A stretch of DNA of 64,000 nt from Shewanella subflava (lineage in GTDB: Bacteria > Pseudomonadota > Gammaproteobacteria > Enterobacterales > Shewanellaceae): contig NZ_JAPDMX010000003.1 in the NCBI RefSeq assembly GCF_025971955.1, positions 310,001 through 374,000 on the forward strand, read 5' to 3'. This document shows positions 1 to 64,000 of the stretch, one piece after another (the stretch's first letter is position 1; every line of letters starts with the position of its first letter). The position numbers and the translations under genes are program-made. Under the pieces are notes generated by a model. It had not been told where the DNA came from and did no database searches. It saw only the letters and a program-made list of their open reading frames with translations.

Positions 1-246
1 CGCCACAAACTCAGCCGTGGTGAGGGGATTATTTTCTGGATTAGAGGCTAACAAAATGATTTTGTCGGCACTTGTTTCTACTTCGCTGTAAAAATTGTTG
101 CTGAAATCTCTGCTAAAGACCCGCATATTTAGCTGTGCTTGCGGTAAAGGTTCGATGCCGCTCTCTAATTTGACCTCGAGTAAAGAACAACTGGATAAAG
201 CCAGCAGCATTATCGATACCATAAATATCTTTTTAGCCATACCCAT
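1..246 (-). CDS. putative lipoprotein, N-terminal part (runs off the window)
   Basis: Only the first 82 codons are present. The gene reads leftward and continues past base 1. The N-terminus is a short positive stretch (MGMAKK), a hydrophobic helix and a lipobox ending LSSC, so the product should be a lipid-anchored envelope protein. The mature part starts SLLEVKLESG. A ribosome binding site (AGAGG) sits seven bases before the ATG at 246; a second in-frame ATG at 240 is also possible. I do not recognise the family from this fragment. The call rests on signal and lipobox alone. Confidence 0.7.
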   Translation of the reverse strand, partial: MGMAKKIFMVSIMLLALSSCSLLEVKLESGIEPLPQAQLNMRVFSRDFSNNFYSEVETSADKIILLASNPENNPLTTAEFVA

Positions 247-790
247 AACATAACCTCTAAAAATAATGATAAAAAATAACGTAAATGTATGAAGTGTAAG
301 TGTAATCTACCACTTTTTTAAAGTGGTGACTATTGGTGTGAAACGGGCTAAACATCATCAGTTTACAGCATCTATCGGTTATTCACCTTCGATACCGTTG
401 CGAATATGGGGTGACAGTCAAAGTGATTCAAACCCGTTTAGCTTTAGCTTAGTTTGTGCAGTATTGATTGAACAAATACTCTCTTTGTATCGCAACACGC
501 GATATTGGAATATGCAGCTTACAAGCGCAGCATTCATCAATCAGTTTGATTTAGCGCTAGACACTGATTCTGAGTAAAGCGCAGTTCCGCGAAATACGAA
601 AATCTACACGCATCACATACACAAGTGAAATAGTGGTATTTTAGAGTAAGTATTCAGCAAGGTAAGTAAATCACTGCTAATCTGATAAATACTGTCAGTC
701 ACACTTTTTAGGACTGAACCAGAGTCACCATTTTGAAGTGAGTGTGCATTTATTGCGAGGCGCGCAACACATTATGTTGAAGAGTAAGAT
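247..790. other. intergenic stretch without a convincing gene
   Basis: This gap separates a leftward lipoprotein gene from a rightward cyclase gene and should hold both promoters. An 84-codon open frame lies at 323-577, but it has no ribosome binding site and no recognisable family features, so I do not call it. A perfect palindrome lies at 309-327 and is listed separately. Confidence 0.5.
309..327. repeat. palindrome ACCACTTT-N3-AAAGTGGT
   Basis: Two perfect 8-base arms are separated by TTT. With its left flank (AATCTAC) it closely resembles a palindrome at 61534-61557 in another intergenic region. It could be an operator or a small dispersed repeat; no U-tract follows that would make it a clear terminator. 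Confidence 0.5.
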
Positions 791-2347
791 ATGAAATTTT
801 TTTACTTTCTTATCATTATCCTTTGGGGAGGAGGGCTGACTATTGTCTATCATCAAGGTCATAAAAGTGTTGAAAAGCAGCTTATTTCCTCATTAAAAGA
901 CAATGAGCGTGAAATGGGCCAGATGTTAGATGTAGCCATTGCTTACAACGAATCAATTAAAGAGCAATTGATTTTGAATTTCGACTTAAATATTGGGTCA
1001 ACACCGCACCCATTAATTTCTTCATTTAAAAACTTCCCCGCAATAAATACTTATGGCTTGCAAGGCGATGAAACCTTCGCGGGTAAGCCATTGAAAGCCA
1101 ATTTAACTGGGGCAGGATCATTAGCGGATGTCGATGCTGAAAAATGGTCTGAAATCAACGCGGTATTAAGCTTAAATTTATCCGCCCCCTTAGCGGCGAA
1201 AAGTCAGCAATTTTTATGGTCGTATTACACTTCACAAAATGGCTTTATCTTGCTGAGTCCGAGTGTACCTGTTGAGCAATTCCATTTTGCTGAATATATC
1301 TATTCTAAACCGTTTTGGAAAATTGCCACGCCAGAGCAAAATCCTAATCAAGAAACTGTGGTGTCTGATTTGTATGATGATGCTGCTGGAGCTGGGTTGA
1401 TGATTTCAATATCAACGCCAGTTAATTATCACGATACTTTCAAAGGGGCGGTATCGTTAGATATTGGTTTAGCATACCTGAACAATGTTTTACATGCTGA
1501 TTTACCCATGTTGGAAAATAACATTAGCCTGCTTTCTGATAAAGGTAAGGTGATTGCCAATAAGGCAATTAAAGATTTAGATGATGTGGATTTGCAGCTA
1601 GATGAACAGCTTATTCACTATAAATTAATGCCATTTTCTGGTGGTTATTACATTTTATCGAGTTTGATTAAAGGCAAATTTTACGTAGCTTATCAGCTTT
1701 CTGAGCGTCAATTACAAAGTATCGTGGTTGAAAACATTTATGGTCGTTTGCTTATCGTGTCTATGTTTGTGATTATTTTATGGTTGTTGGTTAAATTGTT
1801 CGATATGCTTTGTAATACCAAAAAACTGGCAGCTATGGATGGGTTAAGTAAATTGTATAACCGTATGTCTTTAGAGCGCTTATCTAATGAAGCCATTGAT
1901 ATCGCGATGAGAAATGATCAGCCTATTAGCGTTATCATGATAGATATCGATTTTTTCAAACAATTGAACGACGAACATGGCCATTATGCGGGTGATCAAG
2001 GCATTATTAATGTTGCCTCTGTTATCAAGCGTAACGTTAGAAAAGTGGATATTGTGGGTCGCTATGGTGGTGAGGAATTTGTCATTACCGTACCAGATAC
2101 CCATTTGGAAACCGCCTCAATTTTAGCAGAACGGATCCGCACCGAGATTGAACAATCAAAATTTTATGGTGATGCTAAGGTCACTGTCAGTATTGGCGTG
2201 GCTGAAAGTCAGGCCTTTGCCCTTTATAGTTTTCAAGATTTGTGTAAAAAAGCAGATTTAGCCCTCTATCAAGCCAAAGAAAATGGCCGTAACAAATGTG
2301 TTGTGTATACCTATGATATGGAAACATACAATCAGCGTGTTAGCTAG
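791..2347 (+). CDS. membrane-bound diguanylate cyclase (periplasmic sensor + GGDEF)
   Basis: Makes cyclic di-GMP from two GTP, in the cytoplasmic part of an inner-membrane protein. A transmembrane helix covers about residues 3-19. A roughly 290-residue periplasmic sensor of Cache-like layout follows, then a second helix (about 315-338) and the GGDEF domain (about 350-510). The active-site loop reads GRYGGEEF. An RKVD motif five residues before GGEEF is an intact inhibitory I-site, so product feedback inhibition is expected. The signal sensed is unknown. The ATG at 791 is preceded by AAGAG. The following DUF3955-like gene lies about 50 bases downstream and may be co-transcribed. Confidence 0.9.
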   Translation: MKFFYFLIIILWGGGLTIVYHQGHKSVEKQLISSLKDNEREMGQMLDVAIAYNESIKEQLILNFDLNIGSTPHPLISSFKNFPAINTYGLQGDETFAGKPLKANLTGAGSLADVDAEKWSEINAVLSLNLSAPLAAKSQQFLWSYYTSQNGFILLSPSVPVEQFHFAEYIYSKPFWKIATPEQNPNQETVVSDLYDDAAGAGLMISISTPVNYHDTFKGAVSLDIGLAYLNNVLHADLPMLENNISLLSDKGKVIANKAIKDLDDVDLQLDEQLIHYKLMPFSGGYYILSSLIKGKFYVAYQLSERQLQSIVVENIYGRLLIVSMFVIILWLLVKLFDMLCNTKKLAAMDGLSKLYNRMSLERLSNEAIDIAMRNDQPISVIMIDIDFFKQLNDEHGHYAGDQGIINVASVIKRNVRKVDIVGRYGGEEFVITVPDTHLETASILAERIRTEIEQSKFYGDAKVTVSIGVAESQAFALYSFQDLCKKADLALYQAKENGRNKCVVYTYDMETYNQRVS

Positions 2348-2398
2348 AGGTTAAGTCAGCACAGTGTGTTTATCTGTTAACCGCAGTTGAGGGCCATG

Positions 2399-2659
2399 AT
2401 GAAACATAAATTACTCTGGTGTAGTGGCTTGTTATTGATCATCGGCATCGCATTTGGCTATATTGAAACTCGCTATTATCAATATCTTGATGAAAATAAT
2501 GTCTTAATTGAAAGCTGGTTTTTACCCTTGAGTATGTTGTTTGTGTTTTTAGGGTGTTTAGGGATGTTTTTATTCATCATCAGAGCGATTTGGTTGATAC
2601 TCAAAAAAGCTTCATCAATATTATCGTTAATTAAGGGGTTCAATGTCAGGCATTACTGA
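2399..2659 (+). CDS. small membrane protein, DUF3955-like
   Basis: About 86 residues with two hydrophobic helices (roughly residues 5-22 and 43-67) around a short loop containing YLDENNVLIE and WFLPLSMLF. This loop-then-helix pattern matches my memory of the DUF3955 family of small inner-membrane proteins, whose function is unknown. The longest frame starts at a TTG (2387), but GAGG is best spaced for the ATG at 2399. The 3' end overlaps the next gene by 17 bases, suggesting translational coupling. Confidence 0.65.
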   Translation: MKHKLLWCSGLLLIIGIAFGYIETRYYQYLDENNVLIESWFLPLSMLFVFLGCLGMFLFIIRAIWLILKKASSILSLIKGFNVRHY

Positions 2660-3044
2660 TCTAAATACACTTTTACAGTCTATGCAGCCACAATTACTTG
2701 AGACTGAATGGGTATTTTGTAGCGTTAAAGGTCGTTTAGGTGATTATTTAGCACTAAATCCCATCGCGACTTTTATGGAGCCAGAAGGGTTAACTTTGGT
2801 ACTTGAAAAGCTTGAGGCCATAAAGGCTGGTTTAGTTTTTGAGCAAACGTTTTGTCAAATTACTCTGTCTGTGCATTCCAGTTTAGAAGCTGTGGGCTTA
2901 ACTGCAGCGGTTGCTGCAAAGTTAACCGCGAAAGGGATCAGCGCAAATGTTATTGCTGCTTATTACCACGACCATATTTTTGTCCCATCAGCTAAAGCCT
3001 CTGCGGCACTGGTTGCATTACAAGAGTTCGCATTACCAGAATAG
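2643..3044 (+). CDS. ACT-fold domain protein
   Basis: A 133-residue soluble protein resembling the bacterial ACT_3/ACT_7 (formerly DUF2241) proteins. The N-terminal half has the typical LETEWVFCSV and EPEGLTLVLEK segments; the second has LTAKGISANVIAAYYHDHIFVP, the usual second ACT-like unit. Such proteins are thought to bind small ligands such as amino acids, but no specific role is established here. AAGGGG lies four bases before the ATG. The gene overlaps the end of the preceding membrane protein gene. Confidence 0.75.
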   Translation: MSGITDLNTLLQSMQPQLLETEWVFCSVKGRLGDYLALNPIATFMEPEGLTLVLEKLEAIKAGLVFEQTFCQITLSVHSSLEAVGLTAAVAAKLTAKGISANVIAAYYHDHIFVPSAKASAALVALQEFALPE

Positions 3045-3195
3045 TCATCATAAGATGATAAGAGTTAAGCCATGAGCCTGATCCTGAACCATGATGAATG
3101 ATGTCAATACACATAGCGGGCTATGGGGAGTTAGCGATTAGATAGCTGGATTAGGTTGGTTGCAGCGCTGTTAATTTGATTGAGCACAATAAATA

Positions 3196-3600
3196 TCAGG
3201 CGTTAATTTTAACATGTTGTTGTAATACGGCTTCTAACCAAGATTCGGCGTCTTCTAGGGTCTTAAACATCTGAATATTATCGGCCTTCATAGAAGGTGA
3301 CATATTTTTCATTATGGTAGCTAAAATAGCGGCATTGAACACAAAGGCTTTGGCCAACATGTGTTGCTGATTAACCCATTTATTGTATTCCTCAAGTACT
3401 TGGTACGCTTCAGGCGTGCCGCCAAATAATTCTAAGTTATTAACTAAAATGGCAAATGGCTTGCCTTCCAGTTGCTTAACAACCTCAATTACCGCCTCGG
3501 TATAGCGTTTTGCACCAAACTCGTTGAATGAGCCCATCAACTTGGTTTTTATAATGCTGCCTTCAAGGCTAATGCTAAACTCACCATGCTCAATCGACAT
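3196..3600 (-). CDS. STAS/SpoIIAA-like cytoplasmic protein
   Basis: A 134-residue soluble protein with a beta-rich N-terminus (FSISLEGSIIKTKLMGSFNE) and an ILVNNLELFGGTPEAY segment like the core of SpoIIAA/STAS-like proteins. It ends with an amphipathic helix (FKTLEDAESWLEAVL), as in STAS/SEC14-type proteins. AAGGTGA lies upstream of the ATG. It stands alone and convergent to the ACT-fold gene. No catalytic motif is visible. Function unknown; anti-sigma-antagonist-like or lipid-binding roles are only suggested by fold resemblance. Confidence 0.6.
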   Translation of the reverse strand: MSIEHGEFSISLEGSIIKTKLMGSFNEFGAKRYTEAVIEVVKQLEGKPFAILVNNLELFGGTPEAYQVLEEYNKWVNQQHMLAKAFVFNAAILATIMKNMSPSMKADNIQMFKTLEDAESWLEAVLQQHVKINA

Positions 3601-3893
3601 AAGTCACCTTATCTTGAGTGTTTGATAAAGTAATAGCATAAGATTATTTTCATATACAAATTAATTTTTAGTCTAGCCATCTACGGCATTTATATCATTA
3701 GCATGCACTGTAATGATTGAGATTTCTGAATGCTGTAGATGAAAAATGTATGGTGAATTTAGGTGGCAAAGTGTTTTACACTTAAGTTGTGAAAAATGAT
3801 TTTAAGATTATAACTCTCTGTAACAGCAATAAATTATTACCTGCCACCTTACTTGCGTAAATAGTATATAGTTAACATCGATATTGAGGTGCA

Positions 3894-4862
3894 ATGACAG
3901 GGGAGTTTTGCATGGCGATAGGTTATTTTTCATTAAAACGATTAAATCACAAGGTGATTTATGATGGTGTGGCATTATGCCGTGTTATTGATTTATTTTT
4001 ACCCATTATTACTCTGTTATTTTTGCTCTGTTTTAACTACGGGGTCAACGCAAGCCAAGCCTTGAGTGTAAACACACCACCAGTAAAAGGCACGGTTTTA
4101 CAAGTACGTATACCAATGGACAAGGACTTGGTTGAAAACCATGTATCTTATTTTCCAAAGTTGTTGGCATTAGCCTTGGATAAAACCGTTTCCACAGATG
4201 GTCCTTACAAAATATCCTATCTCAATGAAAAATATACTACTCATAGGCTTATTGCTGAACTTTCTAAAGATACTCATTTACTCAATGTGATGTGGACAGC
4301 AAACAGCACTGAGCGTCAAGGGCAGATACGTCCAATTAAAATATCTATTTTAAAAGGTCTTAACAGTTATCGCATTTTTCTTATTAGAAAAGAGGATGCC
4401 TTAAGGTTTCAAAACATTCACAGTCTTGATGATTTAAGAGGGCTTATTGCAGGGCAAGGGGCGCAGTGGCCCGATGCTGATGTTATGGCAGCCAATGACA
4501 TGCCACTTATCACAGCGACTCAATCAGATTCTTTATTTCCAATGCTAGCCAATAAACGGTTTGATTACTTTCCTCGAGGATTATATGAAATTTGGGCTGA
4601 GCAACTAAGTCATGCAAACAAAGGTTTAGTCATTGAAGGGTCATTGCTACTGAATTACCCATCACCCATTTATTTTTTTGTAAATAATAACGACACTGCG
4701 TTAGCTAATCGAATTGAGCGTGGTTTGAAGATTGCCATCAGCGATGGCAGCTTTGATGAACTCTTTTTTAGTTTTGAGGGTTTTAAAAAAGGTTGGGCAG
4801 AGTTGCAAAATAAAAATCGTACCTTGTTGAAATTAAGGTCAGATTTTCAAGATCAAGATTAG
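3894..4862 (+). CDS. periplasmic solute-binding-like protein (family 3 type), orphan
   Basis: About 320 residues with a hydrophobic export segment (LPIITLLFLLCFNYGVNA, near residues 36-53) followed by a mature part resembling extracellular solute-binding family 3. It has a substrate-binding-like SLDDLRGLIAGQGAQW segment and a NKRFDYFPRGLYEIW segment. No ABC permease or ATPase adjoins it, so it is likely a sensor-type or stand-alone binding protein. Two starts are possible: ATG 3894 behind TTGAGG and ATG 3912 behind GGGGAG. The hydrophobic segment sits deep for a signal peptide, so an N-terminal anchor is an alternative. Confidence 0.65.
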   Translation: MTGEFCMAIGYFSLKRLNHKVIYDGVALCRVIDLFLPIITLLFLLCFNYGVNASQALSVNTPPVKGTVLQVRIPMDKDLVENHVSYFPKLLALALDKTVSTDGPYKISYLNEKYTTHRLIAELSKDTHLLNVMWTANSTERQGQIRPIKISILKGLNSYRIFLIRKEDALRFQNIHSLDDLRGLIAGQGAQWPDADVMAANDMPLITATQSDSLFPMLANKRFDYFPRGLYEIWAEQLSHANKGLVIEGSLLLNYPSPIYFFVNNNDTALANRIERGLKIAISDGSFDELFFSFEGFKKGWAELQNKNRTLLKLRSDFQDQD

Positions 4863-5194
4863 GAAATATATTCTAAAGTTGGATGAAAAATAAACAAAGA
4901 TAAATACGCCCGAGTCATTATTTATCAATGTTTTTGATTTATTTTTTAGGCATCAATTATCTAATAGCAACCTATACCATTTTTTTGAAAGCATTTTTAT
5001 CGCAATCATTTTAATGAAGTCGCTAGCAGTCGCTTGTTTCAAGCTTCAAGTAGATAAGCATTGTTACTGGTTATCTTCTAATAAATAGAATGTTTTTAGC
5101 CATTTTATGCAATTTTTATTCAACTAAATAGTCGATAAAGTGGATGTAATACACTAACGCACTGTTGTGTTGGTTAGGCTATTTAGAGGTTAAT
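4863..5194. other. AT-rich intergenic region, nothing recognised
   Basis: About 330 bases between the binding-protein gene and the pirin gene. I see no open frame with a ribosome binding site, no strong hairpin with a U-run and no known regulatory motif. It probably carries the pirin promoter. Confidence 0.5.
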
Positions 5195-6070
5195 ATGAAT
5201 ATCATCAGTCAGACTCAAGCGCGTCCAGCAATGGACGGTGATGGCGTAAACATCAAGCGTGTTGCCGATTTTGCTCAGCAACGTTTTGACCCCTATTTAA
5301 TGTTAGATGAAATTAAATCTGATGATAAACAAGATTTCATTGGCGGATTTCCTCCGCATCCCCATCGCGGCATCGAAACCTTCACCTATATAATGAAAGG
5401 CGGTTTTGAACATCGCGATCATATGGGTAATGTTAAAGCTATTCGTGCTGGCGATGTGCAATGGATGAGCACGGGCAGTGGGGTTATTCACTCAGAAATG
5501 CCACTAGCAGATGCGAATGAAGGCCTACATGGTTTTCAGATCTGGCTAAACATGCCCGCGAAAGACAAAATGCGCCCAGCTATTTATCGTGATACTACCC
5601 AAACCCCTAATCCATCGCTTACTCACGCCAATGGTGCCACACTTACCGCCCTTGCTGGCACATGGCAATTTGCCGATATGCCGGATTCAAGTATCACTAA
5701 TACTAGCATTGAAGGACTTGCTGGCAATGCCGCCATAGCGGATTTAAAGCTAACGGCAAATAATCAGGTTGATTTGGCTTTACACCACGTTGAGGCGGTT
5801 AACATTTACCTGTATCAAGGCACGTTAACTGCCAATGTTGACGGTAAAATTACATCATTTTCAGCGGGCACTATGTTGCGTATCAACCCACAAATACAGG
5901 TTCGATTTCATGCTGGTGCAGCGGGATTAGGCTGCTTAATTTTGGCGGGTAACCCCATTAAAGAGCAGATTGTGCACATGGGGCCATTTGTGATGAATAC
6001 CCAAGCTGAAATTAATCAGGCGGTAGAAGATTATCAGCAAGGACGTTTTGGTGCGTTATCATTGAGTTGA
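5195..6070 (+). CDS. pirin family protein
   Basis: A 291-residue double cupin. The N-terminal cupin holds the pirin metal-binding set: HPHRGIETFTY near residue 56, followed by STGSGVIHSEMP near residue 98, giving three His and a Glu for an Fe ion. Bacterial pirins include quercetin dioxygenases and redox-linked regulators; which applies here cannot be read from sequence. AGAGG lies five bases before the ATG at 5195. The frame opens 30 bases earlier but that start has no ribosome binding site. The gene stands alone. Confidence 0.9.
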   Translation: MNIISQTQARPAMDGDGVNIKRVADFAQQRFDPYLMLDEIKSDDKQDFIGGFPPHPHRGIETFTYIMKGGFEHRDHMGNVKAIRAGDVQWMSTGSGVIHSEMPLADANEGLHGFQIWLNMPAKDKMRPAIYRDTTQTPNPSLTHANGATLTALAGTWQFADMPDSSITNTSIEGLAGNAAIADLKLTANNQVDLALHHVEAVNIYLYQGTLTANVDGKITSFSAGTMLRINPQIQVRFHAGAAGLGCLILAGNPIKEQIVHMGPFVMNTQAEINQAVEDYQQGRFGALSLS

Positions 6071-6213
6071 TGTTTAATTGTGCACATTTTTCCGTGACGA
6101 AAAACAATGATGCGGTAATTTAAGCTATTTATTGTTATAATTAGTGCGTTCCGGCCAAAGCCATTTGCTTTGGCCTTATTATTTTCCGTTAGCTTTAAGC
6201 ACAGGATATTCCC

Positions 6214-7617
6214 TTGAGTCAGTCACCTTCGCAAGTTGCCCGTCAGGCATTTTCATCATTAAACTTAAAACCCGAGTTATTAGATAACCTTAGCACTATG
6301 GGCTATGACTCTATGACACAAATTCAAGCTGAAAGTTTGCCGCCAATTTTGGCGGGTGATGACGTAATTGGCCAAGGAAAGACGGGCTCAGGTAAAACCG
6401 CAGCCTTTGGTTTAGGCTTACTCAATAAGTTAGATGTAAAGCGTTTTCGCATTCAAACCATGGTGCTGTGTCCAACACGTGAATTAGCCGATCAGGTTGC
6501 GAAAGAAATTCGTACTCTAGCCCGTGGTATTCATAACGTTAAAGTACTGACATTATGTGGCGGCGTGCCGATGGGGCCGCAAATTGGCTCACTTGAACAC
6601 GGTGCTCACATTATCGTTGGTACGCCTGGGCGTATTATTGATCATTTAGATCGTAACCGCTTAGACCTGAGTAATGTCAATATGTTGGTATTAGACGAAG
6701 CCGATCGCATGTTGGAAATGGGCTTTCAAGAACACATTGACGCGATTATCGATCAAACCCCGCATGAGCGCCAAACCTTGCTATTTAGTGCAACGTTTCC
6801 AGAGCAAATTCAGTCGATTGCTGAGCGCATCATGTATAAGCCTGTGATGGTAAAAGTAGAATCCACCCACGACAACTTAACCATTGAACAGCACTTTTAC
6901 CGTATTGAAGATAACCAAGGCCGCTTAGAAGCCTTGCGTTTATTGCTGCTCGATAAGCAACCAGAAAGTGCGGTGGTGTTTTGTAATACCAAGCGTGAAA
7001 CTCAGCAGGTAGCCGATTCATTACTGGAGTTTGGTTTTAGCGTACTCGCCTTACATGGTGATTTAGAACAGCGCGATCGCGATCAAATGTTACTGCAATT
7101 TGCCAACAAAAGTGCCCGCATTTTAGTGGCAACCGACGTTGCCGCCCGTGGTTTAGATATTGATGCTTTAGATGCAGTATTTAACTACCACCTAGCTTAT
7201 GACAGCGAAGTGCATATTCACCGTATCGGCCGTACAGGTCGTGCGGGCAGTCATGGCGCGGCTTACAGCTTTTTTGGCGAGAACGACGGCTACAAAATGG
7301 CGATGATTGAAGAAGCGCTTAACAAAGACATAGTAGCAGCCACCTTGCCACCGCTTAGTGCATTAAACAAAGCGCCGCTTCAAGCTTTAATGCAAACCAT
7401 TCAAATAGAGGGCGGTAAAAAGCAAAAAATTCGCCCAGGCGATATTGTTGGTGCGCTGACAGGTGATAACGGTATCGAGTTTAATGATATTGGTAAAATC
7501 AAGGTGACCGATATTCGCGCCTATGTTGCGGTATCACGTAACGTCGCGCAAAAAGCAATGTCGATAATCACCAAGGGTAAATTAAAGGGCAAATCTTATC
7601 GTGCTTGGTTTATGTAA
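6214..7617 (+). CDS. dbpA: ATP-dependent RNA helicase DbpA
   Basis: DEAD-box helicase acting late in 50S ribosome assembly. All core motifs are visible: GQGKTGSGKTAAFG (motif I), PTRELADQ (Ia), GTPGR (Ib), LDEADRML (II), FSATF (III), VATDVAARGLD (V) and HRIGRTGRAG (VI). The C-terminal 75 residues match the DbpA RNA-binding domain that recognises hairpin 92 of 23S rRNA (GGKKQKIRPGDIVGALTGD). Length 467, near the E. coli protein. The start is a TTG with AGGA seven bases before it. It is monocistronic and followed by a strong terminator. Confidence 0.96.
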   Translation: MSQSPSQVARQAFSSLNLKPELLDNLSTMGYDSMTQIQAESLPPILAGDDVIGQGKTGSGKTAAFGLGLLNKLDVKRFRIQTMVLCPTRELADQVAKEIRTLARGIHNVKVLTLCGGVPMGPQIGSLEHGAHIIVGTPGRIIDHLDRNRLDLSNVNMLVLDEADRMLEMGFQEHIDAIIDQTPHERQTLLFSATFPEQIQSIAERIMYKPVMVKVESTHDNLTIEQHFYRIEDNQGRLEALRLLLLDKQPESAVVFCNTKRETQQVADSLLEFGFSVLALHGDLEQRDRDQMLLQFANKSARILVATDVAARGLDIDALDAVFNYHLAYDSEVHIHRIGRTGRAGSHGAAYSFFGENDGYKMAMIEEALNKDIVAATLPPLSALNKAPLQALMQTIQIEGGKKQKIRPGDIVGALTGDNGIEFNDIGKIKVTDIRAYVAVSRNVAQKAMSIITKGKLKGKSYRAWFM

Positions 7618-7650
7618 CCCGTCTTGATTAGCGAACCCCATTACCTCAAG

Positions 7651-7676
7651 AAAAGGAGCATTTAGCTCCTTTTTTT
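7651..7676 (+). terminator. rho-independent terminator of dbpA
   Basis: AAAAGGAGC and GCTCCTTTT form a 9-bp stem around a five-base loop and run into Ts. It lies 34 bases after the dbpA stop and before the convergent DUF2057 gene. Confidence 0.85.
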
Positions 7677-7703
7677 ATGCCTTTAAACTCTCTATCACAA
7701 TGT

Positions 7704-8432
7704 TTAGTTGATACTTTGTTTAAACTCGGCTTTGGTTTTGTCATTGGCTTTGTTATACCAATAATCGAGCATTTCACGGATCTCAGCTTGATCCTGTTCA
7801 ATGGTTTTTGGCACCACAGTATTTGTAGGGGTGACAATCTGGCTGGGGGGAGACATAGATACCGGTGCCACAATCATTGAAGGTGTTGTGCTTGATGTGG
7901 TTACGCCTTCTGGTGGAGCAACACTTACAGGCGCCACGGGCACAGCAACGGCGTAAGCCGAGGCAAATTGGCTTACGGCAGCCACTTGTTGAGTTTGATT
8001 ATAGGCCGCAAGTTCCTGCTGGTAATTGCGACCGAGTTGTATGCCGTTTTTAATTAATAAATCCGTTTTAATGGCAATCGGGCCGTTGGCACTGTTAATG
8101 GTTATTTCGGGGTGTTGATTAAAGCGGCTGGCCTGTTTGGCTTGGCTAATGTTGGGTAACATAAGCTGATAGGCGGTATTTTCGGCGTTAAAGCGGACTA
8201 TCACTACCTCTGATTCAAAACGCACCATACTGCCGCGATCGCGATATGATCCCGTATAACGCAAAGCCAGTTGGTTAACGCCCTCAGCTAAATCAAGGCT
8301 ATGTTCTGCTTCAATGGGGTGACCATTAACGGCAATGATATCTGCCGTGCTTGGCAACGTTAAGGTGCTAGCCATTAGCATTGGGCTGGTTAAACTCAGC
8401 GATAAGAGTACTGCCGTAAAAAGCTGATTCAT
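7704..8432 (-). CDS. DUF2057 (YccT-like) exported protein
   Basis: About 242 residues. A signal peptide (MNQLFTAVLLSLSLTSPMLMA) is followed by a DUF2057 domain starting STLTLP, with LALRYTGSYRDRGSMVRFES typical of the family. A low-complexity Val/Ala/Pro/Thr linker (about 155-205) leads to a C-terminal helical tail (EIREMLDYWYNKANDKTKAE). YccT has been linked to curli regulation in enterics; no such role is shown here. AGGAT precedes the ATG at 8432, better than the upstream start at 8447. Divergent from ybaK across a perfect inverted repeat. Confidence 0.85.
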   Translation of the reverse strand: MNQLFTAVLLSLSLTSPMLMASTLTLPSTADIIAVNGHPIEAEHSLDLAEGVNQLALRYTGSYRDRGSMVRFESEVVIVRFNAENTAYQLMLPNISQAKQASRFNQHPEITINSANGPIAIKTDLLIKNGIQLGRNYQQELAAYNQTQQVAAVSQFASAYAVAVPVAPVSVAPPEGVTTSSTTPSMIVAPVSMSPPSQIVTPTNTVVPKTIEQDQAEIREMLDYWYNKANDKTKAEFKQSIN

Positions 8433-8507
8433 AAAAATATCCTGCATTTGATTATATTTATGCGATATTGGGTTATAGCATAGAATAACCTCAATCGTCT
8501 GTAAGTG

Positions 8508-8534
8508 ACCTCAACTCTTTGCCTGAGTTGAGGT
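8508..8534. promoter_or_regulatory. inverted repeat between divergent genes, possible operator
   Basis: ACCTCAACTC and GAGTTGAGGT are perfect 10-base arms around a 7-base spacer (TTTGCCT). It sits 35 bases before ybaK and about 75 bases upstream of the divergent DUF2057 gene. A partial copy of the left arm (AACCTCAA) lies near 8487. No U-run follows on either strand, which argues for an operator or leader hairpin rather than a terminator. Confidence 0.5.
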
Positions 8535-8568
8535 TAATTCATTACATTGTTAAAAGGTTTTATCCCAC

Positions 8569-9039
8569 ATGACACCAGCCATTAACCTAGTCAAAAAGCA
8601 TCGCCTTCATTTTACCGTGCATGAATATCAGCATGATCCAGCCGCAACCTCTTATGGATTAGAGGCGGCTGAAAAATTAAATGTGGCAGCTGCATGGGTA
8701 TTTAAAACCTTAGTGGTCGAAACCGATACTCACCAATTAGCGGTGGCAATATTACCGGTAGATCAACAGCTAAACTTTAAAAAGATGGCTAAAGCGCTGA
8801 AGGTAAAAAAAGTGCAAATGGCTGACATCACCAAGGTTGAGCGCACCACTGGCTACGTATTGGGAGGTGTGAGTCCGTTAGGGCAAAAAAAGCGTTTGCC
8901 TACGGTTATCCACCAAAGCGCGGCCACAATAACCGACATGTATTTTAGTGCGGGTAAAAGAGGCCTAGAGTTGCAAATGACGCCAACTGATTTACAGTCG
9001 TTATTAGCGGCAAGTTTTGGCGATATCGTCAATGATTAA
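8569..9039 (+). CDS. ybaK: Cys-tRNA(Pro)/Cys-tRNA(Cys) deacylase YbaK
   Basis: Trans-editing enzyme that removes Cys mischarged on tRNA(Pro). The 156-residue protein matches E. coli YbaK along its length: MTPAINLVKKHRLHFTVHEY at the start, the catalytic Lys in VFKTLVV (about residue 46), and GYVLGGVSPLGQKKRLPTVI in the substrate pocket. Usual family length. Single-gene unit, divergent from the DUF2057 gene. Confidence 0.96.
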   Translation: MTPAINLVKKHRLHFTVHEYQHDPAATSYGLEAAEKLNVAAAWVFKTLVVETDTHQLAVAILPVDQQLNFKKMAKALKVKKVQMADITKVERTTGYVLGGVSPLGQKKRLPTVIHQSAATITDMYFSAGKRGLELQMTPTDLQSLLAASFGDIVND

Positions 9040-9098
9040 CGCCATTATTAGGCTATAAAGAGCCTAAATACGCCCTAGAACTGATCTTGTTAGCCGTA

Positions 9099-10022
9099 CT
9101 ATTCAAATTGTGGCCTGAGGGTTTCGGGCAAATTAAAATGCACGGCCTGCTGAGTAATAGGGCAGATAAAAGCAAACTCACAACAGCAAAGTTTTAAATC
9201 AGGCGCCTCGTTGTCGGCATTACCATGTAAGCGATCGCCAACTACGCTATGACCCAAACTTGCCATATGAATGCGAATTTGATGCTTACGGCCAGAGGCT
9301 ATCTTTACTCGCACTTTTGACTGATCAAGCGCGGCATTGTATTCCATCAATGTAGCGTAAGATAACGCAGGTTTGCCGTCCACATCGGTAGCAATAGTTT
9401 GGGTCGTATCAGCAAAACGGCCATGCACAATCACCTGATAAAACTTATCTAATTGACGTTCTTCAAACAGCTTCGCTACAGCGGCTGTGGCTTTTTTGGT
9501 GTGGCCGATAATAATCAACCCAGATGCCGCGCGGTCTAATCGATGAATAATATAAGCACTGCGTTGTGGCTCAGTGTTTAATTCAATATATCGATTAATC
9601 GTTGTATGGTCGCTCCACTTTGATGCCTGACAACGCAAACCATAGGGTTTGTACCACAAGCTGTATTCACCTTGGTCAAACATCAACTGTGCCGCAGCGG
9701 GCACTTCGGCTAAAATATGGCTGTTGTAATAAAGATGAATTTTATCGCCCACTGACAAAGCCTTTTTAGCGCGGCGTAAACGATTGACCTGTTTGCCGTG
9801 GGCGTGCCAAACCGCCCCTTTTTGCATTGCCTGTTTGATCACCTGTTTCGATAACCCCGACTGCTGTGACAATAACGTTACGGCATCCAAATTGGGGTGA
9901 GTGATATCAATGTGGCATTCAATAGGGGTATCAGCTTGTTGAGGTAAATCTGGCATAGGGCGAATCATCTTGACAAAATATGGGGTTATTTTACGTGATT
10001 TTGCCACTAAAAAGGCATTCAA
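9099..10022 (-). CDS. RluA-family pseudouridine synthase with S4-like domain
   Basis: Isomerises uridine to pseudouridine in rRNA or tRNA; target not identifiable here. An S4-like RNA-binding region (about residues 40-95, LSKQVIKQAMQKGAVWHAHG) is followed by the synthase domain with the catalytic motif HRLDRAASGLIIIG (Asp near residue 162) and SGRKHQIRIHMASLGHSVVGD. The first 18 residues look unlike the family, so the true start may be the ATG at 9968 (289 residues); neither start has a clear ribosome binding site. Divergent from the lgt-like gene. Confidence 0.88.
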   Translation of the reverse strand: MNAFLVAKSRKITPYFVKMIRPMPDLPQQADTPIECHIDITHPNLDAVTLLSQQSGLSKQVIKQAMQKGAVWHAHGKQVNRLRRAKKALSVGDKIHLYYNSHILAEVPAAAQLMFDQGEYSLWYKPYGLRCQASKWSDHTTINRYIELNTEPQRSAYIIHRLDRAASGLIIIGHTKKATAAVAKLFEERQLDKFYQVIVHGRFADTTQTIATDVDGKPALSYATLMEYNAALDQSKVRVKIASGRKHQIRIHMASLGHSVVGDRLHGNADNEAPDLKLCCCEFAFICPITQQAVHFNLPETLRPQFE

Positions 10023-10105
10023 TTAATAATAATTCAAGTCACTTTATTGGCGAGATAAAACAGCGTAGCATGAGCGCCATTATATTGTGATGTTTGGAGT
10101 ATGCA

Positions 10106-10897
10106 TTGGACCATTTTGTTTGGAATTTAGATCCTGTCTTAGTGTCATTTATGGGGCTGACCGTACATTGGTATGGCGCATTATTTGCTACCGCGATAGC
10201 GGCGGGTTTTCAGGTAATGAAAAAAATCTATCAGGCTGAAGGCCTAGACCTTGAGTCATTAGACAACTTTTTGGTTTACTGTGTTATTGGTATTATTGTT
10301 GGCGCGAGATTGGCCCACTGTGCCTTTTACGACCCGAGTTATTACCTAGCCCACCCAATGAAAATATTTGCTATTTGGGAAGGGGGGCTCGCCAGCCATG
10401 GCGGCGGCTTAGGTGCCATTTTGGCCTTGTACTATTACAAACGCAAAGTGGGTTTACCTTTCTTATTTTTACTTGATAGATTGGCGATTGCCACGGCCAT
10501 TTTTGGCTTCTTTGTGCGTATGGCAAACTTTGCTAATTCAGAAATACTTGGTGAGCCAACGGATAAACCTTGGGGGATTATTTTTGAACGTATCGATATG
10601 CTACCGCGTCATCCAGCGCAGTTGTATGAAGCCCTAGCGTACTTGTTTATCTTTATTATATTGGTGCTGTTGTATCGCCATTCTCAATTGAAACAAAAAC
10701 ACGGCGGCCTATTTGGACTATTTTTAGTGTTAGTGTTTAGTGCGCGTTTTGCGATTGAATCGGTTAAAGTCAGCCAAACCGCTTACCAAGAAACCTTAAT
10801 GACTGCAGGCCAGTGGTTAAGTGTACCGTTTCTGGTGGTGGGATTCTTTTTACTGGTGCGGGCATTAATTAAACCTGCCGACACCGCAGTAAAATAA
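10106..10897 (+). CDS. lgt: prolipoprotein diacylglyceryl transferase (Lgt), Bacteroidota-like
   Basis: Inner-membrane enzyme that moves diacylglycerol from phosphatidylglycerol onto the lipobox Cys. It has about seven hydrophobic helices and the Lgt signatures VHWYGALFA, GARLAHC, WEGGLASHGG, RMANFANSEILG and PRHPAQLYEAL. Usual Lgt length (263). SEILGEPTDKPWG and TAGQWLSVPF look like Bacteroidota Lgt rather than the E. coli form (RIGNFINGELWG). The likely start is TTG 10106, six bases after GGAG; the longer frame starts at TTG 10094. A standard gammaproteobacterial lgt is probably elsewhere in the genome, making this a paralogue; that is inference. Confidence 0.88.
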   Translation: MDHFVWNLDPVLVSFMGLTVHWYGALFATAIAAGFQVMKKIYQAEGLDLESLDNFLVYCVIGIIVGARLAHCAFYDPSYYLAHPMKIFAIWEGGLASHGGGLGAILALYYYKRKVGLPFLFLLDRLAIATAIFGFFVRMANFANSEILGEPTDKPWGIIFERIDMLPRHPAQLYEALAYLFIFIILVLLYRHSQLKQKHGGLFGLFLVLVFSARFAIESVKVSQTAYQETLMTAGQWLSVPFLVVGFFLLVRALIKPADTAVK

Positions 10898-10920
10898 TCA
10901 TTTAATTAAAATGTAAACAA

Positions 10921-10946
10921 ATTGTAAGTATGCACTTACTTACAAT
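10921..10946. repeat. perfect inverted repeat after the lgt-like gene
   Basis: ATTGTAAGTA and TACTTACAAT form 10-base arms around TGCACT, 24 bases after the stop codon. No U-run follows directly. It precedes a second hairpin at 10973-11001, so the two may act together in termination or mRNA stability. Confidence 0.55.
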
Positions 10947-10972
10947 TGTGGTCGGTATAACCGTGATCTAGA

Positions 10973-11001
10973 TAAAGCGGCCTTTAATGGCCGCTTTATA
11001 T
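10973..11001. terminator. bidirectional terminator hairpin between convergent genes
   Basis: ATAAAGCGGCC and GGCCGCTTTAT form an 11-bp stem around TTTAAT between the rightward lgt-like gene and the leftward SIMPL gene. U-runs are short on both sides, but stem strength and position fit a shared terminator. Confidence 0.7.
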
Positions 11002-11071
11002 TAGATTTGTCAGTGTATTTAAGCGCTGACCTTTTCTGGTCATTAAATCAACCGTCTTAGATGCTTAACGG

Positions 11072-11782
11072 TTATTTCAACTTAAACACCACTTCAACAC
11101 GATCGCTAATTGTCACTTGACCTTGTTGGTAGCTTTCAGCCGCGCCATTATCCGCTTGTGCTGCCATTTTGTATTGCATTGGCTGAATAGAGTGTTGATC
11201 GTAATACCTTACTTGCCACACTCCCTCGACCTTTTTATCAAACCCTTTGGCTAACGATTTTGCTTTTTGCTTGGCATCTTCAATCGCCGCTTGGCGGGCT
11301 TGTTCGATAAAGTCTGCGCGCTTGCTTGAGGTTAACTCAATCGAGTTAACGCGGTTGATACCTTGTTCTAATGCACTGTCTAATAAGTCATTAAGCTGTT
11401 CAAGTTGTTTAACGGTAATGGTCATTCTGCGACTGGCTTGATAGCCTTTTAATTTGGCGGGTTCATTTTTTTGGTAATCATATTGCGGATGCAAGCTTAA
11501 ATTGGCACTTTCAATATCATGTTTATCTACGCCAGCTTGTTTTAAGCGGCTTAAAAACTGGCTAATGGCTTTATCTGAGGCATCTTTGGCCGCTTTTGAT
11601 GTGGGCGCGTCGACGATCACTTCAATATTCACCACAGCCATATCGGCATCTATCACTATTTCACTGGTGCCTGTGGTTTCAATGTGGGGAAAATCGTAAT
11701 CAGCAGCAAAGCTAGGTAATGCGGCAAAGGCGAGTGCTGAGGTAAATGCTGTAAGGGCAAAGGTTTTAGTTAGTAATGTCAT
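11072..11782 (-). CDS. SIMPL-domain exported protein (YggE-like, DUF541)
   Basis: About 236 residues: a signal peptide (ALTAFTSALAFAALPSFA) and one SIMPL domain. Family hallmarks are IETTGTSEIVIDADMAVVNI near the mature start and AKSLAKGFDKKVEGVWQV toward the end. YggE relatives are periplasmic and associated with oxidative-stress tolerance; the molecular activity is unsettled. GGAG lies seven bases before the ATG at 11782, five codons inside the longest frame. Single gene, convergent with the lgt-like gene. Confidence 0.88.
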   Translation of the reverse strand: MTLLTKTFALTAFTSALAFAALPSFAADYDFPHIETTGTSEIVIDADMAVVNIEVIVDAPTSKAAKDASDKAISQFLSRLKQAGVDKHDIESANLSLHPQYDYQKNEPAKLKGYQASRRMTITVKQLEQLNDLLDSALEQGINRVNSIELTSSKRADFIEQARQAAIEDAKQKAKSLAKGFDKKVEGVWQVRYYDQHSIQPMQYKMAAQADNGAAESYQQGQVTISDRVEVVFKLK

Positions 11783-12044
11783 AAATGTACTCCACAAAAG
11801 TATGTAATGACCTGATTTGAATTAAATCGTGGTCGCTTGATAAGTGATTTGTGGATATAAACGGGGCTAAAAACCAAAAGGGTTATTGTAGATAAATTAT
11901 TTTTTCATTTTGTTCAGTTTAACTTGTTGGCAAATTAGTAAATCGATAAATCGGCATCACTCAACGCAAATATGCCGCGGGGCGTTTTTGGGGTTTTAGG
12001 CGCACTGGCTAACGAATATGCTAGCCAGTGCATATTTCAAGGTA

Positions 12045-13139
12045 TTACAGGCTTAAGCTGATACGATTACGGCCTTCGGCTTTGGCGCGGTAAAGGGCGG
12101 TGTCTGCAGCACAAATGAGTGCCATCGCGGTACGAAACTGACCCTGTTGCTCGCAGGCAATGCCTTGGCTGACACTGACTTTCACTTCTTGAGTTAAGCC
12201 CATATCAGTAAATTTAATTTGATTAATTTGGCGTTGAATTTTTTCCGCTACTCGTTGCGCCTGTGTTTTGCTGAAGTTAGGCAGAATAACGGTAAACTCT
12301 TCACCACCAAAACGGGCGGCTAAACAGTCGCGGTTTGGCATGGCAGATTTAATCACCTGGGCGACTTTTTGTAAGCACTTATCGCCATTAATGTGGCCAT
12401 AGTTATCGTTAAACAGTTTAAAAAAGTCGATATCAATCAGCAGTAAACTTAATGGATGTTGATGCTGTACACTCGCGTCCCACGCGTTTTGCAGCGCGTC
12501 ATCAAAGGCGTGACGATTGGCTAAACCGGTGAGTTTGTCGGTATTGGCTAAACGGGTTAACTCTTCAAACTTTTCTTTGTGGCTAGTCAGGTTATGCATT
12601 ACCCCGACAATCAATGGTGTGGCATTTTCGGCAACAGGTAAGCATGACAGTGAAATATCGGCATCGACTAAGCTGGAGTCAGCACGTTGCAGTACAATTT
12701 CTTTGGGGCCGTGGTTAAATGGGGTGAAGGTTTCACGCCACTGGGCAAATAATTCTAGGTATTCTTCTTTGTAGGCAGAATTAACAAAGTTAGTCCATTT
12801 TTGCCCAATCAATAACTCTTTTGGTGAACCAAAAAGTTTAGCAGCATGCTGGTTAATCATTTCAATGATGCCTTCATTATTGACCACAAAAATGGCTTCT
12901 GAAATGGCATTCATTAAAAAGCCTAGGCTAGATATCTGGGTGGCTTGATCTAATGTGTGCTCAAGTATTTTCGGCGTTGACACTGTTTTTTTGGGGCTGG
13001 TTAATGTCGCTTTATTTGGGGCAACAGGCGTATTGTTTTGATCTGGTGTTGGGAAGTTTTTACCCGATAACGCCTTAGCAAGTTCGGTGGCACGAATTAA
13101 TGTGTCATGGATTTCTTGGTATTTGTTAGCGGTTATCAT
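12045..13139 (-). CDS. PAS-GGDEF diguanylate cyclase (soluble)
   Basis: A 364-residue cytoplasmic protein with no membrane helix or signal peptide. A PAS domain (about residues 70-190, ISEAIFVVNNEGIIEMINQHA) is followed by GGDEF (about 200-362). The active site reads ARFGGEEF. The residues where the inhibitory RxxD site would lie read NRDC, so product inhibition is probably lost. AAGGGA lies six bases before the ATG. It is read in the same direction as the small beta-rich gene upstream but separated from it by a terminator-like hairpin. Confidence 0.92.
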   Translation of the reverse strand: MITANKYQEIHDTLIRATELAKALSGKNFPTPDQNNTPVAPNKATLTSPKKTVSTPKILEHTLDQATQISSLGFLMNAISEAIFVVNNEGIIEMINQHAAKLFGSPKELLIGQKWTNFVNSAYKEEYLELFAQWRETFTPFNHGPKEIVLQRADSSLVDADISLSCLPVAENATPLIVGVMHNLTSHKEKFEELTRLANTDKLTGLANRHAFDDALQNAWDASVQHQHPLSLLLIDIDFFKLFNDNYGHINGDKCLQKVAQVIKSAMPNRDCLAARFGGEEFTVILPNFSKTQAQRVAEKIQRQINQIKFTDMGLTQEVKVSVSQGIACEQQGQFRTAMALICAADTALYRAKAEGRNRISLSL

Positions 13140-13153
13140 AGTCAGTCCCTTTT

Positions 13154-13201
13154 AAAAAAAGTGTGTATCAAATAAACGTATTTCGATGACACACACTTTA
13201 T
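13154..13201 (-). terminator. terminator hairpin after the small STAND-linked gene
   Basis: Read leftward, AAAGTGTGTGTCATCGAAATA pairs imperfectly with TTATTTGATACACACTTT and runs into seven Ts. It ends transcription from the small gene at 13261-13614 before the PAS-GGDEF gene. Confidence 0.75.
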
Positions 13202-13260
13202 TCAAAAAAGTAAAAAATAACCTTCCGCTAACCTTCTGGTTGTATCTTGTTGTTTTAAAG

Positions 13261-13614
13261 CTACTTTTGTGGTGGTTTATTGATTACTTGAGGGTCAGGA
13301 CTGACAATACATTCGTGTGATTTGAGTGGCGTTAACACAATTCTGAATGAAATATCATCGTCATGTTGGCAATAAGTGTCTTTAATTTTCAACTCTGTTG
13401 CTTGGTTTTTGATGCTAACTTTACCAATATCAGGATCATTTGGGTTGTCAAAAATAACCCCCGCAAATCGATAATTAGCCGCTGTCTTGGTATCTAATTT
13501 AAATCTTATAGATGTGTCTTCTTGCACAACCAATTGGCATTTGGGGGAGCCATTATATAAAAAGGTAGATTGTTCATAGGCGACTGTGACATTAATTTTA
13601 TTACCAGATGACAT
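13261..13614 (-). CDS. small beta-rich protein linked to the STAND regulator
   Basis: A 117-residue protein without signal peptide or membrane helix, rich in predicted strands (INVTVAYEQSTFLYNG, SIRFKLDTKTAANYRFAGVI, KVSIKNQATELKIKDTY). It has three Cys and a Pro-rich tail. It starts 10 bases after the 1111-residue gene, with AAGGA as ribosome binding site, so the two are surely co-transcribed. It may belong to the group annotated DP-EP in Shewanella genomes; that is from memory and unchecked. Function unknown; a target, ligand or effector of the STAND protein is possible. Confidence 0.75.
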   Translation of the reverse strand: MSSGNKINVTVAYEQSTFLYNGSPKCQLVVQEDTSIRFKLDTKTAANYRFAGVIFDNPNDPDIGKVSIKNQATELKIKDTYCQHDDDISFRIVLTPLKSHECIVSPDPQVINKPPQK

Positions 13615-13624
13615 GATTATTTCC

Positions 13625-16600
13625 TTACTGTGGATTAGACGTTGTTGGTACTAAAAGTGGGTAATGAGTCGAGACATCAATTTGCATTTGAGTTAATACA
13701 TTTAAGTGATTTGCGATTGATGCATTTGAATTAATGCATAAATTTGCGACGGTAAAAATCTGGTTTAACTCAATATCATATTTATCAAAATTATTTGGTA
13801 TATTTGCTAGTGCTCGCTTGCACATAGATTTCATTTCTATATCTTGCTGATAGTGTTTTGCTTGTGTGGCTGATAATAACGCTAATTCTGCAAAAAAAGA
13901 TCTCGATGGTGATGCTGATGGTCTGCTTTTTAATGCCTTATTTAGCAGACTTAGTAATAATTCACTATTTTTCCATTGTGCTAAAATTTGGTGATATTTA
14001 ATTGATTCGAACAAAATACGATTTCTTAATTGCTCATATTCTTCGCTTTTATTGGCCAAGTCATAATCTTGCTGTAACTGAGTAAGTAGCTCTTGCGGCG
14101 TTATAAATTCAGATAATATCTTAATATTTAATATGACTAACTGGGCGTGAAGTTCCAATCTTTGTGCTTGAAGGTTAAACTTTCTCTCTTTCCAGTGTTT
14201 ATTTTCTGGATCTTGCTTAAATAAGTTATCCAATAAATTATAAGCTTTCTCACTTTTATCATAAGCCTGTTGCCACTTAGCTTGCGCACTTAAAATGTTC
14301 ACCTGATGTATAAGACTATAAGACATTATTTCTAGCAAAGGTGCATTATTGGGGGCTTCAGCTAAAGGTGTTACCAATATCGCTTGGGCTTGTTCATGCA
14401 AAGATAAAGCGAGTTCTAAATCACCTTGCTTCATTGCGGAGCTCGCTAACCATGAATAGGTATCTGCAGTAGATGAAGCAAGTAAGCTGTCTTGTGGCGA
14501 CTGCACTAAAGCTTTTTTCTTTAACGCTAAAGAGAGTTCGAAATTGCGTTGAGCATTGCTGAAATCATTTTGATTAAAAAATAGACTACCTAGTGAGTTG
14601 TAAGCATAGGATAACTCGATCCATGAATCGATATTTTCTGGTGCAATTTGATTCATTTTAATGCTGTAATCGCGGTAAAGTTCAAATTGCTTGAGTGTTT
14701 CAGCATCTTTTCTGTCATTTAATGCTATTTGACCTATCCAAAAAGCGTTTGCACCCAATAGTTTAAGTAACTCTATATCTGGGGTAGCTTGTGTTTCATC
14801 ATAGAGTGCTTTAAGAATTTTTTGAGAATCGGTAAATGCTGTTAATGCTTTGCTGTTATCGCCCCTTGAATAAGCAACCTCTGCTTTTGCTGCCAATGCC
14901 TGACCGTGTTGTAAGCGGCTTTGATAACTTAATTTTTTGTAGGTGGTGGATTCACTTGTTTGTTCATTATTATCAGAAAAATATTCCATCGACTTTTGGG
15001 TGATACCATCTAATAAATCCATACGACCAACGCTACGTAATTTATCGGCGAATTCGCCAACCATAAAGCCCAATAAGCTTTCTGCTTGTTGTTGTTTTTG
15101 TTTAGCAAATTGTTCTGCCTGAATACTTCTAACACTCATCAAAACAGCCAGTAGGGTCAGCATGCACAGTACGGCTATGGTGGACATTTTTGCCAGGCGT
15201 TTTACGCCAACGCTTTTCTTAGAGGCATGAATAAAGGCGTGTTGCTCAGTATCTAAATTAAACAGCGGGTTGTCGGCCAGTGCGAGTGCTTCTTGCAGTG
15301 GTTTACCTTCGGCCAGTAAATAGGCTTTGTGCTGTTGCTCATCTTGCCAACGCTGACTCAGTACGGTTAAACGTGCGTTAACCCGTAAGCTGTCGCGATG
15401 TGCTTCAATCCATTGTAAAACCCGTGGCCAGCGCCTCAATAATGCCTCGTGGGCAACGCTGAAACAGCCCTGGCCATTTTGCAAGTGTGACACAAATAAG
15501 CGGTTATCAATCAGGGTTTGTACTAGAGCGGTTTCGTTGTCGTTGCTCAGTTGACTTAAGCGCGCGGCGCGGCTGGTGATGTTGGTTTCATCGGCAGATA
15601 AGGTGACTAATAACGATAAGACTTTGCTTAGGCATTGCTGATGTTGCGTGGCTAATTCCGCAAAAATACCTTCGGCTTTTTGACCAATCGCGCCTTCTAT
15701 TCCGCCAAGTTTTTGATAAACAGACACTAATAAGGTGTCGTTGTCATCGCGCTGTAAATACAGCTCTTGTAAGGTGTACTGCAACATCGGTAGTGCATCA
15801 GGGTTATTAGCTGCTTCGGCGCACAGTAGTTCATCTAATGGCGTGTGGGTTTGCGGGTCTGTGTCCCATTTAAGGCCCGCCGCTTTTGCGGGCAGGCGGA
15901 TCATTTGCAGTAACTCGCTGCGGTTTGGTGCGGTTAAGTCAAAGTGTGAGCCGTTGGCTTTACCGGCCATTAAGCTGGGGCGACTGACTACCTGCGGGTA
16001 AAAGTCATTTCTACACGCGCTGAACACCATAAAGCAGCCGCTGGTAGCCAGTGATTCAATGATATCTAGTGCAGTTTGAATTTCTGCCTCAGTGAATAGC
16101 GGTGATGATAACAAGACTTCTAAACGGTCAATAAATAGCGATAGTTTAGGGGCATAAGCTGCATCTGTTAAAGGTATGCGGGCTAACGCCTGTTGAGCGA
16201 GTGTAATCGCCTCAGGCATATTTTGCTGTAACATCACTGCAAGATTTTCAGCGGTCATGCCATCAAATACCGGTATATCGTTTATGTCTAAATCCAGCAG
16301 CGCAAGGGCGATGTCGGTAAATAAACGCTCTTGGCTAATATCGGCTAAATCTAAACTGGTGTGAGACACAATGCCAATGCCATCAAACCCCTGTGGCCGC
16401 ATAAATTGCGGCACGACTCCGGCATTTAATAATGACGATTTACCGCTGCCGCTGGGGCCGAGTAATAAACAAAAGGCGCGACCAAATTGCACCTGCTTGC
16501 TCATGCGTTTTAATAAGGTGCTGACTTGTTCGCTGCGGCCGTAAAAAACTTCGGCATCTTTGGCATCAAATGCCCGCAATCCTGGGAACGGCGAGCCCCC

Positions 16601-16960
16601 CTGCCAAGTGCTTGGTTGAATATGATCATCATGTTCAATTAATGGGAAATTAACCTCAGCTAAGGTGCGATAGCCGCGTTTACGAATGGTTTCAATAAAT
16701 GTGGGCTTAGATGCGCTGTCGCCCAGGGCTTTACGCAGTTGGGTAATAATTTTGTGGAGCGGGTTATCGCCCACCACAACATGTCCCCAGCATTGTTCGA
16801 CGATATCATCAGGGCTGAGTACCTCGCCTGAATGCTTGCAAAGCAGTTGCAACACTTGCATGGCTTTGGGCTCAATTTGTTTGATGTCACTTCCGAGCTG
16901 CAAGCTGTTGCTTGCTGGATTGACTTGCCACGGGCCAAAAAAGAAATGTTGTTTGCTCAT
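13625..16960 (-). CDS. winged-helix / STAND NTPase / TM / TPR membrane regulator
   Basis: An 1111-residue multidomain protein. Residues 5-105 form an OmpR/CadC-type winged helix (PKAMQVLQLLCKHSGEVLSP, FIETIRKRGYR). Residues 122-530 form an nSTAND1-like NTPase: PFPGLRAF, a FYGR motif, a P-loop GPSGSGKSS at 168-176, Walker B LSLFID near 273-278, FSACRNDF near 313-320 and VAHEALLRRW near 502-511. One transmembrane helix spans about 592-610. The remaining 500 residues are helical with TPR-like repeats and would be periplasmic if topology follows CadC. It looks like a single-protein sensor in which periplasmic TPRs control an ATPase and a DNA-binding domain. It lies 43 bases after a ketopantoate-reductase-like gene and 10 bases before the small partner. 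Confidence 0.88.
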   Translation of the reverse strand: MSKQHFFFGPWQVNPASNSLQLGSDIKQIEPKAMQVLQLLCKHSGEVLSPDDIVEQCWGHVVVGDNPLHKIITQLRKALGDSASKPTFIETIRKRGYRTLAEVNFPLIEHDDHIQPSTWQGGSPFPGLRAFDAKDAEVFYGRSEQVSTLLKRMSKQVQFGRAFCLLLGPSGSGKSSLLNAGVVPQFMRPQGFDGIGIVSHTSLDLADISQERLFTDIALALLDLDINDIPVFDGMTAENLAVMLQQNMPEAITLAQQALARIPLTDAAYAPKLSLFIDRLEVLLSSPLFTEAEIQTALDIIESLATSGCFMVFSACRNDFYPQVVSRPSLMAGKANGSHFDLTAPNRSELLQMIRLPAKAAGLKWDTDPQTHTPLDELLCAEAANNPDALPMLQYTLQELYLQRDDNDTLLVSVYQKLGGIEGAIGQKAEGIFAELATQHQQCLSKVLSLLVTLSADETNITSRAARLSQLSNDNETALVQTLIDNRLFVSHLQNGQGCFSVAHEALLRRWPRVLQWIEAHRDSLRVNARLTVLSQRWQDEQQHKAYLLAEGKPLQEALALADNPLFNLDTEQHAFIHASKKSVGVKRLAKMSTIAVLCMLTLLAVLMSVRSIQAEQFAKQKQQQAESLLGFMVGEFADKLRSVGRMDLLDGITQKSMEYFSDNNEQTSESTTYKKLSYQSRLQHGQALAAKAEVAYSRGDNSKALTAFTDSQKILKALYDETQATPDIELLKLLGANAFWIGQIALNDRKDAETLKQFELYRDYSIKMNQIAPENIDSWIELSYAYNSLGSLFFNQNDFSNAQRNFELSLALKKKALVQSPQDSLLASSTADTYSWLASSAMKQGDLELALSLHEQAQAILVTPLAEAPNNAPLLEIMSYSLIHQVNILSAQAKWQQAYDKSEKAYNLLDNLFKQDPENKHWKERKFNLQAQRLELHAQLVILNIKILSEFITPQELLTQLQQDYDLANKSEEYEQLRNRILFESIKYHQILAQWKNSELLLSLLNKALKSRPSASPSRSFFAELALLSATQAKHYQQDIEMKSMCKRALANIPNNFDKYDIELNQIFTVANLCINSNASIANHLNVLTQMQIDVSTHYPLLVPTTSNPQ

Positions 16961-17003
16961 GCTATGTTCTCATATCGTTATAAATGCGGCTAAAGTTAAG
17001 GGG

Positions 17004-17990
17004 TTAACGGTTTGCGGTTAATTGGCTTATATCAACCGTTTCACCTTGTTCGAGCCTTTTAATTGCGGCGCAAATACGCTGATTAATTGGCGTAGCCACA
17101 TGATATTGCTGGCCTAGTTTTACCACAGCACCATTTAGATAATCTATCTCGGTGATGCGTTTGGCTTGCAGGTCTTCCCACATGGATGAGCGGGCCTTGG
17201 GATCGATATCCAACATCGATTTTGCCAACATTGAAAATAACCCATCTGGCAGGCTGAGTATTACAGGCACCCACTTGGGAGGCACTTTGGTAAATTGAGT
17301 AATAGGGCGGTTGGCTTGCTGACAAACCTTAAGCCATTCTTGCATCGCTTGGGCCAGTACACGCCTTAATGGTCGTTGTTTCAGCTGTGCCTGTATGGGT
17401 AAATCACACATTGCGTTGAGGGCATTGTTAAGATTCAGCAACAGTTTACCGTTTATCACGGCGGCCATATCGTCATGCAGTTGGCAACTCAGGCCATGCT
17501 GTTTCATTGCGTGGCTAATCTGCAGTGTGTGGTCACAACGCGGCCAGATAAATTGGCCTGCTGTGCCTTTATGAAAGTGGGCATTGGGTAACTGCAGCAC
17601 GTTAAACGGGGTGATCCCCTGATAAATTTGCCGTTGGGGCAGCAGCTGGTGGGCATTGTCAAAACTGCCAAGGCCATTTTGCATAAAAATAATACTGCTG
17701 TTGGCATGGGTAATCTTGAGTAAATTTGGGTAGTTGCTGTCAAGCTGGTGGCATTTTAACGTAACAAATACAACATCAAATTGAGCGGCGTGTTCGACAT
17801 CGGTGAACATCTTGGTTGGCATAGCGGATTGTGTCATGCCCAGATAATCACTGATATGAATACCTTTGTTGTCGATGATGTTGTGTTTAATGCGTTTACG
17901 GCAAATTAAGCTGACATCAAGGCCTGCAAGTAAAAGCTCTGTCGCTAAATAACATCCTGTTGAGCCTGCACCATAAATAGCAATGTTCAT
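17004..17990 (-). CDS. ketopantoate reductase family protein (PanE/ApbA)
   Basis: An NADPH-binding oxidoreductase of 328 residues. An N-terminal Rossmann fold with GAGSTGCYLATELLLAG is followed by FVTLKCHQLD and the family's catalytic-region segment INGKLLLNLNNALNA (Lys near residue 180). The C-terminal domain carries SSMWEDLQAKRITEIDYLNG, highly typical of 2-dehydropantoate 2-reductases. It is somewhat longer than E. coli PanE (303), and several paralogues act on other 2-oxo acids, so the pantothenate role is not certain. It begins one base after the symporter fusion gene and should be co-transcribed with it. Confidence 0.88.
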   Translation of the reverse strand: MNIAIYGAGSTGCYLATELLLAGLDVSLICRKRIKHNIIDNKGIHISDYLGMTQSAMPTKMFTDVEHAAQFDVVFVTLKCHQLDSNYPNLLKITHANSSIIFMQNGLGSFDNAHQLLPQRQIYQGITPFNVLQLPNAHFHKGTAGQFIWPRCDHTLQISHAMKQHGLSCQLHDDMAAVINGKLLLNLNNALNAMCDLPIQAQLKQRPLRRVLAQAMQEWLKVCQQANRPITQFTKVPPKWVPVILSLPDGLFSMLAKSMLDIDPKARSSMWEDLQAKRITEIDYLNGAVVKLGQQYHVATPINQRICAAIKRLEQGETVDISQLTANR

Positions 17991-17991
17991 T

Positions 17992-20160
17992 TTATTCTAC
18001 CCAGTGCAATACATCGCGAATTATCGACCAACGTGGTGGGGTATTCGTTGCCCCTTGGCCGAGCATCCAATAGTTATAATATTGCTGTTGATGGCCATCC
18101 ACTTGGCGCAGGTTTTGCCAATTATTAACATAGTTGAGTAGCGACTGGTTATTGGCGGCGACAGCGTAGGCAACAGGGTAGCGCGCATTATTTTCGAGTA
18201 AGGTGATGCCGTAACTGGGGAAAAATAACGTCCAAGCTGAGCCGGCCTCTGCGCTGATGATTAATGCATCGTATTGATGATTTTTTTGCCTAAAAAACAG
18301 CTGATAACCACTGATTTGTTTAAAGGTGATATTGGCAAACTTTTGTTTAATGGCTTGTACCGAATTATTGTGTTCAACATAGGCCACGGTGATGTTGTCC
18401 TGTGCACGGATACTGTCGGTGGTTTTGAATTGATTGACCCTATGATCCGGCGCAGCAATGGCAAAGTTAAGCTCCATCACCTGATTGGTGTAGCTAAGAG
18501 AGCCCATTAGCTCAATGTCCATCGCGAGGCCCGACATGGCAATATCAAAGTATCCCGCCTGCAGTGATGCGACTAAATCTTTCTTTTTAAAGGGTACAAA
18601 CTCAACTTTAACGTTTAAGTCTTCGGCCAGTTTACTGGCCATGGCGCTGTCAAAACCAACCAGCTCGCCAGCATTATTGTAATAGCTAAAGGGCACATTA
18701 CTGGGGATATAGCCTACTTTGAGTATGCCGCGCTGTTTAATCATCTCGACACTGGCAATTGGGCTCGTGGGTGTTTTACCCGGTTGTGGATATTGGGTTT
18801 TAACGATAGTGGGGACTTTATCGGCGACTTGCATATTGGCAATCACCCCGCTGGTGACTTCTGGGCTGTGAATAAATAAGCCCATTCCCACACGGCAAAC
18901 CAGCACGGTAACGACAATGCTGCTTGCTACGCCCAAGGTCATTTTAAGCAATTGCGGTACAAAGCATTTGAGGTTTTTTTGAAACATCGCCGCTGTCAGT
19001 AAGGTTAGAATAAATAAATTCATTACCGCGGTGATGGAGTTAAATTTACCGGTAATAAACCCTGACATGACAAACAGTTGGAATAAATCTGCTGGTAAGT
19101 GGACCAGATCGAGCATAAAGGGAATGGCCACATACACGCTACCAAACAGGGCAAGTAAGCCACTCACCGATAATGACAGCTGATCGAATAACTCGATGGG
19201 CGTGCCATTAAACCAGCTGCAAAAGTACACGAAAAGAATTACCGTGAGCTTGCCGATATTGGGGAAGGTAAATGCAATCGGCACTAGAATTTCAATTAAG
19301 GTGTCGGTGTCTTCGCCACTGGTGTTATGGCTTTTCATCACTTGTTTACACTCTTCAACAATCACCGGTAGCACAATAAAGATGTTACCAGTAGCAAAGG
19401 CGGTGACCAAACTGGCCTTAGACATTTGAATGGTTTGCCAGTAAGTAATGGGCGTAACCGATGCCACTATCCAGGGTAAAACTGCAAAGGTGAGCACTAA
19501 ACACAGGGCGAAATAACTGATGAGATACACTTGCATACTGGCAAACTCATCAACGCCCATAGTGCCAGCAGCTGAGGCCGACATGGCAAAAATACCGATA
19601 GGCAATACTTTTACCATGCCCTGAGTGATGCGGCCAAAAATTTCCCCGCAGGTATGCATAAACTCTAATAGCTGAGTTTTGTTGTCTCCTTTCATACCGA
19701 TTAACGCTAATCCCATGGCAATGCTAAATACCACCATGGCGGGCACATATCCAGCGGCCATAGATTCAAAGGGGTTAGAGGGAATGTATAGCTTGAAGTA
19801 ATCTATTTCAGCCACGGGTTCAGTGATGCTGGTACTAAAAAAAGAGGCCGATTCTACAAACGGGAAAGACAGTGGCATTAAGGCGACAAGGAATAACCCC
19901 AGCGCCCAGAGTATCAGCATGATCACCCCCGCACGGCTGAAGATGAGTTTGGCGGTATCGGGCTTAAGTTTACCTATACCACCCACTAGCGATACCACAA
20001 TGTAGGGCAATACGGTCATTTGCATCAGCAAAATCACCCCTGTGCCTATGGTGCTTAACCAGCTGACTGATTCACCAAAAAAAATGCCGACCGCAAAGCC
20101 AATTAACATGGCGACGATCATTTGGGTGGCGCTGGTCATCGAAAGGAGTTTTTTTAACAC
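17992..20160 (-). CDS. dicarboxylate/amino acid:cation symporter fused to a periplasmic binding domain
   Basis: A 722-residue fusion. Residues 1-430 are a DAACS (GltP/DctA-like) symporter with about eight helices and the re-entrant loop region (AFATGNIFIVLPVIVEE, IAFTFPNIGKLTVILF). After a linker, residues about 470-720 form a family-3 solute-binding domain (RGILKVGYIPSNVPFSYYN, GELVGFDSAMASKLAEDL). The binding domain would sit in the periplasm, tethered to the transporter, and could feed it substrate or regulate it. Substrate unknown; amino or dicarboxylic acids are likely. The start is GTG. It leads a minus-strand run with the PanE-like and perhaps the STAND genes. Confidence 0.9.
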   Translation of the reverse strand: MLKKLLSMTSATQMIVAMLIGFAVGIFFGESVSWLSTIGTGVILLMQMTVLPYIVVSLVGGIGKLKPDTAKLIFSRAGVIMLILWALGLFLVALMPLSFPFVESASFFSTSITEPVAEIDYFKLYIPSNPFESMAAGYVPAMVVFSIAMGLALIGMKGDNKTQLLEFMHTCGEIFGRITQGMVKVLPIGIFAMSASAAGTMGVDEFASMQVYLISYFALCLVLTFAVLPWIVASVTPITYWQTIQMSKASLVTAFATGNIFIVLPVIVEECKQVMKSHNTSGEDTDTLIEILVPIAFTFPNIGKLTVILFVYFCSWFNGTPIELFDQLSLSVSGLLALFGSVYVAIPFMLDLVHLPADLFQLFVMSGFITGKFNSITAVMNLFILTLLTAAMFQKNLKCFVPQLLKMTLGVASSIVVTVLVCRVGMGLFIHSPEVTSGVIANMQVADKVPTIVKTQYPQPGKTPTSPIASVEMIKQRGILKVGYIPSNVPFSYYNNAGELVGFDSAMASKLAEDLNVKVEFVPFKKKDLVASLQAGYFDIAMSGLAMDIELMGSLSYTNQVMELNFAIAAPDHRVNQFKTTDSIRAQDNITVAYVEHNNSVQAIKQKFANITFKQISGYQLFFRQKNHQYDALIISAEAGSAWTLFFPSYGITLLENNARYPVAYAVAANNQSLLNYVNNWQNLRQVDGHQQQYYNYWMLGQGATNTPPRWSIIRDVLHWVE

Positions 20161-20496
20161 GGGAAATTATTCTCTTTTTTAGACTCGGGTGAATAAACAT
20201 TTCTGCTTAATCTATACCGCAATCGTTATTAAGGTGTTACGGTTAAAGGCTAATTGTTAAGGATGTAAATTTAACAGTATTTAAAGTCGATTAACACCTT
20301 GTTGGTACTGACTTTACATAAGCGGTTTAATAATCGAACAACATGATAAAATGAGCAGTAAAAACAGCTAGAAATACTGTATTTGGTGATTGAACGTGAT
20401 TAGGGAAACATTATTAAATCATTTGGTTGTGTACAATTGATTATTGCGATAATTATATGGTTTAATGAGCATCACTGAACGACATCGTTGCCAATG
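20161..20496. other. intergenic region, nothing recognised
   Basis: About 335 bases upstream of the symporter fusion gene and downstream of the MarR-type gene, AT-rich. It should contain the symporter promoter. I see no open frame with a ribosome binding site and no strong hairpin. Confidence 0.5.
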
Positions 20497-20946
20497 CTAA
20501 GGCAGATTAATGTGCTTTGGCAGCTTTTGACGAAATGCATCTAAGCGCAGTTTGAGATCGACCATTTCGGCTTCATCAATACCACTTTGCGCTTTAATGT
20601 GCTGAGTCATTTGCATGGCTTTTGACTTTAGCGCCACGCCTTTTTCAGTGAGGGTTAATGACAGTTGTCTGTCGTCCTCTGGGTGCCTAACGCGTTGAAT
20701 ATAGTCTAATGCCTCAAGCCGTTTAACCACAGGGGTGATAGCGCCGGGTTGTTGGGCTAACTTCAGGGCGAGCTCTTTGAGGTTTAAACCTTCATTTTGC
20801 CAAACTATCAACATGACAAGGTATTGCGTGTAGGTTAGCCCGATTGCGCTTAATAAAGGTTTATAAAGCTGAGTAATCGCAAGTGATGTCGAATAAACAG
20901 CGAAACAAAGTTGATTATCAAGATGTAAATGATGGTCTTCTTTCAT
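20497..20946 (-). CDS. MarR-family regulator, OhrR-like
   Basis: A 149-residue winged-helix repressor. The N-terminus has DNQLCFAVYSTSLAITQLY, where the Cys at about residue 14 matches the peroxidatic Cys of OhrR. The DNA-binding part reads LNLKELALKLAQQPGAITPVVKRLE with the wing HPEDDRQLSLTLTEKG. It therefore probably responds to organic peroxides or other electrophiles. The ATG at 20946 follows GAGCGAG; the longer frame uses a TTG. Divergent from curA, which it probably controls along with itself. Confidence 0.87.
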   Translation of the reverse strand: MKEDHHLHLDNQLCFAVYSTSLAITQLYKPLLSAIGLTYTQYLVMLIVWQNEGLNLKELALKLAQQPGAITPVVKRLEALDYIQRVRHPEDDRQLSLTLTEKGVALKSKAMQMTQHIKAQSGIDEAEMVDLKLRLDAFRQKLPKHINLP

Positions 20947-21030
20947 AACTCGCTCTGTTTTGGCTGTGATCAAAATGACTCACAGTAACGTAAATAAGTA
21001 AAACGTGTGACGATATTACCACTGTTGTTT

Positions 21031-21045
21031 TAGCTATTGTAGCTA
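21031..21045. promoter_or_regulatory. short dyad in the marR-curA intergenic region, candidate operator
   Basis: TAGCTA-TTG-TAGCTA is a symmetric 15-base site between the divergent genes, about 85 bases upstream of the MarR start and 53 before curA. The position suits a MarR-type operator. It does not match a named consensus I can verify. Confidence 0.35.
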
Positions 21046-21097
21046 TCATTGAATGACCCGTTGTCAGCGTTTTGTATTGCAATTAAAAGGATCAATC

Positions 21098-22132
21098 ATG
21101 TCATCTCACAATCGTCGTATTGTTTTAGCCTCGCGTCCTCAGGGCGAACCGACCATCGAAAATTTTCGTTTAGAAACCGTCAGCAAGCCGACACCACAGG
21201 CGGGTGAAGTGTTATTGCGGGCGGTGTATTTGTCTCTTGACCCTTACATGCGTGGCCGCATGAATGATGCCAAATCCTATGCTGAGCCTGTTGCTATTGA
21301 TGAGGTGATGGTAGGCGCGACTGTGTCACAGGTTGAAGCGAGCCAACACCCAGATTACCAAGTAGGCGATTGGGTATTGGCCTTTGGTGGCTGGCAGGAT
21401 TACTGCGTGTCAAACGGTGAAGGTTTAATGCATTTAGGTGCTAATCCAAGCATGCCATCTTATGCATTAGGTATTATGGGCATGCCTGGATTTACCGCTT
21501 ATATGGGGTTATTGGATATCGGCGCACCTAAAGCAGGTGAAACAATAGTGGTTGCTGCGGCAACCGGCCCAGTTGGCGCAACCGTTGGCCAAATTGGTAA
21601 GCTTAAAGGCTGTAAAGTTGTAGGGGTAGCTGGTGGCGCTGAAAAATGTCGCCATGCGGTTGAAGTATTGGGTTTTGATGCCTGTATTGACCATAAAGCA
21701 GCCGATTTTGCCGAGCAATTAGCCGCACATTGTGACAAAGGGATTGATGTGTATTTTGAAAACGTCGGCGGCAAAGTATTTGATGCCGTTTTACCTTTGT
21801 TAAACACAGGTGCGCGGGTACCAGTATGTGGGATGATTTCACAATATAACGCCACCTCGTTGCCAGCAGGTCCAGATCGCCTGTCGTTATTAATAGGCAC
21901 CTTGTTGGTGAAGCGCATTAAAATGCAAGGCTTCATTATTTTTGATGATTATGGTCACCGTTACCCTGAGTTTGCCAATGAAATGAGCAAATGGTTAGCC
22001 AATGGCGAAATTCAATACCGTGAGCATGTAGTTGATGGTCTTGAAAACACTACCCAAGCGTTTATCGGCCTGTTGAAAGGCGAAAATTTTGGCAAGTTAG
22101 TGATTAAACTCAATGAGCCATTAACCGCATAA
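21098..22132 (+). CDS. curA: NADPH-dependent curcumin/2-alkenal reductase CurA (MDR family)
   Basis: Zinc-independent medium-chain reductase that uses NADPH to reduce the C=C bond of enones. It matches E. coli CurA (YncB) along 344 residues: RRIVLASRPQGEPTIENFRL, YLSLDPYMRGRM, the nucleotide-binding AATGPVGATVGQIGKLKG and YFENVGGKVFDAVLPLLN. AAAGGA lies six bases before the ATG at 21098; the frame opens 45 bases earlier. It heads a probable operon with the DJ-1-like gene, 54 bases downstream, facing the OhrR-like regulator. Together they look like an electrophile/carbonyl detoxification unit. Confidence 0.93.
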   Translation: MSSHNRRIVLASRPQGEPTIENFRLETVSKPTPQAGEVLLRAVYLSLDPYMRGRMNDAKSYAEPVAIDEVMVGATVSQVEASQHPDYQVGDWVLAFGGWQDYCVSNGEGLMHLGANPSMPSYALGIMGMPGFTAYMGLLDIGAPKAGETIVVAAATGPVGATVGQIGKLKGCKVVGVAGGAEKCRHAVEVLGFDACIDHKAADFAEQLAAHCDKGIDVYFENVGGKVFDAVLPLLNTGARVPVCGMISQYNATSLPAGPDRLSLLIGTLLVKRIKMQGFIIFDDYGHRYPEFANEMSKWLANGEIQYREHVVDGLENTTQAFIGLLKGENFGKLVIKLNEPLTA

Positions 22133-22186
22133 ATTAGTCCGTGATTTTAAACCAAATCAATAAATCAATCAGTAGGAATGAATGAA

Positions 22187-22864
22187 ATGAAAGTGTTAAT
22201 GGTATTAACCTCGCACGATAAATTGGGCGATACAGGACATAAAACCGGTTTTTGGCTGGAAGAGTTAGCGGCGCCGTATTACGTGTTTAAAGATAACAAT
22301 GTGGAAGTGGTTCTGGCATCGCCGTTAGGTGGGCAGCCGCCTTTAGACCCTAAAAGCGATGAAGTTGATTTTCAAACCGAGTCGACTAAACGGTTTAAAT
22401 TAGATAGCGACGCCCAACAACAACTGGCTACCACTATAGTGTTGTCGACTGTAAATGTTGCCGATTACGATGCGGTGTTCTATCCCGGTGGCCATGGTCC
22501 GTTATGGGATTTGGCCGAAGACAGCACATCAATTGCGTTAATAGAAAATACCCTTAAACATGACAAGGTGTTAGGGTTAGTTTGTCATGCCCCAGGTGCG
22601 TTGAAACACGCTAAAAATACTGATGGCACTTCAATTGTTAAAGGCAAAAAAGTCACCGGCTTCACCAATGGCGAAGAAGATGCAGTGCAGTTAACCGACA
22701 TAGTGCCATTTTTAGTTGAAGACATGTTAATTGCTAATGGCGCAGACTATGCCAAAGCAGCTGACTGGCACCCATTTACACAGGTAGATGGCAAGTTAGT
22801 AACTGGACAAAATCCGGCATCTTCTGAGCTAGTGGCGCAGCAAATGTTAGCACTGTTAGGCTAA
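22187..22864 (+). CDS. DJ-1/PfpI superfamily protein, Hsp31/glyoxalase-III-like
   Basis: A 225-residue class-I glutamine-amidotransferase-fold protein. The nucleophile elbow LVCHAPGAL (Cys near residue 129), the Glu in GFWLEELAAPYYVF (near residue 24) and YPGGHGPLWDL match the single-domain Hsp31 group that converts methylglyoxal to lactate without glutathione. Activity here is inferred. Four codons upstream there is another ATG (22178), but AGGA is better spaced for 22187. It follows curA in the same direction and ends at a strong terminator. Confidence 0.9.
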   Translation: MKVLMVLTSHDKLGDTGHKTGFWLEELAAPYYVFKDNNVEVVLASPLGGQPPLDPKSDEVDFQTESTKRFKLDSDAQQQLATTIVLSTVNVADYDAVFYPGGHGPLWDLAEDSTSIALIENTLKHDKVLGLVCHAPGALKHAKNTDGTSIVKGKKVTGFTNGEEDAVQLTDIVPFLVEDMLIANGADYAKAADWHPFTQVDGKLVTGQNPASSELVAQQMLALLG

Positions 22865-22897
22865 ATCGGCTTGTTCAATGGCTGTTAAATTGACAAT

Positions 22898-22923
22898 AAA
22901 AAGCAAACTCAGGTTTGCTTTTT
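22898..22923 (+). terminator. terminator of the curA operon
   Basis: AAAAAGCAAAC and GTTTGCTTTTT form an 11-bp stem around TCAG with a following T-run, 35 bases after the DJ-1-like stop codon. Confidence 0.88.
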
Positions 22924-23180
22924 TGTTTTCTGCCCTAATTCACCTACTTCAGTAGGTGGTTATCATCAATTAGGCTTTGCCTGAAGTATGTTCAATAGCT
23001 GATTAACTCAAGTGATAGGTGAGCTTTGCTAATGGTGCGGTACAAGCTTCTAAATCAGGGATGATTTAGTAAAGCCTATAGGGATATATTTACAGCGTCT
23101 TGTTAACGCACGATAGGAAAGCGCCCTTTTAGAGAGTGATATCAAAGCCACCTTCTTCAGAAGGTGGATTCTTTACTGAA
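22919..23180. mobile_element. palindrome-flanked non-autonomous element, IS200/IS605-like (inferred)
   Basis: About 260 bases with a near-identical imperfect hairpin at each side: CACCTACTTCAGTAGGTGG (22941-22959) and CCACCTTCTTCAGAAGGTGG (23149-23168), in the same orientation. Paired subterminal hairpins are what IS200/IS605 transposases recognise, and short relatives without transposase are known as palindrome-associated elements. The left 111 bases recur at 44710-44820. No transposase or TnpB gene is present in either copy. The boundaries are estimates. A structured intergenic RNA is the alternative. Confidence 0.5.
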
Positions 23181-23311
23181 AATACTCAAAAAACGTCAGT
23201 CGATGGTGCGATAACGGGGTAATGAGTGGTTAAAGTTTATTCGAATGTGAAAATAATGCTATATTATGCGCCTTATTATCACGACCACATTGATAGGATT
23301 AGGTTAACCCG

Positions 23312-23920
23312 ATGAATTCGCTGACCGATGAAGAGCTAGCTTGTTTTAGCGATTTGTTTACTTCAAGCAAAGCGAGCGGCGTAGCGCACGCTAAAACCGA
23401 TGCTGATGTACTGGCTGACAACGCGTTAAGTGTGTCGACAGAGATCCCCCTGATACTTGCCAATATTTTAGGCGAGGCCAAGTTGACTTTGTTGGCTGAA
23501 ATTAGCCATTACCGCTTGTGGTTTCCCTTAGTGTTAAAACGTGATGAATTGGGGCAGTTTATTCCTGTGTTAGGCGTACCTGAAGTGGTGGATATTCTTG
23601 GTGGTGAACGCAGCTGGCGAGTAACGGATTTAAAAGATGTTACCGTGATGGATGATGCTGAACAGCCCGTCGAAGTGTTATCGCTCTCCAGTTCGGGCTT
23701 GACCATCAAAATGCGCAACGATGCCCATGCCGATATGCCAAAGTCGGGTAAATTAATGTTAAGCAATGGCTTAGAAGTGGATGTTGATTTTGAACCTGTT
23801 CGTGCTGAAAATGGCATTATGGCGGCTAAAATTAATGCCCATGGTGAAGCAAGAGAAGCATTAAGGCAGTTTTTATTCAGCGCGCACAAAGCAAAATATT
23901 CCCACCTTTACAAAATCTAA
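23312..23920 (+). CDS. conserved hypothetical protein, possibly a degenerate PilZ domain
   Basis: A 202-residue soluble protein. The C-terminal half (VEVLSLSSSGLTIKMRN, then a strand-rich stretch) recalls the PilZ beta-barrel core, but the RxxxR motif needed to bind c-di-GMP is not clear. The N-terminal half includes HYRLWFPLVLKRDELGQF, and a helix follows at the C-terminus. No signal peptide. Function unknown. It stands alone and convergent to the next gene, with which it shares only 22 bases of gap. Confidence 0.65.
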   Translation: MNSLTDEELACFSDLFTSSKASGVAHAKTDADVLADNALSVSTEIPLILANILGEAKLTLLAEISHYRLWFPLVLKRDELGQFIPVLGVPEVVDILGGERSWRVTDLKDVTVMDDAEQPVEVLSLSSSGLTIKMRNDAHADMPKSGKLMLSNGLEVDVDFEPVRAENGIMAAKINAHGEAREALRQFLFSAHKAKYSHLYKI

Positions 23921-23942
23921 ATTAACCTGTTTATGCTTGGGG

Positions 23943-24770
23943 TCAGTTATCGATTTTAAAGTCTCTTTCTAATAGCTTTTTTAACATACTGATAAAGTTA
24001 ACGTCAGGTTTAGCGGCAATCAGCTGGCAAATCTCATCCCCAATGGCAGTGAAGCGATAATAGGTGAAAAGCAGGTGTGGGTTGTTAGGTTGCACGGTAA
24101 AACTGTCATGCACAAACTGCAATGGCAATTTTACTTTGGCATCGAGTAAACCCGTTTCAAACTCACTGTTATGTAATATGCCCGCATCCATTAAGGTTAA
24201 AATATTCGAATATGGCAGCCCAAATTGAGACAGCGGAATGTTAATGTGATTGTTTTTTCTGAAATATTGTTTTAACCCTCCGTTAGTGCGCAATCCGCTG
24301 AGTAATTTGTAACGATTATCTGTGCCGATCCTTGCTGACATCCCTAAGGCTTTTTCTAATAAAATGGCTTCACGAAAAGTAAATTGTTTAAGCACCGCGA
24401 GCGAACGCAGGCTGAAGTTTCCCGGGGAAACAATTTCGCTAGCTAAAATCCTTGCCCATAAATCTTGCATTTTGGGGTTGTGAATTTGCTCTGCCATGTG
24501 AAAAAATTGATAGCCCCAGTCGGCATCTAAATCCACTCCTGTGACATCTGATGGGGTGTAATTGAGCGCAAGTGCAAAAATAGTTTCAAGGTTAGCTTGA
24601 TGCGCGCTGAGCAATTTACGCTGGCGATGCTGTGCACGCTCAGCGACCGATGCCGTAGATGGACGATAATCATCTTCACTAGCCAGCCCGAGCATTCTGC
24701 CAAGCAATAATGCTTTTTTGCGCGCGGAAATATCAGTGGTTTCAGTTATTTTTTTATCGGGCTCAGTCAT
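23943..24770 (-). CDS. conserved hypothetical protein, TIGR03899/DUF2806-like
   Basis: A 275-residue soluble protein. The middle carries DADWGYQFFHMAEQIHNPKM, QDLWARILASEIVSPGNFSL and RSLAVLKQFTFREAILLEKA, a pattern shared with DUF2806-type proteins and with the Vibrio/Shewanella family TIGR03899. Function unknown. No membrane helix. The N-terminal 30 residues are charged and probably disordered. Single gene; the region upstream of its start is the decayed stretch from 24.8 to 26.2 kb. Confidence 0.75.
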   Translation of the reverse strand: MTEPDKKITETTDISARKKALLLGRMLGLASEDDYRPSTASVAERAQHRQRKLLSAHQANLETIFALALNYTPSDVTGVDLDADWGYQFFHMAEQIHNPKMQDLWARILASEIVSPGNFSLRSLAVLKQFTFREAILLEKALGMSARIGTDNRYKLLSGLRTNGGLKQYFRKNNHINIPLSQFGLPYSNILTLMDAGILHNSEFETGLLDAKVKLPLQFVHDSFTVQPNNPHLLFTYYRFTAIGDEICQLIAAKPDVNFISMLKKLLERDFKIDN

Positions 24771-25091
24771 ATAGATCCATTTACCAAAAATGTTGTGGGT
24801 TACCTATTTAGGCGCTTTGGGTCAATAGGTCTGTTTCGACCCGCATCAAGCCATTTAATACCTTAAAGTTTTGCCGCGCGCCAAAAATCATCGTTAGTCA
24901 TAAAGCCAGTACTACTTAAACAGTATGGTACTCCAATCAACGCAGTAAAATATATTGAGGCGAGTTCCGCATTGAAAATACTAATGTTAATATCGAGCGA
25001 TTGTTCGAAATACAAAATATTAATGACATCGTCGCGTGGTTTATGTACAAGTCATAATTCTAAGCCAGCAACATAAACATGGGTTATGGAA

Positions 25092-25241
25092 CTGTTGCTA
25101 CTTGACGGGAATCCGCTTGAAGATTTCTCTGTCACTGGCTCGGGATAAAAGTGGCTTGATGCAGAGCCTCGTCCAGCAAGCCCTGAGACAATTCGCATCA
25201 TCATGAAGGACGGTGTGTTCTACAAGAATACCAACGCCTGA
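25092..25241 (+). pseudogene. C-terminal relic of an amidohydrolase
   Basis: In the frame from 25092 the translation reads LLLLDGNPLEDFSVTGSG, a stop, then KWLDAEPRPASPETIRIIMK and DGVFYKNTNA, followed by TGA at 25239. This is the usual end of imidazolonepropionase-like amidohydrolases (DGNPLEDI... IRMIMKDGKIYKN). The internal TAA at 25146 and the missing N-terminal 350 or so residues with all catalytic motifs show it is dead. It may descend from a full gene once between the flanking loci. Confidence 0.7.
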
Positions 25242-25745
25242 ATCGACTCTTGGTCTAACGTCGGGAGCCGATTAAGTCTTGTGTCGAATTGTGGTGTCGG
25301 TTTTAAGCAACTCGCCGACACACTACTCGTTAAACAAATTTTGACTAGTTGAGGGCAGTAATGCCCTCCCTAGTTTTCCCCTTGTTTAGTCCATATCAAA
25401 AACCAATCAATTGTTGATTTATCCCATTCAACTTGAAGATGCAGGTTTCTATATCTGAAAATTATCCGACATTCTGGATGCGATTAAGCCTACAGCTTCT
25501 GCAATCATTACATTAAAAAAATTCATCAAGCATCGTGGTAAATGCTGTCTTGCAGGAGAGCTAAGTCACCTCAGCTCAATATAATCAACGCTTTGCAAAC
25601 AGCCCTTAGTTTGACTAACAGCGTTTCATTAACCTGCAATAGGCCCGCTATGGACGTGTTAATGTGCTTTGTTTTAAAACACATGACAAGTTTGCGACAA
25701 AACAAGTTCAATCTGTTGAATTGTGCAGATTGAGTCCATCTCTTA

Positions 25746-25800
25746 ACCCAAGTTGAGGTTTACTAGTGTGTCTCGTATGCTCATTCATCACCTCCTTTAA
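25746..25800 (-). other. perfect Shine-Dalgarno with a 13-codon mini-ORF
   Basis: Read leftward, AAAGGAGGTGAT matches the anti-Shine-Dalgarno end of 16S rRNA over its full length and lies six bases before an ATG (25784) that opens only 13 codons (MSIRDTLVNLNLG). The flanks do not extend the match to 16S rRNA. It may be the start region of a lost gene or a leader peptide; no intact gene follows. Confidence 0.35.
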
Positions 25801-26155
25801 ACCATTTCAGTTAACAATTGAGTGTTTAATTTAAGATTTGCCTGCCAAAAATTGAAAATAAACGACTAATTTAGTTGCGGAAAATATCGCCCTTCAATTA
25901 TCAAGTTGTCTAACATCTCCAGCCAAACTACAAATGCCATTAACATTTCTAACGTTATCCATATCAATAAATACAATGGGTTAGCCTGATTTTTTTTGTG
26001 GGTAAAATGTCGAGCAATTTAACCGTGAGCAAGAGCATAAAACACCTGTAATCGCTAACCATGAAGCACAGCTAATCATTGTTGCGAAAAAACATTTTTA
26101 GGTGAAGTGTAATTTATTTGTAAATCTTATTAAGAAAAAAGATCTAAATTCTAAT

Positions 26156-26170
26156 GCAAACGATTCTCAA
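26156..26170. promoter_or_regulatory. candidate Fur box
   Basis: TGCAAACGATTCTCA fits the 7-1-7 Fur consensus (TGATAAT-N-ATTATCA) at about 10 of 14 positions, with the right half nearly perfect (ATTCTCA). It lies about 65 bases upstream of the porin start, where a promoter is expected, and the downstream genes are of iron-regulated types. Confidence 0.6.
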
Positions 26171-26234
26171 TTAGATTAATATGTTGCCAATTATTAAAAT
26201 AACCTTAATTATTAGGTGTATGTGGAGAGTGGAT

Positions 26235-27650
26235 ATGAATAGCAAAATCTCACTATTGGCGATGACTTTAGCGAGTGTTATGGGGTTAGGTTCATTTGCG
26301 AGTGCAAATGCGGCTAATGAAACTGATGCACTTGCTAAAGCCATTGCAAAACAAGAGGCGGAAATAGCTGCCTTAAAGCAGCAGCTAACTCTCATTACCC
26401 AGCAGCAACAGCAACAGTCTGATCAGCAACAAGTTGAGCGCGATACCTTAGCCGCAAAGGTTGAGCAGGTTGCTGATGAGGTTTCAAGCGCACAGGATCT
26501 CTTCAGCCGTTTCAGTTTTAAATCCTATGGCACAGCCAATTACACTAGTGATGAATATTTCGATAACGTACAAGACACCACACCAGAGCGGCGTAATCGT
26601 TTTGACTTAGAGCGCATCGTGACTGAATTTGGTTATCAGTTCACCGATGAGTGGAGCATGGAAGTTGAAATTGAATATGAACATGGCGGTACGGGCACGT
26701 CACTTGAATATGATGGTTTTGATGAGTTTGGTGAATTTGAATCTGAGGTGGAAGCGGGCGGCGAAGTCATTGTTGAGAAAGCCGAAATACGTTATCGCCC
26801 AAGTAAAGCGTTTGGGGTTAAGTTGGGTAATATTCATTTACCGATTGGCTTAACAAGCATGTTACATAAGCCTAATCAGTACCTTACTGTTCAGCGCCAT
26901 AAAAGCGAAGCGGCAATGTTACCTGCGGTTTGGAATGAAAACGGTATTGGTGTTTACGGTCAAGTCAGTGATTTTCATTATCAAGCCCAAATTGTCAGTG
27001 GCTTAAATTCAGAATATTTCCGCACTTATGATTGGTCTGCATCGGGTCATCAAAAACGCTTTGAGCATGTGAATGGGGACGACTTAGCCTTTGCTGGTCG
27101 TTTAGATTACGGCAATTTTAAAACGGGCAGCGCTGTAGGGGTTGCATATTACTATGGCAATACTTCAGGTAATCGTCATAAAAGTAATAAGTTAGATGTT
27201 GATGGTGCAATAAGTATTGTCTCTGTTGCCGGTGCGTTTGTAGAGGGACCATGGATTTTACGCGGCCAATACCTGTATGGCACTTTAGATGATTCAGATG
27301 CCATCACCCAAGCCAATAAAACTACCCCAGGTTTACGCCCAGGCAACTTTGCCCAGCTTGGGTCTGAATCACAATCTTTCTTTGTTGAAGCCGGGATGAA
27401 GCTGGATAGCTGGTTCAATATTCCAGTCACCGTGTTTGCCAATATTGATTATTCAAATCCATTAATGGCTGTCGAAACGGGCACGGCTAGCAAGCGCTTT
27501 GAAAATACCTGGAGCAGTCTAGGGCTGAACTACTTCCCAATTCCTGAAGTAGTGATTAAAGCCGAGGGCGGTTTACATCAAGTGGCGGTTGCTAGTATTC
27601 CAGACACAAACTTTTTTGCCTTAGGCGTGGGTTACCAATTCTCGCTATAA
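26235..27650 (+). CDS. outer-membrane porin with N-terminal coiled coil
   Basis: A 471-residue exported beta-barrel. A signal peptide (LASVMGLGSFASANA) leads to a short coiled coil with a Gln run (about residues 27-75), then a barrel of alternating strands ending in the aromatic-type terminus GVGYQFSL. The barrel has phosphate-selective-porin (OprP/O-like) flavour: AEIRYRPSKAFGVKLGNIHL and acidic loops (FDEFGEFESEVEAGGE). GGAGAG precedes the ATG at 26235. It leads a three-gene block behind a candidate Fur box, so it may admit an iron-related ligand; that is inference. Confidence 0.83.
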   Translation: MNSKISLLAMTLASVMGLGSFASANAANETDALAKAIAKQEAEIAALKQQLTLITQQQQQQSDQQQVERDTLAAKVEQVADEVSSAQDLFSRFSFKSYGTANYTSDEYFDNVQDTTPERRNRFDLERIVTEFGYQFTDEWSMEVEIEYEHGGTGTSLEYDGFDEFGEFESEVEAGGEVIVEKAEIRYRPSKAFGVKLGNIHLPIGLTSMLHKPNQYLTVQRHKSEAAMLPAVWNENGIGVYGQVSDFHYQAQIVSGLNSEYFRTYDWSASGHQKRFEHVNGDDLAFAGRLDYGNFKTGSAVGVAYYYGNTSGNRHKSNKLDVDGAISIVSVAGAFVEGPWILRGQYLYGTLDDSDAITQANKTTPGLRPGNFAQLGSESQSFFVEAGMKLDSWFNIPVTVFANIDYSNPLMAVETGTASKRFENTWSSLGLNYFPIPEVVIKAEGGLHQVAVASIPDTNFFALGVGYQFSL

Positions 27651-27707
27651 GCCATTAAACCTTTATTGATTATTGCTACACATTTATCTGATATACATGG
27701 AGTTACT

Positions 27708-28880
27708 ATGAAATTTACTTATTCAGCCATCGCGTTATCTTTAGTTATGGGCTTATCGGCCTGTGGTGGCTCTGGCTCAGATGAAGCCACCCCGACAACC
27801 CCGACAATTCCAACCGTACCTGATGACAGTTTCACATTTGGGGCTACTGAGATGATAACTAATCTAACGGATGAGGTTATTGTGGCGGGTTATGCTGATT
27901 TAGCCGCAAAAGGTGAGGCATTATTATTAGCCACACAAAGTTTGATTAACTCTACCTCTCAAGCAGATTTAGTGGCCGCACAAGCGGCATGGAAAGCTGC
28001 TCGTCAACCCTGGGAACAGGGCGAGTCACATATCTTTGGCCCGGTGGATTCGTTAAGCATTGATCCGCATTTAGACAGCTGGCCACTGAATACTTCAGAT
28101 TTACAAACCCAATTAAACAGTGCTGCAGGCTTTGATGCTGAAACCATTAAAGGTTGGAATGATGACGTACAGGGTTTTCACACCATGGAGTATTTATTGT
28201 TCGGTGATGGTGTTAATGATAACAGCAAAGATATTACCGAGTTGACCACCCGTGAGCGCGAATATTTAGTCGCCCTTGCTGAGGTGTTTCGTGATTACGC
28301 GAAGCAACTCGATGATGCATGGCAAATTAGCCATAACCCACAAGATGCTAATGCATTGCCATACGCTGAGTTATTAAAAGGCTCAGGTGCAGTCAATAAC
28401 ACTATTTACTCATCAGAACTTGCGGTGATTGAAGAGTTAGTTAACGGCATGATAGGCATTGTTGATGAAGTCGGTAACGGCAAAATTGCCGATCCATTTG
28501 GTGACTCATTAGCCACAGCTGATACCTCAAAAGTGGAGTCTCAGTATTCGTGGAACTCATTAACAGACTTTGCGAATAATATTATTGGTGTGCGTAACGT
28601 CTATCAAGGTGAGTTTACAGGTTCGCCAGACAAGCAAGGTATCATCGACTTTGTTGCCGCCGCAGATGCAACGCTTGCAACTCGAATTGCCAGTGAAATT
28701 GATGATGTTATCTTGAAAATTCAAGCAATTAAGGGCAGCTCAGACTTACCGTTTCGTCAAGCGATATTAGACGCCGATGGCCGTGCGCGGGTGCAAATAG
28801 CGGTAGACGCGTTATCTAAATTGCAGACGTCTTTAGAATCAGACGTATTGCCATTGTTATCGCAATGGAAAGCCAGTTAA
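27708..28880 (+). CDS. imelysin-family lipoprotein (IrpA-like)
   Basis: A 390-residue lipoprotein (lipobox LSAC, then a Ser/Asp/Thr/Pro linker) with an imelysin/peptidase-M75 domain. The conserved GxHxxE motif reads GFHTMEYLLFG; other family segments are AAWKAARQPWEQGESH and the C-terminal LPFRQAILDADGRARV. Imelysin proteins are iron-regulated and related to EfeO; they likely bind iron or a chelate rather than act as peptidases. GGAG lies five bases before the ATG at 27708. It follows the porin by 57 bases and ends at a strong hairpin before the di-heme gene. Confidence 0.9.
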   Translation: MKFTYSAIALSLVMGLSACGGSGSDEATPTTPTIPTVPDDSFTFGATEMITNLTDEVIVAGYADLAAKGEALLLATQSLINSTSQADLVAAQAAWKAARQPWEQGESHIFGPVDSLSIDPHLDSWPLNTSDLQTQLNSAAGFDAETIKGWNDDVQGFHTMEYLLFGDGVNDNSKDITELTTREREYLVALAEVFRDYAKQLDDAWQISHNPQDANALPYAELLKGSGAVNNTIYSSELAVIEELVNGMIGIVDEVGNGKIADPFGDSLATADTSKVESQYSWNSLTDFANNIIGVRNVYQGEFTGSPDKQGIIDFVAAADATLATRIASEIDDVILKIQAIKGSSDLPFRQAILDADGRARVQIAVDALSKLQTSLESDVLPLLSQWKAS

Positions 28881-28892
28881 CACTGCGGCCAT

Positions 28893-28926
28893 TAGCCCCT
28901 GTTTTCAATTGAAAACAGGGGCTTTT
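28893..28926 (+). terminator. terminator/attenuator between imelysin and di-heme genes
   Basis: AGCCCCTGTTTTC and GAAAACAGGGGCT form a 13-bp stem around AATT and run into TTTTAT. It lies inside the block, 26 bases before the next gene, so it may partly terminate and lower expression of the di-heme protein. Confidence 0.8.
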
Positions 28927-28951
28927 ATACACCTATAACAGTGTGAGTTAA

Positions 28952-30580
28952 ATGATGAAAATAACACTTAATGCTAACACCTTAATGTCAGTGATGATGA
29001 CAATCGGGTTAATCGGATGCGGTGGCAGCGGTGAAGAAACCACCACTACCCCAGAGCCACCCGTTGTGACTTATCCTGCGTTTACCGATATGACTGCTGC
29101 AGGCGGTGGGACAACCACCTATGATGCGAATAATTCTGGCCACGGCTTTTCAACACCAGCGCCGAACCTGACAGCAAGTGAACTGGCTCTGCATTTAGAA
29201 GGTGATGTGAATTTTGAAGCGTCTTTTACCACAGCGCCAAATTCTGAACACCCTGAACTAGATGGCTTAGGCCCAGTATTTAATAATGCAGATTGTAACT
29301 CTTGCCATCAACGCGATGGGCGCAATTCAACGCCATTTTTAGCTGCAAATGAAACTCGAGTAAAACTTGGGTCTGCTGCTGGGATCTTTTTAAGGATCAG
29401 CAAAGCGCCTGATGAGGTGTGTACTCAAGGGACGGCAGACAATAACTATTGTGCGCCTATAGCGGTGCCTGACTTTGGCGGACAGTTGTTTCATCGAGGC
29501 GTATTAAAGGCGAGAACCGACTGGGAAAGTAACGCCTTTGTGGGGCAGGCCGATGTGTATTTATCCTATGAGCGCACCGAAATCACCTATGCCGATGGTA
29601 AAGTCGTTCAATTGAAAAAGCCATTATTTGATGTGGAAAACCCTTACGATGCCCCAGGTGAAACCAAACAAAGTGCGAATATCACCTCTAATTTACTGCA
29701 AGATGATGTGCTGATGGGCTGGCGTAATGGCATGCCTGTATTCGGTTTGGGGTTGTTAGAAGCGATCCCCGAAGCGGATATTTTGGCTAACACGGATGAA
29801 AACGATGCCGATGGCGACGGCATATCTGGTCGTGCTAACTGGGTATTTGATGCCATCAAAGCCAGAGACGGAGTGGCACATCCGGTATCACTTGGGCGTT
29901 TTGGTTGGAAAGCCAATACTCCAAGTGTCAGAGTGCAATCACTCGGAGCATTAAGAGGGGATATTGGTATCACCAATCCATTGTTTCCTGATGAAAGCAT
30001 TGCTGGCACCAGTTTGCATGATGCCTATTTAACCCGCACTGGCTTTGTTGATACTGGTAGCGATGAAAATGGCGAGCCAGAAGCCGATGCGGCGTTCAGT
30101 GATGCCGTAACCTTTTATGCTGAAACCTTAGCTGTGCCAGCCAGACGCAATGTTGACAATAGTAATGTGCGGGAAGGCGCGCGCTTATTTGAACATATCA
30201 ATTGTACCGGCTGTCATGTGGCCTCTTTTACCACCAAAACAGCGGGAGACATTGGTGGTGAGCCGATGAGCGATAGTTTAAAAGGCCAAGTGATTTATCC
30301 CTTTACTGACATGTTATTGCATGACATGGGAGATGAATTGGCAGATGGTCGTCCTGACTTTTTAGCCAATGGTAATGAGTGGCGTACCCGTCCGTTATGG
30401 GGGATAGGGTTAACACAAACTGTGAATCCGCAAGCAGGCTTTTTACATGATGGTCGCGCAGCTACATTGGAAGAAGCGATTTTATGGCATGGCGGCGAAG
30501 CCAAAAAAAGTCAGCAAGCGTTTATGGCACTAACCCTGAGTGAGCGTGAACAAGTGATTGCGTTTTTAATGTCGCTATAG
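28952..30580 (+). CDS. di-heme c-type cytochrome lipoprotein (DUF1111, 'thiol oxidoreductase' type)
   Basis: A 542-residue exported protein. A lipobox (LIGC) is followed by a low-complexity linker, then two CxxCH heme sites, CNSCH (near residue 116) and CTGCH (near 413). The overall pattern is that of the DUF1111 di-heme family related to MauG/cytochrome c peroxidase, with GWRNGMPVFGLGLLEAIPE, LGRFGWKANTPSV and AGFLHDGRAATLEEAILWHG. Such genes accompany imelysins in Vibrio iron-regulated clusters. It probably does periplasmic redox chemistry tied to iron. Starts at one of two adjacent ATGs (28952/28955). Confidence 0.9.
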   Translation: MMKITLNANTLMSVMMTIGLIGCGGSGEETTTTPEPPVVTYPAFTDMTAAGGGTTTYDANNSGHGFSTPAPNLTASELALHLEGDVNFEASFTTAPNSEHPELDGLGPVFNNADCNSCHQRDGRNSTPFLAANETRVKLGSAAGIFLRISKAPDEVCTQGTADNNYCAPIAVPDFGGQLFHRGVLKARTDWESNAFVGQADVYLSYERTEITYADGKVVQLKKPLFDVENPYDAPGETKQSANITSNLLQDDVLMGWRNGMPVFGLGLLEAIPEADILANTDENDADGDGISGRANWVFDAIKARDGVAHPVSLGRFGWKANTPSVRVQSLGALRGDIGITNPLFPDESIAGTSLHDAYLTRTGFVDTGSDENGEPEADAAFSDAVTFYAETLAVPARRNVDNSNVREGARLFEHINCTGCHVASFTTKTAGDIGGEPMSDSLKGQVIYPFTDMLLHDMGDELADGRPDFLANGNEWRTRPLWGIGLTQTVNPQAGFLHDGRAATLEEAILWHGGEAKKSQQAFMALTLSEREQVIAFLMSL

Positions 30581-30651
30581 TGGTGTTAGCCGATACGTTT
30601 GTCGGCTTATTCTTTGCTGGGCACTGACAAAAATCAACGGGTATTAGACTA

Positions 30652-30685
30652 AAAGAAGCAAGGTATCGCCTTGCTTCTTTTTTTT
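30652..30685 (+). terminator. strong terminator after the iron-type cluster
   Basis: AAAGAAGCAAGG and CCTTGCTTCTTT form a 12-bp stem around TATCG, followed by eight Ts. A weaker hairpin (AGCCGA/TCGGCT) lies at about 30588-30607. Confidence 0.9.
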
Positions 30686-30781
30686 AGTGAACTTAGATGT
30701 TAATCACGTGATCTGTTTCAAGTTCATGGTGGGCTTTATCAAGTAATATAAACAATATTAATGACTTGATTCGGCGGACAT

Positions 30782-31303
30782 ATGACTCAGATCCTGCTTG
30801 TTTATTCCAGTGTTCATGGACAAACGCGTAAAATATGCGAATACATTCAACAAAAACTGCACCAAACTGGCCATCAAGTTACCTTAGCAGCATTAGATGA
30901 TGTTAATGATTTATCAGGCTTTGATAAAATATTTATCGGTGCCAGTATTCGTCACGGTAAGCATCGTCCTGCGCTGTACGAATTTATACAGCGTCATCAA
31001 GTTCAGCTTGAAACTAAACCCAGTGGCTTTTTCTCGGTCAGTTTAGTGGCCCGTAAACCCCACAAAAATACCCCTGAAACCAATGCCTATATGCAAGCTT
31101 TTTTGCAGCAAACCGTCTGGAAACCTAAGTTACTTGAAACCTTTGCCGGTAATTTAGATTATCAAGGGTATGGGCCAATGGATCGCAATATTATTCGTTT
31201 CATTATGTGGATAACCAAAGGGCCAACCGATCCCAATACTAAAGTTGAATATACCGATTGGCAAAAAGTGGATGATTTTGCACAACAAATGAAAGAGGCC
31301 TAA
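30782..31303 (+). CDS. hemG: menaquinone-dependent protoporphyrinogen IX dehydrogenase HemG
   Basis: Oxidises protoporphyrinogen IX to protoporphyrin IX with FMN and passes electrons to quinones, a late step of heme synthesis. The 173 residues form a flavodoxin-like fold matching E. coli HemG: YSSVHGQTRKI (FMN phosphate loop), IFIGASIRHGKHRPALYEFI, VSLVARKPHKNTPETNAY, and YTDWQKVDDFA at the end, including the long-chain insert specific to HemG. It is followed after four bases by a membrane cytochrome-like gene that begins translation behind GAGG inside hemG's last codons, so the two are coupled. Confidence 0.95.
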   Translation: MTQILLVYSSVHGQTRKICEYIQQKLHQTGHQVTLAALDDVNDLSGFDKIFIGASIRHGKHRPALYEFIQRHQVQLETKPSGFFSVSLVARKPHKNTPETNAYMQAFLQQTVWKPKLLETFAGNLDYQGYGPMDRNIIRFIMWITKGPTDPNTKVEYTDWQKVDDFAQQMKEA

Positions 31304-31307
31304 CGCT

Positions 31308-31823
31308 ATGGCGTTGTTGCCTATTTGGCGTCGCATTGAAACAAAGTTGCATGGGGTAGTGTTAGTGATGACACTGATGTTAGTGTGCACCAGTCCCTGG
31401 ATATTTATGGGAAAACAACTTAGGTCTAATGCTGGATTTTGGGATGTATTTCATGTTTATGGTGGATTGTTCACCGCCATTATTGCGTTATTGTTTGCCA
31501 TTAAAGTGTGCATTAAAGGTCAATGGCGCTTGTTTTTCCCCTGGTTAGTTGCGGATTTCAGTCAACTGAGTGCTGATGTTTCTGGGATAGTAAAAGGCCG
31601 TCTGCCCTTGTCTGGTGGTAAAGGTCTGCTTAGCGTCATTGAGGGTATTGGTGTTATCTTGCTACTGCTGGTGGCCTTATCTGGCGTAATTTGGTATTTG
31701 GCGGATCCCAGTGATGCCTTAATGTGGCGCAGTTATCATAAGATATTGGCCCAAGGCTTTATTGGATTTGTTGTTATTCATGTGCTGCTGGCGTTACTGC
31801 ATATTCGTGATTTTTTCGGTTAA
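31308..31823 (+). CDS. cytochrome b561/b6-like membrane protein coupled to hemG
   Basis: A 171-residue protein with four hydrophobic helices (about 17-35, 50-68, 108-130 and 147-165). Histidines sit at or near helix ends at residues 15, 49, 144, 158 and 165 (KLHGVV, DVFHVYGG, SYHKIL, VIHVLLALLHIRDFF), a pattern typical of di-heme b-type cytochromes. It resembles the Ni-hydrogenase/formate dehydrogenase cytochrome b group. The start lies four bases after hemG. It may take electrons from HemG or the quinone pool; that link is inference from context. Confidence 0.75.
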   Translation: MALLPIWRRIETKLHGVVLVMTLMLVCTSPWIFMGKQLRSNAGFWDVFHVYGGLFTAIIALLFAIKVCIKGQWRLFFPWLVADFSQLSADVSGIVKGRLPLSGGKGLLSVIEGIGVILLLLVALSGVIWYLADPSDALMWRSYHKILAQGFIGFVVIHVLLALLHIRDFFG

Positions 31824-31942
31824 TTCATTTATCTGCGTATTTTTACCATTAATTAACAGTATTTTATTGCTCGCTACTTGCTATTTAGATCGCCGAGCGG
31901 TCTAATCATGCCGCTTTTTGGCATAGGTATGGAGATGAATAG

Positions 31943-32524
31943 ATGCGAGCTGCTCTTTGTTGTTTATTGGCTTTAGGTGTTATTAGTGTGAGTGGTTGCA
32001 CTGCAACTCAAAATAATTTTGCTTCAAAAGTGAAGTCAGAAGGTGCACAACACCTTGATTTATCTCAGCAATGGGAACAAGGCGATAAGGATGTGAAGGC
32101 CGGAAATGAGCAATTACGGGATGGCCGTCAGTTAGTGCAAGAGGGGAATCTTGACATTCGCGAAGGTGAACGAGTAATGGCAGAAGCACAATTGGCTGCA
32201 GAACGTCATCGACAGGCTTTTCAAGCTTTTGCGGGTAACTTGCAAGGGGCGCAATCGGGTAAGCGCGCAGCTGAAATGTTACAGAAATTAGAAGATATTA
32301 GCGATCTTTGGGAAGATGCTGATGAGAAATACCTTGACGGTAAAGAACTGATTGAAGATGGTAATACTAAGTTAGCCGAAGGCGAAAGTGCCATTGAGCA
32401 GGGGCAAAATTTAGTCAACAGTGGTCGTCATCGTATGTCGCAAGCTGAAGCGAAATACCAACAACGCTCAGGTAAAGGAGTTGTTGAGCAAATGCACATT
32501 GAAGAGCAACCGCGAAACTTCTAA
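31943..32524 (+). CDS. helical lipoprotein with Gly-spaced repeats
   Basis: A 193-residue lipoprotein (lipobox VSGC, signal from residue 2). The mature part is charged and almost entirely helical. Short repeats with a Gly every 7-8 residues appear twice: GDKDVKAGNEQLRDGRQLV (about 50-75) and YLDGKELIEDGNTKLAEGES (about 133-155). No catalytic motif is visible. The repeats suggest an elongated coiled structure between membrane and periplasm. GGAGATG precedes the ATG. It is monocistronic, ends at a bidirectional hairpin and faces dsbA. Function unknown. Confidence 0.78.
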   Translation: MRAALCCLLALGVISVSGCTATQNNFASKVKSEGAQHLDLSQQWEQGDKDVKAGNEQLRDGRQLVQEGNLDIREGERVMAEAQLAAERHRQAFQAFAGNLQGAQSGKRAAEMLQKLEDISDLWEDADEKYLDGKELIEDGNTKLAEGESAIEQGQNLVNSGRHRMSQAEAKYQQRSGKGVVEQMHIEEQPRNF

Positions 32525-32538
32525 TTAGCGCCAATAAA

Positions 32539-32568
32539 AAACCGATATTGTTTACGCAATATCGGTTT
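32539..32568. terminator. bidirectional terminator between lipoprotein gene and dsbA
   Basis: AAACCGATATTG and CAATATCGGTTT form a 12-bp stem around TTTACG, with A-run on one side and Ts on the other, between two convergent genes. Confidence 0.8.
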
Positions 32569-32594
32569 AAATGAGGGTTATTGGAGCTTGAGTG

Positions 32595-33251
32595 TTACTT
32601 TTTCAGCGCCAAATAGTTCATCACATTGACTAAGTCATCAAGGGTACGCATTTCGTTCATATTGATGGCATATTTGTCGTTAACAATGAAGGTCGGCACG
32701 CTTTGAATGCGGAACATGACTTGTTGTTGACGCCATAAACTGAGTTTTTTCTCGGTTTCAGGGCTATCAGCTAATGCATCATATTTCGCGCCATCGATAT
32801 CAAATTTAGCAAACACTTTTTTGATGTCATCTCGGCTGTTTATTTCAGGAGCGTGTTCATGGCCTGGGGCGCTATGGTCGTGGCCAGAGTCGTTACCTTC
32901 ACCTTGAATCGCACCAAACATCGCTACTTTTAAGGCTTCTTGGTTATCGAATGTGTGAATAACGGCCAATGCTCGCATCACCTCGGTGCCGATGTCGCTA
33001 TTCATAAAATCAACGTGTTTGGTGTCGAATGTAACTTGCTTGTCTAAACCCGCTTTGATTTCAGGTATGTATTTGGTTTCCATATTGAAACAGTTGTGAC
33101 AATAGAAAGAGAAGAACTCGGTCACTTTAGGTTCGCTAGGAACCATTTTATTAGAAATTTGAGTATAGTGTTTGCCTTCAACAAATTGCGCGGCAAAGGT
33201 GCTCAAAGGAGCAATGGCTAAGGTAACGGCTAGTGCTAAATGTTTAAACAT
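32595..33251 (-). CDS. dsbA: thiol:disulfide interchange protein DsbA
   Basis: Periplasmic oxidase that donates disulfides to exported proteins; reoxidised by DsbB. Of 218 residues, the first 20 are the signal peptide (MFKHLALAVTLAIAPLSTFA). The thioredoxin active site reads FYCHNCF (Cys near 51 and 54) instead of the usual CPHC, and the cis-Pro loop is QSVPTF. A His-rich insert (GHDHSAPGHEHA, about 123-134) interrupts the helical domain. TGAGG lies five bases before the ATG at 33251, nine codons inside the longest frame. Single gene. Confidence 0.92.
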   Translation of the reverse strand: MFKHLALAVTLAIAPLSTFAAQFVEGKHYTQISNKMVPSEPKVTEFFSFYCHNCFNMETKYIPEIKAGLDKQVTFDTKHVDFMNSDIGTEVMRALAVIHTFDNQEALKVAMFGAIQGEGNDSGHDHSAPGHEHAPEINSRDDIKKVFAKFDIDGAKYDALADSPETEKKLSLWRQQQVMFRIQSVPTFIVNDKYAINMNEMRTLDDLVNVMNYLALKK

Positions 33252-33397
33252 GAAAACCTCAAAAAGTATGTTTATCAATAGTGCTTACAGGGCTAATGAT
33301 GACATATTTTGTCAAAGTCTGTGGCTAAATTTGTGTGATCCAGTTGTTATTTGAGACAAATATTCGCATTGACTCATCAGCTTTGTGATGTTGAGCG

Positions 33398-34054
33398 TTA
33401 AGCGACGAGGCTTTTATCACGCAATGTTTGCCAGGCTTCGCAGACTTCTTTGAAGCGTTCGGCATTGCCCTGATCGCGATCAGGATGCCATTTTAAGGCC
33501 AGTTTTTTCCATTGCCTTCTGATGTCTCTATTGGACGCGGTTTCATCTAGTTCGAATACTTTTAATGCATGTCCTTTATTCATTAATTGGATGTTTATCC
33601 CTATGTATTCCTGATAACTGCTCCAGAAAGACTCCAGCATTTCACGCACCACATTGACGCAGGTATCGTAATTTTTCCAATCAAGGTAGTAGTCACGCAG
33701 TGCTGCGTCCTGACGATGTAACAGGTCGGCATTGCTTGGGACAATACGAAACAACTGAATTTCCATTGATTTGACTTGAAGCCATTGTTTAGGCAATAAA
33801 ATATCTTGTAATTCATACAGGGCATTCATCAATAAGAAGTTACGCTTAAAGAGATCTTTTTCCGGCAGGGGATCTAAGTCGTGCATTAAGCCTTTTTTTT
33901 GTAATTCAGCGGCAAGATGATGCACTTTCCAGCTTTGATTCGATGACTGCAATAGACTTAATAACGGCCAAATAAGGGGGTTATCACCTTTTGGCGTCGA
34001 CATTTCTGAGGAGGGCTCTGTCAATGAGGCAGTTGAATGTTTTTCAAATAACAT
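33398..34054 (-). CDS. DnaJ-related protein with C-terminal J-domain
   Basis: A 218-residue cytoplasmic protein. Residues about 25-150 match the 'DNA-J related' N-terminal domain (NPLIWPLLSLLQ, KRNFLLMNALYELQ, DYYLDWKNYD). The C-terminal 55 residues form a J-domain with the HPD motif in LALKWHPDRDQGNAERF, which would stimulate a DnaK-type Hsp70. The client is unknown. Start codon context is weak. It is divergent from the phosphoribosyltransferase gene. Confidence 0.9.
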   Translation of the reverse strand: MLFEKHSTASLTEPSSEMSTPKGDNPLIWPLLSLLQSSNQSWKVHHLAAELQKKGLMHDLDPLPEKDLFKRNFLLMNALYELQDILLPKQWLQVKSMEIQLFRIVPSNADLLHRQDAALRDYYLDWKNYDTCVNVVREMLESFWSSYQEYIGINIQLMNKGHALKVFELDETASNRDIRRQWKKLALKWHPDRDQGNAERFKEVCEAWQTLRDKSLVA

Positions 34055-34235
34055 ACGAGCGTCTTAATCCTGATTTGGCGATAAAAAATACTATGCCATA
34101 GTGATGATGTAAGGAAAAGCTGATTTTTATTCTGCGAATATTGGAGTAATGACGCAATATCTGTGAACAATGCAGGCAAAGTATGTTGATTTGGTATAAA
34201 ATTCGCCGCAATAAAAATGGGGGGGGCACAGACCA

Positions 34236-34802
34236 ATGACCGATAAACACTTTATTAGCGCACAACAATTACTTGAAGATTCATTCCGCTTAGCCGCGCA
34301 AGTTTATGAATCTGGCTTTCGACCGCAATTTATTGTTGGTATATGGCGCGGTGGCGCACCAATTGGTATTGCTGTTCAAGAATATTTTGATTTCAAAAAG
34401 GTTGAAACTGACCATATTGCGGTGCGTACTTCATCTTATTACGGTATTGGTACTGACAAACAAGATAAGAATATTAAAGTGCATGGTTTGCATTACATTA
34501 TTGAAAATGCCAATGCCAGCGATGGCTTATTGATTGTTGATGATGTGTTTGATTCGGGTCGTAGCATTCATGCATTGATCGGTAAATTACAAAAATTCAT
34601 GCGCTTGAATATACCCAGTGATATTCGTGTTGCTTGCCCATACTACAAACCAAACAACACTAAAGTGCCACTCAAACCCGATTATTTTATTCACTCATCG
34701 GAAGAGTGGTTAGTGTTCCCACATGAAGTAACAGGGTTAACGCCTGAAGAAATTGCAAGCGGTAAAGGTGATTTTAAAAACATCCAAGATTTATTTATCT
34801 AA
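34236..34802 (+). CDS. purine-type phosphoribosyltransferase
   Basis: A 188-residue type-I phosphoribosyltransferase. The PRPP-binding loop reads LLIVDDVFDSGRSI (about residues 98-111) and the N-terminal loop FIVGIWRGGAPIG matches the pyrophosphate-binding site. It resembles hypoxanthine/xanthine-guanine salvage enzymes, but base specificity cannot be read with certainty. A run of Gs nine to fifteen bases before the ATG serves as an unusually G-rich ribosome binding region. Monocistronic, closed by a strong terminator. Confidence 0.85.
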   Translation: MTDKHFISAQQLLEDSFRLAAQVYESGFRPQFIVGIWRGGAPIGIAVQEYFDFKKVETDHIAVRTSSYYGIGTDKQDKNIKVHGLHYIIENANASDGLLIVDDVFDSGRSIHALIGKLQKFMRLNIPSDIRVACPYYKPNNTKVPLKPDYFIHSSEEWLVFPHEVTGLTPEEIASGKGDFKNIQDLFI

Positions 34803-34850
34803 ACTGGGTATTTTTACAACAAATTTGCTAGAATAGTAAACATTATACTA

Positions 34851-34883
34851 GTGCGCCAACAAACTTTGTTGGCGCACTTTTTT
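34851..34883 (+). terminator. terminator of the phosphoribosyltransferase gene
   Basis: GTGCGCCAACAA and TTGTTGGCGCAC form a 12-bp stem around ACT, followed by six Ts. Confidence 0.92.
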
Positions 34884-34924
34884 ATCCAACGACTTTTGCT
34901 AAACAAGAAGAATTGATTACCCTT

Positions 34925-36838
34925 ATGGCTTCTGTTGAATTATTTACCCCTGCACCGACCAAAAAGCGTCAGCTTGAATTGTTAGCACCGGCTAAAAATG
35001 CCGATTATGGTATCGAAGCCATTCGTCATGGTGCGGATGCTGTTTATATCGGTGGACCTGCATTTGGCGCCCGTCATAATGCGGGCAATAGTGTTGAAGA
35101 TATCGCTCGTCTTGCTGAGTTTGCCCATCGTTATCATGCCCAGGTGTTTGTGGCGCTGAATACAATTTTGATGGATGACGAACTGCCCAAAGCACAGCAA
35201 TTGATTTGGGACTTATACCATGCAGGTGTCGATGCGCTCATTATTCAAGACATGGGGGTTTTGCAATTAGATTTGCCGCCAATCGCCTTGCATGCCAGCA
35301 CGCAAATGGATAACCGTACGCCTGAAAAGGCAGTATTTTTAGAGCAGGTTGGTTTTTCGCAGGTAGTTTTGGCCCGTGAGCTGAATATTCCTCAAATTCG
35401 AGATATTGCAGCGAGTACCAAAATGAAGCTTGAATTTTTCATTCATGGTGCCCTGTGTGTCAGCTACAGTGGCTTATGTAATTTAAGCCATGCTTACTCA
35501 AATCGCAGCGCTAACCGTGGTGAATGTTCACAAATGTGTCGTTTGCCATGTAATTTAACTACGCGTGATGGTGATGTCTTAGCCGAGAATCAGCACTTAT
35601 TATCACTTAAAGATAATAACCAAACCGATAATTTAGAAGCTTTAATAGATGCAGGTGTGACCTCGTTTAAAGTCGAAGGGCGCTTAAAAGACATTACTTA
35701 TTTGAAAAACGTCACTGCGCATTATCGCAAGCAACTTGATGCCATTATTGATAAGCGTAACGATCTAGAGTCGATTTCCCACGGGCGTTGTGAGTTCAAC
35801 TTTACTCCAGATCCTGACAAAAGCTTCAACCGTGGTAAAACGGACTACTTTGTAAATCAGCGCACCGAGGCGATTGAGCACTTTAGCTCACCCAAGTTTA
35901 TTGGTGAAAAAGTGGGGCGTATTACCCAGGTTGGTAAAGATTTTATCAAAATCGATACCACCGAGAGTGGCAAGGATATTGTTTTTAACAACGGTGATGG
36001 GTTGTGCTTTTTTGTTGAGCATTATGAAACCCAACGTTTGTCTGATGACAAACTTGCCGGCACCCGAGTCAATCGTGCTGATGGCAATACTTTGTATTTA
36101 ACCGAAGTGCCAAAAGATTTGAAAGTTGGCGTGATGATGTTTAGAAACTTTGACCATAAATTTGAGTCAACGTTAAATAAAGACTCAGCCAGCCGTAAAA
36201 TCAGTGTGGATATGCAGTTTTATGATACCGATGAAGGTGTGGCGTTATCGTTAACTGATGCGCATGGAATTACTGCAAGTGTGAGCTTGCAGTGTGAAAA
36301 GCAGGCCGCTAATGATCAGGCAAAATCGGCTGCAAACCTTAAAAAGCAATTAGGTAAATTAGGCAGTACTGATTTTATTGCCAATAAAATTAATTTACTC
36401 GCTGAGCAAGTATGGTTTTTACCTTCGTCAGTGGTCAACGAATTAAGGCGTGATGCGGTTGATGCATTAATGTTGGCAAGGGTCAGTGCTTATAAACGTC
36501 CTGAACGTTGGTTGCATGATAAAAATGCGCGTTTCCCCCAAAAATCGCTGAGCTTTTTATCCAATGTGGCTAACGAGCAAGCTCGCAGTTTTTATGAGCA
36601 ACACGGTGTCATTCAGATAGAAGACACCTATGAAAAAAATAAAGTATTGCATGATGCGCCATTAATGGTGACTAAACATTGTTTGCGATATAGCTTCAAT
36701 TTATGCCCTAAAGAAGTTGAAGGCATAAAAGCGGATCCCATGTTTTTAGATGTGGGTAAAGATAAATTGAAATTAGTGTTTGATTGCCAAAAATGCGAGA
36801 TGATGATTGTTGGCTCAAATCAAATGGTAAAAAGTTAA
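34925..36838 (+). CDS. rlhA: 23S rRNA 5-hydroxycytidine C2501 synthase (U32 family)
   Basis: Peptidase-U32-fold protein that installs 5-hydroxycytidine at C2501 of 23S rRNA. It matches E. coli RlhA (YdcP) throughout: AVYIGGPAFGARHNAGNS, IALHASTQMDNRT, FFIHGALCVSYSGLC, NRGECSQMCRLPC, SLKDNNQT and the C-terminal TKHCLRYSFNLCP and LVFDCQKCEM. The clustered Cys residues probably hold an iron-sulfur cluster. Length 637, close to E. coli. The frame also allows a TTG start at 34913, nearer to AAGAAG; the ATG at 34925 is preferred. It is followed after 76 bases by the DUF3622 gene. Confidence 0.93.
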   Translation: MASVELFTPAPTKKRQLELLAPAKNADYGIEAIRHGADAVYIGGPAFGARHNAGNSVEDIARLAEFAHRYHAQVFVALNTILMDDELPKAQQLIWDLYHAGVDALIIQDMGVLQLDLPPIALHASTQMDNRTPEKAVFLEQVGFSQVVLARELNIPQIRDIAASTKMKLEFFIHGALCVSYSGLCNLSHAYSNRSANRGECSQMCRLPCNLTTRDGDVLAENQHLLSLKDNNQTDNLEALIDAGVTSFKVEGRLKDITYLKNVTAHYRKQLDAIIDKRNDLESISHGRCEFNFTPDPDKSFNRGKTDYFVNQRTEAIEHFSSPKFIGEKVGRITQVGKDFIKIDTTESGKDIVFNNGDGLCFFVEHYETQRLSDDKLAGTRVNRADGNTLYLTEVPKDLKVGVMMFRNFDHKFESTLNKDSASRKISVDMQFYDTDEGVALSLTDAHGITASVSLQCEKQAANDQAKSAANLKKQLGKLGSTDFIANKINLLAEQVWFLPSSVVNELRRDAVDALMLARVSAYKRPERWLHDKNARFPQKSLSFLSNVANEQARSFYEQHGVIQIEDTYEKNKVLHDAPLMVTKHCLRYSFNLCPKEVEGIKADPMFLDVGKDKLKLVFDCQKCEMMIVGSNQMVKS

Positions 36839-36914
36839 GTTGTTTAACAACTGCCCATAAAGAAAAATTAGGCTATGCCTTTTAAAGCGTTAATTCACTA
36901 GGAAAAATAGACAA

Positions 36915-37223
36915 ATGAGTCAAAGTAAAAAGTATGCATTTCGTGTGTTTCAAGCTGATAGCGGCTGGAAAACAGAAATCACTCGCCGCATGACAGCAAC
37001 TAAAACTGTGGTATCAAAAAGCCATGATGGTTTTGCGACAGAAGCAGAAGCAACAGCATGGGGCGAAGAAGCATTAAAAGGCTTCTTAGGTAAACAAGCT
37101 GAACGTAATAAACGTAAAACAGAGAAGCACTTAAAAGCTAAAAGTATTGCTGCGGCCATCGCGGCCGAAGCGGGTGAGTCTGATGAAGATTTTCAAGACG
37201 ATGACGATGAAGAACTTGGCTAA
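36915..37223 (+). CDS. DUF3622 family small protein
   Basis: A 102-residue soluble protein: YAFRVFQADSGWKTEITRRM and a Ser/Thr/Lys-rich strand region, an AEATAWGEEALKGFL helix, a basic Lys/Arg stretch (about 62-75) and an acidic tail (DDDDEE). This is the DUF3622 pattern of Vibrio and Shewanella. The basic-then-acidic end suggests nucleic-acid or ribosome contact, but function is unknown. AGGA lies upstream of the ATG. Same direction as rlhA and possibly co-transcribed. Confidence 0.82.
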   Translation: MSQSKKYAFRVFQADSGWKTEITRRMTATKTVVSKSHDGFATEAEATAWGEEALKGFLGKQAERNKRKTEKHLKAKSIAAAIAAEAGESDEDFQDDDDEELG

Positions 37224-37383
37224 TAACTCTTGTTATTGAATATGTTGCAAATTGTTAAAGATAAGTTTTAAAAAATGGCTGTTGTGATATATAGTTGGTC
37301 GATAATTTCGGCAGTGCTACGTTAAATATCAAAATGGCCTCATCAAATGGTGTTGATGATGTATTTAAAAAGGAAGATATGAA

Positions 37384-38049
37384 ATGAAACCGTTTGCGGC
37401 AATAAAGCTTTGGTTGGGGCTAATGTTTTTGGTGCCATGCACTTTGTTGTCTGCAAAACCGTATTCTCCTATCAATACACTTTTTGGTGATGATGACCAA
37501 AGTATTGGCAAAGTCGAAATGCCTAAAGATGTGCAGCAATTAACAGACTTTGCCTCTAAATTTGGCTTTCTACCGCCACTGAATTGGAAGCTGGCATTTC
37601 ATGAAATGCAGGGCGATATGTTTATGGCGGAGTTTATTCCGGCTAATGAAACCTTAAATGATTGGAGTGGCCTTGTATGTATGCAAGGTTTTAAAGGATT
37701 GGCCAACGACATTGAACCGCAAAAGTTCCTTGATGGTATGGCTGACACTTACGCCGAAAACTGCGACGGAAAAGTGATTTATACCGTTTTAGGCAGCTCC
37801 AAGGTGGAAGGGTTGAATGCGGTACACGGAATTTTAGGTTGTACAGTGATGCCAAATATTCATCACGCCTCAGCGTTTGTAGCAAAAGATTTTGCCAGTA
37901 TTCCCAAAGGCGAAATTGGATTTTTTACGGTAGTCAGTGGTTCGCAAGATCTGTATTTATTGCACAAATCAATTCGACAAGCCGTGTTCAGAGAAAATGA
38001 CCCCCCTATCAATGCCAATAATTATCGTGAGTTTATGGCAAACAATTAA
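37384..38049 (+). CDS. exported protein of unknown function
   Basis: A 221-residue protein with a signal peptide (about 1-24, LGLMFLVPCTLLSA) and a compact mature domain. Distinct segments are LAFHEMQGDMFMAEFIP, WSGLVCMQGFKGLAND and EIGFFTVVSGSQDLYLLHKS. Three Cys in the mature part could form a disulfide. I recognise no family. AAGGAAG precedes the ATG. It stands alone, with about 440 bases before the next gene. Confidence 0.72.
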   Translation: MKPFAAIKLWLGLMFLVPCTLLSAKPYSPINTLFGDDDQSIGKVEMPKDVQQLTDFASKFGFLPPLNWKLAFHEMQGDMFMAEFIPANETLNDWSGLVCMQGFKGLANDIEPQKFLDGMADTYAENCDGKVIYTVLGSSKVEGLNAVHGILGCTVMPNIHHASAFVAKDFASIPKGEIGFFTVVSGSQDLYLLHKSIRQAVFRENDPPINANNYREFMANN

Positions 38050-38189
38050 TCGCAACTTTGTTTTATTTTTCAGCTTATGCTGAAAAATTATAATGACAAT
38101 CTGTAGCTGAACGCCCTAGTGCATATATCTAATCCTTAGCATAAACCGTATAATTGCCGCGATTTTATGGTCATGATGACTAGTCAATC

Positions 38190-38362
38190 TTTTGTGGTGC
38201 CGCACGTTTAACTGGCGTGTGGATAATCGGGAAATCAGTGCAAATCTGATACTGCCCCCGCAACGGTGAAAGGTTAGGGCAATGTGAAATAGCACATGGC
38301 TCGTTTGTAGAATGTATTATTCTGGCAAAATACCTCAGTCCGGAGACCGGCCCTAAAGATGA
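38190..38362 (+). ncRNA. cobalamin riboswitch
   Basis: The conserved core is plain: the box CTGCCCCCGCAACGGT at 38252-38267 (junction and L-element of the cobalamin aptamer), preceded by GGGAAATCAGTGCAAATCTGA (P5 and flank), and the closing CAGTCCGGAGACCGGCC at 38336-38352. The leader is 130 bases before the TonB receptor gene. Downstream, GGGCAG (38378-38383) can pair with CTGCCC (38456-38461) just before the ribosome binding site, a plausible expression platform. Binding of adenosyl- or other cobalamin would shut off receptor synthesis. Confidence 0.92.
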
Positions 38363-38490
38363 TTTTGAGATTTCGGTGGGCAGATCTTAAGATGTAATAA
38401 GCTATTTGAAATTTGACTCTTACGGAGTTATTTGAAGGCATTTTATTACGACGCAACTGCCCCATTTTCCCTTTTAGGAGTTAAAGGTAA

Positions 38491-40470
38491 ATGGGTATTA
38501 ATCCAACAAAATTAGCCTTGTCATTAAGCGCTATTCTCGGACTTTCCAGTCTTTCTTTACTTACGTTTGCCGCAGATGCGCCAACAAACGTCAATGATGC
38601 CAAGTCTCAATCAGAAGATACCATGGTCGTGATAGGCCGCAGTGTTGATTCACCATTGAATATTGCCGCCAATGTTAATGTAATTGGTGCCGCTGAAATT
38701 CAAATGAGTGGAGCCACCAACTTAGGCGATCTACTCCGTGGACAAAGCGGTATTCAAATTTCAAATAACAATACTGGTCCTGTATTCTCAATGCGTGGCT
38801 TTAGTGCATCACAAGCAGCAAATAATACCCTTATTTTGGTGGATGGACGCAGATTGAATAACATTGACATTGCTGCGCCAAGCATCAGTGCCATTTCACT
38901 AAATCAAATTGAGCGCGTTGAAATTTTATCGGGCAGCTCTGGGGTGTTATACGGCGATCAAGCGGTGGGGGGCGTCATTAACATTATTACCAAAAGCCCT
39001 ACTAGCACAGGCGGTGGTCTGGCATTGTCAGGTGGAAGCTTTGATACCTTTGAAGCGAAAGGGGATGTGTCTGGGGCGATTAATGATACCTGGCAATATT
39101 ACCTCGCGGGGAATTATAACGAGTCTGACAACTACCGTGATGATAATGACAATAAAACCAGCTCTGTTTTAGGCCGTTTGCAATATAAGACTCACGTTGA
39201 AGATTTTTATGTTGAAGCAAACTATTTTGATAATGATCGCAAAACACCGGGTTCCTTATCAAAGGAGCAGTTGCAACAGAACCCACGTCAATCCAATCCT
39301 TGGAATAAAGGGGATTCTATCCATGAAATGACCACCGCGTTACGCAGCGGCTATCATTATCAAATTGCAGATACTTGGTTACTCGGCGCAGATGTGAGTT
39401 ACAGCGACAGTAACAATACCAGTTTTCAATGGGGCGGTTATGGTCGTAATGAGCGCACGCTATTGTCGATTTCGCCAAAAGCGGTAGCCAATTATCAAGT
39501 AAACAATGGTGAGCTGAAGATTATCACAGGTATCGATTATAATCTTGGTGAGTCGACTTTTAGTTGGGGAAGAAGTAATCAACAAACGCAAAGCAGCGCG
39601 TATATTCAGGCCAGCGTGCCTTTAACCACGTCGTTATCGTATGTGGTGGGTGGTCGTTATGCCAAAGCGGAAGATGAGTTAGTGGATGGCAATATCTACC
39701 CTAACGGGATCGATTTAGATCAAGATGAAAATGCATTTGAGCTGGGCCTAAATTATCGTCCAAATCATGCCCATCGTTTATATGTTCGTGCCGATGATAA
39801 CTTCCGTTTCGCAAAAGTTGACGAGCAAGCTTATACCTCTCCAGGTACGGTAGGCTTAAAACCACAAGTTGGCCGTTCGTACGAGGCTGGCTGGGATTAT
39901 ATCAACGACATCCACAGCTTTAAGCTAAATATATTTCAACTTGATTTAGAAGATGAAATTATTTGGGATCCAAGCGCCCCTAAACCGATTGGCGGTAGCT
40001 TTAATGGTGCTAACGTCAATGCGGATGCTTCGCGTCGCTATGGCATTAGCCCAAGCTATGATGTACAGATTACTCCCAACTGGTTAGTCGGTTTGTCTTA
40101 TGACTATATTGATGCTGAATTTACCGAAGGCTTGAATGACGGCAAGGCGCTTTCATGGGTGGCTAAGCACAGTGGCCGCGGTTATATCAGTTATGATTTT
40201 GCTGAAAACTGGCAATTGTTTGCGGAAGGTATTTATACCGGCGAGCGCTTTATGGAAGGTGATAATGCCAATGCTGATGCTAAATTAGATAGCTATGTAT
40301 TGACCAATATTGCCCTTAACTATACGCAATCCCAGTGGTCAGCAAGTTTACGCCTTGATAACTTGCTAGATGAAGACTATGTTAGCGCGGGTTACTATTC
40401 TGCATGGGGCAGTGGCTATTATCCAGGTGATGGGCGTAATATTCGTTTAACGGCTGGATATCGTTTTTAA
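38491..40470 (+). CDS. TonB-dependent receptor for cobalamin (BtuB-like)
   Basis: Outer-membrane 22-strand receptor of 659 residues, driven by TonB. A signal peptide (about 1-28) leads to a TonB-box-like segment (TMVVIGRS) and a plug domain (FSMRGFSASQAANNTLILVD, LSGSSGVLYGDQAVGGVINI). The barrel ends with IRLTAGYRF. The upstream cobalamin riboswitch assigns the ligand class: vitamin B12 or corrinoids. AGGAG lies 10 bases before the ATG. A good terminator follows. Distance to metE (cobalamin-independent) suggests co-location of methionine/B12 functions, perhaps by chance. Confidence 0.92.
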   Translation: MGINPTKLALSLSAILGLSSLSLLTFAADAPTNVNDAKSQSEDTMVVIGRSVDSPLNIAANVNVIGAAEIQMSGATNLGDLLRGQSGIQISNNNTGPVFSMRGFSASQAANNTLILVDGRRLNNIDIAAPSISAISLNQIERVEILSGSSGVLYGDQAVGGVINIITKSPTSTGGGLALSGGSFDTFEAKGDVSGAINDTWQYYLAGNYNESDNYRDDNDNKTSSVLGRLQYKTHVEDFYVEANYFDNDRKTPGSLSKEQLQQNPRQSNPWNKGDSIHEMTTALRSGYHYQIADTWLLGADVSYSDSNNTSFQWGGYGRNERTLLSISPKAVANYQVNNGELKIITGIDYNLGESTFSWGRSNQQTQSSAYIQASVPLTTSLSYVVGGRYAKAEDELVDGNIYPNGIDLDQDENAFELGLNYRPNHAHRLYVRADDNFRFAKVDEQAYTSPGTVGLKPQVGRSYEAGWDYINDIHSFKLNIFQLDLEDEIIWDPSAPKPIGGSFNGANVNADASRRYGISPSYDVQITPNWLVGLSYDYIDAEFTEGLNDGKALSWVAKHSGRGYISYDFAENWQLFAEGIYTGERFMEGDNANADAKLDSYVLTNIALNYTQSQWSASLRLDNLLDEDYVSAGYYSAWGSGYYPGDGRNIRLTAGYRF

Positions 40471-40524
40471 GTGCGACTTTTAAAATACAGTTATTGTTAA
40501 TGTAGAAAGCGACTATACTTTATT

Positions 40525-40553
40525 AAGCCAACAAGTTTTTTGTTGGCTTTTTT
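40525..40553 (+). terminator. terminator of the cobalamin receptor gene
   Basis: AAGCCAACAA and TTGTTGGCTT form a 10-bp stem around GTTTT, with a T-run after it. Confidence 0.9.
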
Positions 40554-40611
40554 ATGATATTGTTTTGCCAACAGCCAAAATATGAATAAATAATTAAGGT
40601 GACAGTGGCTT

Positions 40612-41352
40612 ATGACAAATCTTGAGCAAAGGGTGTTAACTCAAGTCAGTGCGATTATTCGTAATGAAGAACAGGTGATCGGGCGTCGCGGCATTCTTGT
40701 GCCGTTAAAAAAAGCATTAATCAATGAGGCTAATATTAAGGTTATTATTGATATTGTGTCAGAAGACCCCGCGTTGGCTGCCCACTTACTGTTACGCAGT
40801 AATACCGCTGTTTCAGCTGGTCTGGTATCGACAAAAAATCGCAGTATAAAAGATGCCCTGATCCGTTTAGGTCAGGTGAATATCTACCGTTATGCTTTTT
40901 CATTTTATCTAAAAGAGCGTTTAGATGAGCTCAATGAGCCTTACAAAAAGTTGGTAAAAGGTTATTGGAAGCTTAATGAAGTCATTGCCGTTGATTCTGT
41001 CACATTATTAAGAGAAGAAACTGACAAAGGTAACGGTTTAAAAATTGATGCCGATGAAATGCAAACCTTAGCTTTATTTAGTGTGTTTGGGCAAGTGATT
41101 ACCTTGACGGCATTTGCTTATTTAAACAGTGAGCAAGAAAGGCCTATCTCGCTGAAGGTTATAAAAAGTTTGATTGATAGTCATCAGCAGACACTCTCTA
41201 TTGAAGCATTTGAATCATTAGGGCTAGATGACGATTTACGCAATGAATTCTTGATTGCCCACAACCTACAGCAAACGACAAACCCTGACTCAGCAGGGCT
41301 TCTTTTACGTCGTGTGTTGTCAAAACGTGGTTTATTGATTAACCCTTTGTAG
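40612..41352 (+). CDS. HDOD-domain protein
   Basis: A 246-residue soluble protein of the HDOD type, relatives of HD phosphohydrolases that have lost the metal-binding HD residues and act in signalling. Visible family segments are LKKALINEANIKVIIDIVSE, ALAAHLLLRSNTA and IKDALIRLGQVNIYRYAFSF. No second domain. The C-terminus runs into a 16-bp tandem repeat at 41341-41379 and overlaps the end of metR by 14 bases. Ribosome binding site AAGGTGA. Role unknown. Confidence 0.85.
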   Translation: MTNLEQRVLTQVSAIIRNEEQVIGRRGILVPLKKALINEANIKVIIDIVSEDPALAAHLLLRSNTAVSAGLVSTKNRSIKDALIRLGQVNIYRYAFSFYLKERLDELNEPYKKLVKGYWKLNEVIAVDSVTLLREETDKGNGLKIDADEMQTLALFSVFGQVITLTAFAYLNSEQERPISLKVIKSLIDSHQQTLSIEAFESLGLDDDLRNEFLIAHNLQQTTNPDSAGLLLRRVLSKRGLLINPL

Positions 41353-42253
41353 ATGGAACCCTTTGTAGATGTAACCCTTCTTCGGCCACTAATTCTAACC
41401 ATTTTTGAATTAAGTTAGCATTAGTGGCATCACGCCTGTATGCACCAAATAGTGGACGTTTTAACCCTTCAGCGCCTAATTTTACAGAGGTAAGATTCAA
41501 GCCTTGGCTTTCTTTGATCGACCAAGTCGGTAGCGCGGCTACCCCATCATTACACGCAACGCGTTGAAGCAGCATTGAGGTTAAATCGCATTGTTTTTGC
41601 TCACCGATTTCAATGCCAGCGGGTTCTAAAAAGTGTTTGTAAATATCTAGGCGAGTCAGTGGCACTGGGTAAGTTAATAGCGTCTGCTTGGCAAGATTTG
41701 CTGGAGTAATAAATGCCTGCCCTGCCAAGACGTTATCGTTGGCAACAACCAGTTTTACTTCAAAATCAAAAAGATGTTGATAGGCCAATGTATGCCCTGG
41801 TACCGGATCTGATGTTAACACTATGTCTAACCCCCCCGTTTCAAGCGCATTTAACGAGTCGAAAAGATGACGGCTTGAAATATCAATTTGAGCATCGGGC
41901 GCTTGCAGCTTAAACGCTTCAATAACGGGCATTAACCATCTAAAACAACTGTGACATTCAATGCCTAATTTTAGTTGTTGATTCTCACCTTCTAAGCCAC
42001 GTTTTAAGTCTGATTCGGTGGCAATCACCTTTGGCAGAATTTCTTCTGCAAGATTAAGTAAACGGGCACCTTCATGGGTGAAGGTTAACGGCTTACTTTT
42101 ACGCACAAAAATAGCGGAGTTAATTCGGGTTTCTAATTCCTTAATTTGATGAGAAAGCGCCGATTGGGTTACAAAGCGTTTCTTAGCCGCTCCTGCTAAG
42201 CTGCCACTTTCCTTTAACGCCATTAAGGTGCGAAGGTGTCTAAGTTCTATCAT
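41339..42253 (-). CDS. metR: LysR-type regulator MetR
   Basis: Activator of metE and other methionine genes with homocysteine as co-inducer. A 304-residue LysR protein: helix-turn-helix GSLAGAAKKRFVTQSALSHQ (about 17-36), then an effector domain with LGIECHSCFRWLMPVIEAF and DIVLTSDPVPG, typical of MetR. It faces metE across 154 bases containing two near-consensus MetR sites and two met boxes. The C-terminus lies in a tandem repeat that overlaps the HDOD gene. Confidence 0.95.
   Translation of the reverse strand: MIELRHLRTLMALKESGSLAGAAKKRFVTQSALSHQIKELETRINSAIFVRKSKPLTFTHEGARLLNLAEEILPKVIATESDLKRGLEGENQQLKLGIECHSCFRWLMPVIEAFKLQAPDAQIDISSRHLFDSLNALETGGLDIVLTSDPVPGHTLAYQHLFDFEVKLVVANDNVLAGQAFITPANLAKQTLLTYPVPLTRLDIYKHFLEPAGIEIGEQKQCDLTSMLLQRVACNDGVAALPTWSIKESQGLNLTSVKLGAEGLKRPLFGAYRRDATNANLIQKWLELVAEEGLHLQRVPSTKG
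41341..41379. repeat. 16-bp tandem repeat at convergent gene ends
   Basis: AACCCTTTGTAGATG(G/T) occurs twice in a row (41341-41356 and 41357-41372), followed by a third partial unit AACCCTT. The first copy contains the HDOD stop codon, and the repeat encodes the last residues of MetR on the other strand. A recent duplication has probably altered one or both C-termini. Confidence 0.8.
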
Positions 42254-42266
42254 TACTCACTCCACA

Positions 42267-42301
42267 TGAAACTTACTCAACTTACCGATGAAATCAATTC
42301 G
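42267..42301. promoter_or_regulatory. two candidate MetR sites
   Basis: TGAA-ACTTA-CTCA (42267-42279) and TGAA-ATCAA-TTCG (42289-42301) each match TGAA-N5-TTCA at seven of eight positions. They lie between the divergent metR and metE genes, as in enterics. Confidence 0.65.
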
Positions 42302-42335
42302 ATTGCTTGGCTGCAGGTTAGCACAATAAACTTCT

Positions 42336-42351
42336 AGACGTCCAGACGCCT
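42336..42351. promoter_or_regulatory. MetJ operator (two tandem met boxes)
   Basis: AGACGTCC followed directly by AGACGCCT; each matches the met box AGACGTCT at seven of eight positions. Two adjacent boxes are the minimal MetJ site. The position, 57 bases before the metE start, suits repression by MetJ with S-adenosylmethionine. Confidence 0.75.
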
Positions 42352-42407
42352 GTGTGGTTTTTTTACATTAAGGTAACAACAATTAGCTTATCAACAAGGA
42401 AAGTAGT

Positions 42408-44699
42408 ATGAAAATTACAAATCTCGGTTTCCCTCGCATTGGTCGTCAACGTGAACTTAAATTTGCTTTAGAGAAGTATTGGCGTGGTGAAATTAATCAA
42501 AGTCAATTAGTTCAAGTTGCCGATGAGCTAAAAAAGTTGCATTGGGATTGGCAATCTCAGGCTGGGGTTGAATTAGTCCCTGTGGGGGATTTTGCTTATT
42601 ATGATCATGTGCTTACCCTAAGTGCGACATTAAATGCCATACCTAAGCGTCATCGAGCTTTAGATAGTCAAGGTAATGAAAGCCCAATTGATTTGGATAC
42701 ATTATTTCGTGTCGCTCGTGGAAGAGCACCAAGTGGCCAGCATGCCTGCGCAGCTGAAATGACCAAATTTTTTAATACCAATTATCACTATCAAGTCCCT
42801 GAGCTTAGCCAAGACCAGCAATTTAACATTGCCTACACGCAAATTTTTGATGAGGTGACTCAGGCGCAATCATTTGGCTATCAAGCTAAGCCGGTATTAA
42901 TAGGGCCAGTTACTTATTTATATTTATCGAAAACGATCGGTGAATTTGACAAGCTAAGTTTATTGCCGCAATTGCTAGAAGCATATCAACAGATCCTAAC
43001 GCGCTTTGCTGAACAGGGTGTTACTTGGGTGCAGTTAGATGAACCGGTTCTAGCTGCAGATTTATCAGGGGATTGGCAAGAGGCTATACGTCATAGTTAT
43101 CAGTTTTTGGCACAACATAAACCACAATCAGTAAGCCTATTATTGGCCAGCTACTATGGTTCTATTGCCCATCATCATGCTTTGGTTAGTGCGTTGCCGG
43201 TTGAGGGACTTCACCTTGATTTAATCAGTGATAAAAACCATCTGGCGTTATTTTTAGCCACATTATCTGCTGATCAAGTATTGTCGTTAGGGGTGATTAA
43301 TGGTCGCAATGTGTGGGCGGCAGATGTGGATTTGATAGCTGAACAAATCCAAGCTGTGGCTAGCGATTTAGGGGATAGGTTATGGATTGCGCCGTCATGT
43401 TCATTACTGCATTCTCCGGTAGATTTAGACAGCGAACAGCAATTGATTCCCGAGCTACAGGGGCAGCTAGCGTTTGCCAAGCAAAAGCTTTTTGAGCTAA
43501 CGGATTTACACGTTTTATTGAGTCGTGCTGATCTACAGGCTAAACAGTTGATTATTGATCGCTGCCAGTCTCGCCGTGCAGCGAAAGCCGCTCATGCAGA
43601 TCAGCAAGTTATTGATCGTGTCGCCAGACTGAAAGCGAACGATTTTGAGCGTAATAGTGAGTTTTCAAGCAGAATATTTGCGCAACATCAAAAACTAAAA
43701 TTACCGTTATTACCTACAACAACTATTGGCTCTTTCCCACAGACACCTGCAATTCGAGGACTCCGCAGCCGTTGGCGTAAGGGAGAGGTGAGTGATGAAC
43801 AATATCAAAGCCAACTACAATGGGTGACCAAAGACACTATCGAGCGCCAATTAAAGCTTGGCATTGATGTGTTAGTGCATGGTGAAGCTGAACGTAATGA
43901 CATGGTGGAATATTTTGCCGAATATCTGAATGGCGTTGGGTTTACCCAATTCGGTTGGGTACAGAGTTACGGGTCTCGCTGTGTTAAACCACCATTAATT
44001 TATGGCGATGTCAGCCGTCCAAATGCCATGACAGTTGAATGGGCTACCTATGCTCAAAGTTTGACTGAAAAGCCGGTGAAGGGCATGTTAACTGGGCCTG
44101 TGACTATCTTGCATTGGTCGTTCGCCCGTGAAGATATCAGCCGAGAAACGATTGCGAATCAAATCGCATTGGCGATTCGTGATGAAGTGGTTGATTTAGA
44201 GCAAGCAGGTATTGGGATTATTCAAATTGATGAGCCCGCGTTTAGAGAGGGCTTGCCGATAAAACAAACTGAATGGCAAACATATTTAAACTGGGCAGTG
44301 AATGCATTTAAACTCTCCGCTGCAGGTGTTGAAGACCAAACACAAATTCATACCCATATGTGTTACAGCGAGTTTAACGACACCATTGAAGCGATAGCGG
44401 CCATGGATGCAGATGTGATTACCATCGAAACATCCCGTTCGCATATGGAGCTGTTAAATGCATTTGAAAGTTTCGCTTATCCAAATGATATTGGGCCAGG
44501 GGTGTATGATATTCATTCACCTAACACCCCATCGGTTGAAGAGATAGTGGAGTTAATGACTAAAGCGGCAGCTAAAATTCCAGTTAAGCAGTTGTGGGTG
44601 AATCCCGATTGCGGCTTAAAAACTCGCACCTGGGATGAAGTTGAACCTGCACTGAGAAATCTTGTTGAAGCGACTAAAATATTACGTCGTCAGTATTAA
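42408..44699 (+). CDS. metE: cobalamin-independent methionine synthase MetE
   Basis: Transfers a methyl group from 5-methyltetrahydropteroyl-triglutamate to homocysteine. The 763-residue protein carries both related barrels: FPRIGRQRELKFALEKYWRG at the start, LPTTTIGSFPQT opening the C-terminal barrel, and the zinc site with IHTHMCYSEF and NPDCGLKTR. AAGGAA lies upstream of the ATG. Control by MetR and MetJ is supported by the sites upstream. The 111-bp repeat copy begins 11 bases after the stop. Confidence 0.97.
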   Translation: MKITNLGFPRIGRQRELKFALEKYWRGEINQSQLVQVADELKKLHWDWQSQAGVELVPVGDFAYYDHVLTLSATLNAIPKRHRALDSQGNESPIDLDTLFRVARGRAPSGQHACAAEMTKFFNTNYHYQVPELSQDQQFNIAYTQIFDEVTQAQSFGYQAKPVLIGPVTYLYLSKTIGEFDKLSLLPQLLEAYQQILTRFAEQGVTWVQLDEPVLAADLSGDWQEAIRHSYQFLAQHKPQSVSLLLASYYGSIAHHHALVSALPVEGLHLDLISDKNHLALFLATLSADQVLSLGVINGRNVWAADVDLIAEQIQAVASDLGDRLWIAPSCSLLHSPVDLDSEQQLIPELQGQLAFAKQKLFELTDLHVLLSRADLQAKQLIIDRCQSRRAAKAAHADQQVIDRVARLKANDFERNSEFSSRIFAQHQKLKLPLLPTTTIGSFPQTPAIRGLRSRWRKGEVSDEQYQSQLQWVTKDTIERQLKLGIDVLVHGEAERNDMVEYFAEYLNGVGFTQFGWVQSYGSRCVKPPLIYGDVSRPNAMTVEWATYAQSLTEKPVKGMLTGPVTILHWSFAREDISRETIANQIALAIRDEVVDLEQAGIGIIQIDEPAFREGLPIKQTEWQTYLNWAVNAFKLSAAGVEDQTQIHTHMCYSEFNDTIEAIAAMDADVITIETSRSHMELLNAFESFAYPNDIGPGVYDIHSPNTPSVEEIVELMTKAAAKIPVKQLWVNPDCGLKTRTWDEVEPALRNLVEATKILRRQY

Positions 44700-44709
44700 T
44701 ATGATCTGA

Positions 44710-44820
44710 TTTTTTGTTTTCAGCCCTAAACCACCTACTTCACTAGGTGGTTATCAGCAATTAGGCTCTGCCTGAAGTACGTTCAATAGCGGATTAACTC
44801 AAGTGATACTTGAGCTTTGC
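44710..44820. repeat. second copy of the 111-bp palindromic repeat (partial element)
   Basis: Aligns without gaps to 22919-23029: same length, about 101 of 111 identical by my count. It contains the hairpin CCACCTACTTCACTAGGTGG. Unlike the first copy it lacks the right-hand half and second hairpin; it ends at the queG stop region. It occupies the whole gap between metE and queG and may also serve as their terminator. Confidence 0.8.
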
Positions 44821-44827
44821 CAAAGGC

Positions 44828-46045
44828 TTACGCATCGCGCGGTAAGCCTTTTTCAATACTGCGAATAACCCGCTGGGTTTTACGGCTAACAGACTCTATA
44901 GGCGAGACGTCTTGCGCCGCGAGTTTGGCTTGCTGTTGCACAATTGCCCATTCAATGTGTTCTAAGACCAACTCCCCTATGTCGGCTTCAAGTGCTTTTT
45001 GTTGTAACGCTTCAATGATATTCACATTGGCGGGGGCATTGCCTAATGCAACGGCAATGTTTCGCAGCCACTGCTTGTGGCCAATTCGGCGAATAGCACT
45101 GCCTTCTGTGAGGCTTAAGAAGGTTTTTTCTGACCATGCAAACAGGCTAAGTAAATCGGGTTGAAGTAATGTTGGCCGAGTATGAAAATCAGTTTCTTCA
45201 GTTAAGGGGGCTTTGGCATTGACCGGGCAAACAAGTTGGCAATCATCACAGCCGTAAATACGATTACCCATTAATGGGCGAAATTCTTCAGGAATGGTGG
45301 TTTGCAGCTCAATGGTTAGATAGGAAATACATCGTCTAGCATCAACGACGTACGGCGCGACGATAGCATCTGTAGGGCATGACTTAATGCAGGCTACGCA
45401 GGTGTTACATCCCTCGGCTATCGGGATATCTGTCGGTAATGGCAGGTTGATTAACAACTCCCCTAAAAAAAACCAACTACCCGCGTCAGGATGCAAAACC
45501 AAAGAGTGTTTACCGGTCCAGCCTAGTCCAGCTTTTGCGGCAAGTGGGCGCTCTAATATCGGCGCAGAGTCAACAAAAGGGCGAAAGTCTGTGTCATTAA
45601 CATCAAGTGCTTTACAGTGAGCATCGATTTTATCACCGAGCTTTTTGAGACGTTGACGCATCAGTTTATGGTAATCCCGACCGCCAGCGTAACGAGAGAT
45701 ATAGCCTAAATTCGGATCGGTTAAGTTACTGGCAAAGCCCGCATCGGGAGGTAAGTAATCCATGCGAGCACTGATAACCCTAATACAACCAGGGTGAAGT
45801 TCTGCAGGTCTCGCGCGCATCATACCGTGATTAGCCATGTACGCCATGTCACCGTGATAGCCTTTGTCCAACCAAGTTTGAAGTTCGCTTTCATGTTCAG
45901 AAAGGTCGGCATCGGTAATGCCAATATGTGCAAACCCCAATTCTTTGCCCCATTGCTTAATGTGTTGCGCAAGCTTGGCAAGTTGGTTTGCGCTCAATGC
46001 TGAGTGTGGCATTTTGGGGGCCGAATAGGCTGGCGTGTCAGACAT
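44828..46045 (-). CDS. queG: epoxyqueuosine reductase QueG
   Basis: Final enzyme of queuosine synthesis, reducing epoxyqueuosine in tRNA with a cobalamin cofactor and two [4Fe-4S] clusters. The 405 residues include FAHIGITDADLSEHESELQT, the cobalamin-domain segment DSAPILERPLAAKAGLGWTGKHS and the ferredoxin-like Cys sets CNTCVACIKSCP and CDDCQLVCPVN. It is slightly longer than E. coli QueG (379). The start codon has no obvious ribosome binding site. It needs B12, so the nearby receptor serves a real demand in the same cell. Confidence 0.95.
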   Translation of the reverse strand: MSDTPAYSAPKMPHSALSANQLAKLAQHIKQWGKELGFAHIGITDADLSEHESELQTWLDKGYHGDMAYMANHGMMRARPAELHPGCIRVISARMDYLPPDAGFASNLTDPNLGYISRYAGGRDYHKLMRQRLKKLGDKIDAHCKALDVNDTDFRPFVDSAPILERPLAAKAGLGWTGKHSLVLHPDAGSWFFLGELLINLPLPTDIPIAEGCNTCVACIKSCPTDAIVAPYVVDARRCISYLTIELQTTIPEEFRPLMGNRIYGCDDCQLVCPVNAKAPLTEETDFHTRPTLLQPDLLSLFAWSEKTFLSLTEGSAIRRIGHKQWLRNIAVALGNAPANVNIIEALQQKALEADIGELVLEHIEWAIVQQQAKLAAQDVSPIESVSRKTQRVIRSIEKGLPRDA

Positions 46046-46128
46046 GGTTTTGGTTCAGTTTGATTGAGTTTTCCTCTGATTATACGCTATCTGTAAGTGA
46101 CTATCGTTATTTTCATTTTGCATCAAAA

Positions 46129-48099
46129 TCAGCCCTCATTATTGGCAGAGGGGCTTTTAACACTTTTAACGCAATTTCTTCCAGCAGATTTAGCGTTATA
46201 AAGTGCGCTATCGGCTTTTAATAACAATGGCGATAATTCTGTTTCATCTTCAAGGCTTGCTACTCCTGCGCTCACGGTTTGTTCCAAGCTGGGTGCAATA
46301 TGACTCCAATCATAGTTGGCAATACAATCCACTAAACGCTGAGCGATGTCCATTGCAGTATTATGTGAAATATTGGGTAGTAGAATTAAGAACTCTTCAC
46401 CGCCGACACGACCCACAACATCACTTTCACGCATCATTCCCATGGTTAATGATGCCAGTTTCATTAATACTTTATCGCCAACATCATGACCAAATTTGTC
46501 ATTCACTTGTTTGAAGTGATCTGCATCAAATAGGATAATCGAAAATGGCTGGCGAGAGAGTGTTGCCTGTTTGATGAAGTTTTCGCTTAAATTATAAATG
46601 GCGCGGCGATTAGAGAGGCGAGTTAACTCATCCGTGAGGGCTAAGTTTTGGTATTTACGTTTACGTTTTAGCTGATTATAAGCAAAAACTGACACTATGA
46701 TTAAAATAATGGCGACCAGAATAATAATGATTATCTGCAAATTTTCGTTTCGTTGCATTATTTGCAATTGCAACTCTTTATCTGTACTGACTTTTAATAA
46801 ATTCTCATTTTCATCCAATATTTTATCGGTATTAAATCGGGTTTGCATTTCGGCATTTCGGTCCGTCATAATTTGCTTGTCTAACCAAAGGTGTATTTCT
46901 AAAAAAGCACTTAAACTTTTATAGGCATTTTCAAAATCGCCTTTTGCAAAATAAATTTGACTTTGCAGTTGCAAATTTTGGCTTTCACCGCGTCGATTGG
47001 CACCGCGTTTGAAATCAATAGACGCAATTTGACTATACTCAAGCGCTTTATCTAGCTCATTTTTAGCTAAGTATGCTTTGGAAAAGTATAAGCTCATAAA
47101 GCTATGTTGGCCTTCATACTCCACTGGAATATCAGGTTCAGCTTGCTGTAAAAGCGTTAATGCTTTGTCTATTTCACCCTGTTTTATATAGTTGCCAGCA
47201 ATGTTCACTTTGGTGCTCGCGACAGCATTGTTATCTTTTTGTGAGCGCCAAAATTCAAGCGACTTATAAAAGCGCTCGGTGGACTCATCTATTCGCCCGA
47301 GCTCTTCTAGCGAAAAAGCAATCTGTACATTAACGTTGTCAGCCTCAATTAATAACCCCGAGTCTAGGTAGGTTTGCTCGAGCTTTATTTGGTATTTTAT
47401 AGCCGTTTCAGGGTCACCAAATCGTCGATAACTTGTGGCTAAATTATTTAAATTATCATTTGCCCAGTAGGTAATGTTGAGTTTTTCATAGAGGTGCTGT
47501 GCCGTGATCAAATCTTCTAAGGCGGAAGCATAATCACCTTTATAGGATTGGATATCACCACGAATACTGCGCCCATCAGCAATCAATCTTGGGCTTTCAA
47601 GTTGGTATGCGTTACTGATTGCTGTAGATAAGTCTTTAAGTGCGCCATCTATTTGGCCAGCATATTGTTTGTAATACCCTAAACACAGCAGTAAGTCGGT
47701 ATTAATTTCAGACGGATAAGGTTCGGCGTAAATCAGCAGCTGTGCTTCAGCGTACTGAATGGCTTTGGTCAGTTCTTCTTGAGTGGCTGACGGTTGATTC
47801 CAGCAGGTTAAGCGGACTAATAATTTTTGGCGGACATCATCATCATTGGCAATAATACTTTTGTATTCTGCTAATAACGCATTTACTTGTTCTTCTGTGT
47901 AATCAACGTGCTCAAATTTTTGATAAATCTGGTCTGCACGGGCATTTTCGTAAAATTCAGCCTTTGCATGTTGGGATAAAATAGCAGTTACTAGTAATAG
48001 CAGGTGAATGCTAAACAAAATACACAGTCGTTTATTCAATATTATTGTCCACTTAATGATTTTTATTTTTATTATTCGAAAACGATCAATATTATTCAA
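46129..48099 (-). CDS. TPR-type diguanylate cyclase (exported sensor + GGDEF)
   Basis: A 656-residue membrane protein. An N-terminal hydrophobic segment (LCILFSIHLLLLVTAIL, about 25-41) leads to a large periplasmic region of TPR-like helices (about 60-430), then a coiled coil, a transmembrane helix (about 455-475, IIIILVAIILIIVSVFAY) and GGDEF (about 485-640). The active site reads GRVGGEEF and RESD five residues earlier is an intact I-site. Start is uncertain: the frame uses a TTG at 48099, while a TTG at 48039 has GTGGA upstream. The ligand of the TPR domain is unknown. Confidence 0.9.
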   Translation of the reverse strand: MNNIDRFRIIKIKIIKWTIILNKRLCILFSIHLLLLVTAILSQHAKAEFYENARADQIYQKFEHVDYTEEQVNALLAEYKSIIANDDDVRQKLLVRLTCWNQPSATQEELTKAIQYAEAQLLIYAEPYPSEINTDLLLCLGYYKQYAGQIDGALKDLSTAISNAYQLESPRLIADGRSIRGDIQSYKGDYASALEDLITAQHLYEKLNITYWANDNLNNLATSYRRFGDPETAIKYQIKLEQTYLDSGLLIEADNVNVQIAFSLEELGRIDESTERFYKSLEFWRSQKDNNAVASTKVNIAGNYIKQGEIDKALTLLQQAEPDIPVEYEGQHSFMSLYFSKAYLAKNELDKALEYSQIASIDFKRGANRRGESQNLQLQSQIYFAKGDFENAYKSLSAFLEIHLWLDKQIMTDRNAEMQTRFNTDKILDENENLLKVSTDKELQLQIMQRNENLQIIIIILVAIILIIVSVFAYNQLKRKRKYQNLALTDELTRLSNRRAIYNLSENFIKQATLSRQPFSIILFDADHFKQVNDKFGHDVGDKVLMKLASLTMGMMRESDVVGRVGGEEFLILLPNISHNTAMDIAQRLVDCIANYDWSHIAPSLEQTVSAGVASLEDETELSPLLLKADSALYNAKSAGRNCVKSVKSPSANNEG

Positions 48100-48298
48100 A
48101 CATATTTAATGCTCAATTAACCAATTGTAACTGGTGACCTTTAGTTTAACAAATTTAACATAAACACTACCTTTGCAGTGCCGCCTACTAGGTATTGGCA
48201 CCGTCCTGTGGTCTGGAGAAGATAGGTCTGTTTGCAATTTACCGCTTTGGCGCGTATAACGTCGCGATTATCTTACTTGCACCTAAAAGAATACGGTT

Positions 48299-48838
48299 AT
48301 GAATTTTACGATTGTTGTGCGCTTTGTGTTGATGACTTTGTGTTTAGCTTCATTTTCAGGGCAGGCTAAGGGAAACCTTGAAACGTCGGGTGATGCGCTT
48401 CACATCGCTTTGCCTGCTGCAGCACTTGCAGCTGCTTTGACTGTAGAGGATGATTATCAAGGGACATGGCAATTGGTGAAAGCTGGTGTGTCTAGCCGAC
48501 TGGTGGTTGAGGCATTAAAGTGGGGCGTTGATAAACAAAGGCCCGATGGCAGTGGTAATGATTCCTTCCCGTCAGGCCATACTGCGGATAGTTTTGCGGC
48601 AGCCACTTTTATTAATCAACGTTATGGTTGGGAATACGGCGTACCATCTTATATTGCCGCATCTTATGTGGCTTACACTCGGGTAGCAAGTGATAAACAT
48701 CACATTGAAGATGTGTTGGCTGGGGCTGCAATTGGTATGCTTGCAGGCTGGTATTTTACCGATCCTTATGAAGATATTAGTATTATCCCCCTAGCGAATA
48801 ATGGCACGTATGGGGTGTTTATTAGCGGGCGTTTTTAA
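48299..48838 (+). CDS. PAP2-family phosphatase, periplasmic
   Basis: A 179-residue exported protein with a signal peptide (about 1-23) and a type-2 phosphatidic acid phosphatase domain. The three motifs are present: KWGVDKQRP, FPSGHTADSF and TRVASDKHHIEDVLAG, holding the catalytic His pair. It probably dephosphorylates a lipid such as undecaprenyl pyrophosphate or a phosphatidyl substrate; specificity not readable. It lacks the six-helix membrane body of lipid PAP2 enzymes, so it is soluble or weakly anchored. The next gene starts 18 bases later. Confidence 0.88.
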   Translation: MNFTIVVRFVLMTLCLASFSGQAKGNLETSGDALHIALPAAALAAALTVEDDYQGTWQLVKAGVSSRLVVEALKWGVDKQRPDGSGNDSFPSGHTADSFAAATFINQRYGWEYGVPSYIAASYVAYTRVASDKHHIEDVLAGAAIGMLAGWYFTDPYEDISIIPLANNGTYGVFISGRF

Positions 48839-48856
48839 TTGAAAGAAGGTGTAATC

Positions 48857-49285
48857 ATGGTTGAGCAAACCTATAAAGAAACGGCAAAAACAGTGTGTTA
48901 TAACGTAGTAAATAAAGTACTGCCAATGGATCAACTCCCTGATAGTTTAAATGAAGCTTACGAAGGCATGTTTGAAGAACTGATTGCTGATAAGGCTCAA
49001 GCATTTGACCAAGCATGGAACAAACTGCCCGCTAGTGCACAAAAACTGATGACTCAGGCTGAGTTTCATGGTTTTTATATTGCCAATGCATGGATGCAAC
49101 TGAGTCGTGTTGCCCAAGAAATTGCAGATAGCAATGATACTGAAGCAGAAATGAACGACAAAGAATATGATGGCGTATTCGGTCGTTTAGCTGAGCAATC
49201 ATTAAAAGAATGTTTGCGTAAACTGAAAAAAGCCCGCACCGATAGAGTTATGCTTAATAGCTTCAAAAAGGTGATGGCTGAATAA
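48857..49285 (+). CDS. conserved hypothetical protein of Shewanella type
   Basis: A 142-residue soluble, mostly helical protein: YKETAKTVCYNVVNKVLPMD, a helical middle with EFHGFYIANAWMQLSRVAQ, an acidic patch (about 95-105) and a basic C-terminus (LKKARTDRVMLNSF). I know no domain for it. AAGGTG precedes the ATG at 48857; the frame opens at a TTG 18 bases earlier. It is probably co-transcribed with the PAP2 gene. Confidence 0.75.
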   Translation: MVEQTYKETAKTVCYNVVNKVLPMDQLPDSLNEAYEGMFEELIADKAQAFDQAWNKLPASAQKLMTQAEFHGFYIANAWMQLSRVAQEIADSNDTEAEMNDKEYDGVFGRLAEQSLKECLRKLKKARTDRVMLNSFKKVMAE

Positions 49286-49314
49286 GCGCCTGCTATTGAT
49301 TCGTTGGTATAAAT

Positions 49315-49350
49315 AAAAATCCCAGTCATTAATGGCTGGGATTTTTATTT
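49315..49350. terminator. bidirectional terminator between hypothetical gene and maeA
   Basis: AAAAATCCCAG and CTGGGATTTTT form an 11-bp stem with an inner self-complementary loop, and have A- and T-runs on both sides, between two convergent genes. Confidence 0.88.
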
Positions 49351-49371
49351 ATGGTGATTTAAACATCGACA

Positions 49372-51060
49372 TTAGAATGCTGTGCGGCGGTAACGACGAT
49401 ATTCAGGCTGCCAGAAGTTATTATCAATGGCTTGCTGCAATAGTTCATCGGTACAAGGCAAAGCTAAACCTTGCTCAATGGCCACTTTGGCCACCGCAAA
49501 TGCAATGTATTTACTGACTTTATGAATATCTTCTAGTTTAGGTAGTAATGAACCTTCACCCGTTGTCCCCAGTGGTGAACACTCAGATAAGGCACGGCTA
49601 GAGGCCATCAGCATTTCATCTGATACCCGAGTTGCACCGCAAGATAACACGCCCAAACCAATTCCTGGGAAGATGAAACTGTTGTTACATTGGGCTATCT
49701 CAAATGTTTCACCATTAACCACCACAGGTTCAAATGGACTGCCAGTGGCAACAAGTGCTTGACCCGATGTCCAATGCAAAATGTCTTTTGGCGTGGCTTC
49801 AACTCGGCTGGTTGGGTTTGATAAGGGGAAAACAATCGGACGCGGGCAATGGCTGTGCATTGCTTTAATAATGTCTTCTGTAAATAGGCCTGGAGCACCT
49901 GACACGCCAATTAATACCGTAGGTTTGGCGTTATTGACAACATTTAACAATGATACGTTATCGCTATAATTATCCCACTTTTCAACGGTATCTATCTTTT
50001 GTGCTAAATTAGTTTGAAAAGGGAGTAGGTTAGGCATGTTGTTGAGCAATAAGCCCCAACGGTCGACCATAAAGACTTGAGAGCGTGCTTGCTGATCGGA
50101 GATACCTTCAGACACCATTTGGGCAATAATCGCTTCGGCAATACCGCAACCTGCGCTACCTGCACCTAAAAATACAATGCGTTGTTGGCTTAATTGAGTA
50201 TTAGCGGCTTTACTGGCGGCCAATAAAGAGCCAACCGTTACGGCTGCAGTGCCTTGAATATCATCGTTAAAACAACAATATTGGTCCTTGTATCGCTCAA
50301 GCAGTGGCATGGCATTTTTTTGAGCAAAATCTTCAAATTGAATCAATGCATCAGGCCATCTACGACTAACTGCTTGCATGAAGGCTTCAACAAACTCTTT
50401 ATATTCATCACCGCCAATACGTTGATGTCGCCAACCCATATACATAGGGTCTTCGAGTAATTGTGGATTATCGGTGCCGACATCTAAGGTTACCGCAAGA
50501 CAATAGGCCGGACTGATCCCACCACAGCTAGTATAAAGTGACAGTTTTCCAATCGGAATACCCATGCCACCAATACCCTGATCACCTAAGCCTAAAATTC
50601 GCTCACCATCAGTGACCACAATCACTTTAACTTTGTGACGGGTTGAGTTATTTAAAATGTCATCGATGCGGTCTTTATTAGGATAAGAAATAAATAAGCC
50701 ACGATTACGACGATAATTTTTTGAAAAGCGTTCACACGCTAAACCAACAGTAGGCGTGTAAATGATAGGCATCATTTCACTGATGTTATTACGCACCAAT
50801 GAGTAAAACAGTGTTTCGTTGGTATCTTGAATATTACGTAGATAAATGTGTTTATCTAAGTCATTGGTAAAATTAGTGAATTGCTGGTATGCGCGGGCGA
50901 CTTGTTCGTCAATGGTTTCAATTACCCAAGGTAACAAGCCTTCAAGGTTAAACGAAATTCGTTCATCTTCTGTAAACGCAGTGCCTTTATTTAGCAATGG
51001 AGATTCTAAAATGGCTGGGCCAGCAAAAGGAAGATAGAGGGGGCGTTTAGTATCGTCCAT
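49372..51060 (-). CDS. maeA: NAD-dependent malic enzyme MaeA
   Basis: Converts malate to pyruvate and CO2 with NAD. The 562-residue protein matches E. coli MaeA (SfcA, 565): [21 protein letters not shown], the metal-site region [20 protein letters not shown], the nucleotide loop [15 protein letters not shown] and [20 protein letters not shown] lies five bases before the ATG. Monocistronic, with a CRP-like site upstream. Confidence 0.95.
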
Positions 51061-51140
51061 GGGTAACCTTTATTGTGAGTTGTTTGATAGGTTCAATAGA
51101 AGAGTAGATTAACATGACTCGCATTTGTTGTGGTCTGTTA

Positions 51141-51156
51141 AGTGATGAATTTCACA
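51141..51156. promoter_or_regulatory. candidate CRP site upstream of maeA
   Basis: AGTGA-TGAATT-TCACA matches the consensus TGTGA-N6-TCACA at nine of ten positions. It lies about 81-96 bases before the maeA start codon on the minus strand. Catabolite control of malic enzyme is plausible; not shown. Confidence 0.55.
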
Positions 51157-51195
51157 TTTTTTTGATAGCAGATTGTTTGAATTTAATTCAAAAGA

Positions 51196-51224
51196 CAAAA
51201 ATGCACAGCTTAGGCTGTGCATTT
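51196..51224 (-). terminator. terminator of the DUF1456 gene
   Basis: Read leftward, AAATGCACAGC and GCTGTGCATTT form an 11-bp stem around CTAA, followed by TTGTCTTTT. Confidence 0.82.
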
Positions 51225-51234
51225 GGGGGGAAAT

Positions 51235-51699
51235 CTATTTACCGCGATGTTTGATTGACAACCCCTTCAGGAAGTTTCTCAATACTTGATCACCACAAGC
51301 TTTGTAGTTTTTATGATCAGGATTACGAAATAGTGCACCTAATTCAGACTTCGACAGGTTGAAATCAGCTAAGGCTAACATCGCGAGAATATCTTCTTCA
51401 CGTAAGGTCAATGCTACGCGTAATTTTTTGAACATGAGGTTATTGGTCAAGTTTTTAACGGGCTTAGGTACCTCAGCGCCTTCTTGTAAACCACGGTGAT
51501 GGATGATAAAACCATCTAAAAATTGACACATTAATGTGTCGTTAATGGCTTGATATCCTTCCTCTTCTTCTTTTTTAAGTATCGCAATCACTTTATCGGT
51601 GGCGACCTCGGCATTGGCTTTTGCAAAAATACTGCTGACTTGAGCATTTGACAAGTCGAAGATGAATCGAATACGGCGAAGAATATCGTTGTTTATCAT
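51235..51699 (-). CDS. DUF1456 protein (YehS-like)
   Basis: A 154-residue protein of two tandem DUF1456 repeats, as in E. coli YehS: INNDILRRIRFIFDL, LKKEEEEGYQAIND and DGFIIHHRG in the first; NLMFKKLRVALTLREEDILA, FRNPDHKNYKACGDQ and LRNFLKGL in the second. Function unknown. The frame opens 28 codons earlier, but that N-terminus is unlike the family, and AGAGAG precedes the ATG at 51699. Single gene. Confidence 0.9.
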   Translation of the reverse strand: MINNDILRRIRFIFDLSNAQVSSIFAKANAEVATDKVIAILKKEEEEGYQAINDTLMCQFLDGFIIHHRGLQEGAEVPKPVKNLTNNLMFKKLRVALTLREEDILAMLALADFNLSKSELGALFRNPDHKNYKACGDQVLRNFLKGLSIKHRGK

Positions 51700-51791
51700 A
51701 GTTCTCTCTGGCGCGGCTGCGCGAGTTATGTGGATGCACTCATTTGCCGTTACAGTATATCGTAATTTACTCAGCTTGCTCATGTATTATG

Positions 51792-53075
51792 CTAATTTTT
51801 AGTGCTATACCAGTATACAAACACCAAAGCGAAACTGATTAAGTAGATTAATCCTATCCATGACAAAATACGCATTTGGCTACCGTACCGTTGCGCTTCG
51901 GGTAAATGTGTCGAAATCATCAGTTTAAAGTTTAGTCCTGCAAAAATAATCGTGGTCATAAACGCCAGAATCATCACAAACTCTAATAAAGGCAGCAATG
52001 CACCTTTAAAAAACAAGATGAGCCCTAAACCCAGCACACTGACTGTTAGCATAATTAGATTGAGTCTATATGGGTTATCTGGCTGTTTAACCAATAGCTG
52101 CCAGCCCATATTCAGGGTGCGGCTATAACCATCTATAACAGTGACAGTGGTGCTGAAGATACATAAAAAAGCCACCATACCAATTAAGTAGCGTGTTTCT
52201 TCGCCCATAACCTGACTGTATAAACGGATCAATTGATTGGCAAATTGCGCGCCAGAATCAGAAAACTGTTCTCCAGAACTGTGCATCACCAGCGCGCCTA
52301 ACGCTAAAAATACCACTGCGAGTATCGCGGTGGTGAGATAACCTAAATTAAAATCAAACAATGCCTGCTCTGGGCTAACCGATTGCGTTTTTTGCTTTTC
52401 TAGCAACCATAAAGAATTCCAAGCGCTTACTTCAATTGGCGCTGGCATCCAGCCCATCATAGCTACCAGAAATCCCACATTCGCCCATTGCCAGGCATCT
52501 ACTGCTGAAGTCGGAGTCGCTTGCCCCCATTGGTTAGTTAACGCCAATGAAACGGCGATTAAAGTGGTGAGCGTTAGAATAAGCATGATGACTTTAGTCA
52601 CACCATCTAACCATTTGTAATGGCCTAATATTAATAACAGAAGTGAGCTAACCAATACCAAAAAGGCCAGAGTATCAATTGAAAGGGGAATAAATTGCGT
52701 CAACATGGCTGCGGTTAACATACAAACCCCTGCGGTACTTGCAATTGCCGCAATGACATTCAAGCCCGTAAATAAAGCCAGATACCCCTTTCCTTGACGC
52801 AAATATCCATGCAGTAAACTTTCGCCGGTAGCTGCGGTATAACGCGCTCCAGCAGCAAAAAAAGGATACTTGAGTAGATTAACTGCCAATACTAGCCAGG
52901 CTAATTGCCAGCCGAACTCCGCTCCTGCACGGGTTGCGGCGACTAAATGAGATGCTCCAATCGCGGCTGCTGCCATCAAAATACCTGGCCCAAGCCCAGA
53001 CATTAAATGTAACAGTTTTGTTGTGTTGGTGGTTTTTGTTAAAGCTGTTGGCGTTTGTACTGTATTTTTGTTCAT
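51792..53075 (-). CDS. Nramp-related transporter lacking metal-site motifs
   Basis: An inner-membrane protein of 427 residues and about eleven helices. The first helix begins GPGILMAAAAIGASHLVAAT, as in non-canonical Nramp relatives. Where Nramp metal transporters have DPGN it reads GASH, and where they have MPH in helix 6 it reads MPAP. The substrate is therefore probably not Mn or Fe; Mg, another ion or a different solute is possible. GMVAFLCIFSTTVTVIDGYSR in helix 8 is characteristic of the divergent group. Monocistronic. Confidence 0.85.
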   Translation of the reverse strand: MNKNTVQTPTALTKTTNTTKLLHLMSGLGPGILMAAAAIGASHLVAATRAGAEFGWQLAWLVLAVNLLKYPFFAAGARYTAATGESLLHGYLRQGKGYLALFTGLNVIAAIASTAGVCMLTAAMLTQFIPLSIDTLAFLVLVSSLLLLILGHYKWLDGVTKVIMLILTLTTLIAVSLALTNQWGQATPTSAVDAWQWANVGFLVAMMGWMPAPIEVSAWNSLWLLEKQKTQSVSPEQALFDFNLGYLTTAILAVVFLALGALVMHSSGEQFSDSGAQFANQLIRLYSQVMGEETRYLIGMVAFLCIFSTTVTVIDGYSRTLNMGWQLLVKQPDNPYRLNLIMLTVSVLGLGLILFFKGALLPLLEFVMILAFMTTIIFAGLNFKLMISTHLPEAQRYGSQMRILSWIGLIYLISFALVFVYWYSTKN

Positions 53076-53306
53076 TTTTTATTGGGTATTTTGCTTTTAT
53101 TTTATGGGGTTAGATTGCCATAAGATGTTGGTAAGTAAAATACTTGCTTGCTACAAAATAGTAACATTTAATGCTTTTGATGATTGACTTTTTATAATAA
53201 GGCTCTAATTTAGTTTAGGCTTGTAATTACCTTCAAGCCATTATCTGAAAGTGGAGTCAGGTAATTGAAATAAAAATAAAAATGCCAAATTAAATTAAGG
53301 AAGATC

Positions 53307-55895
53307 ATGAAAAGACCTCAACTATTGCGCAGCGCGTGTGCTGTTGCTATCTCGTTTATCTTAGCCCCTCAAGCCATATCAGCTGAAGAAGTCGAAAGAA
53401 TTGAAGTTACAGGAACCCATATCAAGCGGACTGATATGGAAGGTGCTTCGCCAATGACCGTTCTCACGGCGGAAGATATCGCTAAAAGCGGCGCACAGGA
53501 TATTTCTCAATTATTGAGTAAATTACCCGTATCGGGCAGCGGTACGTTTTCGACTCAAGGTAACAACTCTGATGATACCGCTAACGGTGGTGCTGCAGTT
53601 TCACTTCGTGGTTTAGGCGCTGACTCGACATTAGTGCTGTTAAACGGTCGCCGCATTGCGGTGTCATCATTTGCGAAGTCTATCGATACCGCCTTCGTGG
53701 ATATTAACTCAATCCCAATTTCAGCAGTTAAGCGTATTGATATTGTGAAAGATGGCGCCTCTGCAACTTATGGTTCAGACGCAATTGCGGGTGTTATCAA
53801 CATCATTTTGAAGAAAGATTTTGAAGGTTTTGAAGTGAATGGCAAGGTTGCCGAAACCGTTGAAGATGGCGGTGGCCAGCAATCAGGCTCGATTCTTTTT
53901 GGTACCGATGCCGCTGACGGCAAAGCATCTACCACAGTCATTTTTGATTATTTCAAAGAGCGTGAAACTTTATTTGGCGATCGTGATTACTCTAAATCGG
54001 CAAACCAAACCGCTAACGGTGGTGCCGATTTTCGTTCATCAGCAGGTAATCCAGGCTCATATATCCCTGCTACCATTGGCGCGGATGGCTCTATTACACC
54101 TAAGTCGGACCAATTCTCTTGGACCCCTGATGTGAATTGCCCTGCAGCTGATATCAAAGGTGCTTATTGCCGTTACGATTACGCCCCAGTGATGACCTCT
54201 ACTCCAGAATCAAGCCGTATAGGTTTATCTGTATTCCAAGATTATGAGTTTAATGATGAATTAAAACTGTTTGCTGAAATGATGTATCAGCATAATGAAA
54301 GTGTCATTAAAGGTGCTGCGAGTCCGTCATTCGGCGAGTTCTATATGCTTAATAGTAACCCGCTATTTACTAGCGGAGCTGCAACTAATCCATTTGCAGG
54401 TGAAGACCTTACTATGCGTCGTCGTTTAACCGAAACGGGACCACGTCAGAAGTCATCTGAGTCTGATAGTGCGCGTGTTGTGATGGGGCTAAATGGTTTC
54501 TTGTCTGACTGGGAATGGGAGGTAGCCTATACATATTCTTACAACCGCAATCATGAGTATGGTGAGCAAGGTTTTGTATGGACTCCGCGTCTACAAGAAG
54601 CCATTAATTCAGGTGCATTTAACCCATTAGCTACCACACAAATGGGGGATGTTATTGATCAAATTAGTGTGAATACGACGCGTAACGGTAAATCAACCAC
54701 CAATGCGGTAGACGGTAAAATCGCGGGTGAAGTCTTTGCCATGCCAGCGGGAGCGGTGTCAATGGCGGTCGGTTTTGAATACCGCGAGGAAAAGTTATCA
54801 GATAATCCTGATGAATTATTTAAGCGTGGTGAAATTTTTGGTACCGAAGCAACAGAAGCCAGTGGCGAGCGCGATCAAAAATCATTATTTGTAGAGTTTG
54901 CCGTACCATTATTTGAGCAATTAGAAGCGCAATTAGCTGTGCGTTATGAAGATTACAGTGACTTTGGTGATACGACTAACCCTAAAGTCGCTTTACGTTA
55001 TACACCGCTTGATAATGTGACTATTCGCGCTAGCTGGGGTGAAGCATTCCGTGCACCATCATTAGTACAGTTAGGACTTGGCCCTTCACAGGAGTCACCC
55101 GGCATAGTCGATACGGTTCGTTGTCCGCAAACCAATTTACCTGAAGATTGTACCGCGCAAGAACGTACCGTTATTTTCTCTGGTAACCCTAATTTACAAC
55201 CTGAGGAGTCAACGTCGTATAACCTAGGCGGTGTATGGCAAATGACTGATGAACTCAGTGTGGGGATTGATTATTGGAATTACGATCAAGATGGTTTGAT
55301 CACTTCTGATACCCAGTATCTTGTTAACACGCAAGGTGATGATCCTGCCGTGGTTAAGCGTGAGCCTTCAGCGGGTGGCGTACCTGGGCGAATTATTGAA
55401 ATTTATGACCAATTTGGCAACTTAGGCAGTCAAACTACCGATGGTGTTGATTTTGATATGGCGTACAAATTCTCCACCGCAAGTGCAGGTGACTTTGGCT
55501 TTAGCTATAACCTCACTTGGGTGAATAGCTTTGATCAAGTACGTGAGGATGGTACTAAGCGCGAACTCGCTGGTGAATATCAACACCCAGATTACCGCTG
55601 GACAGCGGCGATGGATTGGGGCGTAGATGTATGGCAAGCCAGTGCCCGACTCAACTATATTGGTGAGTATCAAGATAATATCGATGCAGGTGCTGAAGGG
55701 ACTATTGATTCTATGATCACCCTAGACATGAATGTGTCCTATATCGGTTTTGATCACTGGAATTTAACCTTAGGTGCTAATAACATCTTAAATGAAGAAC
55801 CACCTTTTAGTGGTGCTGATTTTATGGGTTACGATCAAGGCACTCATAGCGCCATTGGCGCTCTATGGTATGCTAAAGCAAGCTATCGTTTTTAA
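53307..55895 (+). CDS. TonB-dependent outer-membrane receptor
   Basis: An 862-residue receptor. The signal peptide (about 1-26) is followed directly by the TonB-box region (ERIEVTG), then a plug domain (SLRGLGADSTLVLLNGRR, DIVKDGASATYGSDAIAGVI) and a long barrel ending AKASYRF. Its plug (THIKRTDMEGASPMTVLT) and large loops resemble receptors of marine bacteria for peptides or sugars rather than siderophore receptors; no Fur box or riboswitch was seen upstream. The ligand is unknown. AAGGAAG lies before the ATG. Terminator follows. Confidence 0.92.
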   Translation: MKRPQLLRSACAVAISFILAPQAISAEEVERIEVTGTHIKRTDMEGASPMTVLTAEDIAKSGAQDISQLLSKLPVSGSGTFSTQGNNSDDTANGGAAVSLRGLGADSTLVLLNGRRIAVSSFAKSIDTAFVDINSIPISAVKRIDIVKDGASATYGSDAIAGVINIILKKDFEGFEVNGKVAETVEDGGGQQSGSILFGTDAADGKASTTVIFDYFKERETLFGDRDYSKSANQTANGGADFRSSAGNPGSYIPATIGADGSITPKSDQFSWTPDVNCPAADIKGAYCRYDYAPVMTSTPESSRIGLSVFQDYEFNDELKLFAEMMYQHNESVIKGAASPSFGEFYMLNSNPLFTSGAATNPFAGEDLTMRRRLTETGPRQKSSESDSARVVMGLNGFLSDWEWEVAYTYSYNRNHEYGEQGFVWTPRLQEAINSGAFNPLATTQMGDVIDQISVNTTRNGKSTTNAVDGKIAGEVFAMPAGAVSMAVGFEYREEKLSDNPDELFKRGEIFGTEATEASGERDQKSLFVEFAVPLFEQLEAQLAVRYEDYSDFGDTTNPKVALRYTPLDNVTIRASWGEAFRAPSLVQLGLGPSQESPGIVDTVRCPQTNLPEDCTAQERTVIFSGNPNLQPEESTSYNLGGVWQMTDELSVGIDYWNYDQDGLITSDTQYLVNTQGDDPAVVKREPSAGGVPGRIIEIYDQFGNLGSQTTDGVDFDMAYKFSTASAGDFGFSYNLTWVNSFDQVREDGTKRELAGEYQHPDYRWTAAMDWGVDVWQASARLNYIGEYQDNIDAGAEGTIDSMITLDMNVSYIGFDHWNLTLGANNILNEEPPFSGADFMGYDQGTHSAIGALWYAKASYRF

Positions 55896-55934
55896 TCTAG
55901 CCTAATACCTGTAAAGTATTTGCAGGCTAAAAAC

Positions 55935-55956
55935 AAAGCGGCTTCGGCCGCTTTTT
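55935..55956 (+). terminator. terminator of the TonB receptor gene
   Basis: AAAGCGGC and GCCGCTTT form an 8-bp stem closed by a TTCG tetraloop, followed by Ts. Confidence 0.9.
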
Positions 55957-55997
55957 AATGGTCTTTCAAACGGGACCGACATTCTAAAGGACGTGAT

Positions 55998-56636
55998 ATG
56001 ATCACTTTACATGGCACACCACGCAGTCGTGCATTACGGGTTTCATGGTTACTTGAAGAGTTAAACGTTGATTGGCAATTTAGATTCATAAATTTTGCAA
56101 AAGGGGATAACCGCAGTAAGGCTTTTCTTGCGTTAAATCCCAGTGGCAAAATGCCAGTGATTGAAGATGGCGATTTAGTGTTAACTGAATCGGCGGCTAT
56201 TTTACGCTATTTAGCTGAAAAATATGGTAAAGGACAATTTTTACCTCAACCAGGTACTGTGCAATCGGCGAAACATGAAGAGTGGGTCAGCTTTGTTATC
56301 TGTGAGCTTGAACAAGCATTATGGAGTATGGGTAAGCATCGCTTTGCTTTACCAGAGGAGCAGCGACTAACCACCATGCTGCCTGTAGCCACATTTGAAT
56401 TTGATCGGGCGGCAAAGATCGCTGAATCTTGGGTGCCTGAGTCAGGTTATTTACTCGGTGAGCAATTTACCGTTGCCGATGTATTATTAACACAAACATT
56501 AATGTGGGCGACCGCGTTTAAACAAACTATCCCACCGAAACTGGGTGCATATCTAGCGCGAGTACAAACGCGTCCAGCATTGGTGGCGGTATTAGAAAAA
56601 ACAGAAGCCATCGCTAAAGCTGCGCAAGCTGAATAA
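55998..56636 (+). CDS. glutathione S-transferase family protein
   Basis: A 212-residue cytosolic protein. The thioredoxin-like N-terminal domain has LHGTPRSRALRVSWLLEEL and NPSGKMPVIEDGDLVLTES, giving the cis-Pro and the ESxAI glutathione-binding motif. The C-terminal domain is helical with the conserved FTVADVLLTQTL. Substrate unknown. AAGGAC precedes the ATG. Single gene ending at a strong hairpin. Confidence 0.92.
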   Translation: MITLHGTPRSRALRVSWLLEELNVDWQFRFINFAKGDNRSKAFLALNPSGKMPVIEDGDLVLTESAAILRYLAEKYGKGQFLPQPGTVQSAKHEEWVSFVICELEQALWSMGKHRFALPEEQRLTTMLPVATFEFDRAAKIAESWVPESGYLLGEQFTVADVLLTQTLMWATAFKQTIPPKLGAYLARVQTRPALVAVLEKTEAIAKAAQAE

Positions 56637-56656
56637 TTATCTGAATTAAATAATCG

Positions 56657-56684
56657 AAAAGGGAAGCAAATGCTTCCCTTTTGT
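56657..56684 (+). terminator. terminator of the GST gene
   Basis: AAAAGGGAAGC and GCTTCCCTTTT form an 11-bp stem around AAAT. Confidence 0.88.
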
Positions 56685-56711
56685 CGTTTTGGTAAACAAG
56701 GTTTTAGCTGA

Positions 56712-57212
56712 TTAAAGCTGAGTTGCGGCCCATTTAGCGCGGCTTTCACGACTTTCGCTCATGCCATTGTCTGCACGATAAGCTTTATAAGCTTCGGCAT
56801 CTAATGCAATTAAACTTACATCCACTTCAAGCACTAACTTACATTCTTTTTTGATACGCCAAGCTGCAGTGTTATATAACTCAGTTAATGGTAAAGAGCT
56901 TAAAAACTCAGGATTATATTGGTTATAAAGCGCTTGGGTTGGATAAACCACAAACGCTAAACGGCGCTTAGGCTCTTTTTTAAATAGCTCTTCAATTCCA
57001 TCAGTTGTGTTAAGTACCTGCATTTCAATAATATCATCTATTTCGAGGAGCTTTTTTTGCGCAGGTACAGGTGCAGATATTTCGCCCGCTTCCCAAGCTG
57101 TAACTGCCTCAGCTGTGGTTTTGGTGATAAGGGCAACTTGCTCAACGCTTAATCCAAATGATTGGCGTAAACACAACATTTCAATGGCATTTAAGCCTGA
57201 TTCTTTAGACAT
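56712..57212 (-). CDS. helix-turn-helix protein, DUF4447-like
   Basis: A 166-residue protein. The N-terminal 50 residues form an Xre-like helix-turn-helix ([20 protein letters not shown], then VTAWEAGEI). The C-terminal part ([36 protein letters not shown]) has the DUF4447 pattern I associate with Shewanella. It may bind DNA, but its target is unknown. AGGA lies seven bases before the ATG at 57212; the frame opens 68 codons earlier within the neighbouring gene and should not be used. It follows the SMI1 gene by 31 bases and is probably co-transcribed. Confidence 0.8.
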
Positions 57213-57243
57213 GATATTTCCTACAAAAAATTCGCAAAACAAG

Positions 57244-57645
57244 TTACTGAGCAAGCCAGACGTCGTCAACCCAATCCCAAAATGATTCCCAGACTTCATC
57301 GGTAAAGTCACCGTCTTGCCAAAATTGCACCTGACCATTCTCTTCAATGCAGTAAAAACTATCACCGACTTGGCAAATTGGAATTTGCTCTCTTGGTAGT
57401 CCAATCGACCACGCATAGCTGGCGACTTCGGGCAAAAAAGTATGCGAGTAAGGATCTGCTGCGGTCACGGGTTCATAAGCGCTATAAATCACATTGCTGG
57501 CATGGAGTAAATACTCCTTTAATTCAGCAGGCAAGCCGATTAAAATCTGTTCTTCCACTTCAACAAGCTGCTCAAACGTAGGCAACTCTAGCGGAACGGG
57601 AACGGTTTCACTTAACTCTTGTAGCTGGTCAATAATTTCGTGCAT
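57244..57645 (-). CDS. SMI1/KNR4-family protein
   Basis: A 133-residue acidic soluble protein of the SMI1/KNR4 (SUKH) fold: [20 protein letters not shown], then [20 protein letters not shown], and a C-terminal [13 protein letters not shown] proteins are often immunity proteins against secreted toxins, but stand-alone copies also serve in housekeeping; no toxin gene is next to it. AAGGA lies six bases before the ATG. It precedes the helix-turn-helix gene in an apparent two-gene operon. Confidence 0.85.
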
Positions 57646-57804
57646 TGGGGATCCTTAAGTCGCAATGGTAATCAATGCGATATTGGGCGAGATTATAACA
57701 GAAATAATCCTGTAATCAGCACTGAGGTTTTTATACAGACTCACAATAGGTAACATCATGGTTTTATCAGCGATGACTTGGATGTGGTTTTTGAATGCTT
57801 TATA

Positions 57805-57830
57805 CAAAAAAATGCGCTCATAGGAGCGCA
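57805..57830 (-). terminator. terminator of the RelA/SpoT-like gene
   Basis: Read leftward, TGCGCTC and GAGCGCA form a stem around CTAT and run into seven Ts. Confidence 0.82.
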
Positions 57831-57855
57831 AAGGGTGGGTGGAAAGTCGGTGTCA

Positions 57856-58653
57856 TCAGGCCGCTTGTTGAACGCCAGCGGTTATTGCCTGACGTTTGTA
57901 GCCTAACCAAGCTTTGTGATATTGCTTATGCGATTGTTGACGGATTTGAGTGATTCTCTGCATCTCAAGTTCGCCTAGGGCGCGATGCTGTTGATTCGCT
58001 CTGTTTTCAATGCGCTGAATTTGCTCGTAATCTAGATGATCTTGACCACTTTTAATTGCGGCAATGGTTTGTAAATGTAATTGAACTTCAACAATCATCT
58101 GACTTTGTGGCAGTTTAACCAGTACATTCAAATCGCGGTAACCTGAGGCTTTTGGATTGGCAAATCGGTTTTTAATTTGAATGATTTCACTGTTTTCATG
58201 CAACATTTGATAACTCGCCATGAGGCTATCGACATCGTTAGCAACTATGCTGCCACGGGCAAGATCGGTAATTAAGCGGGCATCGCCATCAAACTTATTA
58301 TTCACTTTTTGTAACGCACGGTCATAACTTTTGGTTAGCGGCAGTAGCATATCCACTTGGGCGTTATAGCTGATTGCCGATAAAAGCTGACTTAATTCCT
58401 GCTGTGCATATTCAGCTTGTCGCATTAATTGATTTAAGTCAGCAGATTGCTGCATTGGTACATATGCTTGGTAATCGGGAATGGCGTACAGATTATCTAA
58501 TGCACTCTGGGCACTAGAGGTGGTGCCCGTAAGATTTACACTATATGGCGCTTTATCTGTAGGCCCATTAACAGACACCAGCACTTGGGCTGTAACCTGA
58601 CGGGTCGTTAATAAAATTAAAAAGATGAACAGAGTACGAAAGAGTTTATTCAA
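57856..58653 (-). CDS. exported protein with RelA/SpoT-like nucleotidyltransferase fold
   Basis: A 265-residue protein with a clear signal peptide (about 1-22, LFIFLILLTTRQVTA). Residues about 105-215 resemble a RelA/SpoT synthetase core: DLARGSIVAND (130-140), IKNRFANPKASGYRDLN (160-176) and VEVQLHL (188-194), then a YEQIQR tail. The Asp, the Tyr of GYR and the Glu of EVQ align with catalytic residues of RelA; the His that follows GYxxx in RelA is Asn here. The N-terminal region has a long helix. The start is TTG with AGGAG nine bases before. If exported, it would act outside the cytoplasm, where nucleotide substrates are scarce. Substrate unknown. Confidence 0.7.
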   Translation of the reverse strand: MNKLFRTLFIFLILLTTRQVTAQVLVSVNGPTDKAPYSVNLTGTTSSAQSALDNLYAIPDYQAYVPMQQSADLNQLMRQAEYAQQELSQLLSAISYNAQVDMLLPLTKSYDRALQKVNNKFDGDARLITDLARGSIVANDVDSLMASYQMLHENSEIIQIKNRFANPKASGYRDLNVLVKLPQSQMIVEVQLHLQTIAAIKSGQDHLDYEQIQRIENRANQQHRALGELEMQRITQIRQQSHKQYHKAWLGYKRQAITAGVQQAA

Positions 58654-58747
58654 TGCTAAATTCTCCTAGCTGTTAGTCTAAAGAGACTTTAACTTAACTA
58701 AGCTGTACCTATACTGAATAAGTCTTTCTATTTGGTGTTAAAGCATA

Positions 58748-58775
58748 AAGGAAAGGGCGCCTATGGCGCCCTTGG
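58748..58775 (-). terminator. terminator of the M13 peptidase gene
   Basis: Read leftward, AAGGGCGCC and GGCGCCCTT form a 9-bp stem around ATA, followed by TTCCTTTAT. Confidence 0.82.
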
Positions 58776-58793
58776 TGATCTATAAGTGAAGGC

Positions 58794-60890
58794 TTACCAA
58801 ATTTTAACGCGAGATTCAGGTGCGATATACATTTTATCGCCTTCTTTCACATCATAGGTTTGATAGAACTCTGGCATATTAGATAACGCGCCAAGTGCAC
58901 GGAAGTGGCCTGGTGAATGAGGATCAGTGGCTACGCGGTTACGCATGGCTTCTTCTTTCATTTTTACACGCCAAATTTGGCTGAATCCCATAAAGAAACG
59001 TTGATCGCCAGTTAGGCCATCGATTACTGGGGCTTCTTTACCATTTAATGACATTTTGTAAGCTTTATACGCAATGGTCACACCGGATAAGTCACCGATG
59101 TTTTCACCTAAAGTGAGCTCACCATTTACGTGCAAATCATCAAATACTTGGTAGCCATCATATTGTGCAACAAGTGCTTTGCCTTTTGATTCAAACGCTT
59201 TTAAATCAGCTTCTGTCCACCAATCGCGCATGTTACCTTCGCCATCAAATTTAGCGCCTTGGTCGTCAAAACCGTGACCCATTTCATGACCAATAACCGC
59301 ACCAATACCACCGTAGTTAACGGCATCATCCGCTTCTAAGTTAAAGAATGGTGGTTGTAAAATTGCAGCAGGAAATACAATTTCGTTCATTGTTGGATTG
59401 TAATAAGCGTTAACCGTTTGAGGCGTCATGTGCCACTCATCTTTATCGATAGGCTGGCCTAACTTTGCCACATTACGGTTATGTTCAACCACTGCTGCAC
59501 GTGTCGCATTACCAACTAAATCATCAGCTTTGATTGATAGCTTGCTGTAATCTGCCCATTTTTTTGGATAACCAATTTTCGGGTTGAATTTAGCCAGTTT
59601 GTCCTTTGCTGCAACTTTGGTGCTGTCGCTCATCCAGTCAAGTGAATCGATACTTGAGCCGTAAGCGCTACGAAGATTTTCAACTAAACCTTCCATACGA
59701 TCTTTCGCTTCTGGTACAAAGTGACGTTTAACATACACTTTACCAACCACTTCACCTAAGGTGTTGCTCACTGCAGTCACACCGCGCTTCCAACGTGGTT
59801 CTTGCTCTGCTTGACCGTTTAAGGTTTTTGAGAAAAACTCGAAGTTTTCAGTGTCTAAAGCTTCTGACAAGTTGCTTGCTGAGTGGGTCAGCGCTTGCCA
59901 TGTCATATAGGTTTTCCAGGTTGCTAGGTCATTGGTATTTAGCACATCATTTAGACCTTGAATATAGCTTGGTTGGTTAATGATAATATCAGCTTGCTTA
60001 TCACCACCTAATGCGGCCAAGTAACCATTCCAGTTAATATCTGGGGCTAATGTTGCTAACTCAGAGACTTGATATTTGTTGTAGGTTTTTGTGCTGTCTC
60101 GCGTTTCAACCACATCCCAATGTTTTTCAGCTATGGCTGTTTCAAGTGCTAATACCGTTTGCGCAGCAGCTTTACCATTTGGCAATCCAGCTAAGGTGAA
60201 CATCTTTTCAATGTGTTCAACAAAGGCTTTACGAATATTAACGAAGCGCTCACCTTCGTTAAAGTAATAATCTTTTTCAGGTAGGCTTAAACCGTATTGC
60301 CAAATGTGAGTTGCATAACGAGTTGAGTCTTTAGCATCAACGTTGATGTAAAACGCCAGTGGTGTGCCGCCGCCATTAACTTGGTTTTCACCAAAAAAAG
60401 TCACTAATTCATTTTTATCTTTTAATGCTGCGATTTTATCGAATGTGGCTTGAAGTGGTGTGACACCTAATTTATTCAAGGTTTCTACATCCATGAACGA
60501 GCGATAAAGGTCCGCTACTTTTTGCTCATCTGTGCCTTCGGCTAAATTGGCTGATTTACTTAGGTCTTCAATAATTGCTTTTACGTCGTCACGCGCATTT
60601 TCTCGTAGGTCATAAAAAGCGCCAATGTTAGTGCGATCGCCAGGGATTTCAGCGGTATTCATCCAGCCGCCGTTAACATATAAATAAAAGTCATCCTGAG
60701 GACGGACATTTTTATCCATGTTGTCGAAAGTAATACCTGATGTGAGTGCTTTTTCAACTGCAACGGCTGTGGCGGTTTTGGCTACTTCAGCTGTTGTTAC
60801 TGTTTCAGTAGTTGGTTTTGTATCATTATTACAAGCGCTTAAGCCTGCGATTAGTGAAGCGCATAGCCCACCAATAACCAGTTTTTTCAT
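58794..60890 (-). CDS. M13 (neprilysin-like) metallopeptidase lipoprotein
   Basis: A 698-residue zinc peptidase anchored by a lipobox (LSAC). The catalytic site is VIGHEMGHGFDDQGAKFD (HExxH form), followed by ENIGDLSG, which supplies the third zinc ligand, and the NAYYNPTMNEIVFPA substrate-side motif of the family. It probably trims peptides in the periplasm, as PepO-type enzymes do. AAGGGA lies seven bases before the ATG at 60890, 11 codons inside the longest frame. Monocistronic. Confidence 0.93.
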   Translation of the reverse strand: MKKLVIGGLCASLIAGLSACNNDTKPTTETVTTAEVAKTATAVAVEKALTSGITFDNMDKNVRPQDDFYLYVNGGWMNTAEIPGDRTNIGAFYDLRENARDDVKAIIEDLSKSANLAEGTDEQKVADLYRSFMDVETLNKLGVTPLQATFDKIAALKDKNELVTFFGENQVNGGGTPLAFYINVDAKDSTRYATHIWQYGLSLPEKDYYFNEGERFVNIRKAFVEHIEKMFTLAGLPNGKAAAQTVLALETAIAEKHWDVVETRDSTKTYNKYQVSELATLAPDINWNGYLAALGGDKQADIIINQPSYIQGLNDVLNTNDLATWKTYMTWQALTHSASNLSEALDTENFEFFSKTLNGQAEQEPRWKRGVTAVSNTLGEVVGKVYVKRHFVPEAKDRMEGLVENLRSAYGSSIDSLDWMSDSTKVAAKDKLAKFNPKIGYPKKWADYSKLSIKADDLVGNATRAAVVEHNRNVAKLGQPIDKDEWHMTPQTVNAYYNPTMNEIVFPAAILQPPFFNLEADDAVNYGGIGAVIGHEMGHGFDDQGAKFDGEGNMRDWWTEADLKAFESKGKALVAQYDGYQVFDDLHVNGELTLGENIGDLSGVTIAYKAYKMSLNGKEAPVIDGLTGDQRFFMGFSQIWRVKMKEEAMRNRVATDPHSPGHFRALGALSNMPEFYQTYDVKEGDKMYIAPESRVKIW

Positions 60891-61233
60891 GTTATTTCCC
60901 TTGCATTTTAAGTTGCCCATCAATGGAGGCGAGGTGATTTATTTTTTTATCAAATTTTCATTTTGTTACTCAGTTAAATGAAATATGACAATTTTATTTT
61001 TGTAACGGTCATGTTAATGGCTTGTCATCTGTTAACACAAGTGAGTTTGTGGTTTTTTATCGGTTTATTTTGTCACTAGGTGTAACGAAAAGTGCGATCA
61101 ATAGAGTGTCTACTTATCAGTATAAAATAATGTTCGTTTAGTATTTTGTTTGCGAGCTAGAGTATATGAATAATCTAAAATGCTTTATTGCGCTTGATAC
61201 TTGATGAAACTGTTAGCGAATGATCTAGAAGGT

Positions 61234-61283
61234 GTTTATCTTTGTTTATCTTTGTTTATCTTTGTTTATCTTTGTTTATCTTT
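61234..61283. repeat. 10-bp tandem repeat, five copies
   Basis: GTTTATCTTT occurs five times without interruption. Such perfect short repeats are prone to slippage and often vary in number between strains. Confidence 0.95.
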
Positions 61284-61533
61284 GATGTTGAGAGATAAAT
61301 GACGTTAGGCGAGGCGGATAATTGCCGGCATAGTTGCCCTACGTCAAGATTATCCAACACAGTATAAAGTCATTTTTTGACTCACCTCGAAGGGCCGTGG
61401 CTATTTTCCAGCCATGTCCGCAAATTCACTTATTTAGTGGGCTAAACGGCGTTCATTTGTGATTGCCTGACAGAAAAAATAGCCTACTGCATAATTTATC
61501 AACTAAGATAACTCGCCCTTGGTATTAATAGTC

Positions 61534-61557
61534 AATCTACACTTTGTAAAGTGGTTG
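61534..61557. repeat. palindrome ACACTTTGTAAAGTGG, similar to 309-327
   Basis: CACTTT and AAAGTG form arms around GT, preceded by AATCTA as at 305-310. Possibly an operator or small dispersed repeat. It lies about 85 bases before rsuA. Confidence 0.5.
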
Positions 61558-61639
61558 CATCGTTATGCTGATTGGTATCATTTCAATTTTTTATTTAAGC
61601 CCTCATAATAGAGTTAAATTAAAGTCGTGAGTATTGATT

Positions 61640-62332
61640 GTGCGTTTAGACAAGTTTATTTGTGAAAGTACTGAGTTAAGTCGTTCAATGGCAAAAAAAG
61701 CCTTACATCGTAGCGATGTGAGCTGTGATGGGGTGGTGGTCAAAGATCCCGGTTTTAAGGTAACTGACAAAACAGTAGTGCGTTTAGATGGGCAGGTAAT
61801 TTCTTTAGTGGGTGAACGCTATATTATGATGCATAAACCTGTAGATACCATCTGTTCCACCATTGACGAAGTGTACCCTTCAGTACTGAGCTTAATGGAT
61901 ATTGAGAAGGTCGATACCTTACATATCGCTGGCCGACTTGATGCCGATACCACTGGTTTAGTGTTGATCACCAGTGATGGTCAATGGTCACATAAAATAA
62001 CCTCGCCCAAAAAAGATTGTGGTAAGCGTTACCTGGTGGAGTTAGCCGATCCGATCTCTGAAGACTTAGTGCCTGTTTTTGCTCAGGGTATTGAGTTACG
62101 TAACGAAGAGGGTTTAACAAAACCAGCTTTGTTGTCTATTATTGATAGTCACAATGCTCGACTGACCATTAGTGAAGGTAAATACCATCAGGTTAAAAGG
62201 ATGTTTGCCGCTGTGGGGAATAAAGTCGTGAATTTACATCGAGAATGTGTGGGTGAGATCGAGCTAGATCCCGACTTAGCGCCAGGTGAATGGCGCTATT
62301 TAACCCAAACCGAAATTAAGTCAATTATCTAA
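61640..62332 (+). CDS. rsuA: 16S rRNA pseudouridine(516) synthase RsuA
   Basis: Makes the only pseudouridine of 16S rRNA (position 516). A 230-residue protein: S4 domain (RLDKFICESTELSRSMAKKA) then the synthase domain with the catalytic Asp in AGRLDADTTGLVLITSDGQW, followed by ISEGKYHQVKRMFAAVGN and DLAPGEWRYLT as in E. coli RsuA. E. coli RsuA begins MRLDKF, so the GTG at 61640 is the likely start; a TTG at 61634 opens the frame. Ribosome binding site is weak (GTGAG). Confidence 0.93.
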   Translation: MRLDKFICESTELSRSMAKKALHRSDVSCDGVVVKDPGFKVTDKTVVRLDGQVISLVGERYIMMHKPVDTICSTIDEVYPSVLSLMDIEKVDTLHIAGRLDADTTGLVLITSDGQWSHKITSPKKDCGKRYLVELADPISEDLVPVFAQGIELRNEEGLTKPALLSIIDSHNARLTISEGKYHQVKRMFAAVGNKVVNLHRECVGEIELDPDLAPGEWRYLTQTEIKSII

Positions 62333-62563
62333 TGTTGAGTTATTTTTGTTTGATGATAAATTGTACATAGTGTTGTGATATTGTTAATATTAATTCGGAT
62401 TTACAAAATAAAACTTAAAATTTTGATGTTGTTAGCGTTTTTGATATTATTTTTTGATCTGTAAGCTAAAATAGTTGTTAATAGATGGATTAAATGAGTG
62501 CAGTGAAGGTTGAGCTTTGGAACGCGTAATACTGACCTGCGCCTAAATGACTTAGGAGTATAT

Positions 62564-62800
62564 ATGAAATATTCAATCTTATTTGCTGCACTATTCTTTG
62601 CTGGTTCAGCCGCTGCTGTTGATTGTGTTGAGTGTCATGAAAGCTTTGAACTGGCATCACACGTTGAAAACGAAGCGACTTTAGCTGTATGTGCTGATTG
62701 TCATGCAATTGGTGATGCACACGAAATCGATATGGAAATGCATAGCCCTGAACTGACAATCACTGAATGTGCTGATTGTCATGAGATGGAAAAAAAGTAA
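62564..62800 (+). CDS. small triheme c-type cytochrome, periplasmic
   Basis: A 78-residue precursor with signal peptide (MKYSILFAALFFAGSAAA). Mature part, 60 residues, has three heme sites: CVECH, CADCH, CADCH. It contains exactly three other His (ASH, DAH, EMH), enough to give every heme a second His ligand. The order CADCHAIGDAH...CADCH recalls the last three hemes of the Shewanella small tetraheme cytochrome, without its first heme. Such proteins shuttle electrons across the periplasm. AGGAG lies six bases before the ATG at 62564. Monocistronic. Confidence 0.88.
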   Translation: MKYSILFAALFFAGSAAAVDCVECHESFELASHVENEATLAVCADCHAIGDAHEIDMEMHSPELTITECADCHEMEKK

Positions 62801-62831
62801 TTTCCTCTGCGGCTATTAGTGAGCAATGATT

Positions 62832-62859
62832 AAAGGTCTTCTCAGGAAGGCCTTTTTTT
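62832..62859. terminator. terminator of the cytochrome gene, overlapping the next gene's end
   Basis: AAAGGTCTTC and GAAGGCCTTT form a 10-bp stem (one G-T pair) around TCAG with seven Ts. The right arm contains the stop codon and last codons of the convergent response-regulator gene (62842). Confidence 0.85.
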
Positions 62860-63525
62860 AGCTTGTTCATTTTTGCTTGGCGCAGCAACCCGCCCTGATG
62901 CACTAATTTGGGGGATAATAGCGTTTTTCTCGTCAGCATTATCATCTTGTTCAGGTAAGTATCCCGACAGTTTTTTAGCCAGTACGTTATAATTGATAGG
63001 TTTTAACATATAGCCGGTAACTCCTGCTTGAATCGCTTTTAGAATATTGGCTTGTTCCCCATGGGAGCTAATAATAAAAACATCGGTTTCTAACAGCTTT
63101 TCATGAACTCGAATGTCTTTTAATAAATCTAACCCAGAATCACCCTCCATCTCCCAGTCGGTTAATACTAATTGAAAAGGCGCTTTTTCTTCTGCTGCTT
63201 CGATCAGTTTCTTTAACGCCTTTTCTGCACTGCTAGCACTGTCGACTTTTTTAAACCCCATTTCCGCTAAAATGGTGCAGGTAATCCCAATCATAGACTC
63301 AGCATCATCTACAACCAACACTCGAGGCATGCTGGTGGACTGCTGCGTATTTTGCAGCTTATTCAGCATCATCTTTATTTTATTATGCAGGGAGACTAGG
63401 GTAATAAGTTTAGTTTCAAGCTCTTCAGTCGCCGAGCTGTCGCTTTTGGTAATAAGCGCACGTTGTTGGTTAATAGAATCAACCAATATCGCTTTTAAAC
63501 AATTTGCCTCTTTAGAAGTAAACAT
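62842..63525 (-). CDS. response regulator with N-terminal helical region
   Basis: A 227-residue protein. Residues 1-65 are helical and Lys/Gln-rich. Residues about 68-190 are a CheY-like receiver: VLVVDDAES (acidic pocket), phospho-Asp in VLTDWEMEG (near residue 142), Ser in FIISSHG and Lys in MLKPIN. The tail (195-227) is acidic then basic and likely disordered. No output domain, so it probably acts through protein contact or carries a signal in a relay. No sensor kinase adjoins it. Convergent with the cytochrome gene. Confidence 0.9.
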   Translation of the reverse strand: MFTSKEANCLKAILVDSINQQRALITKSDSSATEELETKLITLVSLHNKIKMMLNKLQNTQQSTSMPRVLVVDDAESMIGITCTILAEMGFKKVDSASSAEKALKKLIEAAEEKAPFQLVLTDWEMEGDSGLDLLKDIRVHEKLLETDVFIISSHGEQANILKAIQAGVTGYMLKPINYNVLAKKLSGYLPEQDDNADEKNAIIPQISASGRVAAPSKNEQAKKRPS

Positions 63526-63803
63526 AGTGATTGAGTGCCCTTAAGTAGAAGAGTGAAATCGATAAACAACAGTCGATATGATTATAAATGTAGCGCTTGC
63601 TGAATAAATAAGCGATACATTTTGTTGCGTAAGTTATTTATTTTTCGCGCTTAAGTTCACGATTTTTAATTTTAAATAGGTGCACAATGTTGTTATTGAA
63701 TGCACCTCGTCTTCAATTGTTACGCTGTGTGCGAACGCTTTTTACCTGTAATGAATCATCATAAAGCTAACTGAAGTTAGTTAACCTAGTTTGAGAGCAT
63801 GAT
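63526..63803. other. intergenic region between divergent regulator genes
   Basis: About 280 bases upstream of both a leftward response-regulator gene and a rightward CadC-type regulator gene. It should hold both promoters. I see no open frame, clear hairpin or named motif. Confidence 0.5.
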
Positions 63804-64000
63804 ATGCAAATCGGTAGCTGTTGGTTTGACCGACAGAATAAACAATTAATTGATCAATCAAAAGATATCTCGTGGCCATTGAATGATCAAGAATACTGGG
63901 TGTTGGAACAGCTTGCCGCCCACCGTGGTCAAGTAGTATCCATTCAACAGCTAAAATCGCCGAACATGCATCGTACTAACATGATTAAAATTGTCGAAGC
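63804..64000 (+). CDS. CadC/ToxR-type winged-helix regulator, N-terminal part (runs off the window)
   Basis: Only 65 codons are present. They read IGSCWFDRQNKQLIDQSKDI, then LNDQEYWVLEQLAAHRGQVV and SIQQLK, the beginning of an OmpR-type winged helix as in CadC and ToxR proteins (and as in the STAND protein at 13625-16960). GAGAG lies upstream of the ATG. Domains past the edge are unknown; membrane ToxR-like regulators are usual with this N-terminus. Confidence 0.7.
   Translation, partial: MQIGSCWFDRQNKQLIDQSKDISWPLNDQEYWVLEQLAAHRGQVVSIQQLKSPNMHRTNMIKIVE

Follow-up and report, generated by a model that had tools for sequence, protein, structure and literature searches.

A miniature IS200-group element behind intrinsic terminators of Shewanella subflava, and a landing habit also seen in copies of classical IS200

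What is the short, palindrome-flanked segment that follows a 228-aa gene in Shewanella subflava, and how did it come to lie there? We analyzed a window of 64,000 nucleotides (the whole stretch, positions 310,001 to 374,000 of contig NZ_JAPDMX010000003.1), in which positions 22926-23176 are a non-autonomous element of the IS200 group (Table 1). A sequence-only reading had described two near-identical hairpins of the same orientation about 190 bases apart with no open frame in the middle. Both observations hold: the hairpins were found in identical orientation with about 190 nt separating them, and the ORF list contains no frame of at least 80 aa between the element ends. Bases 22900-22925 make up the upstream gene's terminator, which places the start of the element itself at about 22926; the element ends in TTTAC (23172-23176). 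GTAG is present within the left stem. Elsewhere in the window, a cobalamin riboswitch was identified at 38178-38369 (77.4 bits).

Table 1. Features of the element and its surroundings, in window coordinates.
Feature	Position	Strand	Details
Upstream gene, 228 aa	22178..22864	+	from the ORF list; its terminator is the target
Intrinsic terminator of upstream gene (target site)	22900..22925	+	stem AAAGCAAAC / GTTTGCTTT, then T-tract
IS200-type left end	22926..22987	+	begins TTTTC, includes hairpin 22941-22958; common to tnpA-bearing L073 and L061
Left hairpin	22941-22958		CACCTAC-TTCA-GTAGGTG
Breakpoint	22995..22996	.	about 60-110 bp extra here in longer copies L048-L050, L053, L054
Three-way-junction module	23035..23111	+	outer stem, hairpin 1 23050-23069, hairpin 2 23077-23088, GGA loops
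IS200-type right end	23113..23176	+	guide-like AAAG 23144-23147, hairpin 23148-23167, cleavage-like TTAC 23173-23176
Right hairpin	23148-23167		CCACCTTC-TTCA-GAAGGTGG

A search of the host genome with the element returned 50 matching rows, some of which are pieces of one copy. We aligned 40 copies with 79-96% identity to the window copy, counting only the first half of each of two tandems (L017 and L052). The consensus of the copies runs from TTTTCAGCCCTAAACCACCTACTTCAGTAGGTGGTTATCATC on the left to AAAGCCACCTTCTTCAGAAGGTGGATTCTTTAC on the right. In the tandem copies (L017 1501-1951 and L052 1001-1400) one element directly follows the right end of another (...TTTACTTTCAGCCC...), as though a right end could itself be a target, consistent with the idea of end mimicry set out below. 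One copy (L042, around 1001) lies within the apparent start of a signal-peptide gene (ATGAAAAAACTGATGCTC...) and not behind a terminator. Named Shewanella and Vibrio records contain 34 stretches with an exact match to the 41-base left end; the Vibrio occurrences (L123, L131, L138, L140, L149, L150) suggest transfer between genera. In the relative G013, an element behind what is by eye an rplT-like gene is broken by an insertion sequence (IS630-like, also by eye) whose own frame is in pieces (L056 1001-2356).

Relatives contain elements of about 620-640 bp that have these same ends and a single gene, for an IS200-type transposase (L073 in G028, and L061, a broken one, in G013); the same kind of ends was found in many of L076-L105. 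Full-length elements sharing both ends, which the earlier reading had proposed to look for, are therefore represented by the tnpA-bearing L073, with no tnpB where read, and the assignment of the window segment to a non-autonomous IS200/IS605 element is borne out by the common ends and the roughly 40-fold dispersal. The transposase of L073 is a Y1_Tnp protein (PF01797, 3e-38), scores 147 bits against the NCBIfam IS200 transposase model NF033573 (cut-off 55) and is similar to the solved transposases of IS608 and relatives. It falls below the REP_Tyr model for the RAYT-type transposases of REP / RAYT systems (26.6 bits vs. a cut-off of 80). Thus, elements with these ends encode a Y1 (HUH) transposase and bear subterminal hairpins of one orientation at both ends, as is characteristic of the IS200 group.

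Matches to the L073 transposase at E <= 1e-20 occur in 26 of 116 family genomes, some of them solely to relatives of about 35% identity, and a class-wide search for the clade at E <= 1e-35 recovered it in 2 of 321 genomes. Judged by this sample of genomes the clade has a narrow spread, yet 331 plasmid records match at 60-80%. The window's own genome, a possibly incomplete assembly of 34 contigs, yielded no tnpA from this clade at E <= 1e-20. The sole Y1_Tnp hit there (L036 1400-2400) contains one in-frame TAG and adjoins a frame that is tnpB-like by eye; its hairpin (CCCCGAACTTCAGGTCGGGG) differs from those of the element, though the loop ACTTCAG is in common. As no tnpA of the clade was found and the only Y1_Tnp element has a different hairpin, the host's copies are gene-less derivatives, presently without a partner in this assembly.

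The sequence-only reading had further suggested that the middle might be an omega-RNA remnant of the kind associated with TnpB; on that view the segment would descend from an IS605 or IS1341-type element that had tnpB. The palindromic ends are of the same family, and the tnpB-like frame beside the host's other Y1 transposase would be in keeping with such an origin. This part of the reading was not supported: that transposase has a different hairpin, L073 and L061 carry tnpA alone within the ends of interest, the middle is part of another repeat family, and nothing in the element reaches an Rfam gathering score, omega RNA included. The Rfam matches obtained for the region in E-value mode are weak: they fall far short of the cut-off or belong to RNAs of unrelated types. 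We consider descent from a tnpB-bearing element very improbable.

The position occupied by the element is the T-tract of an intrinsic terminator. Using a strict test (a perfect stem of 5 or more pairs, 3 or more of them G-C, followed by a 7-base stretch that includes at least 5 T), we identified a terminator in the left flank of 30 of the 40 host copies, in none of the right flanks and in none of the sequences 300 nt upstream; dinucleotide-shuffled left flanks pass in a mean of 0.5 and a maximum of 2 of 40. The 50-base left flank folds at z < -2 in 35/40 copies, compared with 2/40 for the right flank and 1/40 for 300 bases upstream. Ten copies do not pass the strict test. Five of these fold at z below -3 (L011, L038_2586, L040, L043, L052); the five without such folding are L005, L006, L017, L042 and L045, and in L006 and L045 the left end is altered. 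On the opposite strand, the right flank (pointing at the element) passes in 0/40 copies and the left flank in 15/40, and therefore many of these terminators are two-way. The nearest ORF on the left is co-directional, reading towards the element, in 39/40 copies.

These distributions bear on the possibility that any T-rich single-stranded stretch serves as target and that purifying selection purges genic insertions, so that survivors are found after terminators. The left ends start with T's and the targets are T's, any insertion sequence would be expected to survive between genes, and the copies counted here are survivors only. However, among T-runs of at least 5 in 400 kb of relatives (a control that includes coding DNA), a terminator hairpin precedes 126/1445, in contrast to 30/40 copies; T-runs as such fail to explain the left-flank terminators. 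In addition, a reversed element would be equally harmless, yet the right flank gives 0/40 on each strand, and the consistent direction of the left ORF and the cuts at the T-tract end in E. coli empty sites (below) also argue against survival alone. We think this explanation unlikely.

The transposase-bearing elements show a similar placement. The script delineated a left end in 27 of 36 tnpA loci (it found none in the other nine), and 22 of the 27 pass the strict test. The failures are L077, L085, L180, L182 and L088, of which the last reflects an end misplaced by the script; by eye, a terminator precedes L088. Also preceded by a terminator by eye are a Photobacterium element (80% identity), the Salmonella plasmid element L290 (64%) and two close E. 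coli elements, L308 and L309. No terminator was seen at two enterobacterial relatives of the 64% clade, L292 and L310, the match of the latter beginning 35 bases in. Among distant Y1 relatives (L094, L095, L097-L101, L293), whose left ends are undelineated, none was seen by eye directly before the first hairpin. Because of these relatives, the terminator habit is not universal, and is at most a property of the group rather than of the whole family.

Was the terminator there before the element? In three relatives (G008, G020 and G088), the matching terminator of Table 1 is present and the element is absent. At the junction, the host reads GGTTTGCTTTTTTGTTTT followed by CTGCCC..., and G008 reads GGTTTGCTTTGTTGTTTT followed by ATCAGCC. 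Eleven of the 40 loci, the window locus and ten chosen mainly for nearby ORFs, were compared with G008; at all 11, G008 has a bare terminator that passes the strict test and lacks any exact fragment of the element's two ends. Junctions are clean within a few bases at L002, L003, L012, L015 and L019, and the right flank aligns less well at L008, L041 and L046. By these alignments, the terminators predate the element.

The same comparison addresses a fixed structured RNA gene of the host, or a terminator-associated regulatory element. The middle does contain a covarying module and the copies do lie at transcript 3' ends, as such a function might require. However, the empty orthologous sites at the window locus and the ten further loci empty in G008, together with the IS-like structure of the ends and the dispersal to about 40 places, make this reading highly doubtful; the intergenic RNA conserved in all strains that the sequence-only reading had named as evidence against itself is not what the relatives contain.

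The ends shared with tnpA elements, the approximately 40 dispersed copies, the empty orthologous loci, the pre-existing terminators, the single orientation relative to the upstream ORF and, in relatives, the placement of the top strand on the lagging-strand template (below) together indicate that the segment is, very probably, a non-autonomous miniature of the IS200 group that a Y1 (HUH) TnpA mobilizes in trans; most likely it reaches terminators because they would mimic its own end. As an element it is of an ordinary kind, a miniature IS200 derivative; the target habit, which we did not find described, extends beyond it.

Element orientation was compared with the direction of replication in relatives. 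All 36 tnpA copies in relatives with dnaA placed run with the replication fork, and the same holds for 31 of the 35 left ends in G013 and G023; three of the four left ends that run against it lie <300 kb from the presumed terminus. A copy that runs with the fork has its top strand on the lagging-strand template, and this is therefore the arrangement of 67/71 elements in relatives, the host genome being in 34 contigs. For IS608 and ISDra2, too, the lagging-strand template is the reported strand (PMC6006769, excerpt). In twenty 20-kb control samples of G013 and G023, 99/178 terminator-like sites and 163/258 ORFs run with the fork; for elements vs. terminators the odds ratio is 13 (p 3e-10), the copies being not fully independent. 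The tnpA copies come mostly from genomes other than G013 and G023, and terminators in the control were required to have stems of 6 pairs, compared with 5 in the flank tests. Left off the tnpA list were Y1 hits of about 35% identity, genomes without placed dnaA (drafts, G051 and others), G114 (two contigs) and the G124 fragment at 2056068. The G013 left end at 2883311 was counted solely as tnpA, and most genome lengths were rounded in setting the terminus. The G023 record begins near the terminus, and placement of dnaA turned a seeming inversion into agreement.

IS200 is among the longest-known insertion sequences. The transposase of IS200F is only about 35% identical to that of L073, and a shared habit was not expected. 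We sampled 13 of 40 listed IS200C/F hits plus L291, all near full length and picked blind to their flanks. The strict test finds a terminator before 12 of these 14, and L297 and L305 follow an imperfect-stem terminator by eye, giving 14/14 by eye; the terminators of L302 and L305 are near-identical and possibly one site. At three empty E. coli sites the cut (^) lies at the end of the T-tract: GGATGGTTTTTTTTT^GTCTATAG at rlmB, CTGGCCTTTTT^ATTACTGC at yfeX (ATTACTG after the cut), and GGCCG, eight T (seven before the element), ^GCC at fbaB. No target-site duplication was seen at these three IS200C sites. Empty sites of the Shewanella type show a T-rich ambiguity of about 4 nt, and the exact cut is ambiguous by that much because the left end starts with T's.

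Of 5426 complete E. coli genomes, 2040 contain a copy that matches at least 80% of the IS200F query. IS200 is described as over-represented between convergent genes (PMC9208149, excerpt), which fits insertion at 3' ends. A terminator-like stem-loop of IS200's own has also been described (PMC2515195, in the part consulted); we infer this to be the left-end hairpin, distinct from the locus-specific terminators considered here. We found no report of terminator targeting by IS200 in a search of an open-access collection of papers, and prior notice elsewhere is possible.

How might a terminator attract such an element? An IS200-type Y1 (HUH) transposase, still present in relatives, would move the gene-less element in trans, probably excising it as single-stranded DNA from the lagging-strand template. 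Insertion would take place where a terminator hairpin and T-tract lie exposed on that template. There the terminator, a hairpin with a T-rich tail of about 6-9 nt, would take the place of the right end that the element itself carries (hairpin plus ATTCTTTAC), which would put the cut immediately 3' of the T-tract. An insertion at that point would leave the upstream gene and its terminator intact. The terminator is most likely a stand-in for the right end; if it occupies the right-end site, the presence of a hairpin, the cut 3' of the T-tract and the fixed orientation would all follow. In IS608, the target is chosen by a guide 5' of the left hairpin that pairs with a tetranucleotide (PMC5934647, excerpt). 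At the left, the guide of the present elements is TAAA or AAAA, and in the window copy TAAT; such a guide fits a T-rich target. A broader claim, that the IS200 group consists of transposons that target the intrinsic terminator itself, with TnpA recognizing the lagging-strand hairpin and T-tract as a mimic of the right end, seems to us evenly poised between right and wrong.

The middle of the element contains a covarying module that belongs to a different repeat, a hairpin dispersed among gammaproteobacteria. The module has three helices, with changes on both sides in 15/19 pairs across 16 sequences, and 94% of cells pair, compared with 29-41% in slid controls. The covariance model of the module scores the window copy, which is among its building sequences, at 84.7 bits, and matches 28/114 gammaproteobacterial genomes including the host, seven of them with at least 30 matches, the scoring being capped at 41. 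Standalone modules (L225-L238, L249-L288) are the tips of hairpins, with a 52-nt three-way-junction tip bearing two GGA loops. In the 45 of 55 loci that fit the pattern used (10 did not), the arms have a median length of 30 and a mean complementarity of 91%, with sequence that varies between copies, and the core is exactly 52 bases in 41/45. Long element copies from relatives (L187, L118, L121) contain two modules in opposite orientations, the second, inverted one at the breakpoint of Table 1; the window copy retains one. Independent capture of a module in G023 was considered and dropped in view of these two-module copies, as G023 may simply keep the other module. The idea that standalone arms are made anew with each insertion is weakened by the arms of G240 and G246, which are related, of near-fixed length and carry compensating changes.

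The nearest Rfam family to the module is Ysr224 (RF02770), a weak match: standalone modules reach at best E 2.2e-5, on the opposite strand, with 38 bits vs. a gathering score of 70, and the window copy scores 15.9 bits. No other name was found. TwoAYGGAY RNA, a candidate identity, is absent from the Rfam matches listed. GGA loops are also a motif of CsrA-binding decoys. A decoy or sponge reading was not supported, as the GGA strand is not preferentially sense (sense 9, antisense 17 for standalone copies between co-directional ORFs; 44 of 54 standalone copies scored, with crude ORFs). Two standalone copies, L234 and L238, apparently lie inside operons (hisA-hisF and rimM-trmD, names by eye), and divergent ORF pairs around standalone copies are rare (2/37 of those having both neighbors called).

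If the target is indeed structural, a hairpin and T-tract on the lagging-strand template, it would explain the harmlessness and the orientation of IS200 and would link single-strand transposition to terminator structure. It would also provide the programmable-transposon field with a natural example of structure-directed targeting, and would account for the safe-haven habit of a textbook insertion sequence and its miniatures across Enterobacterales and marine gammaproteobacteria. In the genome of the window, the same habit has carried the gene-less element to about 40 gene ends.

Among known systems, IS200C and IS200F of E. coli and Salmonella are likewise short, carry subterminal hairpins and lie at the terminator T-tract; unlike the window element they have tnpA, their end sequences differ and their transposase is the distant one noted above. 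IS608 of H. pylori resembles these elements in its homologous Y1/HUH transposase and its one-orientation hairpins at both ends, and in the pair of AAAG guide and TTAC cleavage-like sequence, which is found at the right end here and at the left end in IS608 (PMC5934647, excerpt); it differs in having tnpB and in targeting TTAC, whereas the window element is found at terminator T-tracts. PATE / MITE derivatives of IS200/IS605 (PMC7290912, excerpt) are also gene-less, keep both ends and are mobile in trans, although the PATE of that paper keeps a piece of tnpB and the interior of the present elements contains one or two copies of an unrelated structured repeat. Ysr224, a Yersinia sRNA, resembles the standalone relatives of the module but matches on the opposite strand and under the gathering score. 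Group II (class C) introns are described as landing in the same place, behind intrinsic terminators (PMC7923331, excerpt). They are RNA-based retroelements, however, and the window has no Rfam group II intron match, and the partner gene encodes a Y1 transposase; the chance that the element is an intron-like retroelement of this kind is close to negligible.
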